62,415 nt of DNA, taken from assembly GCA_020719045.1 (NCBI GenBank), contig DYQY01000009.1, positions 1 through 62,415 of the forward strand, in the 5' to 3' direction. The first letter of the stretch is position 1. The number at the start of each line of letters is the position of its first letter. A model generated the notes under the pieces. It ran no database searches and was not told the DNA's origin. It saw only the letters and a list, made by a program, of their open reading frames with translations. Positions 1 to 62,415 of this stretch are shown here, in pieces. The translations under genes were made by a program, and so were the position numbers. Origin of the DNA: Candidatus Termititenax sp. (GTDB taxonomy: Bacteria; Margulisbacteria; Riflemargulisbacteria; GWF2-35-9; DYQY01).

Positions 1-616
1 AAACCAGGATACCAAGCAACGAAGAAAACAGCATTAGATTAAGAATCTGATTATGTGCCAAAGTTAATCCTAAAACAAAAAACACAAAATAATCTCCAGA
101 ACCCATTGCCTGCTTCTTCACAATTAACTGCACGATATAGGAAACACAAGCCAATAAAACAACCACCACTAGTCCAGAAACTAATCCACTTACAAAATTA
201 CCACCTAAAAAGGAATAAACACCCGCACAGCCAACCATAAAATATAAAAATGGGTCATAAACAGTATAGTTGGTTGCATCAGTCAAAACATTTAGGAAAA
301 AACTTAAAAGAAATAAATATTGAACTAAAAGTAAAAGAGTTATTTGCCCATCTTTAAAAAAATAATAGCTTCCAACACCAACAAATAATTCAACAACTAC
401 ATATTTAAAGGGAATTTTTCTTTCACAGTTTCTACATTTTCCTCTTAAAATAAACCAGCTAACTATTGGGATAAGGTCATACCAAGCAATCCTTGTTCCA
501 CAATCCGAACAAACCGAACGACTTGAAAATAATTTCTTCTCAGCTACTGCTCTATGGGCAAGGCCGTTCAAAAAACTCCCAAGACATATTCCAATAATCA
601 ACCACCAAAAACTCAT
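1..616 (-). CDS. Prepilin peptidase (type IV leader peptidase), C-terminus cut off by the window edge
   Basis: I read this by reverse-translating from an ATG at 614-616; the frame stays open to the left edge (205 residues seen), so the C-terminus is missing. A helix (about residues 3-20) is followed by two CxxC pairs (C36/C39 and C61/C64), the zinc-binding insert of bifunctional prepilin peptidases. Several hydrophobic segments follow. The two catalytic aspartates of the A24 aspartic peptidase family are in place: D113 in an LTDA context and D171 in the GSGD motif. The enzyme cleaves and usually N-methylates type IV pilin or pseudopilin leaders at the inner membrane. No pilin genes are in view. 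It is divergent from the gene at 742. Confidence 0.9.
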   Translation of the reverse strand, partial: MSFWWLIIGICLGSFLNGLAHRAVAEKKLFSSRSVCSDCGTRIAWYDLIPIVSWFILRGKCRNCERKIPFKYVVVELFVGVGSYYFFKDGQITLLLLVQYLFLLSFFLNVLTDATNYTVYDPFLYFMVGCAGVYSFLGGNFVSGLVSGLVVVVLLACVSYIVQLIVKKQAMGSGDYFVFFVLGLTLAHNQILNLMLFSSLLGILV

Positions 617-741
617 GTCCTAATTGTAATGCCTATTCTCTCCTGAGAAAAGGTGAATAAACCAAATATCTTTGATACAATAAAAACATACATTATTAAC
701 GTTATATAGTTTATAGCCATAAGAGCCAAAGGAGATTAATT

Positions 742-1161
742 ATGAGTGATGCAAGCAAAATAGATTCCAAAAGCTTTATTCAAAAAATTGAAGCTAAAAA
801 ACAAATAGAAGCACAGAAGGATATTGAGGACACTATAAATAAACTTCAAGGACAAATGCTTTCACCAATTCAAGCAAAACTTGAACTAGCAAAACTAAAT
901 AGCCTTGCGCAGGACGTTAAAATAAGCCCTGACTTAAAAAACAAAATTAATGATGCTCTAAATGAAATAGAGAAAAAAATGCCTGAAGTAAAAGAGCTAT
1001 TAGACAAAGAACTACTTAATCAACTTGAGGAAACTGAAGCTTTTACTGGGGAAGGTCTTTCTTCAATTTGGAAAAGTACTAGCCCTATGGATTTTTCAAA
1101 ACAAGAAGAGTTTGATCCTTATAAAGTTGATGGCAACTCAACTTTAAGCACTTATCTTTAA
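742..1161 (+). CDS. Hypothetical charged, helical protein
   Basis: I do not recognise this 139-residue protein. It is rich in Lys, Glu and Gln, has no signal peptide or membrane segment, and residues 10-95 look largely helical, possibly coiled coil. The C-terminal 40 residues are more polar and probably disordered. The ATG has a strong ribosome binding site (AAAGGAG at 728-734), which makes the gene credible. It is one of few plus-strand genes here and converges on the next gene with only five bases between the stop codons. A cytosolic structural or regulatory role is possible, but nothing in the sequence shows it. Confidence 0.6.
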   Translation: MSDASKIDSKSFIQKIEAKKQIEAQKDIEDTINKLQGQMLSPIQAKLELAKLNSLAQDVKISPDLKNKINDALNEIEKKMPEVKELLDKELLNQLEETEAFTGEGLSSIWKSTSPMDFSKQEEFDPYKVDGNSTLSTYL

Positions 1162-1166
1162 GAATA

Positions 1167-2687
1167 TTAAGCCTCTAAATCGTTTAGCTGGATTACTAGG
1201 GCAACCTCTTCTTTACCTATACCTAAAACCTTAGCAATAAGCTCGATATCCATTTCCAGTTGTTGCATCTTTATAATTCTTTCATTCTTATTATAGCTTT
1301 TATTATTCAAAATATTTTGGACACTATCTCTTAACTCTTTGTCTAGCTGACTTAAAATCTTAAATAGCTCTGCCATTCCCAAGCCTGATAAGTTAGACTG
1401 GTTTGGATTATTAATAGCTGTTTCTGCTTCTGTAACTGGGCTTCCGCCATCAAGTTCTTCAGCTAATTTCTCAGCGTCTGTTTTCTCTTGATTTGCTTCC
1501 TCCGTTGGTTGCACCACATCATATGCTAAATCCATTAAATCTTCAGTGGCTATTACCTCGCTAGCAGGTTCTCCTATTAGTGCTTCTTCAAGAGTATCTG
1601 CAAGGCTTGTTTCAGCATCAGCACCCATCATTAGTTCATCTAATTCGCTCTGCCCACCAAACTTCATGTCTATTTTAGTCTCAACTTCTGGAACAATATC
1701 TACATCCGTAATATCTGGCAATAAATCAGAAAGATCACCATCGTCTTCTTCTACAATTTCTTCTACAACAGGGTCTGGCTCAAGCTCAAGCTTAAACTCT
1801 GTCGCTGGTTCTGTAACTGGTTCGACTTTAGCTTCCTTTTTATCTGCGACATTTTTAATTGTTTTATCTGCGACATCTTTTGATACATCTGTTAATTCTT
1901 TAATTAACGAGCTTACAGAATTCTCAAGCTCTTCTAATCTACCTGTCTTTTCAATATCCTCATAATTGCCAAGTTGCTTTAAAGCTTTTCTAAGCATAAA
2001 AAATAAATAAATTGATATCCCAATGTTCAGCATAACAAAAACTAATACCCAACTAATACCAGACTTCTTGCCCATAGGCTTAACTAGTTTTGTCTCTACT
2101 TTAGACATTCTTTCTTCAATATCATTAAGAAATAAATCCCTTACAAACCCTGCATCTTTGGTTGATACAACTTGCTCAGTAGCCACTACAGCTTGAACCG
2201 GCACTGGAGCTGGAACTGGCTCTACCTTCTCTATGGGCTTAACAGTTGCACTGGTCGTTACCTGCAACTCTACCACTGGAGCTTTCTTTGGCATCATAGC
2301 TAATTTAATATTTCCAATCCACCCAGCCATTACTCTTTCAACTGTAGTATTACGTTGTTTTATATCATTTCCATAAACTGAAAATAAGTTTCTTCCCTCT
2401 ATTGATGCTGTATAAATCTTTTCTGGATATGATAGTTTAATTTTGTTAAGGTCAGCATATGTTTGAATATATTCGTTTAATCTATAAGCCGTCATCTGTG
2501 CTCTTGAATACTCTGTAACAAACGGACCTGGTGAATAAAAGTTTATAACTACTTTATCTTTATAGAGCACCTGTCCAATAACTTGGTTTGCTGTAGTGTA
2601 TTCTCTTCCAACAAAGTCAAAGTTTGCATAAGTAAATGCGAACAATAATCCTATTATTAAAAATCTAAAGTTTATTAACCTAACCAT
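1167..2687 (-). CDS. Membrane-anchored protein with exported N-domain and long acidic cytoplasmic tail
   Basis: 506 residues. A signal-like hydrophobic stretch (7-20) leads into a compact domain (about 35-130). Its pattern (a YKDKVVINF-like strand, a helix starting near a SRAQ motif, then a GNDIK strand-turn and a final WIGNIKLAM helix) resembles the small domain found before the channel in some MscS-type proteins; this is a by-eye resemblance. A Pro/Val-rich linker (140-172), one transmembrane helix (211-232) and a very acidic, low-complexity tail (280-420) follow. The last 75 residues look helical. It overlaps the upstream gene by 13 bases, so the two are probably co-transcribed. The function is unknown. 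Membrane topology is inferred: N-domain outside, acidic tail inside. Confidence 0.65.
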   Translation of the reverse strand: MVRLINFRFLIIGLLFAFTYANFDFVGREYTTANQVIGQVLYKDKVVINFYSPGPFVTEYSRAQMTAYRLNEYIQTYADLNKIKLSYPEKIYTASIEGRNLFSVYGNDIKQRNTTVERVMAGWIGNIKLAMMPKKAPVVELQVTTSATVKPIEKVEPVPAPVPVQAVVATEQVVSTKDAGFVRDLFLNDIEERMSKVETKLVKPMGKKSGISWVLVFVMLNIGISIYLFFMLRKALKQLGNYEDIEKTGRLEELENSVSSLIKELTDVSKDVADKTIKNVADKKEAKVEPVTEPATEFKLELEPDPVVEEIVEEDDGDLSDLLPDITDVDIVPEVETKIDMKFGGQSELDELMMGADAETSLADTLEEALIGEPASEVIATEDLMDLAYDVVQPTEEANQEKTDAEKLAEELDGGSPVTEAETAINNPNQSNLSGLGMAELFKILSQLDKELRDSVQNILNNKSYNKNERIIKMQQLEMDIELIAKVLGIGKEEVALVIQLNDLEA

Positions 2688-3004
2688 TCCCCAACCTTCC
2701 CTAAATCAGGATCATCATATTCTACGTAAGAGTAATCAGACTCCTGTACGGTTTCTGCCTCTTTCTGTTCGCGCTTCTTATTCAAATTCTCTTGAGCTGT
2801 TGACTCCTCATTCTGAGAATCAATCTCAACTAAGCCCTTATCCTCAACTGCTGCCGCCTGATTCTTCTTTAAGTCATGCTCATCCTGCATAACTGCCGCC
2901 AGTTGTTGCTGCTGTATTTTTAAAAAATCCTCTCCCGCAACCTTCGAAACATCCGAGCGTTGCTGAGCAAGAAGAGAAAAATCAATAGGAGCTAATCCAG
3001 CCAT
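2675..3004 (-). CDS. Hypothetical small Gln/Glu-rich protein
   Basis: An unrecognised 109-residue protein with no signal peptide or membrane helix. Residues 25-90 are rich in Gln, Glu, Lys and Ala and probably helical. The C-terminus is acidic and aromatic (SDYSYVEYDD, then EWLG). The ATG is preceded by AGAGGTAAAGC, a fair ribosome binding site. Its 3' end overlaps the start of the membrane protein gene by 13 bases, which suggests translational coupling and a shared role. A TATAAT hexamer on the minus strand about 45 bases upstream could be the -10 of a promoter for the pair, but no good -35 is visible. Confidence 0.55.
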   Translation of the reverse strand: MAGLAPIDFSLLAQQRSDVSKVAGEDFLKIQQQQLAAVMQDEHDLKKNQAAAVEDKGLVEIDSQNEESTAQENLNKKREQKEAETVQESDYSYVEYDDPDLGKVGEWLG

Positions 3005-3074
3005 TGCTTTACCTCTTTAAGAAATACTAATAAATTAACATAACTTACCCACATTATACTAGTATTTTAAAGAT

Positions 3075-4238
3075 TTAGATAAAAAGCTTTTTAATCTTTT
3101 CTTTAATATTATTATACTTCTTGGATATCTCTGTCTTTTCTCCTCTAATGTTAGAAAGATACTCGAGAATCATTTTCTCCTCAGTTGAAAGGTCTGTCGG
3201 CACATTAACAATAATTGCTACATAAAGATCACCTTGTCCTGTTCTACCAAGATGTGGCATTCCCTTTCCTTTTAAACGAAACGAGGTCCCTGGTTGTGTA
3301 CCTTCTGGGATCTTCAGCTCAACGTCACCAAACAAAGTCTTTACAATTACGTTTGCACCAAGTGCTGCTTGAGAGTAACTTATCTTTTGCTTCATATACA
3401 AATCATCCTCTTCTCTTTCAAAAACAGGATGGTCTTTTACATTGATATATACAAACAAGTCACCATTTGTTCCATTACGCTGACCGATATTACCTTCGCC
3501 AGACAATCTTAGCTTAGAACCTGATCTAATCCCTGCAGGAACCTTAACGCTAATATCTTTACTCTTTACTGCACGACCAGAACCACTGCAATCAGTACAT
3601 GGAGAACTCACTACCTTACCTTCCCCATGACAGGTAGGACAAACAGATACAGTACTCATCATTCCCAAAAATGATTGTCTTGTTTGTCTGACTTCGCCTC
3701 TGCCACCACATGTATTACAAATCTGGGGATCTTTACCATCTTTAGAGCCTGATCCACCACATTTGGTACATTTTTCAAACCTTCTAACGCTTAATAATTT
3801 GTCGACACCTTTAGCTGCTTCTTCTAAGGTAATAGTAATGTCTACTCTTAAGTCCTCACCCTTAGACCTAACATTACCTCGACCAGCAGATGCACCTCTT
3901 GCGTTTCCAAAAATATCGCCAAACCCCTCAAACCCGAATCCTTCAAACATGTCGCCAAAATTATTAAAAATATCACCAAACCCATTAAATCCAGCACCTC
4001 CAGCACCACCGAAATCCATGCCATCTGCTGAACCAAATTGGTCATATTGTCTTTTTTTATTAGGATCACTTAAAATCTGATATGCTTCATTGATTTGCTT
4101 GAACTTATCATCCCTGTCTGCTCCTTTATAAACATCTGGGTGAAACTTTCTTGCTGCTTGTCGAAAGGCACTTTTAATTTCTGCCTCTGATGCATCTTTC
4201 TTTAAGCCAAGCGCCTCATAGTAATCCTTATTCGCCAT
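3075..4238 (-). CDS. dnaJ: Chaperone DnaJ (type I Hsp40)
   Basis: 387 residues, the normal length for the family. It has a J domain with the HPD triad at 33-35, a Gly/Phe-rich linker (about 75-120), four CxxCxGxG zinc-binding repeats (CTKCGGSG, CNTCGGRG, CPTCHGEG, CTDCSGSG) and two C-terminal beta-barrel domains. DnaJ stimulates DnaK ATPase and delivers unfolded clients in the cytosol. The ATG has a good ribosome binding site (GGAGATAAGTAA before it). It is the last gene of the hrcA-grpE-dnaK-dnaJ operon and is separated from dnaK by an 84-base gap that holds a palindromic repeat. Confidence 0.98.
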   Translation of the reverse strand: MANKDYYEALGLKKDASEAEIKSAFRQAARKFHPDVYKGADRDDKFKQINEAYQILSDPNKKRQYDQFGSADGMDFGGAGGAGFNGFGDIFNNFGDMFEGFGFEGFGDIFGNARGASAGRGNVRSKGEDLRVDITITLEEAAKGVDKLLSVRRFEKCTKCGGSGSKDGKDPQICNTCGGRGEVRQTRQSFLGMMSTVSVCPTCHGEGKVVSSPCTDCSGSGRAVKSKDISVKVPAGIRSGSKLRLSGEGNIGQRNGTNGDLFVYINVKDHPVFEREEDDLYMKQKISYSQAALGANVIVKTLFGDVELKIPEGTQPGTSFRLKGKGMPHLGRTGQGDLYVAIIVNVPTDLSTEEKMILEYLSNIRGEKTEISKKYNNIKEKIKKLFI

Positions 4239-4258
4239 TTACTTATCTCCTTTATGTA

Positions 4259-4309
4259 TCATTCCGAGCGTTTGCTGAGTGATATATTTCTCGGCTTCGC
4301 TCGAAATGA
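4259..4309. repeat. REP-like imperfect palindrome between dnaK and dnaJ
   Basis: The arms TCATTCCGAGCG (4259-4270) and CGCTCGAAATGA (4298-4309) pair over 12 positions with one mismatch. The inner arms GCTGAG and CTCGGC (4274-4279, 4290-4295) extend the fold. The wording resembles the dispersed 'GTCATTGCGAGCGAAGC' type of intergenic repeat seen in many bacterial genomes. It lies inside a co-transcribed gap, so it would be present in the mRNA and could affect dnaJ dosage or mRNA stability. No U-run follows, so a terminator is unlikely. Confidence 0.6.
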
Positions 4310-4322
4310 CAATTACTTTAAA

Positions 4323-6221
4323 CTATTTTTCTTCAAACTCTGCGTCTACAACATTTCCGTCATCTTCTTTCTTTGCCTGTTCTGGCTCTTGTGATTGTTC
4401 TGCTCCAGCTTCTGCTGATTGTGCTTGTTGATACATCTGTGTGCTTACTTCATAAACAGCTTGCTGTAATGCTTCTGTTTTTTGTTTAATCACTTCAGTC
4501 TCGCTACCATTTAGGGCTTCCTCAACTTCTTTTGCTGCGCTCTCAATCTTCTCTTTTAGCTCAGCATTAATCTGGTCTTTTGCATCTGTTAATACTTTCT
4601 TAGCCTGATGAACTAAACTGTCTGCAGAATTTCTTACTTCGATTTCTTCCATCTTTTTCTTGTCTTCTTCTGCATGCTCTTCAGCTTCTCTTTGCATCTT
4701 AGCAATCTCATCTTTGCTTAAACCTGATGAATTAGTAATAGTAATCTTTTGTTGCTTCCCAGTACCTTTATCAACTGCTTTAACATTAACAATACCGTTT
4801 GCATCAATATCAAAAGTTACTTCTATTTGAGGAATTCCTCTTGGTGCAGGTGGTATGCCATCTAAATGGAATCTTCCAAGTGTCCTGTTGTCTTTAGCCA
4901 TTGGTCTTTCACCTTGAAGCACGTGAACTTCAACGCTTGGCTGACTGTCAGCTGCTGTACTAAATACTTGGCTCTTAGAAACTGGGATAGTTGTATTCTT
5001 CTCAATAACTTTAGTAAATACAGAACCCATTGTCTCAATACCTAAAGAAAGTGGTGTTACATCTAGTAATACGATATCCTTAACGTCACCAGAAAGTACT
5101 CCTCCTTGAATTGAAGCACCTAATGCTACACATTCGTCTGGATTAACACCTTTATTTGGCTCCATTCCAAAAAACTCTTTAACCTTTTCTTGAATCTTTG
5201 GAATACGGGTTGTTCCGCCAACTAGAATAACTTCATTAATATCCTTATTGGAAACACCAGCATCCTTCATAGCTGTTCTGCATGGAGTAATACTTCTTTC
5301 GACGTAACTCTCAATCATCTGTTCAAACTTGGACCTAGTTAAAGCAATATTCAAATGCTTTGGCCCAGTTTGGTCTGCTGTAATAAATGGTAGATTAATA
5401 TCCGTAGAGTTAGTAGAAGAAAGTTCTATCTTCGCTTTTTCTGCTGCTTCCTTTAATCTCTGCACTGCCATCGTATCCTTAGATAGGTCAACGCCATTGT
5501 CTTTTTTGAATTCAGCTACTAACCATTCCATGATGGTTTGGTCAATGTTGTCTCCACCTAAGTGAGTATCACCGTTTGTAGATAATACTTCAAATACTCC
5601 GTCACCTAATTCAAGGATAGAAATATCAAAAGTTCCTCCACCGAAGTCATAAACAGCAATTTTCTGACTAGCTTTACCTTTATCTAGACCATACGCAAGC
5701 GCTGCTGCTGTTGGCTCATTAATGATTCTTAAAACTTCAAGACCAGCGATTGTTCCAGCATCTTTAGTTGCCTGTCTCTGACTATCATTAAAATAAGCAG
5801 GTACAGTAATAACAGCTTGTGTTACTTCTTCACCTAAATATGCTTCTGCGTCTGTCTTACATTTCTTTAAAATCATAGCTGAGATTTCTGGAGGACTATA
5901 ATGCTTACCACCAATATCAATACCAGCATCACCGTTCTTACCAGCTGTTACCTTGTATGGCACCATCTTCTCTTCTTCTCTAACCTCAGCCTCTTTTCTG
6001 CCCATAAACCTCTTAATAGAAAATACTGTGTTGTAAGGATTCGTTACCGCTTGTCTCTTAGCAACTTGACCAACTAAACGTTCACCGTCTTTAGCGAACG
6101 CAACTATTGATGGAGTTGTTCTTCCTCCCTCAGCGTTGTTAATAACAACTGGCTTGTCTCCTTCCATAACTGCAAAACATGAATTTGTTGTTCCTAAGTC
6201 TATTCCTATAATCTTTCCCAT
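4323..6221 (-). CDS. dnaK: Chaperone DnaK (Hsp70)
   Basis: 632 residues, full length. The N-terminus begins with the [16 protein letters not shown] phosphate-binding signature, followed by the [12 protein letters not shown] and [13 protein letters not shown] Hsp70 signatures. A substrate-binding domain follows, then a helical lid and a tail rich in Gln/Glu that ends in an acidic EFEEK. It is an ATP-dependent chaperone working with DnaJ and GrpE. The ATG is preceded by AGGAG at good spacing. Encoded between grpE and dnaJ; expression should follow the CIRCE-controlled promoter ahead of hrcA. Confidence 0.99.
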
Positions 6222-6240
6222 TTTCTTTTCTCCTTCCTAT

Positions 6241-6855
6241 TTACTCTGCTACTACAACCATTGCTGGTCTTAGTAGTCTATCGTGCAACTTGTATCCTTT
6301 TTGATACTCTTTTGTAACTTTTCCGCTCTCTACATCTTGCGAAGCTTCCTGAGATATTGCTTGATGAATATTTGGATCAAATGTTTCACCAATTGCTGAT
6401 ATTTCTACCACGCCGTTTTTGCTTAACAAATCCTGAAACTGCTTAAAAATAAGCGTAAATCCCTCAAAAGCTTTTAGCTGCTCCTCCGGAATATTGTTTG
6501 GATGCAAAGCCATATTAAGACTATCCATAATCGGAATCAATTGCTTAATAAACTTCTCCAAAGAGTATTTTATAAAATCCTCTTTATCTTTTTCCATTCT
6601 CCTTCTAAAGTTTTCAAACTCTGCTCTCTTTTTCAAGAACTCATTTTGCAAATCTTTATTAGCATTCTCCAGCTCAGCTATCTTATTTTGCATTTCCTCA
6701 ACTATTTTCTTTGCTTTAAGTTTCGTTGATTTATCATGCTTATCACCTTTGGAATGTTTATCATCACCAGCTAGCCTACTATCAACATCTACAAATACTT
6801 TCTCAACCTCTTGCTCAGATTCCTGCTCCATACTTTCTTGACCCTCATCGACCAA
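6241..6855 (-). CDS. grpE: Nucleotide exchange factor GrpE
   Basis: About 204 residues. A charged N-terminal tail and a long coiled-coil helix (roughly 50-110) precede the C-terminal beta domain, which carries typical GrpE sequence (PNIHQAIS, KVTKEYQKGYKLHDRLLRPAMVVV split across the domain). It releases ADP from DnaK. Start choice: an in-frame GTG at 6862-6864 lies directly against the AGGAGG at 6864-6869. The TTG at 6853-6855 sits eight bases from it, the right spacing, so I prefer TTG. An ATG at residue 12 of the longest frame is a third option. It lies 15 to 24 bases after hrcA, in the same operon. Confidence 0.93.
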   Translation of the reverse strand: MVDEGQESMEQESEQEVEKVFVDVDSRLAGDDKHSKGDKHDKSTKLKAKKIVEEMQNKIAELENANKDLQNEFLKKRAEFENFRRRMEKDKEDFIKYSLEKFIKQLIPIMDSLNMALHPNNIPEEQLKAFEGFTLIFKQFQDLLSKNGVVEISAIGETFDPNIHQAISQEASQDVESGKVTKEYQKGYKLHDRLLRPAMVVVAE

Positions 6856-6879
6856 ACTCTTCACCTCCTCTGATTATTT

Positions 6880-7935
6880 TTAAATTAATATTTTCTTCAC
6901 CTTATCATCCAGGCTCTTTATTACATTCTTTAATTGTGCAAAAACTTTGCCATACTTCATTCTTGTTGGTCCTATTACTCCTATTCCAACAATATCCTTG
7001 TCACCAATAGCTACTTTTCCTGCAATAAATGAGGTATCCTCCAGTCCACTAGTTACATTTTCTTTGCCTATCAGAGCCTTAATGTCGCCATTACTTTCCA
7101 GTAAAGTATCAGAAAAAAGCTTAACTATTTTCGCCTCATCCTCTAGTACAGAATGTACATTCTTTAAAGCATCTATCTTTTGAAACTCAGGCTGGGAAAA
7201 GAGCTTATTACTTGTCTTGCTAATTACCTTATTATCACTCAGCAACGCTTTTCCTCGCTCAAAAACCTTGCTTATCTGTATAAGCACTTCATTATAGGAA
7301 GAAAACCTGGCAGAAAGCTCGCCATAATTTTGGTTATACAGTTCTTCTAACGAAACAACTGGACAGTCGCCACAGATATTATTCAAGTACTCCGATATTT
7401 TGTTTAGTTCTAGCTGAGAAACTATGCTATTCGCCGGTAATTGCATTATTTCCTGATAGTAGTCTCCATAATTATCAAGCATGCTGATCATTATTTGATG
7501 GATATTTAATAACACTAACTGAACTAATTTGATTGTATTTTGCTTGAAGTTATCAGTCACAACAATAACTGGATACTCTGACAAATCAGACAATATACTA
7601 GCAGTGGTCAGTAGCAAATGATTAATATTGGAATATACTGAACTTACAGCTTCTTTTACGATTGCTTTCTCTTCCTCTGGAACCTCAGCACAAAACATTA
7701 ACTTATCAACATATAAACGATATCCCTTATCCGTGGGAACCCTCCCTGAAGATGTATGTAGATGCTGAACATACCCATCTTGCTCAAGCTTCATAAGGTC
7801 ATTACGAACAGTTGCACTGCTAACATCTATGCCTATATTTTCTACTAACTTACTGGAAGATACGGGCTGAGTCGTTTCAACATAGTCCTCAACCAATTTG
7901 CTCATTATTATGTCTTGTCTGTTTTGAGATTTCAT
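6880..7935 (-). CDS. hrcA: Heat-inducible transcription repressor HrcA
   Basis: 351 residues. An N-terminal winged helix (residues 1-70, with SSATVRNDLMKLEQDGYVQHLHTSSGRVPTD-type sequence; the HTSSGR and PTDKGYR words are family signatures) is followed by a GAF-like domain and dimerisation insert. The C-terminus carries the typical VGIGVIGPTRM-YGKV segment. HrcA binds CIRCE and represses the chaperone operon; GroEL normally keeps it active. First gene of hrcA-grpE-dnaK-dnaJ. The ATG has no clear ribosome binding site. The -10 hexamer lies seven bases upstream, so the mRNA may be leaderless. Confidence 0.97.
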   Translation of the reverse strand: MKSQNRQDIIMSKLVEDYVETTQPVSSSKLVENIGIDVSSATVRNDLMKLEQDGYVQHLHTSSGRVPTDKGYRLYVDKLMFCAEVPEEEKAIVKEAVSSVYSNINHLLLTTASILSDLSEYPVIVVTDNFKQNTIKLVQLVLLNIHQIMISMLDNYGDYYQEIMQLPANSIVSQLELNKISEYLNNICGDCPVVSLEELYNQNYGELSARFSSYNEVLIQISKVFERGKALLSDNKVISKTSNKLFSQPEFQKIDALKNVHSVLEDEAKIVKLFSDTLLESNGDIKALIGKENVTSGLEDTSFIAGKVAIGDKDIVGIGVIGPTRMKYGKVFAQLKNVIKSLDDKVKKILI

Positions 7936-7941
7936 AAGCCC

Positions 7942-7971
7942 ATTTTAGCACTCAAAATAAGGGACTGCCAA
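7942..7971 (-). promoter_or_regulatory. CIRCE operator overlapping the hrcA operon promoter
   Basis: TTAGCACTC (7945-7953), nine bases, then GACTGCCAA (7963-7971): the CIRCE layout TTAGCACTC-N9-GAGTGCTAA, with one arm perfect and the other 7 of 9. On the minus strand TTGGCA (7966-7971), 18 bases and TAAAAT (7942-7947) form a plausible vegetative promoter. Bound HrcA would therefore cover both the -35 and the -10. A second, overlapping inverted repeat (GGGACTG at 7961-7967, CAGTCCC at 7995-8001) lies at its edge; its role is unclear. Confidence 0.88.
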
Positions 7972-8013
7972 TTTATTACTTTCCAAAAAATGAACAGTCC
8001 CAAATATAAGTGT

Positions 8014-9105
8014 CTAAATATTAAACAAATTGATTAAGCCCTTAATCTTCTGATATCTGTCTTTCCATGAATTCTGATTTGCATAAAGTCTTCTCTCTTT
8101 TATATCAACTTTTATTTCACCGTTTTTTATCTCTCGAATTTTATTAACAAACTCGCTAATATTTTCAGCTATCTCAAAAACATCTGACAGCTCTCTAAAA
8201 CCTGAAACCGCAGTAGCAATTACTGGTTTATCTGTAAGCAAATATTCATACTGTTTGATTGGATTTAAGCTCTCGGTAAACTGATTGATTGCATGAGGCA
8301 CTATCAGGACATCTACACTATTGTAATACGACCAAATCTGACTATAAGGAACAGTGCCTAGTAGATGAATGTTTTTTTCGCTAATAAGTAGCTCCCTGCT
8401 CTTTTTGTCTAAGTAATCAGGACCAACAAACACAAAGGAATCTTCTTTAAATTCTCTTGCTAGCTCAACTATTAATGAAACATCCAATCTTTCCTGATGC
8501 AACGAGCCACTGTACATCAACACCAACCCCTTAAAGTTCAGTGCTACTTTTGTATTAGTCTTCTCTTCAATATCCACACCATTTTTTACTAAGTGTAGGT
8601 TGCTTTTATAGGATGTCTTGGCTTTATAAAGTACCTCTGAACAAACAATAACAACATCTGACAGCTCACAGAGTTCTTTATCCCCAGAAATTACTCTCTC
8701 CTTTAACCACCTAGGCAAAGGAAGCATTGTCCAATCATCTGTAATATCATAAACACTTGTATTATATTTAATGTGCTTCAGAACAAATGACAGCAAATGG
8801 TCGTTGTTCCATATGACATCTGTTTTGTCTAATTTTCTTAGTTTAATCTGCAAAAGGTAGAATCGCCTGTTAATCCAACGGAAAAACGAAAATTGCTCAG
8901 GTACAAGCTTGTACATAGGAACTATTCTGATGCCCTGATACCAGTCTTGCTTATTAATCCTGAACAACAATTTAAATACAGAAATAACTGGTTGAATAAA
9001 AACAACTTCATAGTCTGAAGACATTTCCCTTGCAAAGAATTGGTTTCTTCGCCAAACCTCATCCCATGGTTCTAAGGAAAAAAATAACAACCTACTTTTT
9101 GTCAT
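8014..9105 (-). CDS. Glycosyltransferase, TuaH-like GT4-type fold
   Basis: 363 residues with a GT-B glycosyltransferase layout. The N-terminus (LFFSLEPWDEVWRRNQFF) resembles teichuronic-acid-type TuaH transferases, and the C-terminal half has the nucleotide-sugar binding region (GLVLMYSGSLHQERLD, then NPIKQYEYLLTDKPVIAT). The E/K of the usual catalytic region is present in the NPIKQYEYL stretch. It should add one sugar to the surface polysaccharide on the cytoplasmic face. The ATG overlaps the upstream gene stop by four bases (ATGA). Last gene of the polysaccharide operon. Substrate cannot be told from sequence. Confidence 0.8.
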   Translation of the reverse strand: MTKSRLLFFSLEPWDEVWRRNQFFAREMSSDYEVVFIQPVISVFKLLFRINKQDWYQGIRIVPMYKLVPEQFSFFRWINRRFYLLQIKLRKLDKTDVIWNNDHLLSFVLKHIKYNTSVYDITDDWTMLPLPRWLKERVISGDKELCELSDVVIVCSEVLYKAKTSYKSNLHLVKNGVDIEEKTNTKVALNFKGLVLMYSGSLHQERLDVSLIVELAREFKEDSFVFVGPDYLDKKSRELLISEKNIHLLGTVPYSQIWSYYNSVDVLIVPHAINQFTESLNPIKQYEYLLTDKPVIATAVSGFRELSDVFEIAENISEFVNKIREIKNGEIKVDIKERRLYANQNSWKDRYQKIKGLINLFNI

Positions 9106-10220
9106 CTCAAATTATCCTTAAACATTTTCTCATACTCATCAATCATTTTGGTATAGCTATATTTTTCCTTTATGTACCTATCGTTTACATTATACTCATT
9201 AATTTGATTTATAAACCTTATAAAGGTTGCTTCAACCATCTTCTCATTCGCAATATCCACCACTTCACCAAACCCCTCTAGAACCATCGCCGACATATCG
9301 CCTGTATTAGCAACGAAAACAGGCGTACCACAACTTAAAGCCTCTAAGCAAACCATGCCAAAAGACTCAGAACGTGATGGAACAAAAACTCCTTTTGAGC
9401 TAATCATCAGTTCTAAAACCTTTTTTCTGTCAGCATTTGTAATAAATGAAATATTCTCTAATACTAACTCCTCTACTAGCTTACGAAGCGAATATTCTTC
9501 TGAACCAGAACCTACAATAACAAGCTCATAACCACTAACCACCTGTCTATGCTTTGCAAATAACTTAATCACAAGGTCAAAATTCTTAACCTTTTCCAAT
9601 CTTCCTGCCATCAAAAATCTATTCATTCTGTTTTTGATTCTTTTAGGCAAACACGTTGCGTCCATCCCGTTTGTAATAACTCTGACTTTTTTCTTCGGGA
9701 TATCCATCATAATAGGCAACTCCCGCTCACAATATTGGGAACAATACACAATCTTTTTAGACACATTTACAACAAGAATTAATATTAATTTAAACATAAA
9801 TGATTTATTAAAAATACCAGCGTCATCATTATTTACCTCACCATGTGTTGAAGTAATTAAAGGAATACGACAAAGCTTTGCTGCTAACACCAAATAAAAA
9901 GCCTGAGCCGATATCCCTTGAATGTTCATTATTTCTACATTATTCTTTTTTATATAAAATATGATTTGTGGCAATACATACACAAAATAGAGAGCAAACT
10001 TTATAGTAGAGATAATGTTTTTTGACGGCAACAAAAAAAGACACCTACGTACATCTAATCCTTGTTTTGTTTCTTCTGATTTCTCTCTACCAAAGGGATT
10101 AATGGTAAGAATATCAACTTGATGTCCTCTAGAAATAAGCCCTAACGCCAACTCTCTAGTAATGGTCTCGATACCTCCAATCGCTGGATAAAAACTACTA
10201 GGAGCTATTAAAACTCTCAT
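9102..10220 (-). CDS. GT4 family glycosyltransferase
   Basis: 372 residues. The N-terminal domain opens with a Gly-rich acceptor loop (PSSFYPAIGGIETITREL) typical of GT4 retaining transferases. The C-terminal domain has the FLMAGRLEKVKNFDLVIKLF start and the EX7E-type motif in PSRSESFGMVCLEALSCGTPV, which binds the nucleotide sugar. It probably extends the lipid-linked glycan. ATG start; the end overlaps the next gene by four bases and the start overlaps the preceding stop by one base (TAATG), so translation is tightly coupled. Confidence 0.88.
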   Translation of the reverse strand: MRVLIAPSSFYPAIGGIETITRELALGLISRGHQVDILTINPFGREKSEETKQGLDVRRCLFLLPSKNIISTIKFALYFVYVLPQIIFYIKKNNVEIMNIQGISAQAFYLVLAAKLCRIPLITSTHGEVNNDDAGIFNKSFMFKLILILVVNVSKKIVYCSQYCERELPIMMDIPKKKVRVITNGMDATCLPKRIKNRMNRFLMAGRLEKVKNFDLVIKLFAKHRQVVSGYELVIVGSGSEEYSLRKLVEELVLENISFITNADRKKVLELMISSKGVFVPSRSESFGMVCLEALSCGTPVFVANTGDMSAMVLEGFGEVVDIANEKMVEATFIRFINQINEYNVNDRYIKEKYSYTKMIDEYEKMFKDNLR

Positions 10221-11302
10221 TATATGCTCAACTTATTTAACAACTCAAATAATCTGCCTGCTGAGTTTTCCCAAGTAAACTCTTTTGCCCAGGCTAATCC
10301 TTGCTTAACCATTCTTTTTCTTTCTATTACATCCTCATAAGCTCTTATTATTGATTTATAAATTAAGTCCTTATCAAATGGATTAAAACTAAAAACATAA
10401 CCACCACTTACTTCTGGAAGCGAAGCTACCTCTGAACAAATCACAGGGATACCACATGCTTGTGCTTCTATTACTGGCAAACCAAAACCTTCATAAAACG
10501 ACGGCAAAATTAAAGCGAATGCATTCTTTAATATCAATTCAACCTCCTTTTCTGGCAAATATCCCAAAGCAAAAATGTTATTGTTAGCACTTACATCATG
10601 TTTACCAAAAACAACAAGAGGTAAAGGGGTTGCGTTCTCTAAAAAAACACTATATAGCCTGCCCATATTCTTCCTCTCAGAATTACCACCATAGGCAAGA
10701 AAATACTTCGCCGGTAAATTGTATCTGTTTCTGATTATCTCAAATTCTTTTAAATCATTTTTTTCATTAAACCTACTCTGGTCATAGCCATTAGGAATAA
10801 CATGAATTTTGTCATGAGAAATATCTGGGAAAAAATACATTATCTCACTTTTTGTAAACTCAGAGACAGTAGTTATTGCTTTTACCTTCCTCATCAACTT
10901 TTGCTTCTCCACTACCGTTAACCCCTGGGGGGCATATTCTTCTTGATACCGATGACCAAGCATATCGTGGACAGATAAAATATATTTCTCGTGATCAATT
11001 ACTCTTGAGGCATGGGTTCCTGTCTGAATGAAAAAATCATACTTTCCCAATGACAAAGAACTTAAAGAAATTTTGAATTTCTCAAATATTCTTGTAGCTT
11101 TATTTGGGAACAAAAAACTTCTAGAACTTATGCCTTCTTCCTTCAATAATTCCCTATGTTCTTTAACTCCATTAATACCAAATACAATATTCTCTACCTC
11201 TAGCTCTGGAAGCGCTTGCAAGGCTTTCATTTGCTCTAAAACAGCATAAGCTACACCAAACTTTTGCTTTGATAGAATAGCAACATCAAATAGTATCTTC
11301 AT
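10220..11302 (-). CDS. GT4 family glycosyltransferase (mannosyltransferase-like)
   Basis: 360 residues, GT-B fold. HDMLGHRYQEEY and TVSEFTKSEI in the first half, then YFLAYGGNSERKN and the donor-binding PSFYEGFGLPVIEAQACGIPVI motif with both conserved glutamates. This arrangement is common in mannosyl- or rhamnosyl-transferases of O-antigen clusters, but the sugar is not predictable. ATG start. It overlaps neighbours by one base downstream and four upstream. Confidence 0.88.
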   Translation of the reverse strand: MKILFDVAILSKQKFGVAYAVLEQMKALQALPELEVENIVFGINGVKEHRELLKEEGISSRSFLFPNKATRIFEKFKISLSSLSLGKYDFFIQTGTHASRVIDHEKYILSVHDMLGHRYQEEYAPQGLTVVEKQKLMRKVKAITTVSEFTKSEIMYFFPDISHDKIHVIPNGYDQSRFNEKNDLKEFEIIRNRYNLPAKYFLAYGGNSERKNMGRLYSVFLENATPLPLVVFGKHDVSANNNIFALGYLPEKEVELILKNAFALILPSFYEGFGLPVIEAQACGIPVICSEVASLPEVSGGYVFSFNPFDKDLIYKSIIRAYEDVIERKRMVKQGLAWAKEFTWENSAGRLFELLNKLSI

Positions 11303-12192
11303 TTTATTTCTACTCTTTTCTCTGCTCTCATTAACAATCCATCACAAAAGCTCTTCGTAAGATAATATACTATGAAGGCATTTCTTTTTGTTGGGAAAAT
11401 AATCAATTTTGCAACTTTTCTAAAATATTCCAACAAATATACCCAAATAAAAGATAGCACATACCTTTTGGGTGAATACTTTAAAAAAAATATTATCCTG
11501 TTTCTGTTTCCATAATACATAACACTTAAAAATCTATTAGATGTACTTGAAACTTTATGCTCAATAAATGAACTAGCTGAAACGACCATCTTGTAGCCTG
11601 CCCTCTTTAATCTTTCCCCAAAATCACTATCTTCATAGTACATAAAATAACTTTCATCATAGCCACCTAACTTAAAAAAGAGTTCATTCTCAACCATAAA
11701 AGATGCTCCTGTTATAAAATCTGATTCACGGTCTTCTTCTATCGGATCCATAAAGTGCTCTGTGATTGCCCTCTTATAATCTACTATGCCACCTGAGAAA
11801 CAAATTCGTTTAAAATTAGATCCCTGAACATAGTTAACTGGAGCAGCAATCGCATACGATGATGATTTCAATAAGGTTTTTTCTAACTCAACTATTGTTT
11901 TACTGTTTACTACAACATCATTATTTAGGATAAAAGTATATCTATAGCCCCTATCAGTCGAATACTTAAACGCTTCATTAACAGCCCCTGCATAACCGAT
12001 ATTCTCCACTAAACTAACCATATGAATAGCAGGAAAAAGCTTCTTTAACTGCTCCATACTCTCTTTAATGGATCCGTTATCAATAATTACTACATCTTGC
12101 GGTATTATTTTTGAATCAAGACAAGACTGAACACACTCTGCGGTATCTTCTATATTATTAAAGTTAATTATTGCTGTAATGGTAGTATTCAT
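11299..12192 (-). CDS. GT2 family glycosyltransferase (rhamnosyltransferase-like)
   Basis: 297 residues. GT-A fold: IINFNNIEDTAECVQSCL near the start, VVIIDNGS, the FILNNDVVV DxD-type metal site, and a GGYDESYFMYYEDSDFGERL acceptor region. This pattern matches WbbL/rhamnosyltransferase-like inverting enzymes. The C-terminal 60 residues are hydrophobic and basic and may bind the membrane. ATG start, four-base overlap with the downstream GT4 gene. Confidence 0.88.
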   Translation of the reverse strand: MNTTITAIINFNNIEDTAECVQSCLDSKIIPQDVVIIDNGSIKESMEQLKKLFPAIHMVSLVENIGYAGAVNEAFKYSTDRGYRYTFILNNDVVVNSKTIVELEKTLLKSSSYAIAAPVNYVQGSNFKRICFSGGIVDYKRAITEHFMDPIEEDRESDFITGASFMVENELFFKLGGYDESYFMYYEDSDFGERLKRAGYKMVVSASSFIEHKVSSTSNRFLSVMYYGNRNRIIFFLKYSPKRYVLSFIWVYLLEYFRKVAKLIIFPTKRNAFIVYYLTKSFCDGLLMRAEKRVEIK

Positions 12193-12201
12193 AAAATACT
12201 A

Positions 12202-13020
12202 TCAAATACCATAATGATAATCATCAAAAAATTCAGCGACATCTGCTTCTGGCTTTTTCTTATCATCAGGCAAAGATAGCCAGTAAAGCTTAAGACCCAT
12301 CATGAAGCTATAGTTAGCAATAAGCAGAGAATAAATAAAACCACTCACTCCATATTTATAACGCTTTGTCTTAAAATAACTCAAATAAAAAGCATTGATT
12401 GGCTTACCTAATAATCTCAGCCAACTCATTCGCTTACCTTTTTCAAATAATTCTTTTGCTTCATGATCCGAATAGTTGTTAGTTTTTCTAATAAAATCAT
12501 TAATCGTTGGATGTGAAAAATGCAGAATATAATTCTTCAACACTCCTACTTTTCCATAAACTTCCATTGGCGCATGAGGAACTGTACTTACATAACGACT
12601 AGTATTCTTATAAAGCCTTATTGCAGCTGGAATAGTAGCATCATTAACTGTTCTATTAATTAAAAACTGTCTAAAACAAGCACGGAAGCCATTAAACTCA
12701 GTATTGTTTAAATCTAACTCGAGTATTTCCTTTTTTATCTCAGGAGTAAGAACCTCGTCTGCATCAACCGCAAGAACCCAATCTGTAAATGCTTTCTCTA
12801 TACCATAATTACATTTGTCTTCATAAGTTATGCCCTTATATGTAAAAATGTTTTTCGTATAGTGCTTACAAATATCTGGCGTAGTATCAGTACTGGAATC
12901 AACTATAATTATTGACTCAGCAAAACCAACCACACTTTCTAAGCAACGCCTTATGTTCTTTTCCTCGTTTTCGGAAATTACCATTATTGTAAGATTTGCC
13001 TTATTGTAATTTATTGCCAT
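12202..13020 (-). CDS. GT2 family glycosyltransferase (WaaE/KdtX-like)
   Basis: About 272 residues. TIMVISENEEKNIRRCLESV opens a GT-A domain, followed by IIIVDSSTDTT and WVLAVDADEVLT, the metal-binding acidic motif. The C-terminal part (HFSHPTINDFIRKTNNYSDHEA) is typical of the WaaE/KdtX glucosyltransferase group that acts on lipopolysaccharide core. An upstream in-frame start at 13071 would overlap the previous gene by 47 bases. The ATG at 13020, four bases after that stop, fits the family N-terminus better, although no strong ribosome binding site is seen. Confidence 0.85.
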   Translation of the reverse strand: MAINYNKANLTIMVISENEEKNIRRCLESVVGFAESIIIVDSSTDTTPDICKHYTKNIFTYKGITYEDKCNYGIEKAFTDWVLAVDADEVLTPEIKKEILELDLNNTEFNGFRACFRQFLINRTVNDATIPAAIRLYKNTSRYVSTVPHAPMEVYGKVGVLKNYILHFSHPTINDFIRKTNNYSDHEAKELFEKGKRMSWLRLLGKPINAFYLSYFKTKRYKYGVSGFIYSLLIANYSFMMGLKLYWLSLPDDKKKPEADVAEFFDDYHYGI

Positions 13021-13024
13021 GATA

Positions 13025-13786
13025 TTACGATAAACCCCATCTAAACAATCTCCAAGCAATAGAGCCAACAAACACTCTTCCTCTACTTAAAAAAACTGCT
13101 TTCCAATAATTCTTTTTTCTAATCTTATCATAATTACCATCCTGGTCCTTCTTTTTAGTAACAGATACCATCTCCTCGTGTTGTCGGTACTTTAACAACA
13201 CTTCTGGAATGTTTGTTAGCCTATGTTTTCCCACCAACGACCACCACAAGCCATAGTCTTGGGCAGTACGATATTTTTCGTTATATCCGCCAACAGATAT
13301 AACGATAGCTTTAACAAACATAACAGTCGGATGTGCTATTGGGTTTCCATAAAACAATTTGCTGGCTATATGTCTATAATCAGATGGCCTTTGCTCTACT
13401 ACCTCTTGTCCTTTTGCTACCCTAATAAACCAAGAACCTACAACTGCATATTCGGGATTATTATCCAAAAATAACACCTGTTTTTCTAGTCTTGGAGGCA
13501 AAGATATATCGTCCGCATCCATCCTAGCTATGTACATTCCTTGGGCAAGTCCGATTCCGATATTTAAAGACCTTGTTAAACCTATATTATTTGAATTTGT
13601 AACCACCCTGATTCTCTTGTCTTGCTTTTGATAATCTACAAGGATTGAAGAAGTCTTATCTGTAGAAGCATCATCGATTATTAAAAATTCAAAATCAGAG
13701 AACGTTTGAGCTAAGATACTATCAATTGCTTCAGATAGGTACTTTTCGCCATTGTAAATGGACATAAGCACCGTAACTTTTTGCAT
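13025..13786 (-). CDS. GT2 family glycosyltransferase (EpsE-like)
   Basis: 253 residues. Classic GT-A start (VTVLMSIYNGEKYLSEAIDS), then LIIDDASTDKT, the ARMDADDIS metal site and the acceptor/base region around GGYNEKYRTAQDYGLWW. An inverting transferase for polysaccharide assembly; donor unknown. ATG start overlapping the upstream stop by one base (TAATG). The C-terminus is short and basic with no membrane helix. Confidence 0.9.
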   Translation of the reverse strand: MQKVTVLMSIYNGEKYLSEAIDSILAQTFSDFEFLIIDDASTDKTSSILVDYQKQDKRIRVVTNSNNIGLTRSLNIGIGLAQGMYIARMDADDISLPPRLEKQVLFLDNNPEYAVVGSWFIRVAKGQEVVEQRPSDYRHIASKLFYGNPIAHPTVMFVKAIVISVGGYNEKYRTAQDYGLWWSLVGKHRLTNIPEVLLKYRQHEEMVSVTKKKDQDGNYDKIRKKNYWKAVFLSRGRVFVGSIAWRLFRWGLS

Positions 13787-14676
13787 TATTTTTTACCTTT
13801 CACAAAAAAATTTCCCCATTCTAAATCATATTCAATTGGATCAATAGAATCAGCACAATTTCCTGGGAAAAAAGTCATTTCGCCAAAATAAATCTTTCCG
13901 TTCAAATTATAAAAATCCACCCTAACAAAATCAAACCCCTTAGAAAGCTTTCTTGCTAGCTTTTTCATTAATTCAAAATTAGATGGGATTGCTACTTTCT
14001 TATTGCTTCTTGGATACTGAAGACTAACGGGAACCTGTTGCCAATTAAGATCATAAATATTTATTGCATGATTTGTCTCTCTATCAACATCTGCTTGAAT
14101 AAACTTTGGCTCACCATAAAAACAAAAGAACTTATAGTCCATTAGCTCTTCACCATCTGGTCTTGAAACTAACTCTTCACAAACTATCTTCGGGATTACG
14201 TTCTTATATGGATACTCACGTCCAAGCAGATAATAGTTTTGTTTTAACCAACTCCCAAGCTTACTTATAACATCTTCAATATCAAATTTTGCTTTATCCT
14301 GACAAATAACATTCCATCCTGAGCCATGGTTTAATTTTAAAATAAATCGCTTTGGAAGCTTATTAAAATCTATATCCTCAACTTTCGAGTATACTCCAAT
14401 TAATGGAACCAAATACTCTTCACCTATAGTTTCGAAAACATATTCTCTAACCGCATATTTATCAACCAACTTTGTTAAGCGACTATCTCGCTTTAATGTT
14501 TTAAATCTCATTAGATGATCCGAATAGGTCTTAGGAAAAAAAACATTAGCATACCGATGCTTGCGACACTTATACATCCTTTGCGAAACCAAAAAATCAA
14601 ACAACATATTTGAGGGAAGTTTTTGATGGTTACGATCAAATAAACTTATTAACTTTCTGAAAATATTAAAAATCAA
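13786..14676 (-). CDS. TupA-like ATP-grasp protein
   Basis: 296 residues. It matches the TupA-like ATP-grasp family of capsule and teichuronopeptide clusters: PKTYSDHLMRFK near the N-terminus, RFILKLNHGSGWNVICQDK (nucleotide-binding loop), the MDYKFFCFYGEPKFIQAD core and DFVRVDFYNLNGKIYFGEMTFFPG with metal-binding acidic residues. Such enzymes are thought to join an amino acid or amine to a carboxyl group of the glycan. Start appears to be TTG (14674-14676) soon after the methyltransferase stop; an ATG at residue 24 is a weaker alternative. Family role is inferred from homology, not shown. Confidence 0.8.
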   Translation of the reverse strand: MIFNIFRKLISLFDRNHQKLPSNMLFDFLVSQRMYKCRKHRYANVFFPKTYSDHLMRFKTLKRDSRLTKLVDKYAVREYVFETIGEEYLVPLIGVYSKVEDIDFNKLPKRFILKLNHGSGWNVICQDKAKFDIEDVISKLGSWLKQNYYLLGREYPYKNVIPKIVCEELVSRPDGEELMDYKFFCFYGEPKFIQADVDRETNHAINIYDLNWQQVPVSLQYPRSNKKVAIPSNFELMKKLARKLSKGFDFVRVDFYNLNGKIYFGEMTFFPGNCADSIDPIEYDLEWGNFFVKGKK

Positions 14677-14677
14677 A

Positions 14678-15415
14678 CTAACCTATTGCTCCTTTACATA
14701 CCGCTATCAGTGGTGACCTTTCCGAAAGCACACCAATTGGCACCAAGATATCTTCTTTATCGTCCAGAGAATAAAGCTCTACGTCTGAGAAAAAAGCCCT
14801 GAGCACCCAATAGAATTCTCCAGAAGTCCATTCTCTAATATGATGGGTAAACTTCGGTGGCATAGCCTGAAGTGAATCAGAATTTCTTGCCTTATTTGGT
14901 GTAGTAATAACTACTACTTCTGCTAATTCCTTCATCTGAAGTATAAATGATGCATACTCTTTGATGTGTTCTATAACATCGATTGATATCGCTAGGTCAT
15001 ACTTACCATTTTTCTTTAATAACTTTTCTACTTGGTCTCCGGTAAAAACTACATTTTCAAGTTTATACTGCGACTTACACCAATCCAAACTTTCTTCATC
15101 ATATTCACTTGCAGTAAAGCTTACATCAGGATACATTGATGAAGCAATTCTCTCAAATGTACCTACTCCGCATCCTACATTTATTACCTTCTTAACGCTA
15201 CCAACTAAATTTTTTGCAACCACCCTGTTCAAAATAATCATTTCTGGAAGCTCAAAAGAACCTCCACTTAATACCCTTTTTCTCTTTACTTCAATATTTG
15301 ATGGTCCAACCTCTTCATTCTCTACATACCATCCCTGATCTCGATTAATGATAGCTCTCAACTCATATCCTTTTTTGCTAACAACTGCATTTATTATATT
15401 CTTGATTATACTCAT
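14678..15415 (-). CDS. SAM-dependent methyltransferase (class I)
   Basis: About 245 residues. The SAM-binding motif I is VINVGCGVGTFERIA, with an acidic residue after the second strand (ASEYDEES) and LAISIDVIEHIKEY as motif III/post-III. It probably methylates a sugar or chain end of the polysaccharide, or a small precursor. The longest frame starts with TTG at 15427, but the ATG at 15415 has GGAAGG at ideal spacing and overlaps the wzt stop by four bases (ATGA), so I chose it. Being next to wzt, it may act as a chain-terminating methyltransferase like WbdD-type partners; this is inference. Confidence 0.83.
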   Translation of the reverse strand: MSIIKNIINAVVSKKGYELRAIINRDQGWYVENEEVGPSNIEVKRKRVLSGGSFELPEMIILNRVVAKNLVGSVKKVINVGCGVGTFERIASSMYPDVSFTASEYDEESLDWCKSQYKLENVVFTGDQVEKLLKKNGKYDLAISIDVIEHIKEYASFILQMKELAEVVVITTPNKARNSDSLQAMPPKFTHHIREWTSGEFYWVLRAFFSDVELYSLDDKEDILVPIGVLSERSPLIAVCKGAIG

Positions 15416-16662
15416 TTGACCTTCCAATCGGCACTTATTAATACTTTTCCCTGACTAATAAAACTACCAATTATTGCATTATCAATTTCAAATGAAAGAC
15501 AATTCCCAACCCTATCATGCAAATTATTATAAACATCCCCTAACCAAACCGAAATATAATATATACCATTATTTAGTCCAGTGGCTGAAATATTCATAAC
15601 TATCTCGTTTTCTCCTTGAACTAACCTCAGAACCATCTTATCATCTATATTATTAGGATGGACAATCAAGTTTCCTAACGAATCACGAATACTAACCCCT
15701 AAATGTATATCTCGATTTTTCTCTGAACTTACAATCAACTCCAAGCTCATTGGCTCGTTATGCCGATAAACAGTAGATACTTCACCTGTTATATTTATTG
15801 TTCTTATACTCTTAATTTTCATAGATCCATTACCTAAACGATCCACATGCCAATCGCTCAGGTCAACGTTCCCCTCGAATTGATTACTGGATAAATAAGT
15901 CTGAATAATATCTCTTGTCTCCCCAACTTTTATAATGTGACCCTTTTCCAAATGAATTACTCTTTTACAAAATTCAGAAATAGCTCCCATATTATGACTA
16001 ACAAATAATACTGTTCTCCCTGACTTTCCAACATCCTCCATTTTTTCTAAACACTTTTTTTGAAATTGCATATCCCCAACAGCTAAAACTTCATCAATAA
16101 TCAAAATTTCTGACTCAAGATGCGCAGCTACCGCAAAAGCCAACCTAACGTACATGCCAGAAGAATACCTCTTTACCGGAGTATCAAGAAACTTATCCAC
16201 TTCAGAAAATGCAACAATCTCATCAAATTTGCTCTTAATTTCTTTCCTAGTCATTCCCAAGATAGCACCGTTAAGGAAAATATTTTCTCTTCCAGAAAGC
16301 TCTGGATGAAAACCTGTTCCAACCTCTAAAAGACTTGCTACTCTACCATTAATTCTAGCTATACCTGCTGTAGGTTCTGTGATTCTGCTAAGTATCTTTA
16401 AAAGAGTAGATTTACCAGCACCGTTCCTACCAATGATGCCAACTCTATCGCCCTGATTTATCTCTAAACTAATGTCTTTAAGTGCCCAAAATATCTCCCT
16501 TGTATATTGTTCTTCGATATTTCCTTTTCCTGATATCTTACGAAAAAAACCATTCACGGCATCGTCTAAAACATGCCTTAGTCCTGAACCAGAACTATTC
16601 TTCAGGTGTTTAATTAGATAACTTTTACTTATGCCTTCTATCTGTATTGCTGGTAGGTTCAT
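15412..16662 (-). CDS. wzt: Polysaccharide ABC exporter ATPase with C-terminal glycan-binding domain (Wzt)
   Basis: 416 residues. ATPase domain (about 1-250): Walker A GIIGRNGAGKSTLLK, signature YSSGMYVRLAFAVA, Walker B ILIIDEVLAVGD, H-loop VSHNM. The remaining 150 residues form a beta-rich domain like the Wzt C-terminal carbohydrate-binding domain, which recognises the finished chain end. It powers export of lipid-linked polysaccharide across the inner membrane together with the permease encoded just upstream (three-base gap). ATG start. Confidence 0.95.
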   Translation of the reverse strand: MNLPAIQIEGISKSYLIKHLKNSSGSGLRHVLDDAVNGFFRKISGKGNIEEQYTREIFWALKDISLEINQGDRVGIIGRNGAGKSTLLKILSRITEPTAGIARINGRVASLLEVGTGFHPELSGRENIFLNGAILGMTRKEIKSKFDEIVAFSEVDKFLDTPVKRYSSGMYVRLAFAVAAHLESEILIIDEVLAVGDMQFQKKCLEKMEDVGKSGRTVLFVSHNMGAISEFCKRVIHLEKGHIIKVGETRDIIQTYLSSNQFEGNVDLSDWHVDRLGNGSMKIKSIRTINITGEVSTVYRHNEPMSLELIVSSEKNRDIHLGVSIRDSLGNLIVHPNNIDDKMVLRLVQGENEIVMNISATGLNNGIYYISVWLGDVYNNLHDRVGNCLSFEIDNAIIGSFISQGKVLISADWKVK

Positions 16663-16665
16663 AGC

Positions 16666-17490
16666 TTAAATATAGTCCGCAAATGAGCGCTCCTGATTAA
16701 TAAAAAACAAAAAGCCAGAAACCATCAACAATACTGCAGTCGCTATAGAAAGCACAAATCCAGGCAGGTAAAGAGAATACTCTCCTCCAATAATTGACCA
16801 GCGAAAACCGTCAATAACCCCAACCATTGGATTAAGAGAATATAAAAGCCTCCATTTCTCGGGTATAACACTACTACTAAAGCCTACTGGAGAGATGTAT
16901 AAACCAAACTGAACCATAAACGGTATAACATACTGAAAGTCTCTAAAACGAACATTTAAAGCTGACATCCAAAACCCGATACCCAAAGATGTAAATGCAG
17001 CCAAAACAATAAACAATGGTAAAAAAACTACCTGCCAACTAGGCAAAAAATGATACCAAACCATTAACACTACTAATATAAAAAAAGATATTATAAAGTC
17101 AACAAAACTAACTATTATTGAGGTACAAGGAATAATAATTCTTGGAAAATATACCTTGGATATCATAGCAGAATTATTGATAAGACTAGCAGAACTATTA
17201 GCTAAAGAGTTGGAAAAAAACTGCCAAGGAAGCATACCAGCAAAAACCAAGATAGGATATGCGGCTGAGCCTGAAGGAAGCCCTGCAACCTTACCAAATA
17301 TAATAGTAAAAACTATCATGGTAAGAATCGGTCTTATCAAACTCCAAGCAACACCAACAACAGTTTGTTTGTATCTAACTAAAACATCTTTCCATGATAA
17401 AAAAAAGAATAAATCTCTATAATCCCAAAGTTCTTTAAAGATGCTTATCGAGCTTTTCCCAGGCTTAATAACAATTCCTTTTGTCTTCAC
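16666..17490 (-). CDS. wzm: Polysaccharide ABC exporter permease (Wzm, ABC-2 type)
   Basis: 274 residues with about six hydrophobic segments and the ABC-2 membrane domain pattern: VLVRYKQTVVGVAWSLIRPI at the amphipathic N-terminus, then SPVGFSSSVIPEKWRLLYSLNPM-like sequence near the periplasmic helices and NPMVGVIDGFRW before the last helices. Partner of Wzt. The start is GTG (17488-17490), which overlaps the upstream stop by four bases (GTGA). Confidence 0.95.
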   Translation of the reverse strand: MKTKGIVIKPGKSSISIFKELWDYRDLFFFLSWKDVLVRYKQTVVGVAWSLIRPILTMIVFTIIFGKVAGLPSGSAAYPILVFAGMLPWQFFSNSLANSSASLINNSAMISKVYFPRIIIPCTSIIVSFVDFIISFFILVVLMVWYHFLPSWQVVFLPLFIVLAAFTSLGIGFWMSALNVRFRDFQYVIPFMVQFGLYISPVGFSSSVIPEKWRLLYSLNPMVGVIDGFRWSIIGGEYSLYLPGFVLSIATAVLLMVSGFLFFINQERSFADYI

Positions 17491-19661
17491 TCAATCCACA
17501 TCCCTATTGATAATAATATCGCCAATCCTACTCCCAACAGTATAACGAACAAAAGCCCAAAAAGTAAAAATATTTTTTTCTTTACCAAATACTTACTAGC
17601 TGACTCAACCCAATAAAAAAATAACTTTGAAAATTTGGACATAGACTTCTCATACTGTATCCTCTTTATATCGAAAGGACTCCTATAACCAACAAATACT
17701 GATCCTAAGATATTAACGCCATAACGTTCCAGTACACTTAAAGTTTCTTTATAAGAACTTACTTTTGACACGCCCTGCTCTATTAAAAGAACAATGTTCC
17801 TACTCTTCATTGCCATAATCCATCCTTCTGCATAAACATTTGCTGGTGGCAGCATTATAAAAATAGAATCAAACTCATACTGAGCTTTAGCAATTAAATC
17901 ATTGAAGTAAGCGCTTAGCATCGTATCAATTGGACTTCTCTTCCCATTTCCGACATATATAAAGAACAAATTCTCGTGTTCTGTTTTTCTAGTTACTTCT
18001 TTAAAAGTCTTTTCTCCCTCAAACATTTCAAGTAAGCCCTCTCGTTCTGGCTCTTTGTTTAGCTTACCAAGTGTAGGGCTCCTAAGGTTTGCATCAACAA
18101 CCAAAACCTTCATACCGCTTTTGCTCTCGTTAATCGCCAAATTAACCGTTACTGTTGGATTAGCTACTGATATATCAACCGGCATCGTGCAAGTAATCTT
18201 ATTGGAAGCATTGTTAATTAGAATCTTAATCAATACTGTTTTATACGCTTCAACAAAGTAACTGTTAGCTGGATAGTTATTAATATTAGCCTTTTCAATA
18301 TTCCTTCTAGTTGGTAAAAACCCTAATGGTTCACAAAGCTTTTCAAGCCTTACAATATCATCATAAATATTAATCGTGTTTTCTAAATAGTTCTTTATAA
18401 CAACTAAAACAAGCGAAAACAAAAAACTTGTCATAAAAACAAACAATACTTTTGCTTTTCTACCTGAATAATATCCACCCTGTGGCATTTGTGGAGCAGA
18501 AACAAGCTTTACGTTTCCTACATTAATCTCTTCAGCTAAATTTGCTTCCTGAAGCTTCTTAAGTAATGCTACATTATATTCGCTCTCCATATCGTAAAGC
18601 TTCTTTGCCTGCAAAATATCATAATTTTCCACTGCGTACTTATTAGAAATCCCATAATCTCTTAACTCCTTAGAGTAAATATTTATCTTATTCTTGATTT
18701 CATCTATCTTATCCTCTTGGTTCTTTATCTTCTTTAATAAGTCTTCATAATAACCTGTTAACAAATTTCCTCCTTTTAAGGAGATTGCTCTAAGTTCTTT
18801 CTTAAACTGTTGATTAACAACATTGTATTGTTCGCTAATATACTTATCCTGAGGATTTGCCTTCATTTGTGTATATAGGCTTTGTTTCTTATCTATCAGT
18901 CCCTTCAAAAGAGACGAGTCAACATGTTTTGCATAAAAACCACCACCATTTTCAAGTTCGTCCTGAAGATTAACTTTGATCTGATTTGCAATCAATAATT
19001 CTGAACGTAAAGAAGCAAGATCACCCTTTAAGGAGTCTCCTCTTTTTGCAAAAGTGCTTTCTGCTCCAGCCGAAAGTAAGCTTGAAGCGTTTTTATTAGA
19101 ATTTATTATCTGCCTGTATTTATTAAGCCTTTCTTCTGACTCAGCCAACTGTTTCTCTATAATCGATTTTGTCTTTTCGCTAGTATCACGATAAATGGAG
19201 GCGTTCTGTTTTAGAATATATTTTGTATAAGCATCAACAAGCCTATAAGATAATTCTGGTTTTTCTGTAACTGCTATCAAATGAACAAGGTTTGTATTAG
19301 CCTCTTTATTTAATTTTACTAATTGCAACACGTCTTCTCTACCAATTTTTGCACTAGGCAATGCTGTGTTGACATCAATAATAACCTTATCAATAACTTC
19401 CTTTGATTTCATTAGCCTGAACTCAGTTTCAAATATTGAAGAGGCATTTGTCCATGACTCCTGTACAAGTGGTGCCATTTGAGAAAACCACTGCACATCA
19501 CTTACGCTCTTTATTAATAACCTAGCATCAGCATAATATTTTGGTTTCTCTAAAATGAAAAAAACAAGAGAAGCTAATGTCGCCGTAAGTGAAATAAACA
19601 ACACTAGCCTGATATTTAGCATTACAACATTAAAAAAATATTTAATATCCTTGGTATCCAT
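17487..19661 (-). CDS. Wzc/GumC-like polysaccharide co-polymerase with degenerate tyrosine-kinase domain
   Basis: 724 residues. Membrane helix near 15-35, a Wzz-type periplasmic domain with long coiled coils (about 40-400), a second helix (about 407-425), then a cytoplasmic domain related to bacterial tyrosine kinases. The Walker A region (about 490-510) reads MPVDISVANPTVTVNLA where active enzymes have a GKS/T-T loop. The Walker A' is DANLRSP. The Walker B region (about 600) reads FIMLPP without its aspartate. There is no C-terminal tyrosine cluster; the protein ends in an extra membrane helix (about 700-722). It probably controls chain length or bridges to the outer-membrane exporter without kinase activity. 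Confidence 0.88.
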   Translation of the reverse strand: MDTKDIKYFFNVVMLNIRLVLFISLTATLASLVFFILEKPKYYADARLLIKSVSDVQWFSQMAPLVQESWTNASSIFETEFRLMKSKEVIDKVIIDVNTALPSAKIGREDVLQLVKLNKEANTNLVHLIAVTEKPELSYRLVDAYTKYILKQNASIYRDTSEKTKSIIEKQLAESEERLNKYRQIINSNKNASSLLSAGAESTFAKRGDSLKGDLASLRSELLIANQIKVNLQDELENGGGFYAKHVDSSLLKGLIDKKQSLYTQMKANPQDKYISEQYNVVNQQFKKELRAISLKGGNLLTGYYEDLLKKIKNQEDKIDEIKNKINIYSKELRDYGISNKYAVENYDILQAKKLYDMESEYNVALLKKLQEANLAEEINVGNVKLVSAPQMPQGGYYSGRKAKVLFVFMTSFLFSLVLVVIKNYLENTINIYDDIVRLEKLCEPLGFLPTRRNIEKANINNYPANSYFVEAYKTVLIKILINNASNKITCTMPVDISVANPTVTVNLAINESKSGMKVLVVDANLRSPTLGKLNKEPEREGLLEMFEGEKTFKEVTRKTEHENLFFIYVGNGKRSPIDTMLSAYFNDLIAKAQYEFDSIFIMLPPANVYAEGWIMAMKSRNIVLLIEQGVSKVSSYKETLSVLERYGVNILGSVFVGYRSPFDIKRIQYEKSMSKFSKLFFYWVESASKYLVKKKIFLLFGLLFVILLGVGLAILLSIGMWIE

Positions 19662-20605
19662 TAAATGTTTCCTAGGTTCCTAAGCTGATTAGAAATATCT
19701 GAAGGATAATAAAGAGCGTCCCTTACGTTCTGTAATTGCCTTAACAAAAATTCCCAATTTGCAATAACACCTTTGGGAACAAAAACTACTGTTCCTGGCT
19801 CTACTGCTAAATTATCTAAAGGAACACCTATATCATGATTAATTTTTATTCTTCTTATGCTATCTTTATCCGTCTTTCCTCCAACAAGGACGACCACTTC
19901 ATCTCCTGCCGATTCTAACATTCCTCTAGCATGTGATATATAGTCCATCACTTTTGAATTCTCCACATATGGAAACCAACCTGGGTTCAACACCTGTCCC
20001 AAAACATAGACCTTATTAAACCTTTTCTCAACATAGATAAGATCATCTTTTTGAAACTTAATATCTCTAATCTTATCTAGGTTGCCAGCTACAAGATCTA
20101 TATTAAAGGATTTATCTCCTCGCCTAATAGTAATATTTCGCTTATCTGCTTCGCTAGTAAAACCCTTTGCCATCTGTATCATTGCATAGATGTTTTTTAC
20201 TGAATCGTTTCCATCATCTACTTCATATAGACCTGGAAAAATAACCTCACCCAAAACATAAACAGGTATTGTTTTTGCTTGAACTAGCGACAACTCTACC
20301 TTTGCATCCAATAAATATTTATTATATTTAGCTTCAAGAATTGATTTGACTTCATTGATGCTTTTATTGTTAATCTCTATTAATCCAATGATAGGCAAAT
20401 CAATATATCCATTCAAAGATATCTCTTGTTTTAATGCTTCATTTGTTGTTCTTTCATATAACCCTGACTCTGTTGACCTTGAAAAAACAAGAACGCCAAG
20501 AACATCTTTTGGGCCAAGAAGATAGCTATTGTCTACTGAAAAACCAAAACCCATAATAAAAAACAATACTAGAAATCTAATAATAATTGATCCCCTCACA
20601 ATCAA
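19661..20605 (-). CDS. Outer-membrane polysaccharide export protein (Wza-like)
   Basis: 314 residues. Hydrophobic signal segment (about 7-22), then a polysaccharide-export domain starting YLLGPKDVLGVLVF, and two SLBB-type repeats (VYVLGEVIFPGLYEVDD and VYVLGQVLNPGWFPY). No lipobox cysteine is seen, unlike Escherichia coli Wza. It should form or cap the outer-membrane channel for the polysaccharide. The longest frame starts with TTG at 20605; a GTG two codons on is better spaced from a weak AAGG. The gene ends one base into the next start (TAATG). Confidence 0.92.
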   Translation of the reverse strand: MIVRGSIIIRFLVLFFIMGFGFSVDNSYLLGPKDVLGVLVFSRSTESGLYERTTNEALKQEISLNGYIDLPIIGLIEINNKSINEVKSILEAKYNKYLLDAKVELSLVQAKTIPVYVLGEVIFPGLYEVDDGNDSVKNIYAMIQMAKGFTSEADKRNITIRRGDKSFNIDLVAGNLDKIRDIKFQKDDLIYVEKRFNKVYVLGQVLNPGWFPYVENSKVMDYISHARGMLESAGDEVVVLVGGKTDKDSIRRIKINHDIGVPLDNLAVEPGTVVFVPKGVIANWEFLLRQLQNVRDALYYPSDISNQLRNLGNI

Positions 20606-20664
20606 GCCTTATACTATTTATATTAGCACTGAAACGTTTAAGACATAAATTTGCAATAAACAAA

Positions 20665-22086
20665 CTAATAAGCGCCTTTTCTTTCAAACACAGATATGAT
20701 TGTTTTAAATATTATAATAATATCATAAATAAACGACCAATTATCAATATACTTCATATCTAATTGCATCCAAGTATTAAAATCTATTTCACTTCTTCCG
20801 CTTATCTGCCATAAACAAGTAAGACCTGGCTTTATAGATAATCTTCTTCTAAACTCATCTTTATATACCCAAACCTCCTCAGGCAATGGTGGTCTTGGAC
20901 CAACAATACTCATTTCGCCTTTTAAAATGTTAAATAATTGAGGCAACTCATCTATACTGTATCTTCTTAAAAACCCTCCGATAGGAGTAAGTCTAGGGTC
21001 TTTCTTAATTTTAAACACAGGTCCGTCCATCTCATTTTTGCTCATTAATGATTGTTTTATCTGCTCCGCATCCTTAACCATTGTTCTAAACTTATACATC
21101 CTGAACTTTCTACCACCCAAGCCAACTCTTTCCTGTACAAAGAAAACTGAGCCCTTAGATGTCAGTTTTACGGCAATTGCAACAGGAACAAATACAAGGG
21201 GCAAAAGCACTAATAATGCAATAAACGAACAAATCTTATCAAACAAAAACTTTAATAAAATCACCTTATGCTTGTCTGATGTAGAAGAATAGAAAATCAT
21301 CGGATATAAACCAATATATTCAATTTCTGTTTTCATAAAATTCATCTTAAGTCCTTTTAAACTAATCATTGTCATTACTCCAGCTCGCTCAAATACATCT
21401 AAATACTCTCTGTGCTTACCTAAGGCATCGCCTACCTCTGGAAATATTACTAAATCAAGGGCATGCTTCTTAAGTAGTGCATCAAAGTCCAAGGGGTCAT
21501 CCATTAGTAACTCATTATATTTAAACATGGGATTATCTTTTGTCTTCTTAACTCCTATAACATTAAATCCCCAATAGCGATTCTGAGATATTTCATCAAT
21601 CACTGCTTCTGCTTCATATGTGTTACCAAAAATAAAAACCTTATGACGTTTTTCACTCTTTGAACTGAAATAATGCACGGCTTTTCTAAAGAAAAAGTGA
21701 AATGCAACAGAAAATACAGAAAACATCACAAAATATAAAACTATAAAGAACCTCATAGGAAAATCTCGTCTAAACAAAAAATATACAACTAATGCATATG
21801 ACATCGCAGCTAACTGAGTGTATAGCAGATTCTTCGTTACCTCTGAAAGATCATAGTATCTATCGTAACTATATACCTTATTCTTACGCCCAATATAAAC
21901 CATAAAAAAAGCAAACAACAAAAATAACTCAACATACTCATATGGAGCCGTTGATGGAAAATATTGAGAATAAGAAGGAAAAAAACTGTGAATGATTAAC
22001 TGAGATAAAACAAAACATAATCCGTTAATGATAATATCCAATGCTCTATTTAAATATGAGGATTTTATCAAATTATTTTTTAACAT
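20665..22086 (-). CDS. Undecaprenyl-phosphate sugar phosphotransferase (WbaP/WcaJ family)
   Basis: About 473 residues. Four or five N-terminal membrane helices, a Rossmann-like CoA-binding domain (HKVFIFGNTYEAEAVI), a further helix, and the catalytic C-terminal domain with KFRTM, DELPQLFNILKGEMSIVGPRPP and KPGLTCLWQISGRSEI signatures. It starts repeat-unit synthesis by moving a sugar-1-phosphate onto undecaprenyl phosphate. The longest frame begins at a TTG (22104); the ATG at 22086 has GGGGAG seven bases upstream, so I prefer it. It overlaps the upstream glycosyltransferase gene by 14 bases. Confidence 0.95.
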   Translation of the reverse strand: MLKNNLIKSSYLNRALDIIINGLCFVLSQLIIHSFFPSYSQYFPSTAPYEYVELFLLFAFFMVYIGRKNKVYSYDRYYDLSEVTKNLLYTQLAAMSYALVVYFLFRRDFPMRFFIVLYFVMFSVFSVAFHFFFRKAVHYFSSKSEKRHKVFIFGNTYEAEAVIDEISQNRYWGFNVIGVKKTKDNPMFKYNELLMDDPLDFDALLKKHALDLVIFPEVGDALGKHREYLDVFERAGVMTMISLKGLKMNFMKTEIEYIGLYPMIFYSSTSDKHKVILLKFLFDKICSFIALLVLLPLVFVPVAIAVKLTSKGSVFFVQERVGLGGRKFRMYKFRTMVKDAEQIKQSLMSKNEMDGPVFKIKKDPRLTPIGGFLRRYSIDELPQLFNILKGEMSIVGPRPPLPEEVWVYKDEFRRRLSIKPGLTCLWQISGRSEIDFNTWMQLDMKYIDNWSFIYDIIIIFKTIISVFERKGAY

Positions 22087-23185
22087 CTGTTTGCTCCCCA
22101 GCAATAATTTTATTAATTTCTTCTTTAAATCTTTTCTTAGAAAACCTTAAAGCATTCTCTCGTATCTTCTTTTTATTCCATTTAGTATTTTCAAGTGCAA
22201 GAACGGCATCAGCAAGTAACTTTGAATCAAATTCATCAAAAAATATACCTGTCTCATTCTCTACAACTGTCTCCAACGCTCCACCACCCCTATAAGCGAC
22301 GACTGGCTTACCACAAAGCTGGGCCTCCACAGACACAATCCCAAAATCTTCTTCCCCTGGGAAAATAAATGCTTCACACCTACCAAGATAATCTGCGACA
22401 ACCTCATCTGGCTGCCAACCCATTATTTCCACATTATTCCTAGCCATCTCTTTTAATCTCTGTTTTTCAGGCCCATCACCAATGACAATAAGTCGCTTAT
22501 TCAAATTATTAAAAGCTTCTACAGCAAGGTCAACCCTCTTATAACCAATTAACCTTGAGACTACTAGATAAAAGCCCTCACTTTTTTCAGACAAGCAAAA
22601 CCTATCTTCCTCAACAGGCGGATATACCATTATTGATTCCTTAGCATAAGTACTATAAATTCTTTTGGCAACATTTTTGGAATTAGCGATTATAAAATCT
22701 ATCTTTACTGTAGACCTTTTATCAAAGAACCTTAACGGCACACTAATAAAACTAACCAACAATCGCAATAACCCAGCAACTTTTTCTTTCTTAAGATACT
22801 CTTCTTCTCTGTACAAAAATCTAGGTGGATTATGCATATAACATATATGCTTCTGCCCCTTTTTAACTTTAACTCCACTAGCAAAGTTTGCACTGCTACT
22901 TAAAATCAAATCATAGCTGGAAAGATCCATTGTTCTGAATACTATTGGATACACAAAAAAAAGCCACTTCTGAATCTTAGAAATATATGGGGTTTTCTGC
23001 ATAAAAGAAGTAATTACCTTTGCAGTCTTAAACGCAGGCCAGGTTTTATCTGGAAAATATATCGAAGTATAAATTGGAGCTTCCGGGAACATCTCATGAA
23101 AAACAGAAACCACATATTCTGCACCGCCATACTGACTTAAAAAGTCATGCACAATAGCAATGTTATTTTTTCTTATCATATACAT
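22073..23185 (-). CDS. GT4 family glycosyltransferase, first gene of the polysaccharide operon
   Basis: About 370 residues. IAIVHDFLSQYGGAEYVVSVF gives the acceptor loop, and FPGEEDFGIVSVEAQLCGKPVVAYRGGG the donor-binding EX7E-type motif. Its N-terminal pattern is common in mannosyl- or glucosyl-transferases placed next to WbaP-type enzymes. Start uncertain: in-frame TTG at 23212, ATG at 23185 or ATG at 23179. I chose 23185. A TATACT hexamer sits only five bases before it, so the transcript may be nearly leaderless. Confidence 0.88.
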   Translation of the reverse strand: MYMIRKNNIAIVHDFLSQYGGAEYVVSVFHEMFPEAPIYTSIYFPDKTWPAFKTAKVITSFMQKTPYISKIQKWLFFVYPIVFRTMDLSSYDLILSSSANFASGVKVKKGQKHICYMHNPPRFLYREEEYLKKEKVAGLLRLLVSFISVPLRFFDKRSTVKIDFIIANSKNVAKRIYSTYAKESIMVYPPVEEDRFCLSEKSEGFYLVVSRLIGYKRVDLAVEAFNNLNKRLIVIGDGPEKQRLKEMARNNVEIMGWQPDEVVADYLGRCEAFIFPGEEDFGIVSVEAQLCGKPVVAYRGGGALETVVENETGIFFDEFDSKLLADAVLALENTKWNKKKIRENALRFSKKRFKEEINKIIAGEQTDVKK

Positions 23186-23190
23186 ATAAT

Positions 23191-23231
23191 AGTATACTTC
23201 CTGCTGTAACAAAATAGTTTTGCATTACAGC
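23191..23231 (-). promoter_or_regulatory. Possible promoter and dyad operator ahead of the polysaccharide operon
   Basis: GCTGTAA (23203-23209) and TTACAGC (23225-23231) form a perfect 7-base inverted repeat with a 15-base centre. It ends seven bases from TATACT (minus strand, 23191-23196), a fair -10. No good -35 is visible at 16-18 bases, so the dyad may be an activator site that replaces it. This is inferred from position and symmetry only. Confidence 0.35.
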
Positions 23232-23275
23232 TATGTATGATAAATCTATAGATTTTACAAAATGGTATTATAAAG

Positions 23276-23374
23276 ATGAACATTCTACGACCCTCTCCAT
23301 TTCATTTATGAAACGGAGAGGGTGACGGGACTAATCTTTATTTAAAAATACTTATAACTTCCGTGGGTGAGGGT
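23276..23374. repeat. Intergenic hairpin repeat, copy A
   Basis: A 99-base element with a strong stem (ACCCTCTCC at 23290-23298 against GGAGAGGGT at 23315-23323), followed by a conserved ACTAATCTTTATT segment and ACTTCCGTGGG. Copy B at 35867-35963 aligns along its whole length, including the ATGAACAT edge. Both lie just after the stop codon of a minus-strand gene. It may be a dispersed REP/MITE-like unit that also serves as an mRNA 3' end. Confidence 0.75.
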
Positions 23375-23379
23375 AAAAA

Positions 23380-24123
23380 CTATATTTTATTTATTTTGAA
23401 AAATATACTAGGTGTATAACTAGTTTTGCGCACCCAAAATGGTATTAATTTTTCAATAAATGCTAACCTGCTCTGACCAACAATCTTCTTTAAGATTGGA
23501 GATCTAAGCAAAGAAGAGTCAACTTTAGAAACGATAACAAATCCATGCTCAGCCAGCTTCTCACGAATATATGCTGGATGGAAGTTGTAGGTAAGCCCTT
23601 TTTGACTTCTATTCTCTGGTGTTCTTGAAAATGGATTTAACGCATCTTTCTTACCAAGCAGTTTTCTCACTATTTCTAACCAGTTTCTTTTATTAGCAAC
23701 TTCAAGTATAAATACTGCATCCTTCTTAAGAACCCTGTTTAGCTCTTTAAAGTATAAATCTGGATCTTCCACATGATGCATAACCCTTATTGAACAACCA
23801 CCATCAAAGGTATCTTTATCAAAAGGTAATTCATAGAAACTTCCTTGAACAAAACTTAGGTTCTTGTTCTTTCCAAGTTTCTCTTTTGCGCTTACCAATA
23901 GTTTGTCGGAATAGTCTAATAATGTTGCTTTTTTAGCTTTATCTTTGTAAACAGGTGCAAGCCTACCAAAACCGGCTCCTAAATCTAAAAAGCTATCATA
24001 ATTTTTTGAAAGCATCTTTTGCAGAACATCTTTTTCTATAAGGTCTTCATATTGCCTACTACCCCAAAAGTCTGCCTCATAGTTAGTGTCATTATAATTA
24101 GTAATATTGCGCTTATTTGCCAT
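23380..24123 (-). CDS. SAM-dependent methyltransferase (UbiE/Coq5-like class I)
   Basis: 247 residues. Motif I is FLDLGAGFGRLAPVYK, an acidic residue ends the second strand (LLDYSDKLL), and GGCSIRVMHHVEDPDLYFKELNRVLK gives the motif III/post-III region of Methyltransf_11 proteins. The substrate is unknown; place near glycan genes suggests a sugar. The ATG has AGAGGG upstream, and a TATAAT -10 lies at 24150-24155. Flanked by hairpin repeat A at its 3' end and divergent from pseC. Confidence 0.85.
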   Translation of the reverse strand: MANKRNITNYNDTNYEADFWGSRQYEDLIEKDVLQKMLSKNYDSFLDLGAGFGRLAPVYKDKAKKATLLDYSDKLLVSAKEKLGKNKNLSFVQGSFYELPFDKDTFDGGCSIRVMHHVEDPDLYFKELNRVLKKDAVFILEVANKRNWLEIVRKLLGKKDALNPFSRTPENRSQKGLTYNFHPAYIREKLAEHGFVIVSKVDSSLLRSPILKKIVGQSRLAFIEKLIPFWVRKTSYTPSIFFKINKI

Positions 24124-24230
24124 TTACACACCCTCTAATTGTTTTCTTAATTATAGGTTATGACTTGAACAAAAACAAACTTTATTAGTAATCATTTTCA
24201 GCAAAACAAATATTTGATACTATAGAAAAC

Positions 24231-25367
24231 ATGAAAACAATTACTTATAACACACAGAACATTTCATTTACAGATAAACTCAAGGTCTTTTTCGCACTTT
24301 CCGACCCATATTTAACTCAAGGTCCTGCAATAAAAAAGTTTGAAGATGAACTTGCTAAATATTTAAACGTAAAGCATGTAATAGCTGTCTGCAACGGAAC
24401 AGCTGCGCTCCATATCATTAACCTTGCTGTTGGTTATAACGAAGGCGACGTTGGACTAACTTCACCAAACACCTTTGTTGCTACATCCAATGGTGGAATT
24501 TACTCTGGAGGAACGCCTGCTTTCTCAGACATTAATAATTCTGATTTCAATCTAGATATTCAAAATATCCCAAAAATAACTAATCTTAAAACCATTTCTC
24601 CTGTTCATTTTGGAGGATTTCCGGTTGACATGAAAAAACTCAGAGAACTATTTCCAAAAACCATCATCATAGAAGACGCTGCTCATGCTATTGGCAGTGA
24701 ATATTTTGACGGAAAAGATTGGCAGAAAATTGGTAGCTGTAAATACAGCGATGCAAGTATCTTATCATTTCATCCCCTCAAGAATCTAACAACTGGTGAA
24801 GGCGGAGCTATTACCACTAATAACGATGAGCTAGCTGAAAAGTGTCGTGCCTTAAGAACTCATGGAATAAAAGGAACTCAATCCAAGGAACAACCTTGGT
24901 CATATGAAATGCAAACGCTTGGATTCAATTACAGAATAACCGATTTCCAGTGTGTGCTAGGTTCTTCGCAGCTCAAAAGACTAGATAAATTTGTCGCTCG
25001 TCAAAGAGAAATAGCTAGCTATTATAAAAAATCATTTAAAAACATTGCTGGTATAGACTATGTTCACGAAAAGGACTGGCAGAAAAGTAGCTATCATTTG
25101 TTTACACTTCTTGTAGATTGGAAATCTTTTGGAACTAGCAGGGCTGAATTTATGTTGAAATTAAAAGAAAAAAATATCATGACACAAGTTCACTATATCC
25201 CAGTCTATAAGCATCCTTTCTATAAACAGTTCAATATTAACGAAAAGGACTTCCCTGTTTCAGAAAGTTATTATGAACGAACTATTTCTATCCCTTGTTC
25301 TTCAAAGATGAAAATATCTGACGCCAAACGAGTTGTAAGGGAAATAGAAAATATACTCAAGCTATGA
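24231..25367 (+). CDS. pseC: UDP-4-amino-4,6-dideoxy-N-acetyl-beta-L-altrosamine transaminase (PseC, DegT family)
   Basis: 378 residues, full length for DegT/DnrJ/EryC1 sugar aminotransferases. LTQGPAIKKFEDELAKY and the PVHFGGFPVDM stretch match PseC. EDAAHA (149-153 region) and the PLP lysine K184 in SFHPLKNLTTGEGG are present. PseC aminates the 4-keto product of PseB, the second step to pseudaminic acid. It is on the opposite strand to the rest of the pathway (27116-33519). No clear ribosome binding site precedes the ATG. A related 3' fragment remains at 26906-27127. Confidence 0.9.
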   Translation: MKTITYNTQNISFTDKLKVFFALSDPYLTQGPAIKKFEDELAKYLNVKHVIAVCNGTAALHIINLAVGYNEGDVGLTSPNTFVATSNGGIYSGGTPAFSDINNSDFNLDIQNIPKITNLKTISPVHFGGFPVDMKKLRELFPKTIIIEDAAHAIGSEYFDGKDWQKIGSCKYSDASILSFHPLKNLTTGEGGAITTNNDELAEKCRALRTHGIKGTQSKEQPWSYEMQTLGFNYRITDFQCVLGSSQLKRLDKFVARQREIASYYKKSFKNIAGIDYVHEKDWQKSSYHLFTLLVDWKSFGTSRAEFMLKLKEKNIMTQVHYIPVYKHPFYKQFNINEKDFPVSESYYERTISIPCSSKMKISDAKRVVREIENILKL

Positions 25368-25379
25368 TAAACTCTAACC

Positions 25380-25784
25380 ATGTCATACATTAGGTGGAAA
25401 CAACGTTTTAATAATTATCAAAGTGCACTAAACTCACTAGAGGAAGGCATTCAATTAGCTAAAACAAGAACCTTATCCGACCTTGAAAAACAAGGAGTTA
25501 TACAAGGATTTGAGTTTACACACGAACTTTTCTGGAAAACTATTAAAGATTTCCTGGAATTTAAAGGCAATATCAAAGTATTCGGGTCAAAAGATGCTAC
25601 AAAGGAAGCCTTCTCTCAAGGGCTTATCTCAAATGGAGACTCTTGGATGAGCATGATTGAAAGCAGAAACCTTACTTCGCATACCTACAACAAAGCAGTT
25701 GCTAATGACATTGTTTCTAAAATCATTGAACAATATTATGACCTTTTCAAACAATTTGAAAATAAAATGATTGAATTCCTTTAA
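25380..25784 (+). CDS. HEPN-fold toxin, HI0074-like nucleotidyltransferase partner
   Basis: 134 residues, all helical. It resembles the HI0074/NTase-substrate-binding family (FEFTHELFWKTIKDFLEF is characteristic). The HEPN signature R-x4-H-x-Y is present as R96, H101 and Y103 (RNLTSHTY). In the known MntA/HepT systems HEPN proteins of this kind are RNases that the partner nucleotidyltransferase silences by AMPylating the tyrosine. It starts 12 bases after pseC and its partner begins one base after its stop. Confidence 0.88.
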   Translation: MSYIRWKQRFNNYQSALNSLEEGIQLAKTRTLSDLEKQGVIQGFEFTHELFWKTIKDFLEFKGNIKVFGSKDATKEAFSQGLISNGDSWMSMIESRNLTSHTYNKAVANDIVSKIIEQYYDLFKQFENKMIEFL

Positions 25785-25785
25785 A

Positions 25786-26091
25786 ATGAGTTTTGGAATT
25801 AGCTCTGCATCCTTAAATAAATTAATTACACTTTTTAAACAATCGCCAAACATTACAGAAGTAAAACTTTATGGTTCCAGAGCTATTGGAACCTACAAAG
25901 ATGGCTCAGACATTGATATTACAATCATGAACAGTGCCTTCTCTTACGATGACTTGTTAAACCTAACTAACAGAATAGATGATTTACTTATACCATATAA
26001 AGTTGACATCTCAATCTTCAATACGCTTGATAATGAGGAACTAATAGAGCATATCAATAAACATGGCGTATTTTTTTATAAGAAAAGCTAG
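25786..26091 (+). CDS. Minimal nucleotidyltransferase antitoxin (MntA-like)
   Basis: About 101 residues. It carries the GSx10DxD motif of MNT proteins (GSRAIGTYKDGSDIDI, residues 30-45), which binds ATP and metal. It pairs with the HEPN gene just before it, and probably adenylylates it. An in-frame TTG at 25771 would overlap the HEPN gene, but the ATG at 25786, right after that stop, is more likely by re-initiation. Confidence 0.88.
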   Translation: MSFGISSASLNKLITLFKQSPNITEVKLYGSRAIGTYKDGSDIDITIMNSAFSYDDLLNLTNRIDDLLIPYKVDISIFNTLDNEELIEHINKHGVFFYKKS

Positions 26092-26099
26092 TCTAAATT

Positions 26100-26540
26100 T
26101 TAACCAACATATTTCTTTAACTTATTATACATACCAATCATCAACTCATAACCAGTTAAAGCTAATTTAATATTTTGAATTCTTTCATCTAAACTATCTG
26201 GATATTCATGAGACAAAATATTTCTTATCTCCCTTAACTTATCCCAATCATCAGCAGACTCTATAATCTCAAGTTTTTCTAATATGTTAACTATATCTTT
26301 CATGGGAATCGTATAGTCATTAATCTCTTTTAATTCTATAAGAACATTTTTAAATAACTTGGAACCAATCTTATCCTGGATTTTTGAGAAATTAAACAAA
26401 AAACTATTTATAAGTCTTTGGTTCTCGTAGTTGCCAAAAAAAATTTCATTTAAGTCTACCAACTGAATATCAGAATAATCCTTGTTACCATTTTCTATCA
26501 TTTGATCAAGTAACTTAAAGTTCTCATTTAAATTTGGCAT
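26100..26540 (-). CDS. HEPN-fold toxin (HepT-like)
   Basis: 146 residues, helical. The R-x4-H-x-Y signature of HepT RNase toxins is at R106, H111 and Y113 (RNILSHEY). The sequence is unlike the HEPN protein of the neighbouring pair, so it is a separate system and not a duplicate. The start overlaps its upstream partner by 13 bases. It converges on the other pair with only eight bases between stops. Confidence 0.85.
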   Translation of the reverse strand: MPNLNENFKLLDQMIENGNKDYSDIQLVDLNEIFFGNYENQRLINSFLFNFSKIQDKIGSKLFKNVLIELKEINDYTIPMKDIVNILEKLEIIESADDWDKLREIRNILSHEYPDSLDERIQNIKLALTGYELMIGMYNKLKKYVG

Positions 26541-26824
26541 ACAACGACTCCTTCTTTTTTGGCAATAACATCAATAGCTCTATTATCACCGTTACTTATT
26601 ACAATATCAATTTTCTGTTCACCAATTCTTTGTTTCAGTTTCACCAAAAAATCCACTTTCTTTTGTGCAATATTTTCAGCATTCTGAGACACTATATATA
26701 AATCGATGTCTCCACCTTTTTTACTATCATCAGCTCGTGAGCCGAACAAATAAACAATACCATGCTTAAAAGTATTTCTAAATACTTCATTAATCGCATT
26801 TAGTTCAACTTCTGATAGCCTCAT
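26528..26824 (-). CDS. Minimal nucleotidyltransferase antitoxin (MntA-like)
   Basis: 98 residues. LFGSRADDSKKGGDIDLYIV is the MNT active-site motif, here with nine residues between GS and DxD. The C-terminus ends in a KEGVVVCQI strand. It lies first in the pair, followed by the HEPN toxin, the usual order in several MNT/HEPN loci. ATG start. Probable function: AMPylation of its HEPN partner, by analogy. Confidence 0.86.
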   Translation of the reverse strand: MRLSEVELNAINEVFRNTFKHGIVYLFGSRADDSKKGGDIDLYIVSQNAENIAQKKVDFLVKLKQRIGEQKIDIVISNGDNRAIDVIAKKEGVVVCQI

Positions 26825-26905
26825 ATAGTCACCACATGTGCTTCAATTATTATTTTAATCATCTTATTTAATATTATATACTCCTTTGGCATATTTAAAG
26901 TATAA

Positions 26906-27127
26906 GAATTTATTCTAAAACTAAGAGAGAAAAATATTCTAACACAGGTGCATTACATCCCTGTTTATAAACATCCATATTATGAGCAGTTCAAGATAAA
27001 CGAAAAGGACTTCCCTATTTCTGAAAGTTATTATGAAAAAACTATCTCTATTCCTTGTTCCTCTAAAATGAAAATAGCTGATGCTAAAAGAGTTGTTGAA
27101 GAAATTAAAAAAGTATTACTCAAATAA
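26906..27127 (+). pseudogene. 3' fragment of a second pseC gene
   Basis: Translating the plus strand from 26906 gives about 73 residues ending in a stop at 27125-27127. By eye they match the C-terminus of the intact PseC at about 79 percent (shared words: TQVHYIPVYKHP, INEKDFP, SESYYE, TISIPCSSKMKI, DAKRVV). There is no start codon or upstream domain; an in-frame stop lies just before it at 26903-26905. The last 12 bases overlap the 3' end of pseI. It is the remnant of an older or alternative pseC allele. Confidence 0.88.
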
Positions 27128-28126
27128 TCCCAAGCTTAATGGGGTACCTTTCTCGATATCCTTAATAGCAATCTTACCCAAAACCTGATAATAATATTTT
27201 GGAGCAAGACCATATCCAGGTCTTATAGACCTAACATTCTCTGCTGTTAACTTCTCGCCTTTTCTAATATCCTTAACAACAAACAATGACCTTGCAAACT
27301 CTCTATTTTTCTTATCTTTTTCTGTAAGATCATAGCTCACGATACCTGTCGACTTTTCAACATTTCTTATTAACCTTACCATTTCTTTGAAATCTTCTGG
27401 CTCCATAGAAAAAGAAGCATCCGGCCCACCAATACTTTTATCGATAATAATATGCTTTTCAATAACTTCTGCCCCTAAAGCAACTGCTGCCAATGATACT
27501 TCAAAACCAATTGTATGATCAGACAACCCTACCTTAACGCCAAAAGTTTGGCGCATATCAACCATTGTCATCAAATTAGCTTGCTCGATAGTAGCAGGAT
27601 AACTAGAGGTACATTTAAGTAATGTAATATCATTATTCCCAACTTTTCTACATGCCTCAACAGCCTCAAATATTTCACTTTTCTCAGCAATTCCTGTTGA
27701 AATAATCATAGGTTTACCTTTAGAAGCAGTATATTCAATTAAAGGAATGTCTGTGATTTCAAAAGAAGCTATCTTGTATATCGGACAATTCATCTTTTCT
27801 AATAAATCTGCAGCAGTAAAATCAAAAGGTGTAGAAAAGAACACCAATCCTAAACTTTCAGCATAATCTCTAAGTTCCTCATGCCATTCCCAAGGAGTAT
27901 AAGCTTTCTTGTAAAGTTCATATAAATTTTGTCCATCCCAAATGGTTCCTTGTTTTATTTGAAAATATTCATTTTTACAATCAATGGTTATAGTGTCGGG
28001 AGTATATGTCTGTATTTTTGCAGCGTCTGCCCCTGCTTCTTTTATAGCCTTAATTGTTTTTAAAGCTATATTAATATCTTGGTTATGGTTAGCTGATAAT
28101 TCCGCTATAATAAACGTATTTTTCAT
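27116..28126 (-). CDS. pseI: Pseudaminic acid synthase (PseI, NeuB family)
   Basis: 336 residues. An NeuB TIM barrel (FIIAELSANHNQD, then KIQTYTPDTIT, KIASFEITDIPLI, LLKCTSSYPA, GLSDHTIG and EKHI) is followed by a C-terminal SAF/antifreeze-like domain (RSLFVVKDIRKGEKLT). It condenses phosphoenolpyruvate with a 6-carbon diacetamido sugar to make the nine-carbon acid. A longer frame starts at 28159, but the ATG at 28126 overlaps the upstream stop by one base (TAATG) and has GAAGGG upstream. Pse versus another nonulosonic acid cannot be settled from sequence. Confidence 0.92.
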   Translation of the reverse strand: MKNTFIIAELSANHNQDINIALKTIKAIKEAGADAAKIQTYTPDTITIDCKNEYFQIKQGTIWDGQNLYELYKKAYTPWEWHEELRDYAESLGLVFFSTPFDFTAADLLEKMNCPIYKIASFEITDIPLIEYTASKGKPMIISTGIAEKSEIFEAVEACRKVGNNDITLLKCTSSYPATIEQANLMTMVDMRQTFGVKVGLSDHTIGFEVSLAAVALGAEVIEKHIIIDKSIGGPDASFSMEPEDFKEMVRLIRNVEKSTGIVSYDLTEKDKKNREFARSLFVVKDIRKGEKLTAENVRSIRPGYGLAPKYYYQVLGKIAIKDIEKGTPLSLGLFE

Positions 28127-29364
28127 TATATACCCTTCTTCAACTTTAACTTGAAACAAACATATCCCTTATAATCATACTGCTCATTATCAACAATATA
28201 TCCTGCTTTATAGAAACACTTCAAGGATGTCTTATTATTCTGCTTGATATATGCAATAACCTCATGTTTTATTGGCAATAATTCCGCTGACTTAATTAAT
28301 AACGTAGAGCAAAAACCCTTACCTCGATGTTCTGCTTTAATGGCAACAGAAATGATATATTCATTTTCCTGTGACAAATCATATCTAATATATCCGATAA
28401 ACTTCTTGTCTGCGTCAACTGCTTTATAAAAATAACTATTCTTATCCTGTAATTTTTCATTAAACCATTTTTTGTGAATTTCTAAAGTTATTTCGCTTAC
28501 ATTAAAAGACAAACTTCTCACCGCTTGATCATTTGCTAACTCAAAAATATCCATCACGTCATCTGTACCTATAGGTACAATTATTACATCAAGCCTAATA
28601 ATATCTTTTAAATCCTCAACGTCTTTTTTAAAATCATCAAGATTAGTTTGACTGTTTTTATTTGTTTCTACTGTAATCTGCTTATTGTCTCCTATTGTTT
28701 TTAAAATATCTTTTAACGGGTAATTGCCTTTACCAATATTTAAGTGTTCATCAAAAACAGAACCGAGCATACCGTCGGAAAGATGAAATAGTTCTGGTTG
28801 AAGTTTCGTGAACTCTTTCAGAAATGTAAACTCATCTACTGCTCTTGCTTTTGCTGAACAAAAAGCATGCCCAACATCCAAACAAAATCTAAGAGCAGTT
28901 TCTTTCATTAAAAATTCTATATCTTCTGGTGAATTTCCATTACAAACCAATCTACTATTCATGGCGTAATAGGGTTTATTTTCTATTATTATTCGCTTAT
29001 CATCTATCTGATTAAGTTGTCTTGCTGTTTCCTTAATATCCCCATCAATGCCTGGATGACAAATAATATATTCCACTGAAAGTAAATCTGCAAATTTCTT
29101 TGTTTCCTGATAAAGTTGCATATTTCTTTCATAAGAAGAACTTTTAGCTAAATTCATATTGTGTCCGAAATGTGGGGCGTGTATTACAAAAGGAATATTA
29201 TATTTATCTTGTAAATCACACCACATTTTACAAAAGTTATTATAACTTTCAGGAACAACATACAACTCTATATAAGAATAAGCCCCTTCTTTATATAAAC
29301 GAATTGCTTCCCCTAAATAATTTTCATTTGTTGACCACAATTTTAAACCAAATTTATACATCAA
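28126..29364 (-). CDS. Fusion: xylose-isomerase-like TIM barrel + GNAT acetyltransferase (PseH-like)
   Basis: 412 residues. Residues 1-255 form a sugar-isomerase/AP-endonuclease-2 barrel with the usual metal-ligand words in order: VIHAPH, CHPG, IIENKP, CLDVGHAF, FHLSDG, DEHLNIGKG and TVETN. Residues 260-400 form a GNAT acetyltransferase with acetyl-CoA loop HRGKGF; its start (NVSEITLEIHKKWFNEKL) resembles PseH. PseH acetylates the 4-amino group in pseudaminic acid synthesis. The barrel could act on the sugar before or after, possibly in place of the missing PseG hydrolase; this is inference. Between the aminotransferase and pseI genes of the same operon. Confidence 0.82.
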   Translation of the reverse strand: MMYKFGLKLWSTNENYLGEAIRLYKEGAYSYIELYVVPESYNNFCKMWCDLQDKYNIPFVIHAPHFGHNMNLAKSSSYERNMQLYQETKKFADLLSVEYIICHPGIDGDIKETARQLNQIDDKRIIIENKPYYAMNSRLVCNGNSPEDIEFLMKETALRFCLDVGHAFCSAKARAVDEFTFLKEFTKLQPELFHLSDGMLGSVFDEHLNIGKGNYPLKDILKTIGDNKQITVETNKNSQTNLDDFKKDVEDLKDIIRLDVIIVPIGTDDVMDIFELANDQAVRSLSFNVSEITLEIHKKWFNEKLQDKNSYFYKAVDADKKFIGYIRYDLSQENEYIISVAIKAEHRGKGFCSTLLIKSAELLPIKHEVIAYIKQNNKTSLKCFYKAGYIVDNEQYDYKGYVCFKLKLKKGI

Positions 29365-29389
29365 ATTTCCTTAAATTAATTTCTATCTA

Positions 29390-30700
29390 CTAATCAACTA
29401 AACGCTTAAAACCTGTTGTCTGGATTGGCCCCTTTAACATCTTTTCAATGGTTCCTTCTTTTTGACATTTAGCCAAAACAGGAAACACCTCTCCCAATGC
29501 TTTTTCATATAACTTATAATGTTTATCCTTGTGTGCATAGGATACCTTAAACTGAAACCATGCCAAAAAGCCTTTTTCTAGCATCATCTGCGTAAATAAA
29601 GTTCTTATTGCCAAATTGTTTGGATAATCAAACTCAAAATGTCCGAGAGTATCAATCCCTGAAATGTGCAACTTTAGACCTGCCTTATCCGCCTGTTCTT
29701 GCCAAATCTTCTTTATCTTTTTACCCATATTAATCAAATACACATCTACTTTTTCTTTTCGATATTTCTTAATAGTAGCAAGCGCAGCCGTTGGGCCAAT
29801 TCGTTCGGTCCAGTAAGTGCTACTTATAAAGCTCTCTTGGGCGGCATCCATTACCGATTTCTTACCCAAAATAATTCCCATAGGATAACCATTACTGATT
29901 GATTTAGCAAATATTGCCATATCAGGATTTACTCCATATAGCATATGAATCCCACCACAAGTCATCCTAAAACCAGAAGTAATCTCATCAAAAATCAAAA
30001 CAATGCCTAGCTCTGTAGCTTTTTTACGAATATATTGCAAAAATTCTAAGGGAGCATCATGACCTCTAGCTGGCTCCATAATAATAACGCCCAACTCTTT
30101 GCCATGTTCTAAAAGAATCTTATCAAATTGTTCCTTATTATAATTAAAGGTTAACACTGATCCTTTAAGCTGACGAGGAACACCCTTAGGTTGTAGCCCT
30201 GGCAGCAACTGTCCATCCAACTTAGAGGTATCTCCAAGATTTGCCGCCAAATACCAATCATGCCAACCATGGTAACCACAAACTGCTACCTTATCTTTTC
30301 CTGAAGAAGCTCGCGCAATACGTATTGCAACAGCGGCACACTCGCCACCTGAGCGCGTATAACGAACCATATCGGCCCAAGGATGTAGTTCACACATTAG
30401 CTCAGCTAACTCAACTTCTTCTGGACAATTAAGTGTACTCATTGAACCTAATTGAATCGCCTTACTTACTGCTTTATCTACGTCTGGATCAGCGTATCCA
30501 AGTATACAAGCACCAATACCCATAATACTCATATCGATATATTTCTTACCATCAAGATCCCAAACCTCAACACCTTTCGCCTTCTGATAATAAGCTGGCC
30601 AATTGTCAGGCAGGAACTGTTCAGGCCGCTTAGACAACAACTGTGTGCCCCCTGGTATTATTTTTTTAGCTTTCTTATATAGTTCTTGGCCTTTACCCAT
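29390..30700 (-). CDS. Class III PLP aminotransferase (glutamate-1-semialdehyde aminomutase-like)
   Basis: 436 residues. Fold type I, class III: YTRSGGECAAVAIRIAR (PLP phosphate site), CGYHGWHDW, FDEITSGFR (238-243) and the PLP lysine K266 in IFAKSISNGYPMG. It looks like GSA aminomutase but sits in a glycan operon, where such proteins are presumed to aminate a keto-sugar. The longest frame starts at 30868 inside the upstream gene; the ATG at 30700 follows AAAGGA at seven bases and fits the family. Paired with the reductase two genes upstream, it could install an extra amino group. Confidence 0.88.
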   Translation of the reverse strand: MGKGQELYKKAKKIIPGGTQLLSKRPEQFLPDNWPAYYQKAKGVEVWDLDGKKYIDMSIMGIGACILGYADPDVDKAVSKAIQLGSMSTLNCPEEVELAELMCELHPWADMVRYTRSGGECAAVAIRIARASSGKDKVAVCGYHGWHDWYLAANLGDTSKLDGQLLPGLQPKGVPRQLKGSVLTFNYNKEQFDKILLEHGKELGVIIMEPARGHDAPLEFLQYIRKKATELGIVLIFDEITSGFRMTCGGIHMLYGVNPDMAIFAKSISNGYPMGIILGKKSVMDAAQESFISSTYWTERIGPTAALATIKKYRKEKVDVYLINMGKKIKKIWQEQADKAGLKLHISGIDTLGHFEFDYPNNLAIRTLFTQMMLEKGFLAWFQFKVSYAHKDKHYKLYEKALGEVFPVLAKCQKEGTIEKMLKGPIQTTGFKRLVD

Positions 30701-30713
30701 GATTATTTCCTTT

Positions 30714-31487
30714 CTATTTAAAAAAAATTCCATATCCCTCATCACCAATAAAATGTTTATTCTTATCTTGTAACTCCTGATGGCTTTTAAAAAATTCAAG
30801 TATATCCTCCAACCCAAAATCATTCTTCTTCGGATATAAGTTTTTATAAATTTCTTCAATAACCTCAAAGTCTGCTTGATTATCCACAGTCCATCGCATT
30901 AAGGAATAATCGCTCTGACTTGTTTTCTTGCCTAACTTAAACCTTTCTGGTCTTCGCCAAATAAAAGGAGTAACATGCTCTCTCTCTAATTGAGCCTTTG
31001 CCTCTTTCCAAGCAGTTTCAAGTGTGGAAAACCTAAATATTTCTGCATCCAATCCATCAGGATAACGAAGTCCATTAAACTCTGCAGTGGAAGCACTAGC
31101 TCCACAAGCAACACAATAATAATCATATCTATCACTACTATTAAATTCCTTAAGCATGCCACCAATAAGGCCTGGGTCAAGTAATGGGCAATCCGCAGTA
31201 ATGCGAATAACAACATCCGCGTCAACTTGCTTTGCAGCACAATAGAACCTATCCAAAACATCCTCTTCACTACCAGAAAAACAGTCCATAGAATGCTGCT
31301 TACAGAAATCTCTAATAACATCATTATTTTTCTCTTCAGATGTTGCCACAACTACCTTGTCTACATATTCCGTTCGCTCAAGTCGCTTGACCAAATACCA
31401 GAGCATTGGCTTACCCATAATAGGTTTCAGAACTTTCCCAGGCAACCTCGTTGAGCCCATTCTTGCTTGAACTATTGCAACTATCAT
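30714..31487 (-). CDS. Nucleotidyltransferase, SpsF-like (CMP-sugar synthetase family)
   Basis: 257 residues. IVAIVQARMGSTRLPGKVLKPI is the nucleotide-binding start of the CTP-transferase-3 family, followed by VVATSEEKNNDVI, RITADCPLLDP and a RWTVDNQADFEVI stretch typical of SpsF. These activate nonulosonic acids (or similar sugars) as CMP-sugars. It probably fills the PseF role here. ATG start; six bases after the reductase gene. Confidence 0.88.
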   Translation of the reverse strand: MIVAIVQARMGSTRLPGKVLKPIMGKPMLWYLVKRLERTEYVDKVVVATSEEKNNDVIRDFCKQHSMDCFSGSEEDVLDRFYCAAKQVDADVVIRITADCPLLDPGLIGGMLKEFNSSDRYDYYCVACGASASTAEFNGLRYPDGLDAEIFRFSTLETAWKEAKAQLEREHVTPFIWRRPERFKLGKKTSQSDYSLMRWTVDNQADFEVIEEIYKNLYPKKNDFGLEDILEFFKSHQELQDKNKHFIGDEGYGIFFK

Positions 31488-31493
31488 AACTTA

Positions 31494-32411
31494 TCAACCT
31501 TTCTTGTCTATTTTCGGCCAAATGCTGGGATTTAACATCTGTTCTGGAACAAGTAACCCAGAAACTATTTGTTCCCACTCCATAAATGTTTTGTCGTCTA
31601 TATTTAAATTATTAACTAATTCTATGTTTTCTAAAACTTGCTCTTTTGTTTCTGCGCCAAAAAGTACCCTGCCATAACCTTCGGCTTTGAATAAAGCATA
31701 CCCCAAACAAAATTCTTTAACACCAACACCTTTGTGCTGACAGAAATCATACAACTGTTTAATACATTCCTTAGCAAACCCCATTTCTTGAGGTAATTCT
31801 TTTGGTTCCAATAGTAATAATCCCTGCAAAAAAACACTCCTCAAGAAAAGTATTTTGTTAGCTTTTTTTGCTCTAGCAAAAATATCTTTATCAAGCATTT
31901 CTTTAGAAAAAACATTTAAGGGAATTTGAATCAGAGAAACTTCTTTAATATCTAACAATGCCTCTGCTTCTTCCGAAGAATAAACAGATACACCAAAATT
32001 GACCCCTCTAAAAATAACAACGTGCCGAATGATTTCACGCAAACCATAATCCCAATCCTTCATCCAGTCATAACGATGAAGCATCATCCCAAAAGGAATT
32101 AAGCCCAACTTTTTAATCGTTTTCTCAAATGCTTCCTCTAAAATGTTGTTCTTCAAATAATCTAACTCAGGAGCAAATTTCGAAATTACTTTCACGTTAA
32201 AATAAGTTGGAAGTATCTTCCCTAATACATCTTCACTTGAACCATAGGCTTGTGCAGTATCGAAATAACGAATGCCAGCATTATAAGTTGCATCGATTAT
32301 TGCCTGTGCTTCAGCTAATGTTGGTTGTCCTAAGTCGTTGGCAATTCCGTATTTAGCACCTAACTGCACTGTACCAAGAACTAAAGAATTCGCACTAAAC
32401 ATATTTTTCAT
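31494..32411 (-). CDS. Aldo/keto reductase
   Basis: About 305 residues, (beta/alpha)8 barrel. Catalytic-type residues are visible: D in IRYFDTAQAYGSSEDVLG (with the tyrosine), K in VISKFAPEL, and H in MMLHRYDW. NAD(P)H-dependent oxidoreductase; in a nonulosonic acid operon it could oxidise or reduce a ring carbon as partner of the class III aminotransferase. The longest frame starts with TTG at 32417; the ATG at 32411 has AAAAGGA eight bases upstream. A 127-base gap to pseB follows upstream with only a small GGCC hairpin in it. Confidence 0.88.
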   Translation of the reverse strand: MKNMFSANSLVLGTVQLGAKYGIANDLGQPTLAEAQAIIDATYNAGIRYFDTAQAYGSSEDVLGKILPTYFNVKVISKFAPELDYLKNNILEEAFEKTIKKLGLIPFGMMLHRYDWMKDWDYGLREIIRHVVIFRGVNFGVSVYSSEEAEALLDIKEVSLIQIPLNVFSKEMLDKDIFARAKKANKILFLRSVFLQGLLLLEPKELPQEMGFAKECIKQLYDFCQHKGVGVKEFCLGYALFKAEGYGRVLFGAETKEQVLENIELVNNLNIDDKTFMEWEQIVSGLLVPEQMLNPSIWPKIDKKG

Positions 32412-32538
32412 AGACAAAATCCTTTTCTTGTCCCAAATAAAGGCCTTGTGGCCATACCCAGAAAATTAGTTCTCCACTAGAAATCCGCGATCTAATCAAC
32501 TAAAACTGGTAACTTAACTCCATCAGCATTTTATGGTT

Positions 32539-33519
32539 TCATAAACCAGAAATAATATCTTTTAATTGCTTAACCGTTAACCAATCTTTATTTATATCAC
32601 TTCTGTAAAAAAACTTCTCGTCAACTCCTGGATATTTATCATAAACACCACCCGTTTTACTTGAATGCTGATATAGAGGAAGAATCACATATAAATCACC
32701 AAGATCCTTTACAAGCCTTGAATCATCTTCAGATATTAAAGATTCATGTAACTTCTCTCCTGGCCTAATGCCGATTACGTGATACTTCTTATCATCGCCA
32801 TAAGCTTTTACTAAATCTGTCATCTTCATGCTTGGTATCTTTGGAATAAATATCTCACCGCCAACACCACGCTCAAATGCCTTAAAAACTGTATCAACAC
32901 CTTGCTCTAAAGTAATCCAAAATCTAGTCATGCGGTCATCTGTTATAGGAAACGACTTTTCCCCTTGCGCTGCTAATTTACTAAAAAAAGGAATTACACT
33001 ACCTCTGCTACCAACCACATTGCCGTATCTTACCATAGAGAAATGAGTATCTTGTGAACCAGCATAAGCATTAGCCGCTAAAATAACCTTTTCCATTGCA
33101 AGCTTTGTCGCACCATAAAGATTGGCTGGAGATACTGCCTTATCAGTTGATAAGGTAACTACTTTCTTAACCTTATTCTTTAGTGCTGCTTTAACAATAT
33201 TCTGACCACCAAGGATATTTGTCTTAACAGCTTCAAATGGATTATATTCACAAACAGGAACATGTTTAAGTGCTGCCGCATGCACCACATACTCAACCCC
33301 CTGCATTGCCATTGTTAATCTATCTTCGTCTCTTACATCACCAATAAAATAACGCATACAAGGTTGATTAAATGTTTGAGCCATCTCATATTGCTTAAGC
33401 TCATCCCTAGAAAAAACAATCAACCTATTTGGCTGATACTTTTCTAAAATTGTCTGTATAAACTTTTTTCCGAATGAACCTGTTCCACCTGTTACTAAAA
33501 TCGACTTACCGTTAAACAT
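32539..33519 (-). CDS. pseB: UDP-GlcNAc 4,6-dehydratase, inverting (PseB)
   Basis: 326 residues. SDR fold: NAD-binding TGGTGSFGKKF, IGDVRDEDRL, HAAALKHVPVCEYNPFEAV and the DKAVSPANLYGATK active-site region in which the usual serine/threonine is replaced as in PseB/FlaA1 proteins. RYGNVVGSRGSVIPFF is a family hallmark. First step of pseudaminic acid synthesis. Its start overlaps the Maf gene by eight bases. Confidence 0.95.
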   Translation of the reverse strand: MFNGKSILVTGGTGSFGKKFIQTILEKYQPNRLIVFSRDELKQYEMAQTFNQPCMRYFIGDVRDEDRLTMAMQGVEYVVHAAALKHVPVCEYNPFEAVKTNILGGQNIVKAALKNKVKKVVTLSTDKAVSPANLYGATKLAMEKVILAANAYAGSQDTHFSMVRYGNVVGSRGSVIPFFSKLAAQGEKSFPITDDRMTRFWITLEQGVDTVFKAFERGVGGEIFIPKIPSMKMTDLVKAYGDDKKYHVIGIRPGEKLHESLISEDDSRLVKDLGDLYVILPLYQHSSKTGGVYDKYPGVDEKFFYRSDINKDWLTVKQLKDIISGL

Positions 33520-35527
33520 TATTATTACCCTCCGTTTTTTTCTTCAAATATTCCTTATCTACTCTTTCTATTACTTCTTGTAATTCTTTTACTAACTCAT
33601 TTAGGCTCTCATGTATGTTTGCAAAAAACAACACAAATTTATTCTCCATGTCAGCCCGTAATTCCTCCTCAGTATAATCTGTATTATTGATATTATTAAT
33701 TAAATGAAACAAATAATAATTAGTATCATTAAGCTGAGAAATAGCATTAACCTCATATGCATACTTTGTATTTAGCTCTTCAGCTATTTTATTAATCTTT
33801 CCTACCGCTACTTCCAGCCATAATTCGTCAAACTTTTCCTTTGTTTCTTTTCTTACCCTTTTCATATACTCTTGTAGCAAATCCAGACCTTCCTTAGCAA
33901 GATTGCTTGCATCCTCCATTTTCTCAACCACCAACTTCAAATTCTGCTTGCCTTGTTTAATATCTTTCTTTGTCTTCTTCACCTTAAGATCAAAACAAAT
34001 ATTTTTTTTATCCAACTTATTTTTCTTTATAAGCTTATTATATGCTTCTTTCAAAGGAATATGTGTACATCCATCAATAAATGCACCACCTTCTGTTGCA
34101 TTATAAATATTTGTTAAATTATATTCCTTAATAATACCTTTAAAGTAGTTCAAAAAAACATCTAACGACATTGTTGTATAAACCTTATCCCCATAATAAC
34201 CATCAACTTCTTTGACATGAAGCAAACTAGCCTCACCAGTTGAAACACTGGTTTGTTTCAAGATCTTTTGCCCATTATCCCCATCCATTATCTCAACATC
34301 AAACCCTTGGGAATATCCGTCAAAATGTGATTTTGTTGCTGTTACAGCTAAATCCTGACCTACCAAGATAATCTCTGAAGCACCCATACGTATTGCGCAC
34401 ATTAAGGAAGTAATCGCAACTGTAAGTCCGCTGCTGATATAGTCCTCAGGTGTTATTCTAAGACCCATCGTGTGCAACAATGGAAGAAGATAAGTCTTGG
34501 TTGTTACTGGACTCAACGAAAAAATAAAATCGGCATTAACTGTTTCCACAACACTATGGTGACAGGTCATTTCAATTACAACAGGAATACCACGAACATC
34601 AACATCCTTTAGTTGATCCAAAACCAATGGCTGCATATCAATTATTGTCAAAAGGTCTGGTCTTATCCCGTTTTTCAATAAAATCTCAGCCGTTGCTGCA
34701 ATAGAGATTATAAATACTTCATCCTGAATCTTCTTTAAATACTCAATATTTTTGAGTAACGATGGTCCAGCAGCTACACAAACAACGGGCTTCCCCTGTA
34801 GCTTATCCTTTATTGCCTTAACCGTTGGATATTTATATAGCTTATCTAAGTGTCTTAAAATATTTGTATCCATATGTTTACCTAACAGAAAACTAGTATT
34901 TAAGTTAACCTCTAACAAATTTGTTACTGTTCTAACTGCATCTCGGCAATCTAGATACAAATCTTTAAATATTCTCTCAAAAGAAGAATAAGAAAACATC
35001 ATTAACCCAGTTCTTGTATAGCTTGAATTTGCTAACATGACAGTTATTATATTCTTTAGGGCATCTACATCATTATTAAATATTGGCCTAAATGACTTAT
35101 TCTTAAAAATCTTAGAAAAATCATAAACTGTTAATAATGCAGCAAAATAATTTAAAGATGGAAAAACCACAAAAAAATCTTTAACCCAAGTATATTTTGC
35201 TAATAACTCTTCAACAACATAAGGATCCAAAGAAAACGCTAAAGCCGTTGTCGCTGCCTTAAATCGCTTTCGTTGTATTTTATTATCAAACTCTTTGGCA
35301 ACTATTAGTTTTGCGGTATCCTTTGGGTTTTCACTCCCTGAAACGAGAATCTCCTCGGTTCCTATCTTATACTTTATAACCATTTGTTGTTTACTATTCA
35401 TCTGGCCAACTAAGTTCTCATCTTTAGTTGCTCCAACAAGCCAACTTTTCCAATCAAAGGATTCTTTATTCAATCTCTTAATATTTTTGGTTAATAAATA
35501 CTCCGCCTTATCAGAATCTTTAGACAA
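33512..35527 (-). CDS. Motility-associated factor glycosyltransferase (Maf/PseE-like, DUF115)
   Basis: 671 residues, within the Maf range. The central MAF_flag10/DUF115 domain has VCVAAGPSLLKNIEYL (sugar-nucleotide-binding loop), RPDLLTIIDMQPL, the SSGLTVAITSLMCAIRMGASEIILVGQDLA stretch in parts, and THFDGYS-like sequence. Long helical C-terminal region (about 480-660). Maf proteins transfer nonulosonic acids from CMP-sugars to flagellin Ser/Thr in the cytosol. Start appears to be TTG (35525-35527) with AAGGAG nine bases upstream. Overlaps pseB and the small upstream gene by eight bases each. Confidence 0.92.
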   Translation of the reverse strand: MSKDSDKAEYLLTKNIKRLNKESFDWKSWLVGATKDENLVGQMNSKQQMVIKYKIGTEEILVSGSENPKDTAKLIVAKEFDNKIQRKRFKAATTALAFSLDPYVVEELLAKYTWVKDFFVVFPSLNYFAALLTVYDFSKIFKNKSFRPIFNNDVDALKNIITVMLANSSYTRTGLMMFSYSSFERIFKDLYLDCRDAVRTVTNLLEVNLNTSFLLGKHMDTNILRHLDKLYKYPTVKAIKDKLQGKPVVCVAAGPSLLKNIEYLKKIQDEVFIISIAATAEILLKNGIRPDLLTIIDMQPLVLDQLKDVDVRGIPVVIEMTCHHSVVETVNADFIFSLSPVTTKTYLLPLLHTMGLRITPEDYISSGLTVAITSLMCAIRMGASEIILVGQDLAVTATKSHFDGYSQGFDVEIMDGDNGQKILKQTSVSTGEASLLHVKEVDGYYGDKVYTTMSLDVFLNYFKGIIKEYNLTNIYNATEGGAFIDGCTHIPLKEAYNKLIKKNKLDKKNICFDLKVKKTKKDIKQGKQNLKLVVEKMEDASNLAKEGLDLLQEYMKRVRKETKEKFDELWLEVAVGKINKIAEELNTKYAYEVNAISQLNDTNYYLFHLINNINNTDYTEEELRADMENKFVLFFANIHESLNELVKELQEVIERVDKEYLKKKTEGNNNV

Positions 35528-35789
35528 CTATTTTAACTCCTTCATTATTTGAGAATGCATATAAAGAATCTAATAGAAGAACCATATCATTCTTTTGCAT
35601 TGATTTCTCGATACTAGCCAAGAAAAGTTTCATTTTATCAGCACTAAACCCTTCACTTACTAAGTGTTTAACAAATATTTCTAATTTATCTGAGAAATTA
35701 ACTAAAGTAAGACCATCAATCCCACAAACCAAATAAACTGCGACATTAAACAAATCATTAAAAGCGTTATCAGTTGAAGTAGTTTGCAT
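35520..35789 (-). CDS. Hypothetical small protein preceding maf
   Basis: 89 residues, unrecognised, predicted helical (DLFNVAVYLVCGIDGLTLVNF; then KLEIFVKHLVSEGFSADKMKLFLASIEKSM). No signal peptide. It overlaps the maf start by eight bases and is first in the nonulosonic acid operon. The promoter -10 (35796-35801) is only six bases before the ATG, so translation may be leaderless. A role as a Maf cofactor or flagellin adaptor is possible but unproven. Confidence 0.65.
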   Translation of the reverse strand: MQTTSTDNAFNDLFNVAVYLVCGIDGLTLVNFSDKLEIFVKHLVSEGFSADKMKLFLASIEKSMQKNDMVLLLDSLYAFSNNEGVKIVV

Positions 35790-35795
35790 AGTTAA

Positions 35796-35823
35796 ATATT
35801 AGCTTAATCTGCATATTTGTCAA
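35796..35823 (-). promoter_or_regulatory. Sigma-70-type promoter of the nonulosonic acid/maf operon
   Basis: On the minus strand TTGACA (35818-35823), a 16-base spacer and TAATAT (35796-35801). The predicted start point falls at or within a base or two of the ATG at 35789, so the first gene would be leaderless. Confidence 0.65.
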
Positions 35824-35866
35824 ACTTAACCTCTCCCAGCAGAAGACGCCAATTACTACTAAGAAA

Positions 35867-35963
35867 ATGAACATACTGCTACCCTCTCCAAAATACATAT
35901 ATTTCGGAGAGGGTTACGGCACTAATCTTTATTAAAAAATAAAATCAACTTCCGTGGGAGAGG
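35867..35963. repeat. Intergenic hairpin repeat, copy B
   Basis: Second copy of the element at 23276-23374: ATGAACAT edge, stem ACCCTCTCC / GGAGAGGGT (35881-35889, 35906-35914), the shared ACTAATCTTTATT and ACTTCCGTGGG words. It abuts the fliS stop codon (35964-35966) and separates the flagellin and glycan operons. No U-run follows the stem in the fliS direction. Confidence 0.75.
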
Positions 35964-36398
35964 TCAGCCTGAAAAAGAAACTGACTCGTATTCAGCCGAT
36001 GTTGGAGTAGCTACGCTATCGCTTCTTTCAATAACTGGAGTCATTGAATTTGCAGCTGTAAGAAATGATGTTTTTAACTCGCTAAGCATACCTATTACCT
36101 CTAACACTGGCTCTTTTACTTGCTTCATGTTTGCTTCTAAAAGACGATTTCTCATATAGTCATATAAAGCAAAAAGTGGTTCAGATATTTCCTTATAATC
36201 CATATTTAAAGTACATTGTAATTCTGTAATTATTGCTATTGCTTTTTTAGTATTATAACTTCTAACTTCAATATCTTTTTCAAAATCAATATTCTCTGTT
36301 CTTTTTAGAAAATTAATAGCACCTTCATACATCATAATTAGTAACTTATCTTGTGTAGCTGTCATTACTTGATTCTCTAAATAATTATTCTGTATCAT
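35964..36398 (-). CDS. fliS: Flagellin export chaperone FliS
   Basis: 144 residues. Typical FliS four-helix bundle with YLENQVMTATQDKLLIMMYEGAINFLKR at the N-terminus (in segments) and LQCTLNMDYKEISEPLFALYDYMRNRLLEAN. It binds the flagellin C-terminus, prevents polymerisation in the cytosol and helps export. The C-terminal 15 residues are extra and polar. ATG with GGAG upstream; ten bases after fliD. Confidence 0.96.
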   Translation of the reverse strand: MIQNNYLENQVMTATQDKLLIMMYEGAINFLKRTENIDFEKDIEVRSYNTKKAIAIITELQCTLNMDYKEISEPLFALYDYMRNRLLEANMKQVKEPVLEVIGMLSELKTSFLTAANSMTPVIERSDSVATPTSAEYESVSFSG

Positions 36399-36407
36399 AT
36401 TTTGCTC

Positions 36408-39400
36408 CTATTTCCAGTTTGCATTAAGTGCAATCGTCTGTTGACTTAACCATGTCGAAGTATTACCCATTTGTCCCATCATTTTCTCAAGCTCAGTAAA
36501 CTGTTTCCTAAGTCTTTCTTCCTCAATAGCTAATCTCTCTTCCATACTTTCTATCTGCCCATCAATCATTTGCATCTCTTCTGATGTATTATCCATAGCA
36601 TTACTAATAGAACCTGTTGATGCATCCGTAATAGAGCTTATCTTATAATCAAAATATTTAGACAGACCTACTGGCTGAAATGCTTGAATCTCGGCTAACT
36701 TTACATCCCCACCACCAACTGTTGTCATATTGTTAAATCTTATTTTACTTGCGTACAACCCACTTAAGGCATTAAAGGTAATATCCTTTTTCGTGTTATT
36801 AGTAACAGTTGTATGATCTGCCCAGCTTGAGCCATTCCAATACTGAAGCACTAAGCTACTCACAACATCATTTGGGTTTGTATCTGTACCAAACATAGTT
36901 AGGGAGGTTATATCTATTTTCTTTCCAAAATCCATCTCTATATTGCTTCCACTCGCACCTTGCCAACCAGTAGTACCAGCTAATAATGCTGTCTCGCTTG
37001 TGTTGCCATCCTTAACCCCATTAATATTTCCTGCTGTTGTAGAAGAAGTCGTTAAAGCTGCTGATGCTGTTGCATTATAGTTATAAGTAAAGAAATCCTT
37101 AACATCTTCAAAATCATCTTGAAGTGCTTGATTAAACTCTGTTTTATTAAAAGACAATGTTCCATCTAACTCAAGAGTCATCCCTACTTGTGAAACAGAT
37201 TTTATTGAACCACTCAACTCACTTGCACCTTTGCTTATATAGGAAAACAAGTCCTGCTGAACTAACATCAAGTTAGTATCTCCAAACAAAGGATTAGTAA
37301 CCCCAGACTCAGAGTTATAGCTTAGCTGTTCCTTTATCTTATCCATAACCGCATTGTAGTTATCTACAAATTCCTCAGCTATGGTTGTAATCTCCTCGTA
37401 GTTATTAGTAACAGTAACAGTAACCTGACTTTCTGAAGCTTCCTTCAGATTTAATGTCATACCTGATATAAAGTTACTTACAGTATTGCTAGAATTTTTA
37501 ACAAATATTGCCTGGCTTGAACTAGGCTCACCCATTGTAATCAAAGAATCTTCTGCCTCAACAGCTGTATTAAACTGTAAAGCATCTATCTCACTGCTTA
37601 CTATAAATGAACCATTCCTTCCTGACTTTGATGAAGTTAAAACAAGTCTGTATGGGTCTGAAGACCCATCATTTATAATAGAGGCTGAAAGATTTATTCC
37701 TAAATTATTAATTTCTGCCTGTAAATCTACTAATGTATAGTCAGACGTAACACTTACTGTTTTCTTAAAAGACCCATCTACAGTTCCATCCGTATCAGAG
37801 CCAAGTATGCCCAAACTCTTTGCTGTTCCAGCAGTACCGTTTTCAGCAACAGTAATATTTCCACCATTTGTATCAGTAATTAATAGTCCATCTCCTGTTG
37901 AATTTATACTTGCTGTTACATGATACGAACCACCCGTTGATGCTGTATTAATTGCATCTATAACCTGTCCAATATTAGTCAAAGAGGTACTACTTAAATT
38001 TACATTAAACTTATTTCCATCACTATTTGTTATTGAAATACTACCTCTTTTAAAACCAACTCCCTGGTTCAAATCAGCAAGAAGCGTTGACCTATTAAAA
38101 TACTTAAACCCCAAACTACTTCCTGATATTTCACCATTTACCGAACTTCCAGAATTAGTCACAGCGTAAAGACCTAAATCCCTTGATGTGTTTGAGTCAG
38201 TAATTGTGAAACTAGTCCCACTCCCCTTGTATAGTTCAATCCCATTTCCGGAATTATTAATTCTGGCAGAAACACCAGTATCTGTGCTTACTGCATTAAC
38301 CTTCTTTATTATTTCTATAATAGAGTCTTTAGCTGTAACTGTTATGGTTCTAGTCACATCTCCAACCACATCAAATGTTCCTGCTCTAATTCCGTTGCCA
38401 GTAGCACCATAAAGACTTGCACTTAATACTGAACCAAGCCCTCCTACAATTGCTGTTCCATCACTACCCGTTCCAGTAATTCCCATCAACCCTAAATCCT
38501 TAGCAACCTTTGAGTTACCACTCTCAGAAACTGTAATATTTGTACCACTTAGATTGATACTCTTTTTATCTACACTTATTGAAGCTGTTATTCCTGAACC
38601 AGAAGCATTAATCAAACTTACTACTTCTCCAACCGTTTTAGCTCCAGATATATCTATTGTATAATTACTTCCTCCATTATTAAGGACGAAGCTTCCCTTC
38701 TCTGCACCTAGACCACTATTTAGTTGGCTTAAACTCATATTGCTTGCTAAATAATAAACGCTACTTCCAGCTTTCTGATTTGCAGCAACTCCCGCTGAAC
38801 CAGTGTCTATGCCGAGCCCAGTAGCCATTGTACCGTTGCCTGCATTCCTCACTATTAAATTACTGGAAGTTGATGAACCTGTATAACTTACATTAATACC
38901 ATCACCAGCCGAGTTAACCTCAGCGGACAACTTTAATCCTGACCCATTAATTGCGTCTATAACTTCATATATATCTTGGGCTGTACTAAGATCTAAAGTA
39001 GTACCATTTCCATCTCTATCCTGAACATAAATACTCCCTCTAGTTACTCCAGATCCACCATTCAAGGAAGAAAGCTCAGTGTATCTCTGCAACTTAGCAT
39101 TACCAGACTCAATTGTAATCTGCTTAGTTGTAGTGGCCAGTTTAGTTGTTGATGAATCACTAAATCCAGCTGAAGTTAGCTGTGAGGACTGTGCTAGTTT
39201 ATTAACATAAAAAGAGTAACTTCCAGCGTTAGCTGAAACCGAAGCACTTAGTGAAAGGATATCCTCGTTAGAAGAAACTGCACGCTTAACTCCAAAGGTT
39301 GCTGATCTGGATAGGTTATAATTTGATAACTGCAAGGATACTAAGTCTGCAGAAATACTACCCCAAGTGCTTTCTTTCGCTTGTGCTTTATCTCTTTTAG

Positions 39401-39497
39401 TTGTTAGATTTGTTACCTGCTGACGTTTAATAGCCATTAAGCTACTAATGATATTTTCGGTATCTAACCCTGAGGACATCCCGCTAATATTTGCCAA
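36408..39497 (-). CDS. fliD: Filament cap protein FliD with tandem repeats and an inserted discoidin-like domain
   Basis: 1029 residues, about twice the usual size. The FliD N-terminus (SGLDTENIISSLMAIKRQQV) and C-terminal coiled coil are intact. Between them, four repeats of about 110 residues start near 139, 253, 355 and 468, each with an RGS/KGS-type strand, a VIDAIN-like helix and a GDGI-type turn (flagellin_IN-like). A galactose-binding (F5/8 type C) domain seems inserted at about 811-939 (IEMDFGKKIDITSLTMFG, LVLQYWNGSSW, KLAEIQAF). It caps the growing filament. Start is TTG (39495-39497) with AGGGGG seven bases upstream. Confidence 0.93.
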   Translation of the reverse strand: MANISGMSSGLDTENIISSLMAIKRQQVTNLTTKRDKAQAKESTWGSISADLVSLQLSNYNLSRSATFGVKRAVSSNEDILSLSASVSANAGSYSFYVNKLAQSSQLTSAGFSDSSTTKLATTTKQITIESGNAKLQRYTELSSLNGGSGVTRGSIYVQDRDGNGTTLDLSTAQDIYEVIDAINGSGLKLSAEVNSAGDGINVSYTGSSTSSNLIVRNAGNGTMATGLGIDTGSAGVAANQKAGSSVYYLASNMSLSQLNSGLGAEKGSFVLNNGGSNYTIDISGAKTVGEVVSLINASGSGITASISVDKKSINLSGTNITVSESGNSKVAKDLGLMGITGTGSDGTAIVGGLGSVLSASLYGATGNGIRAGTFDVVGDVTRTITVTAKDSIIEIIKKVNAVSTDTGVSARINNSGNGIELYKGSGTSFTITDSNTSRDLGLYAVTNSGSSVNGEISGSSLGFKYFNRSTLLADLNQGVGFKRGSISITNSDGNKFNVNLSSTSLTNIGQVIDAINTASTGGSYHVTASINSTGDGLLITDTNGGNITVAENGTAGTAKSLGILGSDTDGTVDGSFKKTVSVTSDYTLVDLQAEINNLGINLSASIINDGSSDPYRLVLTSSKSGRNGSFIVSSEIDALQFNTAVEAEDSLITMGEPSSSQAIFVKNSSNTVSNFISGMTLNLKEASESQVTVTVTNNYEEITTIAEEFVDNYNAVMDKIKEQLSYNSESGVTNPLFGDTNLMLVQQDLFSYISKGASELSGSIKSVSQVGMTLELDGTLSFNKTEFNQALQDDFEDVKDFFTYNYNATASAALTTSSTTAGNINGVKDGNTSETALLAGTTGWQGASGSNIEMDFGKKIDITSLTMFGTDTNPNDVVSSLVLQYWNGSSWADHTTVTNNTKKDITFNALSGLYASKIRFNNMTTVGGGDVKLAEIQAFQPVGLSKYFDYKISSITDASTGSISNAMDNTSEEMQMIDGQIESMEERLAIEEERLRKQFTELEKMMGQMGNTSTWLSQQTIALNANWK

Positions 39498-39562
39498 TAC
39501 ATACCCCCTACGATTATCTCGCTTCTTTATTATATTAGTCTAACAAGCCACATCGTCAATAG

Positions 39563-39964
39563 CTATGCCTGATTATCTATAATAATCCCTTCAGCCATAT
39601 CTTTTATCATTCTTGCTACTTTAACCAAATCTTCAGGAGGTATTTCTCTAATAACACTGCCAGTTTCCTTGTCTACTATTTTGGCAATTGTTCTATTAAT
39701 TCTATCATCATACCTCATGTCTACACTAAAGCTCATGTCCTTAGTTTTTTCTTTAATCTCTTCCATAATGTGGTCTATCTGCTCTTGAGAGTCCTGTATT
39801 TGTTTTTCAATCACTACAGGATCGACAGTAGTCATCACCTCTAAATCCTGACTCTTCGTTTCCCTAGAAGAACCAGTATTACTTGTCTTTGATGGCTTAA
39901 TTGGCACAGCTGTTGCTTGATTGCTTGTTATTGGTAGATTGTTAACATCCATGTTTACACTCAT
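39563..39964 (-). CDS. flaG: Flagellar protein FlaG
   Basis: About 133 residues. A polar, variable N-terminus precedes the FlaG core: FSVDMRYDDRINRTIAKIVDKETGSVIREIPPEDLVKVARMI (read in parts). FlaG affects filament length in several bacteria. The longest frame starts with GTG (39973), but the ATG at 39964 has AAGGAAG eight bases upstream. It lies between flagellin 1 and fliD. Confidence 0.93.
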   Translation of the reverse strand: MSVNMDVNNLPITSNQATAVPIKPSKTSNTGSSRETKSQDLEVMTTVDPVVIEKQIQDSQEQIDHIMEEIKEKTKDMSFSVDMRYDDRINRTIAKIVDKETGSVIREIPPEDLVKVARMIKDMAEGIIIDNQA

Positions 39965-39996
39965 ACTACTCACTTCCTTCCAAGGATTAACGGGAA

Positions 39997-40020
39997 GAGG
40001 GGCACGTTAAAGTACCCCTC
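39997..40020 (-). terminator. Hairpin after flagellin 1 (weak or non-canonical terminator)
   Basis: GAGGGGTAC, a six-base loop and GTGCCCCTC pair over nine positions (one T-G wobble) about 30 bases after the flagellin 1 stop. No U-run follows on the minus strand, so it may stabilise the flagellin mRNA 3' end and let some transcription pass into flaG-fliD-fliS. Confidence 0.55.
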
Positions 40021-40050
40021 GAACCTCATTATGTCATCCTTGACCTAAGT

Positions 40051-41607
40051 TTATCCAAGCAATTGCAATACTGAAGTTGGAACTTGGTTAGCTTGAGCTA
40101 ACATGGCTGTACCAGCTTGTACTAAAATCTGATTCTTCATGAAGTTCATCATTTCAGCTGCCATATCTACGTCTCTAATACGAGATTCTGAAGCTGTTAG
40201 ATTTTCTTTAGTAACACCTAGATTGTTAATAGTTGTTTCTAAAGTAAACTTCTGGAATGAACCTAACTGTGATCTGTTTGTTGATACGTCTGTAATCGCC
40301 TGTTCAATAATCGCAACAGCCGCTTCAGCGTTATCACTTAAGTTGTATGTACCACCAGCGATAATCGCATTCAATCCAGCATAGTTAGTTGTATCTGTGG
40401 ATACTGCTCCTAATCCTAGCTTGGATGTTTGCATGTTAGCAATACCATAATTAATGATATCTGCCGTTGCTGCGTCTGGTGTTAAAGAGAACTTTAACTT
40501 CTCACCATTCTTGTCTAACAAGAAAGTAGCTTGCTCAGATGAAGTAGTATTTGTAGCTCTAGTTGCAGATAATGCTAAAGACAATCCAGTCCATCCACTT
40601 TGTGCAGATGTAAAGTTATATCCACTTGCTATCAATGATACTTCGCTAGAACCATAAGTTAGCTTACCAGTCATATTGGAACCCATAACAGATACTACTG
40701 CACCTGATGTTCCAATTCCTAATGATGCAACTAAGGCTGCTGCTGCAGATCCTGATGTTTCAATCTGGAATGTACCAGCTACACCTGACGAGGTTGCTGT
40801 TAGCTTTAGAATACCACCTGAACCTACTACAGAAGCCACAATACCTGTTGCTGCTGTATTACTATTAATAACAGCTGCTAATGATGTTAAACCATAGCTG
40901 GTGCTACTAACAAAACTTATAGTTAACGATGCACCACCTGAACCAATTAGCTTTAAGTCGGCTGCTCCGCCAAGTGATACTAAATTAGATGATGTAACGC
41001 TAGCTGTTCCAGATGCAGTAGCTACAACTGCTGCTGATGTAACGACCACATTTACATCACCGCTGTCATTTGCACCCAATAATGCAGAAACAGTATCTAA
41101 TGATAATGTGCCACTTAACGCAAGAGTAACACCATCTGTTCCAGCTGCAAGAGTCCCTGTTTTAGTAGTAATAGCTGCATCTGTTGCTTCACCGTTAAGT
41201 AAAAACTTTCCAGCGAACTTTGTTGTTGTTGCAATTCTTTGTATTGATTCAACGGCTTTATCAACCGCTGTTTGGTCTGCGGCTATTGAACTTGCGTCGT
41301 TTGCAGAAGTATTTGCAGCATGTACTGCAAGACCTCTGATACTATTTAACATAGTATTCATTTCTGTTAACGCACCTTCAGCTGTTTGTACCATTGATAC
41401 TGCATCGCTTGCGTTACTGATTGCTTGTGTTAAACCAGTAATCTGCGCTCTTAACTTCTGCGAAATAACTAAGCCAGCAGGATCGTCTGCCCCTCTATTG
41501 ATTCTATAACCTGATGATAACTTCTCTAGAGAAGATCCCATCCCATTTGAAGAAATACCTAAATTTCTCCATGCATTTAATGCTGCTATATTATTATTTA
41601 TTCTCAT
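40051..41607 (-). CDS. fliC: Flagellin 1
   Basis: 518 residues. Conserved N-terminal D0/D1 (INNNIAALNAWRNLG, then LSSGYRINRGADDPAGLVIS) and C-terminal D1/D0 (ESRIRDVDMAAEMMNFMKNQIL, ANQVPTSVLQLLG). The Ser/Thr/Ala/Gly-rich central part (about 175-351) is the exposed region and a likely target of Maf glycosylation. That central part is encoded by DNA identical to flagellin 2. Its leader holds a sigma-28 promoter and a CsrA-type hairpin. ATG with AGGAGG upstream. Confidence 0.98.
   Translation of the reverse strand: MRINNNIAALNAWRNLGISSNGMGSSLEKLSSGYRINRGADDPAGLVISQKLRAQITGLTQAISNASDAVSMVQTAEGALTEMNTMLNSIRGLAVHAANTSANDASSIAADQTAVDKAVESIQRIATTTKFAGKFLLNGEATDAAITTKTGTLAAGTDGVTLALSGTLSLDTVSALLGANDSGDVNVVVTSAAVVATASGTASVTSSNLVSLGGAADLKLIGSGGASLTISFVSSTSYGLTSLAAVINSNTAATGIVASVVGSGGILKLTATSSGVAGTFQIETSGSAAAALVASLGIGTSGAVVSVMGSNMTGKLTYGSSEVSLIASGYNFTSAQSGWTGLSLALSATRATNTTSSEQATFLLDKNGEKLKFSLTPDAATADIINYGIANMQTSKLGLGAVSTDTTNYAGLNAIIAGGTYNLSDNAEAAVAIIEQAITDVSTNRSQLGSFQKFTLETTINNLGVTKENLTASESRIRDVDMAAEMMNFMKNQILVQAGTAMLAQANQVPTSVLQLLG
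40556..41084. repeat. 529-bp identical tract, copy in flagellin 1
   Basis: Base-for-base identical to 50338-50866 with a constant offset of 9782 and no gaps, checked line by line. Beyond both edges the genes diverge at once. It codes residues of the central, surface-exposed domain (about 175-351). Confidence 0.97.
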
Positions 41608-41636
41608 CTCTTATCCTCCTTGTTGTTTTTGTTTCC

Positions 41637-41652
41637 GAGACATCCTTGTCTC
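41637..41652 (-). promoter_or_regulatory. CsrA-type binding hairpin in the flagellin 1 leader
   Basis: The mRNA reads GAGACAAGGATGTCTC: a perfect 6-bp stem (GAGACA/UGUCUC) showing AGGA in the loop. ACAAGGAUGU matches the known CsrA consensus RUACARGGAUGU. A second GGA site overlaps the ribosome binding site (ACAAGGAGGAU). The layout is like the Bacillus subtilis hag leader. CsrA and FliW are encoded at 52357-53039. Confidence 0.82.
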
Positions 41653-41736
41653 TTTTTCCCCCGATTACGTTTACTTCCCCCCTTTCTTAATTTAAAAAGC
41701 CATAAAAATAAAAGGCACCTATAGCACCTATGCTTA

Positions 41737-41763
41737 TTTTCGGTAAATTAAATTTTTCCTTTA
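41737..41763 (-). promoter_or_regulatory. Sigma-28 (FliA) promoter of flagellin 1
   Basis: TAAA (41760-41763), 15 bases, then ACCGAAAA (41737-41744) on the minus strand, close to the FliA pattern TAAA-N15-GCCGATAA. The resulting leader is about 120 nt long and holds the CsrA hairpin. Confidence 0.8.
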
Positions 41764-41806
41764 GCAACAAATATATTATGTTTTTTGAATGTATGACGAT
41801 TGAGAG

Positions 41807-44800
41807 CTAAAACTCTACAAACCTAGTTTCTATAATGTACTCGCTACCTAAAATATCAGAAACTATTCGCTGATAGTTATCCAACTGCTTTTGCTCTTTC
41901 TCTTCGCCTGTTTTATAGTCAATTATTAATACTTCTTTATTCTTTTCATCTATCATTAATCTATCTACTCTGTACTCCTTGGTACCATCAAAAACTATAT
42001 ATTCATTAAAAACTTGATACTTCTCTGAAAACAGCCCTGTATTATGTACTACAAACTCTTTACACCTTGCACACACACTATCAATCTCTTTGGCTGAAAA
42101 GAAGTTTCCATACTTCTGATACAACACTTTGGTTGCTAGTGAATGCTCTACAGCTTCGTTCTTTGCAATGTATGCCAAATACTCATGAACCATTGACCCG
42201 TCTAGCTGCTTTGCAATATATGTTGCATTGGAATACACAATCCGCCTATCAAACTCAGAGTCGCTTACTTCAAAGTTCTTTATAAGAGAGATACCTTTAG
42301 TTGCTCCCCCCTGTCGCTCTGCGACATCCCCCCTCAATGAGGGAGGCTTTTTTGTTATCTCAATAAGAACACCTATTTGCAATGGTTCAACCTCTAACTC
42401 GGATATGCTTTCGATGTTTCTACCATTACGCCGACAAACGCTTGTTATGGCTTCTTTCACTAAAAAGTACATGCCGTCCTTTTTTGAACCGACCATACTT
42501 TTCTGTTTATTAATTTCCTCATACTTTTTACCAACCATACAACTAACAAATAAATTCTTCTTTGCTCTAGTTAATGCAACATAGATATTATTAATTTCTT
42601 CCATAAAGACTTTTCTGTTCTGTCTTTGAAGCAAGTACTTTTTGTCAGCATGGTTTTCTATTACCACCCTATCCTCTGGCGACAAAACCACGCCATCCGT
42701 TACCCCATTGAAGTTTCCATTAAACCCTACATACAATAAATAATCGTCCTGTGGTGGCTCCTTCGTAGCCAAATTTAATAAATAAAAAACATTATCAAAC
42801 TCCATGCCCTTTGACTTATGGATTGTCATAATCTGAACTGAATCGCTTAGCTCTAACCCAACTTGCTTAAAAGTATCTGTTTTTCTCCTTTGCTCAAAAT
42901 ACCTTAACAAATCTGCAATACTTTGTTTATTTGTCTGTGTTAACTGATAGTCTCTAACTATTTCAAGAAACTTTCTAATGTTCTTCTGGTCATGCATCTG
43001 AGTAAAAACCTTTGCTACTTGGAAATGTGTAAGTATTCTAATTATTAATTGCTGAAGTGGTTCTTTCTCTGGAAACCCTTTAATAAAATCAACTATCTCT
43101 GCCAGAGGAGCTACCTTCGTTACATCTTCTCCCTGTGCATTTAACTTCAAAACTTGGTCAAGACTGTTTAAAGAATAACCCAAATAATCTGACCTCATAA
43201 AATCAAATAAATAAGACACCTGGCTAGTCGAAAGATATTTGAGTAAATATAAAATAGGCTTAATAGCCTTGTGATCTAAAATAGAAGATGAACTCTCTAA
43301 AACAAAAGGGATTCCTCTTTTCTTTAAGGCTAAAGCTGCAAGCTCCATCTCGTTACTAGTTCGAAGCAGGATTGCTGTTCCTGCTGAAGACAACTTACCC
43401 TCAGAAAGCAACTGAGCAAAATTAGCTACAATCTTCTCTATCTCCTGCTCTAAGTCATAACCATCTGAACCTTGACGACTAAATCTAACTTCCACGTATC
43501 CTTGCTCATCTTTTTTCTTGCAATCTACTTGCTCATATTGCCAAGAAGAATTAACATCGCCCTCTGTGTTACTAGCGATACTTAAGAACATCTCATTAAC
43601 AAAAGAAATAACTGCTTGAGAGCTACGATAAGATGTTCTTAAAACCTCTGTATTATCTACTCCTAGTATTTCCTGGAGATTATTTAATAAATCCTTCTCG
43701 CCTCCGCGCCAACCATAAATTGCCTGCTTATCATCCCCGACACAAACAACACCTCCAAGTTCTGAGCTTGAAGAAATCTCCTTTATTAATGGGTATAATA
43801 TATTCCATTGGATAACACTGGTATCCTGGAATTCATCAATAAGCAAATACCTAACTTTAGCAGAAAGCGCTTCATAAAAAACATTAAGCACCTCGCCTCT
43901 CTCTAAATCAATCAACGACATCTCATCATCATACAAGTATCTATAGGTATAATATGCTATATCTTGGTAGGTGAAAGTTTTCTTTCTCATCTTTATCTCA
44001 TCATAGGTGCCAAGGATAACTCTAAGTAATTCTTTTAACTCAGTTACTAATGGCACTACTCTTGTCTGAAAGAAGTATCCAGCAAGATTTTCCTTAAACT
44101 TACCGAATTGCTCTGCTAGCTCTTCGTTTATTTCTTTAAGCTTAACTTTACTCCAAAAATAATCTAGCCCAAGCATCAGCCTATACTCGCTGTTAATTTT
44201 AACTAGGAAATCATTCTCGCTCATTGTTTTGTCATAAGACTGAAAACAATTCTTATTAACAACCTCTACATATGTACCTTTTGTCTCCAATATCAAATCC
44301 ACCATTATGTCTAAGCTACCTTTAAGCTCGCCTACGGTTATTTTCCTCACCTGCTCATCTGTTTGTATCTTTTCTAGAACAAAGCGCTGATTGGCGGCGA
44401 ACTTGATAAACTTCTTATACCTTGATAAGTTTTTCATCTTCTTATTTAACTTAATAAGAACATCAAGACTCTTTTTCTTATGCTTGTCCCTTAAAATATT
44501 TATTAACACTTCATCGATAATCTCTTCATTTAAAGAGTCATCAATCAAAACATAATCCTCAATCTGCAAGTAAGGAGCAATTAGTCCTGAAAAAACTGAA
44601 CTTATAAAAGCATCGATGGTCATTACCTGAAAGCCTTGTTTATTAGTTAATAACTTTGCTCTTAACTTCTCAACTTTGGCTAAATCCAACTTGCACCCTT
44701 TGGACTGCAGTGCCTCCAATATAGACGAGTCCTGATGCTCACCTTTGAAATAAGCAAGTAGTTGTGCCAAATGTGCAACTACTCTATCCCTTATCTCTGC

Positions 44801-44938
44801 TGCTGCCTTGCGAGTAAAGGTTATCGAGAAGACTTCGTTAACCTCAGCTCCTGAGAATAGAAGAACTAGTATTTCAATAGAAAGCCGATAGGTCTTTCCG
44901 GTTCCTGCACTTGCCTTAATAACTTTTGAGCTATCCAT
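41807..44938 (-). CDS. addA: ATP-dependent helicase/nuclease subunit A (AddA-like)
   Basis: About 1043 residues. UvrD/RecB helicase motifs in order: Walker A SAGTGKT (10-16), LLIDEFQDTSVIQW, GDDKQAIYGWRGG, RTSYRSS, MTIHKSKGMEFD and YVALTRAKK. A RecB-type nuclease domain closes the protein (VDRLMIDEKNKEVLIIDYKTG). With AddB it resects double-strand breaks for RecA. Longest frame starts at 45001; I prefer the ATG at 44938 (eight-base overlap with addB), with ATG 44959 as alternative. A palindromic repeat is inserted in frame at about residues 864-879. Confidence 0.92.
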   Translation of the reverse strand: MDSSKVIKASAGTGKTYRLSIEILVLLFSGAEVNEVFSITFTRKAAAEIRDRVVAHLAQLLAYFKGEHQDSSILEALQSKGCKLDLAKVEKLRAKLLTNKQGFQVMTIDAFISSVFSGLIAPYLQIEDYVLIDDSLNEEIIDEVLINILRDKHKKKSLDVLIKLNKKMKNLSRYKKFIKFAANQRFVLEKIQTDEQVRKITVGELKGSLDIMVDLILETKGTYVEVVNKNCFQSYDKTMSENDFLVKINSEYRLMLGLDYFWSKVKLKEINEELAEQFGKFKENLAGYFFQTRVVPLVTELKELLRVILGTYDEIKMRKKTFTYQDIAYYTYRYLYDDEMSLIDLERGEVLNVFYEALSAKVRYLLIDEFQDTSVIQWNILYPLIKEISSSSELGGVVCVGDDKQAIYGWRGGEKDLLNNLQEILGVDNTEVLRTSYRSSQAVISFVNEMFLSIASNTEGDVNSSWQYEQVDCKKKDEQGYVEVRFSRQGSDGYDLEQEIEKIVANFAQLLSEGKLSSAGTAILLRTSNEMELAALALKKRGIPFVLESSSSILDHKAIKPILYLLKYLSTSQVSYLFDFMRSDYLGYSLNSLDQVLKLNAQGEDVTKVAPLAEIVDFIKGFPEKEPLQQLIIRILTHFQVAKVFTQMHDQKNIRKFLEIVRDYQLTQTNKQSIADLLRYFEQRRKTDTFKQVGLELSDSVQIMTIHKSKGMEFDNVFYLLNLATKEPPQDDYLLYVGFNGNFNGVTDGVVLSPEDRVVIENHADKKYLLQRQNRKVFMEEINNIYVALTRAKKNLFVSCMVGKKYEEINKQKSMVGSKKDGMYFLVKEAITSVCRRNGRNIESISELEVEPLQIGVLIEITKKPPSLRGDVAERQGGATKGISLIKNFEVSDSEFDRRIVYSNATYIAKQLDGSMVHEYLAYIAKNEAVEHSLATKVLYQKYGNFFSAKEIDSVCARCKEFVVHNTGLFSEKYQVFNEYIVFDGTKEYRVDRLMIDEKNKEVLIIDYKTGEEKEQKQLDNYQRIVSDILGSEYIIETRFVEF
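42304..42349. repeat. Palindromic repeat inserted in frame into addA
   Basis: Two nested stems: TGTCGC-TCT-GCGACA (42312-42326) and CCCTC-AAT-GAGGG (42331-42343), with C-rich and GGGAGG flanks that also pair in part. The coded peptide (PPSLRGDVAERQGG) is of the kind seen when intergenic palindromes enter genes. Its composition is much more GC-rich than the gene around it. Confidence 0.8.
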
Positions 44939-47480
44939 TCTTTCTACAAATCCCTTCATGCTCACAATACTTACAAGCCTTAGTTGTAACAGCAAAGTCA
45001 TACTCTTTCTTATCCACTAACTGAGCCCAAAAAGTGTTAATCATTGCTTTGATATCAATATGTTTGGCTTGCTGTTCCTGCATGTCAAATACCTGATAAA
45101 AGAATAGCTGTGGCTTAGTTTCCTCAGACTCTGCTCTGCCTTCATAATAGTACTCACTATAGAAACTTAGCTGTTCTTCCTTCATGGTTGTACCAGTTTT
45201 GAAATCAAAAATGAAAACTCTTCCGTCAAGAAGCTCAATCCTTAAGTCTGCTCTGCCTGTTATTTTAAGCTGTACTTTCTTGCCATCTATCGCAAACTCT
45301 CCAACTGCAAGATTACTATCTACCACATCATCTTCCACATATAGCTGGCTTATATCTTTTAATTCAAACTTTTTCCCGCAAACATTTACAAAGAACTTTT
45401 TAATGGATTCTGCTAGTATTGGCACAATAACCTGCTCAGCATAGTCCTGAGTATATGCTTCTGGTAGCATATCGCTATTCTTGCCAAAAATAGCACTAAT
45501 TACTCGATGTGCATTAATGCCCTCTAAAACTTTAGAGAAAGTAACATCTTTACCAATAAACTGCTTCATCTCTGCACATATCTGAGCAAAAATATCATGT
45601 ACGATGTTTCCTAATACGTTATCTTTAATATCTGAACTTTCCTCTATTTTAAGCCTACTAACTTTTGCGACCTTCTCTAAATAAAACTTCAACGGACAAG
45701 CCCTAAGCGTTTCAAAGGAAGTTGCACTCAAAACTACTTCTTCACCAAAGTCTGATTCCTTAACTCTAATTAGTTCTTCTCCTGAAAGATTCTTGATATA
45801 TGCGTTTTTCGACACCATTTTCTGGATATATCCGCCATAATAACTATCACTCTTAACTGATACTTGAGATACTTTCTCGGCTGGTAGCTCCAACACCAGC
45901 TCTTCAACGTATGAGCTTGTTTGCTTGCCCTCGGTTGCATTATCAACACAATATATTGTTATTTGCTTATTTCTTAAACAAAGCTGTAAAAAAAGTTTCC
46001 GCTGTTGCTCTAATAAATCTTCTCTAGTTGTAGCGCCTAATACCCTCAACTGCTTCTCAGTAAACAAATAAACCTTATGTTTTATTCCAGATAAGACATT
46101 TTCATTAGCATTTAATAGCAACACTCTTTTGTTCTCCAGAAACCAAGATTTCTTAAAGTCCACTACTCTTAATTTCTTTTCAGTGGCCTTTGGCAACAAA
46201 TACTCTAACTTAAGATGCTCGCATCTTTTTAACAAAAGATTTAACCAACCAACACCTCTCAGGCTGTTTTTTACACAAACTTCCGAGTTGAAAGCTTTTT
46301 GCAAACTAAATAGCTGACCGAAAAGCTTATCTAAAATTGTATCAAAAGAACTCTCTAGTAATCTTGCTAAATCCATCCCTTTGATAAATTCAACCAAGTC
46401 GTTAACATTTTTTAACTTCTGAATTTTGCTTATATCCTCTTCTAATTTCTTCAAAGAAAAGCTTGATAAAGAAAAGAAGATTCTATTATTAGCTAATTTC
46501 TTCCTAAGCAGGCTAACATCTTCCTCGCTTACTTGGTAATAATTACAAAATTCACTATTACTACAAGCTTCCTCAAGTCTGTATCCGTCTATCTTTCCAT
46601 CACTAATGCTATTAACAAGCATCTCCAGACACTTTAACGCAGAATAAACCCTTGATGAGTTAAAGTATGAAGAATACTTAAGCTCAAAAGTATCTAAATC
46701 TAATAACTCAGCATATCGAATAGAATCATTAGCAAGATCAACGATTACATCAAACGAGTCCCTGTCTGCGATGCTTGCTAAGTGAACTAACTGACCAAAA
46801 CTATCTGAGCATCTATTTATAGTAACTTTTTGTAAATTATTGTTTTGAAAGGATAATCCTTCACTTGCAGCTACCTCAACTACAGTCTTCTGCTTACGAA
46901 GATATTCCAGAATAGTTTGCTCTCTTTTACTATAGCCATCATTCCCCACAAAAATAAGTTGCTCATAGCCATCAAAACAGCTTAGGCTAAGAACTTCCAT
47001 ACCAATAAAAGCTTCATCAACATAGCCATTCTCACCTATCAGTGATAAATATTTATCCCTAACTAAAATAAGCATATTAAATGTTGATATTTGCCAATTC
47101 AATTGGTTCTCACTATCAGCTGTTGACTCAAAAAAACTTTCAGTTAACTCCAAACAATTGGCCTCTTGGATTGTCTGAAAAAATTCAAAAAACTTTCCTG
47201 CAAAAACACTTGTGTCCAAATAATCACGTATACCAAAAAACTTTTTTATCTCTACATCTAAAATACTGTCTAAGGCAACTATCCTTTTTTCCCCATTAAC
47301 TGCTGGTTTATCATACAAAAACAATAACTGTTTAAGCTCTGCTAATGTAATATATTTAATCTTACGGAAACTATGTTTTTCTTGGAGATTTCGAATAAAA
47401 CTTTTCTTTATTTGCTCATCCACAAACACCAATACTGCTGGATTACTAAGGTATGGCTCAATCAAGCTTGTTATATTCAT
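44931..47480 (-). CDS. addB: ATP-dependent nuclease subunit B (AddB-like)
   Basis: 849 residues. The N-terminal half is an inactive helicase-like region without a Walker A motif. The C-terminal PD-(D/E)XK nuclease domain has ADLRIELLDGRVFIFDFKTGT. An iron-sulphur cluster is likely: one cysteine in FETLRACPLKFYL and three in CKYCEHEGIC. This layout matches the shorter AddB proteins. It forms the break-resection complex with AddA encoded directly after it (eight-base overlap). ATG start, two bases after recJ. Confidence 0.9.
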   Translation of the reverse strand: MNITSLIEPYLSNPAVLVFVDEQIKKSFIRNLQEKHSFRKIKYITLAELKQLLFLYDKPAVNGEKRIVALDSILDVEIKKFFGIRDYLDTSVFAGKFFEFFQTIQEANCLELTESFFESTADSENQLNWQISTFNMLILVRDKYLSLIGENGYVDEAFIGMEVLSLSCFDGYEQLIFVGNDGYSKREQTILEYLRKQKTVVEVAASEGLSFQNNNLQKVTINRCSDSFGQLVHLASIADRDSFDVIVDLANDSIRYAELLDLDTFELKYSSYFNSSRVYSALKCLEMLVNSISDGKIDGYRLEEACSNSEFCNYYQVSEEDVSLLRKKLANNRIFFSLSSFSLKKLEEDISKIQKLKNVNDLVEFIKGMDLARLLESSFDTILDKLFGQLFSLQKAFNSEVCVKNSLRGVGWLNLLLKRCEHLKLEYLLPKATEKKLRVVDFKKSWFLENKRVLLLNANENVLSGIKHKVYLFTEKQLRVLGATTREDLLEQQRKLFLQLCLRNKQITIYCVDNATEGKQTSSYVEELVLELPAEKVSQVSVKSDSYYGGYIQKMVSKNAYIKNLSGEELIRVKESDFGEEVVLSATSFETLRACPLKFYLEKVAKVSRLKIEESSDIKDNVLGNIVHDIFAQICAEMKQFIGKDVTFSKVLEGINAHRVISAIFGKNSDMLPEAYTQDYAEQVIVPILAESIKKFFVNVCGKKFELKDISQLYVEDDVVDSNLAVGEFAIDGKKVQLKITGRADLRIELLDGRVFIFDFKTGTTMKEEQLSFYSEYYYEGRAESEETKPQLFFYQVFDMQEQQAKHIDIKAMINTFWAQLVDKKEYDFAVTTKACKYCEHEGICRKNG

Positions 47481-47482
47481 GA

Positions 47483-49225
47483 TTACTCTTTACTAGGTCT
47501 AATATCCAATATTCTTAACTGTGGCTCTTGCTTTCCATAATAATCATTAATCGCTAAATTATAAACAACATCAAACCTTGTATCATTGTCTAGTATTTGT
47601 TTGTATTCCTTCATGTTAAAACCTATCGCTGACAACTCTTGTGTCTGATAATCGTCCATTGAAATATAATCAACTTTCTCAAACAATACTCTTAAATGTG
47701 CCTTATCTTTACCAACACATTCATAATCAACAGGGGTTAATCCTTTTGTAATAAAAATAGGCTCTCTATTAGCTTCACCATATGGCTCAAGAACCTTAAG
47801 GTCTTCAATAGTCTCAATATTTATTTGACCTACTGTGAGCTCCTTATCAATAAGAATCTCAGACTTAAGGTCTTGCTCTGACAACTGTGAGTCTAAAATG
47901 GAAATATACTTCTCTTTAAAATCAGCTATCTTTTCTTTTGCTATCTCAAACCCTGCTGCTTCTTTATGACCACCATAATTAAGCAAAAGCTCCTTGCAAC
48001 CTTCAAGGGCAATAAATATATCCACATTAGCAAAACTCCTTATTGAGCCTCTAGCAACCTCTCCTTTTACGGAAATAAGCGCTACTGGACGCTCATACTT
48101 CTTGGCAAGCTGAGAAGAAACAATTCCAATAACTCCTGCCTCCCACTTATCAGAAGAAAGAACCAACACTTTGCTATTAAGCAATGTTGCGTCTTTTTCA
48201 ACCATAGCCACTGACTGGGAATGTATTGTGTTGCCTTCTATTTTCCTTTTCTCATTAAGCTGGTGTAGTTCTTCGGATAATGCCTTTGCTTCTTTTACGC
48301 TTTTTGTTTTAAGTAAATCAATAGCCACTTTGGCTGAGTCTAGTCTGCCTGCTGCGTTTAGCCTTGGGCCAATTCCAAACCCGATAGTAAAAGAATCAAG
48401 CTTATCCTTAAATCCCATTTTCTCTAGCAAATATTGAAGACCTAAGGATTTCTGACCATTAAGCTTTTTGAGCCCTTCTTTAACAAATACCCTGTTCTCT
48501 CCTAGTAACGGCACAACATCAGTAATAGTACCAATAGCGACTAACTCAACATGCTTCTTGCTTAGCATTAAACTACTATCCTTCATTTTCAAGAAAAGTT
48601 TATCTAAAAACTTATAGGCAACACCTACGCCTGCTAGAAAATTATTATCATCTTTGTGTTCTAATTTTGGGTTTACCAAGGCGATTGCTGGAGGAAGTTT
48701 TTCAGGTGGAGTATGATGGTCTGTCACAACAACATCTATCCCTAGTTCTTTAGCTAAAACTATTTCATCATAGTTACTAATTCCACAATCAACTGTAACT
48801 ATTAATTGTATGCCCTGTTCGTGAAGCAATCTTACAGCATTAACATTCATGCCATAACCTTCACTGTATCTTAAAGGGACATAATAACTAACATCTGCAC
48901 CCAGCTGACGTAAAGCATCAACCAATATAACTGTTCCAGTGACACCATCCGCATCATAGTCACCAAACACGCATATCTTTTCTTTACCACTTATAGCTAC
49001 TGCGACCCTATCGGTTGCCTTGTCTATCTGTGCAGGGCAAAAAGCTTTACTAACTTGCTTAATCGATGGATATAAGAAATCCTCAATCTGTTCTTTAGTA
49101 CTAAAGCCCCTATTAAGAATAATTTGTAATACTATTGGGTTAACATCTATTGTTTCGCTTAACTGTGAAAGTAAGTTTTCGTTTTTAGTATTATCTATCC
49201 ACTTATGCTTGTAAAAATTAGGCAT
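47483..49225 (-). CDS. recJ: Single-stranded-DNA exonuclease RecJ
   Basis: 580 residues. DHH-family motifs: GDYDADG (88-94), VVTDHH (167-171) and GGHKEAAG in the DHHA1 part, followed by the OB-type C-terminal domain. It degrades 5' single strands in recombination and repair, which fits its place beside addAB. The ATG overlaps the accB end by eight bases. Confidence 0.97.
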   Translation of the reverse strand: MPNFYKHKWIDNTKNENLLSQLSETIDVNPIVLQIILNRGFSTKEQIEDFLYPSIKQVSKAFCPAQIDKATDRVAVAISGKEKICVFGDYDADGVTGTVILVDALRQLGADVSYYVPLRYSEGYGMNVNAVRLLHEQGIQLIVTVDCGISNYDEIVLAKELGIDVVVTDHHTPPEKLPPAIALVNPKLEHKDDNNFLAGVGVAYKFLDKLFLKMKDSSLMLSKKHVELVAIGTITDVVPLLGENRVFVKEGLKKLNGQKSLGLQYLLEKMGFKDKLDSFTIGFGIGPRLNAAGRLDSAKVAIDLLKTKSVKEAKALSEELHQLNEKRKIEGNTIHSQSVAMVEKDATLLNSKVLVLSSDKWEAGVIGIVSSQLAKKYERPVALISVKGEVARGSIRSFANVDIFIALEGCKELLLNYGGHKEAAGFEIAKEKIADFKEKYISILDSQLSEQDLKSEILIDKELTVGQINIETIEDLKVLEPYGEANREPIFITKGLTPVDYECVGKDKAHLRVLFEKVDYISMDDYQTQELSAIGFNMKEYKQILDNDTRFDVVYNLAINDYYGKQEPQLRILDIRPSKE

Positions 49226-49694
49226 CCTTTTTTATCTTAAATAAAGGTTGACCGAATTCCACTGCATCCTGGCTATTCACTAAAATCTCCATAATAGTAC
49301 CATTGTAGTCAGCTTCAATCTCATTAAAAAGCTTCATAGCTTCAATAATACAAAGAGATTGTCCCTTTTTAACTTTATCTCCAACTTTAACAAAAACTGG
49401 TGCCTCTGGTGATGGTTGTGCATAATAAGTTCCTACCATTGGTGATAAAAACATTTCTACTCCTGCTTCATTTTGTGGTTCAACCGCAACCTGCGCAACT
49501 AATGGAGCAGATGCTGATGGAGCAACAGCTTGTGGAACAGACACCTGATGAACTACTGGTGCTGGCTGATAGGATACAACCTCTTGAGCTTCTTTAATTA
49601 GCTCTATCTTAATACCATCTTCCTCAACGCTAAGCTTGCTTAGCCCGGAATCTTCAACTAATTTAATTAGTTTCTCAATATCCTTTAAATTCAT
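49218..49694 (-). CDS. accB: Biotin carboxyl carrier protein of acetyl-CoA carboxylase
   Basis: 158 residues. N-terminal helix, Pro/Ala/Val linker (about 40-78), then a biotinyl domain with the biotin lysine K121 in IIEAMKLFNEI. It carries carboxyl-biotin between AccC and AccAD in fatty acid synthesis. AccC is not next to it, which is unusual; recJ follows instead. ATG preceded by AGGAG. Confidence 0.97.
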   Translation of the reverse strand: MNLKDIEKLIKLVEDSGLSKLSVEEDGIKIELIKEAQEVVSYQPAPVVHQVSVPQAVAPSASAPLVAQVAVEPQNEAGVEMFLSPMVGTYYAQPSPEAPVFVKVGDKVKKGQSLCIIEAMKLFNEIEADYNGTIMEILVNSQDAVEFGQPLFKIKKDA

Positions 49695-49763
49695 TTTTAT
49701 CTCCTTAGATTAGATTTAATTTTAAATACGAACATATTATATCATGAGCAAGGAAATAAAAAA

Positions 49764-49798
49764 TGGGGTATCCTTTCGAATACCCCATACCCCCACAG
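49764..49798 (-). terminator. Rho-independent terminator after flagellin 2
   Basis: A perfect 9-bp stem (ATGGGGTAT/ATACCCCAT, 49773-49798), 8-base loop, then a U-rich run (TTTTTATTT) on the minus strand. It separates flagellin 2 from accB. Confidence 0.92.
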
Positions 49799-49820
49799 CA
49801 ATAAATTAATTACTAAAGTA

Positions 49821-51395
49821 TTAACCTTGTAATAATTGAAGTACTGATGATGGAACTTGGTTAGCTTGAGCTAACATGGCTGTACCAGCTTGTACTAAGA
49901 TTTGATTCTTAGTAAAGTTCATCATCTCAGCTGCCATATCCACATCTCTAATACGAGACTCTGAAGCTGTTAGATTTTCTTTGGTAACCCCAAGATTGTT
50001 GATTGTTGACTCTAGTGTAAACTTCTGGAATGAACCCAATCTAGATCTTTCAGAAGATACATCAGAAATCGCCTGGTCAATAATAGCAACAGCCTTTTCC
50101 GCATCATCTGTTAAGTTATAGGCACCACGTGTTGTAATTGCATTAAGACCACTATACGTACCTGTCAGATTGGATATTCCATCTTCTGTTGTGACGCCAA
50201 TCTTTGTAATCTGTAAGTTAGCAATACCATAAGTGATAATATCATCTATTGAGGCATCTGGTGTTAATGAGAACTTTAAATCCTCACCGTTCTTGTCTAA
50301 CAAGAATACACCTTGCTGAGCTAACGTAGTATTTGTTGCTCTAGTTGCAGATAATGCTAAAGACAATCCAGTCCATCCACTTTGTGCAGATGTAAAGTTA
50401 TATCCACTTGCTATCAATGATACTTCGCTAGAACCATAAGTTAGCTTACCAGTCATATTGGAACCCATAACAGATACTACTGCACCTGATGTTCCAATTC
50501 CTAATGATGCAACTAAGGCTGCTGCTGCAGATCCTGATGTTTCAATCTGGAATGTACCAGCTACACCTGACGAGGTTGCTGTTAGCTTTAGAATACCACC
50601 TGAACCTACTACAGAAGCCACAATACCTGTTGCTGCTGTATTACTATTAATAACAGCTGCTAATGATGTTAAACCATAGCTGGTGCTACTAACAAAACTT
50701 ATAGTTAACGATGCACCACCTGAACCAATTAGCTTTAAGTCGGCTGCTCCGCCAAGTGATACTAAATTAGATGATGTAACGCTAGCTGTTCCAGATGCAG
50801 TAGCTACAACTGCTGCTGATGTAACGACCACATTTACATCACCGCTGTCATTTGCACCCAATAATGAAGCAACTGCCGCAGGAGAAAGCTTATTGTTTTC
50901 ATCTAATGTTAATGTGATACCATCAGAACCTGAAGCTAATGTGCCTGTCATCGCAGTAACATCTGCATTCCTAGCACTACCGTTAAGTAACAACTTGCCA
51001 GCAAACTTGGTTGTGGTTGCAATTCTCTGAATAGATTCAACTGCTTTATCAACCGCTGTTTGGTCTGCTTGTATTGAACTTGCATCGTTAGCTGATGTAT
51101 TTGCAGCATGTACTGCTAGTCCTCTGATACTATTTAACATAGTATTCATTTCTGTTAACGCACCTTCTGCTGTTTGTACCATTGATACTGCATCGTTTGC
51201 GTTACTAATTGCCTGACCTAAACCTGTAATCTGTGATCTTAACTTTTCTGAAATCAACAAACCAGCAGGATCGTCTGCTCCTCTATTGATTCTGTATCCT
51301 GATGACAACTTCTCTAAAGAACTCGCCATTCCGTTTGAAGAAATTCCTAAGTTTCTCCAAGCATTTAATGCTGCTATATTATTATTAATTTTCAT
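49821..51395 (-). CDS. fliC: Flagellin 2
   Basis: 524 residues. The same conserved ends as flagellin 1 (INNNIAALNAWRNLG; ESRIRDVDMAAEMMNFTKNQIL, ending VLQLLQG). The central domain (about 177-353) is coded by DNA identical to flagellin 1, while the N- and C-terminal parts differ at many silent sites. Unlike flagellin 1 it has neither a sigma-28 promoter nor a CsrA-type hairpin in its leader. ATG with AGGAGG. Followed by a strong terminator. Confidence 0.98.
   Translation of the reverse strand: MKINNNIAALNAWRNLGISSNGMASSLEKLSSGYRINRGADDPAGLLISEKLRSQITGLGQAISNANDAVSMVQTAEGALTEMNTMLNSIRGLAVHAANTSANDASSIQADQTAVDKAVESIQRIATTTKFAGKLLLNGSARNADVTAMTGTLASGSDGITLTLDENNKLSPAAVASLLGANDSGDVNVVVTSAAVVATASGTASVTSSNLVSLGGAADLKLIGSGGASLTISFVSSTSYGLTSLAAVINSNTAATGIVASVVGSGGILKLTATSSGVAGTFQIETSGSAAAALVASLGIGTSGAVVSVMGSNMTGKLTYGSSEVSLIASGYNFTSAQSGWTGLSLALSATRATNTTLAQQGVFLLDKNGEDLKFSLTPDASIDDIITYGIANLQITKIGVTTEDGISNLTGTYSGLNAITTRGAYNLTDDAEKAVAIIDQAISDVSSERSRLGSFQKFTLESTINNLGVTKENLTASESRIRDVDMAAEMMNFTKNQILVQAGTAMLAQANQVPSSVLQLLQG
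50338..50866. repeat. 529-bp identical tract, copy in flagellin 2
   Basis: Partner of 40556-41084; identical with no gaps. Likely product of recent gene conversion between the two flagellin genes. Confidence 0.97.
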
Positions 51396-51512
51396 CTAAA
51401 TCCTCCTTATTATAAAATCCTAAATCAATTTTTAAGTATCAAACCAAATTAGCTTGATCATGTTTAAAAACACCACCCCCTAAAGTTATTCATTTATATT
51501 TAAATTTCGGAA

Positions 51513-51537
51513 TTGTCCCCGACATGCGGACCAACAT
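51513..51537 (-). ncRNA. Conserved leader hairpin, flagellin 2 copy
   Basis: About 30 nt after the predicted transcript start. It shares CCGCAUGUCGG with the element at 60848-60872, with 22 of 29 positions identical in the wider region. Predicted fold: outer helix UGUU with GACA (including a U-A pair where the other copy has C-G, and a U-G wobble), inner helix CCG/CGG and a CAUGU loop. Function unknown; cis-regulatory RNA or protein site. Confidence 0.5.
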
Positions 51538-51567
51538 TTCCTATATTTACTATTTACCTACAATATA

Positions 51568-51595
51568 TTTTTAGCACAACAAAATTGAACGTCAA
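51568..51595 (-). promoter_or_regulatory. Probable sigma-70-type promoter of flagellin 2
   Basis: TTGACG (51590-51595), 16 bases, TAAAAA (51568-51573). The same arrangement (TTGACA-N16-TAAAAC) precedes the flgF operon, at nearly the same distance from the shared leader hairpin (62 versus 64 bases). Confidence 0.55.
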
Positions 51596-51608
51596 TAAGC
51601 CTACAAAA

Positions 51609-52355
51609 CTATGCACTCCACTGTATGGTTGAAGAGCTACCATATGTCTCTGAAATGTGACTAGTGATAGTATCCTTCATCATACTTAATGCTTGCTTAA
51701 AAATACCTTGCTCTGCGCTAGGCACAAAAACAAGACTATTTCCTTCCTCTAAATACTTCTCTATATCCTCAACGGCTGTCTTCATGAACTGGTACACTTC
51801 CTCACTTTCTGAAGTATCACCTTTGGAAAGGAAGTAAGCTTGTTTAAGTTCATTTAAGAATATCGATATTGATTGAGCTTGTTTGGTATAAACCTCATCT
51901 GCCTGGGTTTCTGTTTCTACGCTTTGAAAAGTAATATTAAAAGTATCAATAGCAATAACTTTACTCATTTTGCCGTCTGACATTTCTTCAGCTGAATCTC
52001 CACTTAAAGATAGACCCAAGCTCTCCATATAAGAGCCAGAAACACTTTCTTCCAAGTTTCTTCCAACCAATATTCCATCTACATTATTCTGAAGAAAGGT
52101 TAAATACTTTCCCCCACCTATTTTCTGAAACAACTCCATAATATCTTTTGGTTGCTCATTAATATTTAAAAGAAGTGAGGACTTTTCACCCTTGGACTCT
52201 AAATTACTAAGTTTACTGTTTAAGTCTTGAATGCTAGCAAATGAATATCCCCTTGCTGTCTTATAAGATTCCTGTAATGACTGAGAATCTCCTTTGACAG
52301 AGGAAAAACGATAATTGCTCGCATAATAATCAAGACCAACAGATGTTAGCATCAT
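51609..52355 (-). CDS. Hypothetical protein, last gene of the flgM-csrA operon
   Basis: About 248 residues, unrecognised. Mostly helical and polar, with no signal peptide or membrane helix. The N-terminus (YYASNYRFSSVKGDSQSLQ) is like secreted flagellar or adhesive proteins in composition. It contains a DIMELFQKIGGGKYLTFLQNN stretch in parts. The longest frame begins with GTG at 52367; the ATG at 52355, right after the csrA stop, is more likely. Its place after fliW-csrA suggests a flagellar role such as an export substrate or regulator. Confidence 0.7.
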   Translation of the reverse strand: MMLTSVGLDYYASNYRFSSVKGDSQSLQESYKTARGYSFASIQDLNSKLSNLESKGEKSSLLLNINEQPKDIMELFQKIGGGKYLTFLQNNVDGILVGRNLEESVSGSYMESLGLSLSGDSAEEMSDGKMSKVIAIDTFNITFQSVETETQADEVYTKQAQSISIFLNELKQAYFLSKGDTSESEEVYQFMKTAVEDIEKYLEEGNSLVFVPSAEQGIFKQALSMMKDTITSHISETYGSSSTIQWSA

Positions 52356-52356
52356 T

Positions 52357-52584
52357 TTAGGCAGCACCCTTTATTAATTCTTTATAATCAAATTTCATAG
52401 GGGTTTGTGCAGCTCTCCTGTTCTCTGCCAAAATCTCCTCATATACTTCTTGTCTATGAACTGAGATAGACTTAGGAGCCTGGATACCTATTTTGACACC
52501 ATTTTCATTAACTTCTAGTATCTTTATTACTATATTGTCTTGAATAATTATTTCTTGATTAAGCTTTCTTGTTAGTACTAACAT
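52357..52584 (-). CDS. csrA: Carbon storage/translation regulator CsrA
   Basis: 75 residues. MLVLTRKLNQEIIIQDNIVIKILEV is the canonical start (in parts), followed by VKIGIQAPKSISVHRQEVYEEI with the RNA-contact arginine. It binds GGA hairpins in mRNA leaders and blocks translation. FliW, encoded directly upstream and overlapping by one base (TAATG), binds and releases it. Its likely target here is the flagellin 1 leader. Confidence 0.98.
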   Translation of the reverse strand: MLVLTRKLNQEIIIQDNIVIKILEVNENGVKIGIQAPKSISVHRQEVYEEILAENRRAAQTPMKFDYKELIKGAA

Positions 52585-53039
52585 TATGCGTTTGAAACCT
52601 CCTTTTGTTTCATGCTTGTTATTAGGTCTGCATAAACAAAATGTCTAACAGTGTAAAAGTTATTATTTAAAACAACTTGCTTTGCATGTTTTGTCTTACT
52701 ATTAACAACAATTGGCGCTAGTAGATTAATGGTCATTTCTTCAACTTTTGGAGGTACAGACACTATTGATAACACATTAACCTCATCCTTTGACCCAATT
52801 CCAAGCTCTTTCATCTCAACATCTGTTACATCAAACTGGTAGTCTACGTAAAACTCAAATGGGTTTCCTACCACAAAGGCCAATGTTTCATCTTCCACTG
52901 ATTGTAGCCAACCCAAAAGACCATTCTCTACTAATACCCATTTTTGATAACCCTCGAAGCCAAGTGGGCCTTGAGGAAATATAATTACCTCTTCGTCTTT
53001 AATATCTAACTCTCCAAATCTAGCTGTCTTAATTTTCAT
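52584..53039 (-). CDS. fliW: Flagellar assembly factor FliW
   Basis: 151 residues. FliW beta-barrel signatures: FPQGPLGFEGYQKWVLVE and LGIGSKDEVNVLSIVSVPP (in parts), NLLAPIVVNSKTKHAKQVVL. FliW binds flagellin or CsrA. When flagellin leaves the cell, FliW is freed to bind CsrA and allow flagellin translation. ATG start; the gene overlaps csrA by one base. Confidence 0.97.
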   Translation of the reverse strand: MKIKTARFGELDIKDEEVIIFPQGPLGFEGYQKWVLVENGLLGWLQSVEDETLAFVVGNPFEFYVDYQFDVTDVEMKELGIGSKDEVNVLSIVSVPPKVEEMTINLLAPIVVNSKTKHAKQVVLNNNFYTVRHFVYADLITSMKQKEVSNA

Positions 53040-53062
53040 TCTTTACCATCTCCTTCTTTTTT

Positions 53063-54295
53063 TTATAAATAATCTATTAATGTAGGCTGCATAATCTTCG
53101 CACCAACATTTAATGCTGATTGATACGCTAACATCTGTTGATTATAATCCATCATAAGCTCAGTATAATCAACATCTTCTAATGATGATGTTAACTTTTG
53201 TTGCTGTATCTTTAAATCTATCAAGTAATTCTCTCTAAGCTCCATTCTTTTTGTATAAATACCAATCAATGAATGAGCTTTTATAACACCGTCTCTACCG
53301 CTATTAAAACTATCTATATCCTCAGAAATATCCGTCGCTCCCTCATTAATTTTATTCTTTATGCTCAGTATTGTTGAGAGAACACCTCCTGATGGCTCAT
53401 TTTGTATACCTACAAAATCTCCGTCCGAGTTTAATAGTCCAAACTTTTCAAAGACTCCTCCAGGCATATCATCCTCCAAAGATATTGTTCCATCAGAACC
53501 CAAATACTTAGAAACAAACTTTAATCTAAACCCGCTTTCCGTTTCAACAACCATAGCATTTAAGTCTACCCCTGCTTGATTGATAGAATCTGCAACATCC
53601 TGCAAAGTCATTCCAGTAGTTGCATCATACCCAATAGTAATATCGGTAGTTCTGTCTCCAACTGTAATTCTTACCTTATCGCTTGATGGTGCTGAGTATA
53701 GTGCTTGGGCTGGTGAATCAAAATACTTTACACCTTCCATCTTATGAATAGCAAATAAATCTACACCTGTTATGCTTCCCTCGAGCACCTCGTTCTCACC
53801 AACTGGCACCATCATCTGGTCATCAGTTCCATTGTATCTTACCTTATCTCCAACTACCTCAAATGGTGGGCTTGAAACATTATAACCACCAAAAATATAT
53901 TTACCATTAAGGCTACTGTTTGCTGTTTGCATAATGCTATCAAATAAATTATCAATGTCAGATGCTAATACGCTTCTTGCAGTGCCACTTAGTGCTTCGT
54001 TTAAATACTGAGAAAGTGTTGTTTGGACACTATTTAAGTCTGATGTCAAAGAAAACAAAATACCATCTGTGGTGTCTAGATTTACTTTAACTGAATTAAT
54101 ATTACTTTCATATTGGCCCATTCTGCTTATGTTTTGATTAAACTTCATAATTCTACTTATGTCTGTTGGATTATCTGATGGCTTGGATATTTTTTTGCCA
54201 GAACTAAGCTGATCTTGAAGATTGTAAAGCTCTTGAGTGTTCCTTAGAACATTATTTAAAACATTATTTGTCATTATTCCATTTGTTATTCTCAT
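53063..54295 (-). CDS. flgL: Hook-filament junction protein FlgL (HAP3)
   Basis: 410 residues. Flagellin-like N-terminus (MRITNGIMTNNVLNNVLRN, QDQLSSGKKISKPSDNP) and C-terminus (DYTELMMDYNQQMLAYQSAL, MQPTLIDYL). It joins FlgK to the filament. ATG with GAGGTGG upstream; 17 bases after flgK in the same operon. Confidence 0.96.
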   Translation of the reverse strand: MRITNGIMTNNVLNNVLRNTQELYNLQDQLSSGKKISKPSDNPTDISRIMKFNQNISRMGQYESNINSVKVNLDTTDGILFSLTSDLNSVQTTLSQYLNEALSGTARSVLASDIDNLFDSIMQTANSSLNGKYIFGGYNVSSPPFEVVGDKVRYNGTDDQMMVPVGENEVLEGSITGVDLFAIHKMEGVKYFDSPAQALYSAPSSDKVRITVGDRTTDITIGYDATTGMTLQDVADSINQAGVDLNAMVVETESGFRLKFVSKYLGSDGTISLEDDMPGGVFEKFGLLNSDGDFVGIQNEPSGGVLSTILSIKNKINEGATDISEDIDSFNSGRDGVIKAHSLIGIYTKRMELRENYLIDLKIQQQKLTSSLEDVDYTELMMDYNQQMLAYQSALNVGAKIMQPTLIDYL

Positions 54296-54312
54296 TTATC
54301 CACCTCTTCCTT

Positions 54313-55701
54313 TTATACCATGTTAACTATAACGTCTAATATTTCCTGAATAACTGACAGATACTTAGCAGATGCCTGATATGCATGCTGGAACCTAACC
54401 ATATCGGCCATTTCCTCATCTATCGAAACGCCAGATACCTCTGCTATCTGATTATCTAGCTGACTGATTATATCTTTATTCGTCTGTAAATAATTCTGAG
54501 ATGCAAGTGTATCAACCCCTATATCAGAAATAATATTCTGAAAATAGCTATTTATTGAGGTTGTTCCTGAATCAAAAATGCCCATGTCTCTTAAATTACT
54601 TATTGCTAATGCGTTTTCTCCATTACCTTCAACATTACTTGTTGTTGAAGATGCGGCTATTAATGAACCATTCCTAGCAAAAAGATCGCTAAGCTTTATG
54701 CTATCTGCACCTGTTCCTTCAAAAAGATTTGTTCCTGGATTGCCCTGAAGATCAAATCCTCGTCTATGAACTTCATTTACACTATTCACAAGTTCAACAG
54801 CTAGTTGGTCTAGCTTATCAATAAAGCCATCAACAACTGCATCTCTTGACTGCATTAGTCCAAAAATTTCTCCTCCAGCTATCTCAACTTCTCTTAGGGT
54901 TCCTTTAAGATATACTGCATACTTAGATTCTCCTGATTCGGTGTCAAGTTTAGCTTCTAAATAACTAGCTTCTGATTCGCTTAACAGGATTACACCATTT
55001 ACTGCAATTGTTGCTACCCCTCTAGTATCCTCATAATAATCCGCATCAATAAGCTGAACTAACTCATTAGTAAGTCGCGTTCTTTCATCTTTCAAGCTTG
55101 TAGTAGACCCTGATGATTCAGCTTTTACTATTTGTTCATTAATATCGCTTAACCTAGATATTAAAGTGTTTACTTCTTCCACTTTAAAAGGAACACTTTC
55201 ATTGATGTTTCTCTTTAAGCTACTCAACGATGACCTAACTGTTCTTATGCTATCTGACACCTGTTCTGTTGCAGAAATAACGCTAGCTCTGGCTCCTGAA
55301 TCTTCTGGGTCAAGCTGAACAGCTGACCAAGAATCCCAAAAAGCTTCTAAATTAGCAGATATCCCAAAGTCAGATGGCTCGTTAAAAATACTCTCAACTG
55401 TTGAGTAAGTCACTGACTGCTGAAGCCAAGACCCGTATTCCCCCAAAACATTTCTCATTTGAGCATCAAAAAACTCATTTCTCATTCGTTCAACATCATG
55501 CACACTAACCCCTGTACCAATCGCTGCAAAAGGATTGTTCTTATTATTGACTGAAATAGTTCTGTTATCTGTTGGTGTTAAGTTAACTCTTTGACGAGAA
55601 TATCCAGGGGTATTAACATTGGCAATATTATTACCAATAGTATCCAACACATATGCGTTTGTCTGTAATGCTCTACGTGCTATCTCTAAACCACCTGACA
55701 T
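54313..55701 (-). CDS. flgK: Hook-filament junction protein FlgK (HAP1)
   Basis: 462 residues, short for FlgK, so a small outer domain. SGGLEIARRALQTNAYVLDTIGNNIANVNTPGYSRQRV (read in parts) marks the rod/hook-type start; the C-terminus SIDEEMADMVRFQHAYQASAKYLSVIQE is typical. It attaches to the hook end. ATG start, 15 bases after flgN. Confidence 0.97.
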   Translation of the reverse strand: MSGGLEIARRALQTNAYVLDTIGNNIANVNTPGYSRQRVNLTPTDNRTISVNNKNNPFAAIGTGVSVHDVERMRNEFFDAQMRNVLGEYGSWLQQSVTYSTVESIFNEPSDFGISANLEAFWDSWSAVQLDPEDSGARASVISATEQVSDSIRTVRSSLSSLKRNINESVPFKVEEVNTLISRLSDINEQIVKAESSGSTTSLKDERTRLTNELVQLIDADYYEDTRGVATIAVNGVILLSESEASYLEAKLDTESGESKYAVYLKGTLREVEIAGGEIFGLMQSRDAVVDGFIDKLDQLAVELVNSVNEVHRRGFDLQGNPGTNLFEGTGADSIKLSDLFARNGSLIAASSTTSNVEGNGENALAISNLRDMGIFDSGTTSINSYFQNIISDIGVDTLASQNYLQTNKDIISQLDNQIAEVSGVSIDEEMADMVRFQHAYQASAKYLSVIQEILDVIVNMV

Positions 55702-55716
55702 AACTGTTTCCTTTCT

Positions 55717-56226
55717 TTAAGCAACAATATCCATCCAATTACGACTATCACCCAAAACACTTGAACTGCCTCTTTGACAATATATCTGCTGATTATCTGA
55801 ACAAATATCCATAACTTTATTCATCATATGCTGAATATATTTAAGTGCATTTTCCATTAACTTTTGATTTCTATAACGAAGCATCATTATCTCTTTCTTT
55901 TGCAAAGTTAAACTTTTTTTATCTTTGTTATACATTACCTTGTATTTTTCAGGGGAAATCTCAATAATATGCTGTAGCGTAATGTTTTTGGATTCAGAGG
56001 AAACCAAAATTTTTCGCATAAGCGAACTCATTTCTTTTTGTAAATCTTTAATTTCTGGAGCTAATAATTCTTTTTGTGAGGAAACTTCTAATAATGTTTG
56101 GTGATTTCGTTCAATGAGAGATTTGTTTTCTTGACTTAGCAAGTCAATTAGACGTGAGTATGCGCTTATCTGGTTATCCAGATTTCCCTTCAAATAGTCC
56201 CATACTACTTTCGCCTCTTCGCTCAC
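55717..56226 (-). CDS. flgN: Flagellar chaperone FlgN-like protein
   Basis: About 169 residues, a long helical protein in the right place for FlgN (between flgM and flgK). The helical pattern and the ending (MYNKDKKSLTLQKKEIMML, RNQKLMENALKYIQHMM) fit FlgN, the FlgK/FlgL export chaperone. The longest frame begins at 56277 well inside flgM. I prefer the GTG at 56224-56226, ten bases after GAGGAG; a TTG at 56193 is another option. It overlaps flgM by about 53 bases. Confidence 0.75.
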   Translation of the reverse strand: MSEEAKVVWDYLKGNLDNQISAYSRLIDLLSQENKSLIERNHQTLLEVSSQKELLAPEIKDLQKEMSSLMRKILVSSESKNITLQHIIEISPEKYKVMYNKDKKSLTLQKKEIMMLRYRNQKLMENALKYIQHMMNKVMDICSDNQQIYCQRGSSSVLGDSRNWMDIVA

Positions 56227-56485
56227 TTTTAAGCATCTCCTCGGCAGTCTTTTTAGAGTCGGCAGAATAACTACCATCCTCTACTTGCTGCTTTATTTTT
56301 TCAATTCTCTTTAAATCAATACCAAAACTCTTATCATTAAATACTAACTCAAAAGCTCTTTTGTTTTCTGCTACGACTTGCTCTTCATTGGTTTCTTCTC
56401 CACCATTTTCTTGAGCTACTCGTTCCTGCTTAGGAAGTATTATTTTTTTTATTTCGTTATAGGCGCTGGACTCTAAAATCCTCAT
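56174..56485 (-). CDS. flgM: Anti-sigma-28 factor FlgM
   Basis: 103 residues. Disordered, charged N-terminus and a C-terminal sigma-28-binding helix region with IDLKRIEKIKQQVEDGSYSADSKKTAEEML (read in parts), the FlgM hallmark. It holds FliA inactive until exported through the finished hook. First gene of a class-3-type operon with a near-perfect sigma-28 promoter. No fliA gene is in the window. Confidence 0.9.
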   Translation of the reverse strand: MRILESSAYNEIKKIILPKQERVAQENGGEETNEEQVVAENKRAFELVFNDKSFGIDLKRIEKIKQQVEDGSYSADSKKTAEEMLKSERRGESSMGLFEGKSG

Positions 56486-56529
56486 GTTATCTCCTTATTA
56501 CTTTATACTAATATAGAATACCATTTGTA

Positions 56530-56556
56530 TTATCGGTAATAAAGAAAAAAACTTTA
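56530..56556 (-). promoter_or_regulatory. Sigma-28 (FliA) promoter of the flgM-flgN-flgK-flgL-fliW-csrA operon
   Basis: TAAAGTTT, 11 bases, ACCGATAA on the minus strand (TAAA at 56553-56556, ACCGATAA at 56530-56537). This differs from the FliA consensus TAAAGTTT-N11-GCCGATAA at one position only. Confidence 0.92.
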
Positions 56557-56560
56557 GCCC

Positions 56561-56866
56561 TTAATTAAATTTATTTCCTCCCTCGTAATTCTCAATCGCT
56601 TTTTGCTTATTAACTAAGCTAGCATTGAGTTGTTTAGCAAGCCCCATACCCCCCGCAAGAACTACATTCTTGGCAATCTGCTCATCTAACATATCAACAT
56701 ACATTTCTGATGCCTGGCTTTTTCCAAACAGGTCTGACTTAGGAATTGTTTTTCTCATTTCTTTTAACAAAAAATGAACAAAAAAACCTTCCAAATCCTG
56801 TGCTGCTTTTTTATCAACTTCTCTTCCTTGTAGCTTGTTTACATTTGCGACATCTATTACGTTCAT
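56561..56866 (-). CDS. flgJ: FlgJ-like rod-binding protein (no muramidase domain)
   Basis: 101 residues. It matches the FlgJ N-terminal rod-capping domain (QDLEGFFVHFLLKEMRKTIP, SEMYVDMLDEQIAKNV, GGMGLAKQL). The C-terminal peptidoglycan hydrolase found in proteobacterial FlgJ is absent, so another enzyme must open the wall. ATG overlaps the flgI stop by one base (TAATG). Confidence 0.93.
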   Translation of the reverse strand: MNVIDVANVNKLQGREVDKKAAQDLEGFFVHFLLKEMRKTIPKSDLFGKSQASEMYVDMLDEQIAKNVVLAGGMGLAKQLNASLVNKQKAIENYEGGNKFN

Positions 56867-57981
56867 TAGATTATCTCCATCTTTGCTTTGATTGCCCCAG
56901 CTTCTTTCATCAATTGTAGAATTGATATAATATCGCCAGGGGTCATGCCAATATGATTAAGCACTGCTGCAACTTGCTCGATTGTATTATCGTTTGTTTT
57001 AATAACTTCAACTGCTTTTCCAGTCTTTCCTTCTTCAACAGAAATTCTTGTTTCTTCTGATATTGCTGTTGTTCCGCTTGAGAAAGCTCCTGGCTGAACA
57101 ACTTGAGTTTCATTCTTAACTGAAATATTTAAGTTCTGATAAGAAACAACAACTGGAGCAACCTTGACTGGCCCACCCATAACAATTGCCCCACTTCTCT
57201 CATTAATAACAATTCTTGCAATACTATCTGACTCAACATTAAGCGCATTTACTAATGATATAAGTGCGATTTCTTTCCCTACATATTCTTCAGGAACTTT
57301 CAGTGATACTTGAGAACCACTTATAGCCCTTACATCCCATTTCTTATTAATTTTTGAGATAGAACTCTTCATGCTCTCTACTGTTGTAAAATCTTGTTTA
57401 TCTAAAACCCACACAAGCTCACCATTAGTTACTAAATCTGTTTTCACTGAATTTTCAACTATTGCTCCATTTGGAATAGTTCCTGATGCAACATGATTTT
57501 TCATAGTCTTACTGCTTTTGCCCTCAACACTATACCCACCGACAGCAACAGGCCCCTGAGCTATAGCATATACCTCACCATTCCCTGCCTTTAACGGGGT
57601 AAATAATAATATTCCACCCTTCAGGCTTGTTGCCTGCCCGATTGATGAAACATGTACGTCAATATTGTCTCCAGGCATATTAAATGCACCAAGCTTTGCA
57701 GTAACCATTACAACTGCCGTGTTCTTTGATTTAAGATTATCAATATCTAGATTATTAACTCCAAAGTTGCTTAACATATTAGCAATACCTTGTCTGGCAA
57801 CTTCGTTACTTGCGTCATCTCCTGTACCTTGTAAACCAACAACTAGACCATAACCTATAAGCATATTTTGTCTATCATTTAGTAGTCTTGATATATCTTT
57901 GATCCTAGTTTTAACAACTGGATCTAATGCAAAACTAATTTGCATTATAAATATTAAAGAAAATATTATTATTTTACGCAT
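56866..57981 (-). CDS. flgI: Flagellar P-ring protein FlgI
   Basis: 371 residues. Signal peptide (KIIIFSLIFIMQISFA), then RIKDISRLLNDRQNMLIGYGLVVGLQGTGDDA-type sequence (in parts), ARIVINERSGAIVMGGPV and a C-terminal GMTPGDIISILQLMKEAGAI. It forms the periplasmic P-ring in peptidoglycan. Together with flgH it shows a diderm envelope. ATG start. Confidence 0.98.
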   Translation of the reverse strand: MRKIIIFSLIFIMQISFALDPVVKTRIKDISRLLNDRQNMLIGYGLVVGLQGTGDDASNEVARQGIANMLSNFGVNNLDIDNLKSKNTAVVMVTAKLGAFNMPGDNIDVHVSSIGQATSLKGGILLFTPLKAGNGEVYAIAQGPVAVGGYSVEGKSSKTMKNHVASGTIPNGAIVENSVKTDLVTNGELVWVLDKQDFTTVESMKSSISKINKKWDVRAISGSQVSLKVPEEYVGKEIALISLVNALNVESDSIARIVINERSGAIVMGGPVKVAPVVVSYQNLNISVKNETQVVQPGAFSSGTTAISEETRISVEEGKTGKAVEVIKTNDNTIEQVAAVLNHIGMTPGDIISILQLMKEAGAIKAKMEII

Positions 57982-57992
57982 TATTTATCTCC

Positions 57993-58562
57993 CTAAAAAA
58001 CCATATTAAACATCTTAGTAATAAAACCTGGATCATTAACATTATTAATTTCACCATCTCTGCTGAACTGTATTTGTGAATTAGCAAGATATCTTGAATA
58101 AACGATGTTTCCTTTGCTAATGTTCTCTGGTCTAACAATACCTTTTACATACAAATACTGTTTATCACTATTAATGTTAGTTTCTTTGCTTCCTTCAACT
58201 ACCAATTCTCTGTTCTCTAGCACTTCAATAACCCTAACAGTAACTTCGGCCTTAAACGCGCCCATAGTATTCTGCTTACCCTCTGCCTCAAAAGAACTCT
58301 CATTAGGCATTCCTGTTGCAGAATCAACAAACCCAGCATAACCAGTACCAGGGCCAAACGAAACATTGCTTGCATTCTTTATAGTACTACCACTACTCTG
58401 AGAGTTTTCTACATACTCTTCCACAATTACAGTTATACTATCGCCAATCTTCTTAGCAATATGGTCATTAAATAGCCCAACATTTTCACCCTTCCACAAG
58501 GACTCAGCCTGACAAGTAAACATCAGCGAAATAACTAATAATAATTGAATTACTCTTTTCAT
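57993..58562 (-). CDS. flgH: Flagellar L-ring protein FlgH
   Basis: 189 residues. Signal segment with a cysteine at 17 (LMFTC, not a textbook lipobox), then SLWKGENVGLFNDHIAKKIGDSITVIVEE and GIVRPENISKGNIVYSRYLANSQIQF (in parts), FlgH hallmarks. It forms the outer-membrane L-ring. ATG start with a GGAGGG-type site upstream; 11 bases from flgI. Confidence 0.97.
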   Translation of the reverse strand: MKRVIQLLLVISLMFTCQAESLWKGENVGLFNDHIAKKIGDSITVIVEEYVENSQSSGSTIKNASNVSFGPGTGYAGFVDSATGMPNESSFEAEGKQNTMGAFKAEVTVRVIEVLENRELVVEGSKETNINSDKQYLYVKGIVRPENISKGNIVYSRYLANSQIQFSRDGEINNVNDPGFITKMFNMVF

Positions 58563-58572
58563 GGTTCCCTCC

Positions 58573-59244
58573 TTAGTTCTTAATCTCTAATTCCTTTATT
58601 CCTTTAACAAGTGCTGCTATCTTTCTCTTATATTGAGTGTGCATAACATCTATCGTATTTCCAATATATCCATCCTCCAGAGCAACTACCTCACAGGTAA
58701 GCTCTACTCCACCATCAATGATTGTTACTTTTACAGTATCACCCTTAAGTACTTCTGGAAGCTTCTCTAGTGTTTCTTTTAGTAAAATACTCCCTTTCTT
58801 CACCGTTCTAGAAAATCTTTGACCTACAATGCTTTCTGTTGGTTTAACCCATTCAATTCCCGCATCAAAAAGGGCAGTAACATCTTCTAATCTGCCCTCA
58901 GTGATGCTCGGATCAAAAACTCTGTCTGTAATTGCACTTTCCTTTAAAACCAATACGTCATCATAAACGTTAACCTTTGCTAAATATCGAAACTCTTTTT
59001 GTTTCCCATCAACCGTTGCCATAAGATTAATAACCATTATTCCTGGCTTCATCTCAAAAGAGCCTAAAGTCACTTCATTCTCAGATATCTCATCCGAACC
59101 ATAGGGCTCTTGAATAATACTAATGCTATAGCTCTTAAACCCTGACAGCTGTTCACTTGCTTTACTTTTGGCTAACTCTTGAACAAATGAAGGTTCAATA
59201 GCAAAAGAAAAAACCATTAATAAAAGTAATAAGCTATATCTCAT
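58573..59244 (-). CDS. flgA: P-ring assembly chaperone FlgA
   Basis: 223 residues. Signal peptide (LLLLLMVFSFA), then a beta-rich region and the C-terminal SAF domain of FlgA (EGRLEDVTALFDAG, VGQRFSRTVKKGSILLKETLE, GDTVKVTI). It helps FlgI polymerise in the periplasm. ATG start, four bases after flgG. Confidence 0.93.
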   Translation of the reverse strand: MRYSLLLLLMVFSFAIEPSFVQELAKSKASEQLSGFKSYSISIIQEPYGSDEISENEVTLGSFEMKPGIMVINLMATVDGKQKEFRYLAKVNVYDDVLVLKESAITDRVFDPSITEGRLEDVTALFDAGIEWVKPTESIVGQRFSRTVKKGSILLKETLEKLPEVLKGDTVKVTIIDGGVELTCEVVALEDGYIGNTIDVMHTQYKRKIAALVKGIKELEIKN

Positions 59245-59248
59245 TTAT

Positions 59249-60034
59249 TTACCTTTTCAAATTGTTTGTCATTGATAATAATTCATCGGATGTCTGTATC
59301 GCCTTTGAATTGATTTCATATGACCTTTGAGCAATAATCATCTTTATCATTTCCTCTGCAATATCTACATTCGATCCTTCTAGATAGCCTTGAGCTAAAA
59401 CACCCAAACCTTCAAGTCCAGGAGCTGCTTCTGTTGGTGTACCAGAACTTGGTGTCTGAAGAAGGATATTTCTTCCTTTACTTTCTAATCCAGCAGGATT
59501 TGGAAAATTCACCAAATATATCTGACCAATTACTTCATTTTCTGCTGAGTCTATTTTGGATATACTTACTACACCCTCTGGGCTTATATATAGTTCCTTT
59601 ACGTTATCTGGAATCTGGATTGTTGGCTCTAATAAAAACCCATCCGGAGTACTTACGTATCCTTCTCCATCTTTTCTAAGAATACCTGAACGAGTATACC
59701 CAATAGAGCCATCAGGCATACGAACTTGCAAAAAACCTTCGCCTTCAATAGCAAGATCAAGATTATTACCTGTCTGTTGAAAACTTCCACCAGTATATAC
59801 CTTAGGAACCCCTGTGCTCCTTACCCCCAAACCAATCTGTACTGGTTGACCTTGCTTCTCTGCATCAAAAAAATTGTTTGTACTACTTAATTTCTGATAC
59901 ATTAAATCTTCAAAATCCACTCTGGATTTCTTGAACCCTGTTGTATTTACGTTAGCAAGATTGTTGGCAATAACATCAATATTTAATTGCTGAGCCATCA
60001 TACCTGTTGCCGATATCCACATTGATCTTGTCAT
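59249..60034 (-). CDS. flgG: Flagellar distal rod protein FlgG
   Basis: 261 residues. Rod/hook family start (SMWISATGMMAQQLNIDVIANNLANVNTTGFK) and end (EGSNVDIAEEMIKMIIAQRSYEINSKAIQTSDELL), in parts; the length is typical for FlgG. ATG with a GGGGGAAG-type site upstream. Confidence 0.97.
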   Translation of the reverse strand: MTRSMWISATGMMAQQLNIDVIANNLANVNTTGFKKSRVDFEDLMYQKLSSTNNFFDAEKQGQPVQIGLGVRSTGVPKVYTGGSFQQTGNNLDLAIEGEGFLQVRMPDGSIGYTRSGILRKDGEGYVSTPDGFLLEPTIQIPDNVKELYISPEGVVSISKIDSAENEVIGQIYLVNFPNPAGLESKGRNILLQTPSSGTPTEAAPGLEGLGVLAQGYLEGSNVDIAEEMIKMIIAQRSYEINSKAIQTSDELLSMTNNLKR

Positions 60035-60059
60035 TTACTTCCCCCTTCTATATTTTATT

Positions 60060-60791
60060 CTAAACTGCACCGACTTGAGCAATAGCTTTGCCAGTCATCT
60101 CATCTATCATTTGAATTAACTTTTGATGTGTCTCAAATTGTCTCAAGGAGTCCAATAATGAAATCATCTCTGTCATTGCATTTGCTTGATTCACGTTAGA
60201 TTCTTCTAAATACATATGCTTAACCTCTGCGGTTGAAGCTTTCTCCTCTACTGTGCCTTGAAAAAAAGTATTTCCAACTTTACTTAATGCGACTTTATCT
60301 ACAACATCAACGACAGCTATCTGCCCCATTAATTGGCTATTCTTATTAAAAATCCTACCTACTTCATCAATAACAAAGTTTGTGTCCTCAAGGGTAATTG
60401 CCCCTCCTGTTCCAACCAAAGGATTTCCTCCAATAAGAAGCTGCTTATTTGCATCAAGGGTTAAAACACCTCTTCTAGTATATGCAGTATTTCCATCTGG
60501 AAGTGTGACTTTAAAAAATCCTTCTCCACTAAGCGCAACGTTTAAGTCATCACCAGTAAATCTAAACCCACCAGTTGAATAATCTGTTACAACAGCAACA
60601 TTGCTAGGCACAAAATATTTGTCACTAGAGACGCTAAGCCTACTTGCTATTAAGTCCTGAAAGGAAGTATTGTACGATTTATCTCTCTTGTAACCAACTG
60701 TATCTAAATTGGCTATATTGTTGGAGGCAATGTCTATGGTATCTTTGTTAAGATCCATTGCTCTAGCACTTATTATAAGCGATTCCCTCAT
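60060..60791 (-). CDS. flgF: Flagellar rod protein FlgF
   Basis: 243 residues. Rod-type start (LIISARAMDLNKDTIDIASNNIANLDTVGYKRD) and C-terminus (EESNVNQANAMTEMISLLDSLRQFETHQKLIQ), in parts. More divergent than FlgG, so proximal rod FlgF is the best call. First gene of the flgF-flgG-flgA-flgH-flgI-flgJ operon. ATG start; the leader holds the conserved hairpin. Confidence 0.92.
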   Translation of the reverse strand: MRESLIISARAMDLNKDTIDIASNNIANLDTVGYKRDKSYNTSFQDLIASRLSVSSDKYFVPSNVAVVTDYSTGGFRFTGDDLNVALSGEGFFKVTLPDGNTAYTRRGVLTLDANKQLLIGGNPLVGTGGAITLEDTNFVIDEVGRIFNKNSQLMGQIAVVDVVDKVALSKVGNTFFQGTVEEKASTAEVKHMYLEESNVNQANAMTEMISLLDSLRQFETHQKLIQMIDEMTGKAIAQVGAV

Positions 60792-60847
60792 GTAAAGACC
60801 ACTCTCCCTAGCTTTTTATGGGAAGTATAAAAACTTTTAAAGAGAAA

Positions 60848-60872
60848 TTGCTTCCGACATGCGGGCCAGCAA
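60848..60872 (-). ncRNA. Conserved leader hairpin, flgF operon copy
   Basis: RNA fold: UUGCU pairs with AGCAA (5 bp), inner CCG/CGG helix, CAUGU loop, an asymmetric internal loop between. It shares the CCGCAUGUCGG core with the flagellin 2 leader; the outer stem differs there by a C-G to U-A change and a U-A to U-G change, which keeps pairing. Sits about 30 nt after the predicted start point. Confidence 0.5.
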
Positions 60873-60904
60873 AATTTCAACTCCCCTATTCATCCTACTC
60901 TTAA

Positions 60905-60932
60905 GTTTTAACCTAACAAAATACTATGTCAA
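60905..60932 (-). promoter_or_regulatory. Probable sigma-70-type promoter of the flgF rod operon
   Basis: TTGACA (60927-60932), 16 bases, TAAAAC (60905-60910), matching the layout upstream of flagellin 2. Confidence 0.6.
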
Positions 60933-60954
60933 GTTCCTGCTCACAATAATATTC

Positions 60955-61827
60955 TTAAAACCTTACTTTATCAATCAATTCTTGAAGTTTTTTTACTGTA
61001 ACATGTGTATATAGTTGCGTTGTTTGAAGACTAGTATGGCCAAGTAGCTCCTGAACCGTTCTCAAATCTGCTCCGTTATTTAAAATGGCAGTAGCAAAAG
61101 AGTGACGCAACGTATGCGGAGTTACTTCTTTCCCAATATAATTACTTATCTGCTGAAACAAACGCTGAACGCTTCTTACAGTTAATCTGCCACCTTTTGA
61201 ATTAATAAATAAGGCTCTTTCTTTAGAAACTTTAGCATGACTCTTCCTATAACCATGCGTATACTTTTTTACAGCTATCATCGCTTGACGACCTAAAATA
61301 ACTATTCGCTCTTTGTCTCTTTTCCCTACTACTCTTATCTCTTCTCTTGCCTCATCAATCTCTCCAATATCAACAGAAATAAGCTCAGACACACGAATTC
61401 CAGTTGAGTAAAGAAGCTCAATAATTGCACAATCCCTTTCTTCTGAAACAGAACCTTTAACTGCCTCAAGACATCCGTCTATCTCTTCCGGAGATAAGAA
61501 ATTTGGTAGTTTTTTTTCAAGTTTTGGGGTTTCTAAATAACTGGTCAGCTCATGGGTTACTACTCCAAACCGGATTAAATACTTCCACCAGCTTTTAAGT
61601 GAAGAAATCTTCCTTGAGACTGTTCGTTTCGATAGCTCTTTTTCCTTTAAAAAATAGATATATCTTTTCAGGTGTTCTTCTTTAACATCATGAATATTAT
61701 TAACATTCTGCTTATTACAATACTCTATAAAGAAAGCTAAGTCTAATCGATAAGCATCAACGGTATGTGATGAATAACCTTTTTGCATATTAAGATATAT
61801 TAGAAAGCGGTCAAGAGACTGCTGCAA
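60955..61827 (-). CDS. Tyrosine recombinase XerC/XerD
   Basis: 290 residues. SAM-like N-domain (FLIYLNMQKGYSSHTVDAYRLDL, in parts) and catalytic domain with R145 (TGIRVSEL), K169, H238 and R241 (TPHTLRHSF), H264 (LLGHTS) and nucleophile Y273 (YTHV). It resolves chromosome dimers at dif in most bacteria. Too general to say XerC or XerD. TTG start (61825-61827) fits the family N-terminus. It follows the M15-like gene by one base. Confidence 0.92.
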   Translation of the reverse strand: MQQSLDRFLIYLNMQKGYSSHTVDAYRLDLAFFIEYCNKQNVNNIHDVKEEHLKRYIYFLKEKELSKRTVSRKISSLKSWWKYLIRFGVVTHELTSYLETPKLEKKLPNFLSPEEIDGCLEAVKGSVSEERDCAIIELLYSTGIRVSELISVDIGEIDEAREEIRVVGKRDKERIVILGRQAMIAVKKYTHGYRKSHAKVSKERALFINSKGGRLTVRSVQRLFQQISNYIGKEVTPHTLRHSFATAILNNGADLRTVQELLGHTSLQTTQLYTHVTVKKLQELIDKVRF

Positions 61828-61828
61828 T

Positions 61829-62269
61829 TTAATCTAGCCCGTAACGACTTCTCTTTTCAGGCGTCAAATCTACCTTAGCACCATTTTCAACTACAAAAAC
61901 ATTGCGTTCTTTGTCTCTCATGTCGATATGGATTAACCCTTTTGCTGGCACAAACCCAATACCAGTAAGCTCTTCCAGCGTTTCAACCTCTTTAAAAATG
62001 TCCTTTAATTCAACATTATCAATACTAAAGTCAACTGCTTTTCCTAAACGATGGTAGTCTTTGTTACCACCGAATAATTCTTTAGCATGATACTCACATA
62101 CATATGCTCTATGAATCCTAACCTCTTGAGAAAACTTGGCTTTAAGGTGTTCGAGAATTCCAATAAGAGCCAACGACATCTTAAATTCACCACCACAATA
62201 ACCACAATTACAAGCGAAGTCACCCCTAGTAAAGTTTTCACTGATTTTTATACTATTTTTATCTGCCAT
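61829..62269 (-). CDS. M15-family peptidase-like protein (D-Ala-D-Ala carboxypeptidase fold)
   Basis: 146 residues, no signal peptide. DYHRLGKAVDF (H73, D80) and LIHIDMRD (H114, D116) match the zinc-binding residues of Peptidase_M15_3/M15A proteins, which cut peptidoglycan cross-bridges or act as phage endolysins. Cysteines C20, C22 and C25 near the N-terminus recall the CxCGC word common in these proteins. ATG start. Confidence 0.8.
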   Translation of the reverse strand: MADKNSIKISENFTRGDFACNCGYCGGEFKMSLALIGILEHLKAKFSQEVRIHRAYVCEYHAKELFGGNKDYHRLGKAVDFSIDNVELKDIFKEVETLEELTGIGFVPAKGLIHIDMRDKERNVFVVENGAKVDLTPEKRSRYGLD

Positions 62270-62415
62270 GGACGTTATTATATCACAAATAAGGTCTAAT
62301 AGACAAAATAAGGGTCTGAAATTGCCAGTTTGACCAATATTTAGTATTTAATATCTAATCTCCATATTCGATACTTCCAGTTACTCCCCATCTCTATTAC
62401 TTACCATCAGCGTTT

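Follow-up and report, generated by a model that had tools for sequence, protein, structure and literature searches.

The closest described systems to the element reported here are the REP and REPIN palindromes and their RAYT partners (REPtrons), in which short palindromes occur in tens of copies, solitary or paired, and a small nuclease-type gene is bracketed by inverted copies. Some REPs lie inside DNA-repair genes, recBCD among them (PMC3733652). For the CGTC REPs, which include RPE-4 and RPE-6, no transposase is known (PMC3733652), and the Rickettsia palindromic elements (RPE) are dispersed palindromes inserted in frame into coding genes. The TIR-associated Y1 transposases (TIRYT) are accompanied by a GGGGWSAS motif (PMC3733652). 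As for nucleases of another kind, PMC9403480 places DUF559 in the EDxHD homing endonuclease family, whose exemplar I-Bth0305I binds nearly 60 bp of target (PMC3943268). VsrA, a DUF559 protein from Caulobacter, has been interpreted as a Vsr-like mismatch-repair nuclease (PMC12907096).

The DNA-repair gene addA of a Candidatus Termititenax genome holds, in frame, a hairpin repeat of 45 nt. It lies in a stretch of 62,415 nt, hereafter called the window. The original prediction placed a GC-rich double hairpin at 42304-42349, in frame inside addA. The sequence, the ORF and folding bear this structure out; the locus was right and its boundaries are refined to 42303-42347. Both predicted hairpins are present, but a third arm had been overlooked. 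The features of the locus are:

42303..42347, minus strand: REP-like tripartite palindromic element of 45 nt, in frame in addA (sequence, ORF, folding and the held-out model described below)
42328..42346, minus strand: hairpin 1, CCTCCCTC-ATT-GAGGGGGG (sequence, folding, family covariation)
42312..42326, minus strand: hairpin 2, TGTCGC-AGA-GCGACA (sequence, folding, family covariation)
42304..42311, minus strand: third arm, GGGGGGAG, a repeat of the G-rich arm of hairpin 1 (sequence; kept in other copies of the element)
42331..42353, plus strand: terminator-like hairpin and T run on the antisense strand of addA (predicted from sequence, with no sign of function)
41807..45001, minus strand: host gene addA, a RecB-like helicase-nuclease of the PRK13909 type (ORF and domain matches)
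44931..47480, minus strand: addB-like gene (PDDEXK_1), directly upstream of addA (domain match)

On the minus strand, which is the sense strand of addA, the element reads GCCTCCCTCATTGAGGGGGGATGTCGCAGAGCGACAGGGGGGAGC, with hairpin 1 followed by hairpin 2 and by the third, G-rich arm. Its GC content is 0.689, whereas addA has 0.36 and the window 0.35; no other 45-mer of the window is as GC-rich. The sense-strand RNA folds at -21.3 kcal/mol, a value equalled by none of 200 shuffles of a 54-nt stretch. The reading frame stays open across the insert, which encodes PPSLRGDVAERQGG, residues 886-899 of the 1064-residue ORF and not residues 864-879 as first proposed. It does lie where it had been expected, in the linker that separates the helicase domain from the nuclease domain: motif VI, the last helicase motif, is at residue 808 and the nuclease motif VHEYL at residue 938. 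Since recJ is also found upstream, on the same strand as the addB-like gene, the insertion site belongs to a repair cluster. The PDB matches to AddA reach its helicase part, and the insert is uncovered among the stretches listed. No Rfam family matched the window at the gathering threshold and no RPE model appeared among the NCBIfam matches to AddA, although these libraries possibly hold no RPE models.

Five homologues of AddA, taken from the neighbouring family and 31-39% identical, have no such peptide in the linker, which is the gap that the original prediction had proposed to look for. The AddA of the sister species (73% identical) carries another palindrome in the same linker, TTCTCCCTCTCGAGAGGGAGTTAGAGGGAGTG, translated as SPSREGVRGS. 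This palindrome resembles copies of its own genome, such as TTCTCCCTCTTGAGAGGGAGATGTCCGTTAGGACAGAGGGAGTG, minus hairpin 2. Its end is shifted by one base against the codons that follow, and two independent insertions into a tolerant linker are therefore favoured over one ancestral insertion. A second element lies just beyond the end of addA in the sister species, where an MsrA-MsrB fusion gene also has two elements of opposite orientation in frame in its interdomain linker (contig C15, L143, 1947-2045). Interdomain linkers are thus a recurrent refuge for these elements.

The original reading of a palindromic, dispersed repeat holds, and the further copies that it called for were found by blastn, pattern searches and models. 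Within its own genome, blastn retrieved a second copy of the addA element (83% identity over 41 nt, E=1.4e-5), and pattern searches retrieved more, in two sequence subfamilies. At E<=0.001, a covariance model built from eight of these copies found the element 17 times in this genome and 27 times in its sister species; it has matches in 33 of the 56 genomes of the phylum. As the addA copy was among the eight, a second, held-out model was built without it, from eight copies of both genomes. Its only full-length match in the window is 42302-42347 (33.9 bits, E=1.6e-9). The secondary structure appears to be constrained across the family, since double changes in stem pairs exceed both sets of controls: in 50 distinct copies, 10 of the 14 stem pairs have double changes and 105 cells are changed doubly, where shuffles gave 34 and slid controls never more than 14. 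This margin is somewhat overstated because the alignment was fitted to the model and leans towards its structure. The third arm is kept in other copies; the signal for its co-variation with the 5' arm is weak (7 of 1000 shuffles were as good) and is given no weight here. One further copy of the same genome lies in frame in a giant ORF (C18:6294), but comparison by eye with the neighbouring protein repeat gave no clear gain in length, so that it was not counted as proof of insertion. On the same contig, just left of position 2610 of L139, a palindrome of the TCATTCCCG...CGGGAATCCA type that resembles CGTC REPs adjoins an element of the addA family. The exact degenerate pattern of the element has no match in viral contigs; a looser one detected palindromes with GGGGATGTC...GACAGGGGG on 19 IMG/VR contigs filed as viral (L109-L127), where the model confirms the element.

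Two classes of element can be distinguished. The addA class contains hairpin 2 (TGTC...GAC), and class (ii), CTCACCCC-CCCTCTC...GAGAGGGG, is devoid of it. Given that intermediates exist, such as L215, where GTC...GAC lies inside a GGGGTGAG element, we judge both classes to be probably parts of one superfamily.

What the earlier reader could not see from one window is how widespread the family is and its physical tie to DUF559 genes. In several relatives, two inverted copies of the element stand a few hundred bases apart with a DUF559 gene between them. Across 19 genomes, 21 of 96 strong element matches have a DUF559 gene no more than 400 bp away, where 0.175 would be expected. A flank inverted-repeat score independent of any model reached at least 30 around 26 of 41 DUF559 genes and none of 88 control ORFs, a score of which one part cannot separate inverted from direct repeats because hairpin 1 is itself palindromic. 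The same threshold was attained at 7 of 15 further loci of the phylum, from other families, several of the others having recognisable hairpins of the same type, and in 9 of 12 records of a plasmid collection, nearly all from other phyla (Deinococcota, Cyanobacteriota, Alphaproteobacteria and two other Proteobacteria). The Novosphingobium record among them (L236) has the tripartite class, as in addA. In the examples, hairpin 2 and the third arm served to orient the elements. The third arm points inward in genome G007 and outward in most others, which leaves the pair without a set polarity. The median number of elements is 13 in genomes with DUF559 and 2 in those without it (56 genomes, P=1.5e-5, by a statistic that ignores phylogeny); some genomes have elements but no detected DUF559 (G022, G052). 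The partner protein is recognised as PF04480 at the curated Pfam score, and 55 DUF559 proteins show little or no variation in the catalytic-type residues E, DF, ExDGxxH and D. On Deinococcus plasmids (L225, L226, L234), DUF559 genes occupy three different positions around hpa catabolic genes, with palindromes flanking each. Full-text searches of the open-access literature turned up no publication that connects DUF559 with palindromic repeats.

The units made up of a DUF559 gene and its two elements look mobile, judging from the comparison of their copies. In the sister species, the units of contigs C42 and C61 are 81% identical over 530 bp and the similarity stops at the ends of the elements. 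Two units of another genome (G018 C15 and C3) stand in different surroundings and share 97% identity over 503 bp; their similarity ends inside one element and about 20 bases past the other. A further unit lies between addB and addA (G006 C37:4500-8000, about 1520-2070 of L199), with an exact direct repeat of 59-60 bp, consisting of the element and its flanks, on both sides. Longer direct repeats flank a few other units (L182, L165, L187).

These elements resemble REPs in the broad sense: they are dispersed small palindromes, solitary or paired in tens of copies, and a nuclease-type gene is bracketed by their inverted copies. Unlike in REPtrons, that gene encodes a DUF559 protein of the Vsr/EDxHD type and not a HUH tyrosine transposase, and the elements have a three-arm architecture without GTAG or CGTC tag (the addA element lacks GTAG and has GGAG in its third arm). 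The suggested likeness to RPE is justified as regards behaviour, namely insertion in frame into coding genes, which does not in itself make the element a member of that family. The GGGGWSAS motif of TIRYT resembles the GGGGTGAG arm of class (ii), yet the enzyme is different and the element is absent around the Y1 genes checked here. EDxHD homing endonucleases such as I-Bth0305I belong to the same nuclease grouping as DUF559 (PMC9403480), and the long target of I-Bth0305I is about the size of one element; nevertheless, the available parts of PMC9403480 and PMC3943268 describe no palindromic repeat family with them. Since palindromes inside repair genes, recBCD included, had already been reported (PMC3733652), the addA insertion is not new in kind but a fresh instance of a known phenomenon.

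Several scenarios may explain these observations. On balance, we lean towards the addA insert being a solitary, non-autonomous, REP-like copy of an element whose master form is a small DUF559 (Vsr/EDxHD-type) endonuclease gene between two inverted elements, with DUF559 as the mobiliser. The DUF559 protein would recognise the folded or duplex element and nick or cut it, and repair or re-ligation would then copy elements, or the entire nuclease unit, into new sites, in a manner akin to the supposed action of RAYT on REPs. Three circumstances may account for the survival of the addA copy: its length is only 45 nt, the frame in which it is read has no stop codon, and it landed in the linker that joins helicase and nuclease. 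The elements would, in that case, probably be the termini and the offspring of DUF559 units. We infer that a DUF559 nuclease, rather than a RAYT, moves the elements of the addA type, and the way in which it would cut them is proposed on the same footing. Three points speak against this role: the elements in genomes without detected DUF559, the polarity in G007 and the role attributed to VsrA in Caulobacter. Moreover, the only DUF559 gene of the genome studied is flanked by class (ii) elements (CTCACCCC...GGGGTGAG) and not by the addA class, so that the cognate enzyme of the latter would have been lost or would act across classes. A broader proposal is made tentatively, as it may well turn out otherwise: DUF559 nucleases would be specialised in mobilising a superfamily of tripartite palindromes that extends throughout bacteria, in a system similar to REPtrons but with a Vsr/EDxHD endonuclease in place of the HUH transposase. 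If true, this would explain palindromic repeats that invade coding sequence without a transposase. The tight link to a different nuclease family puts a name to the candidate enzyme and makes a simple in vitro test possible; it would also hint at what DUF559, a widespread family of unknown function, does.

Alternatively, the elements could form an independent REP family, and the DUF559 genes could be selfish cassettes of the homing type that land or cut at abundant palindromes, riding on the repeats and not making them. Homing enzymes with long targets do occur among EDxHD nucleases, there are far more solitary elements than DUF559 genes, and the G006 unit lies beside a duplicated element that probably pre-existed. 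Yet insertion into a target would more simply leave split or directly repeated copies, and the units are bounded by full inverted copies at which their homology ends, which indicates that the elements belong to the unit. We therefore regard this scenario as rather unlikely. It is more doubtful still that DUF559 is a cargo trapped between two copies and that the elements owe their movement to a different transposase, RAYT/TIRYT-like or as yet unidentified. RAYT and TIRYT transposases are flanked by such repeats, some with GGGGWSAS like the class (ii) arm (PMC3733652), and PF01797 is present in 5 of 12 relatives examined. Nevertheless, the search that finds the RAYT of E. coli (PF01797) finds none in the genome studied or in its sister, both rich in elements, the Y1 genes checked in relatives have no such elements at their flanks, and the same cargo would hardly be trapped by chance in several phyla. 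The absence of PF01797 and the element-free Y1 flanks also rule out a RAYT as the local partner in this genome. That AddA keeps the palindrome for a function, as a transcript hairpin, an antisense terminator or a linker peptide, rather than carrying it as a neutral passenger, seems very improbable: the antisense strand is terminator-like and the sister species also has an element in this linker, but that element differs in sequence, peptide and register and the neighbouring family has none. Finally, a chance GC-rich hairpin is ruled out by the folding shuffles, the top GC rank and the held-out match, and although a single assembly of 31 contigs was used, chance or an assembly artefact is scarcely credible given the E-value of 1.6e-9, the many other copies, the strong covariation and the frame open through the insert.

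Other features of the window were noted alongside the element. Two flagellin genes of the same direction (40051-41607 and 49821-51395), 83-89% identical in three ungapped stretches of 300 bases, lie about 9.8 kb apart on either side of the recJ-addB-addA cluster, which would be lost if they recombined. A long FliD-like hook-associated protein with an F5/8 type C domain is encoded at 36408-39497. Two pairs of direct repeats of unknown nature are present at 25146-25351/26906-27111 (206 nt, 80%) and 23266-23372/35857-35963 (107 nt, 76%).
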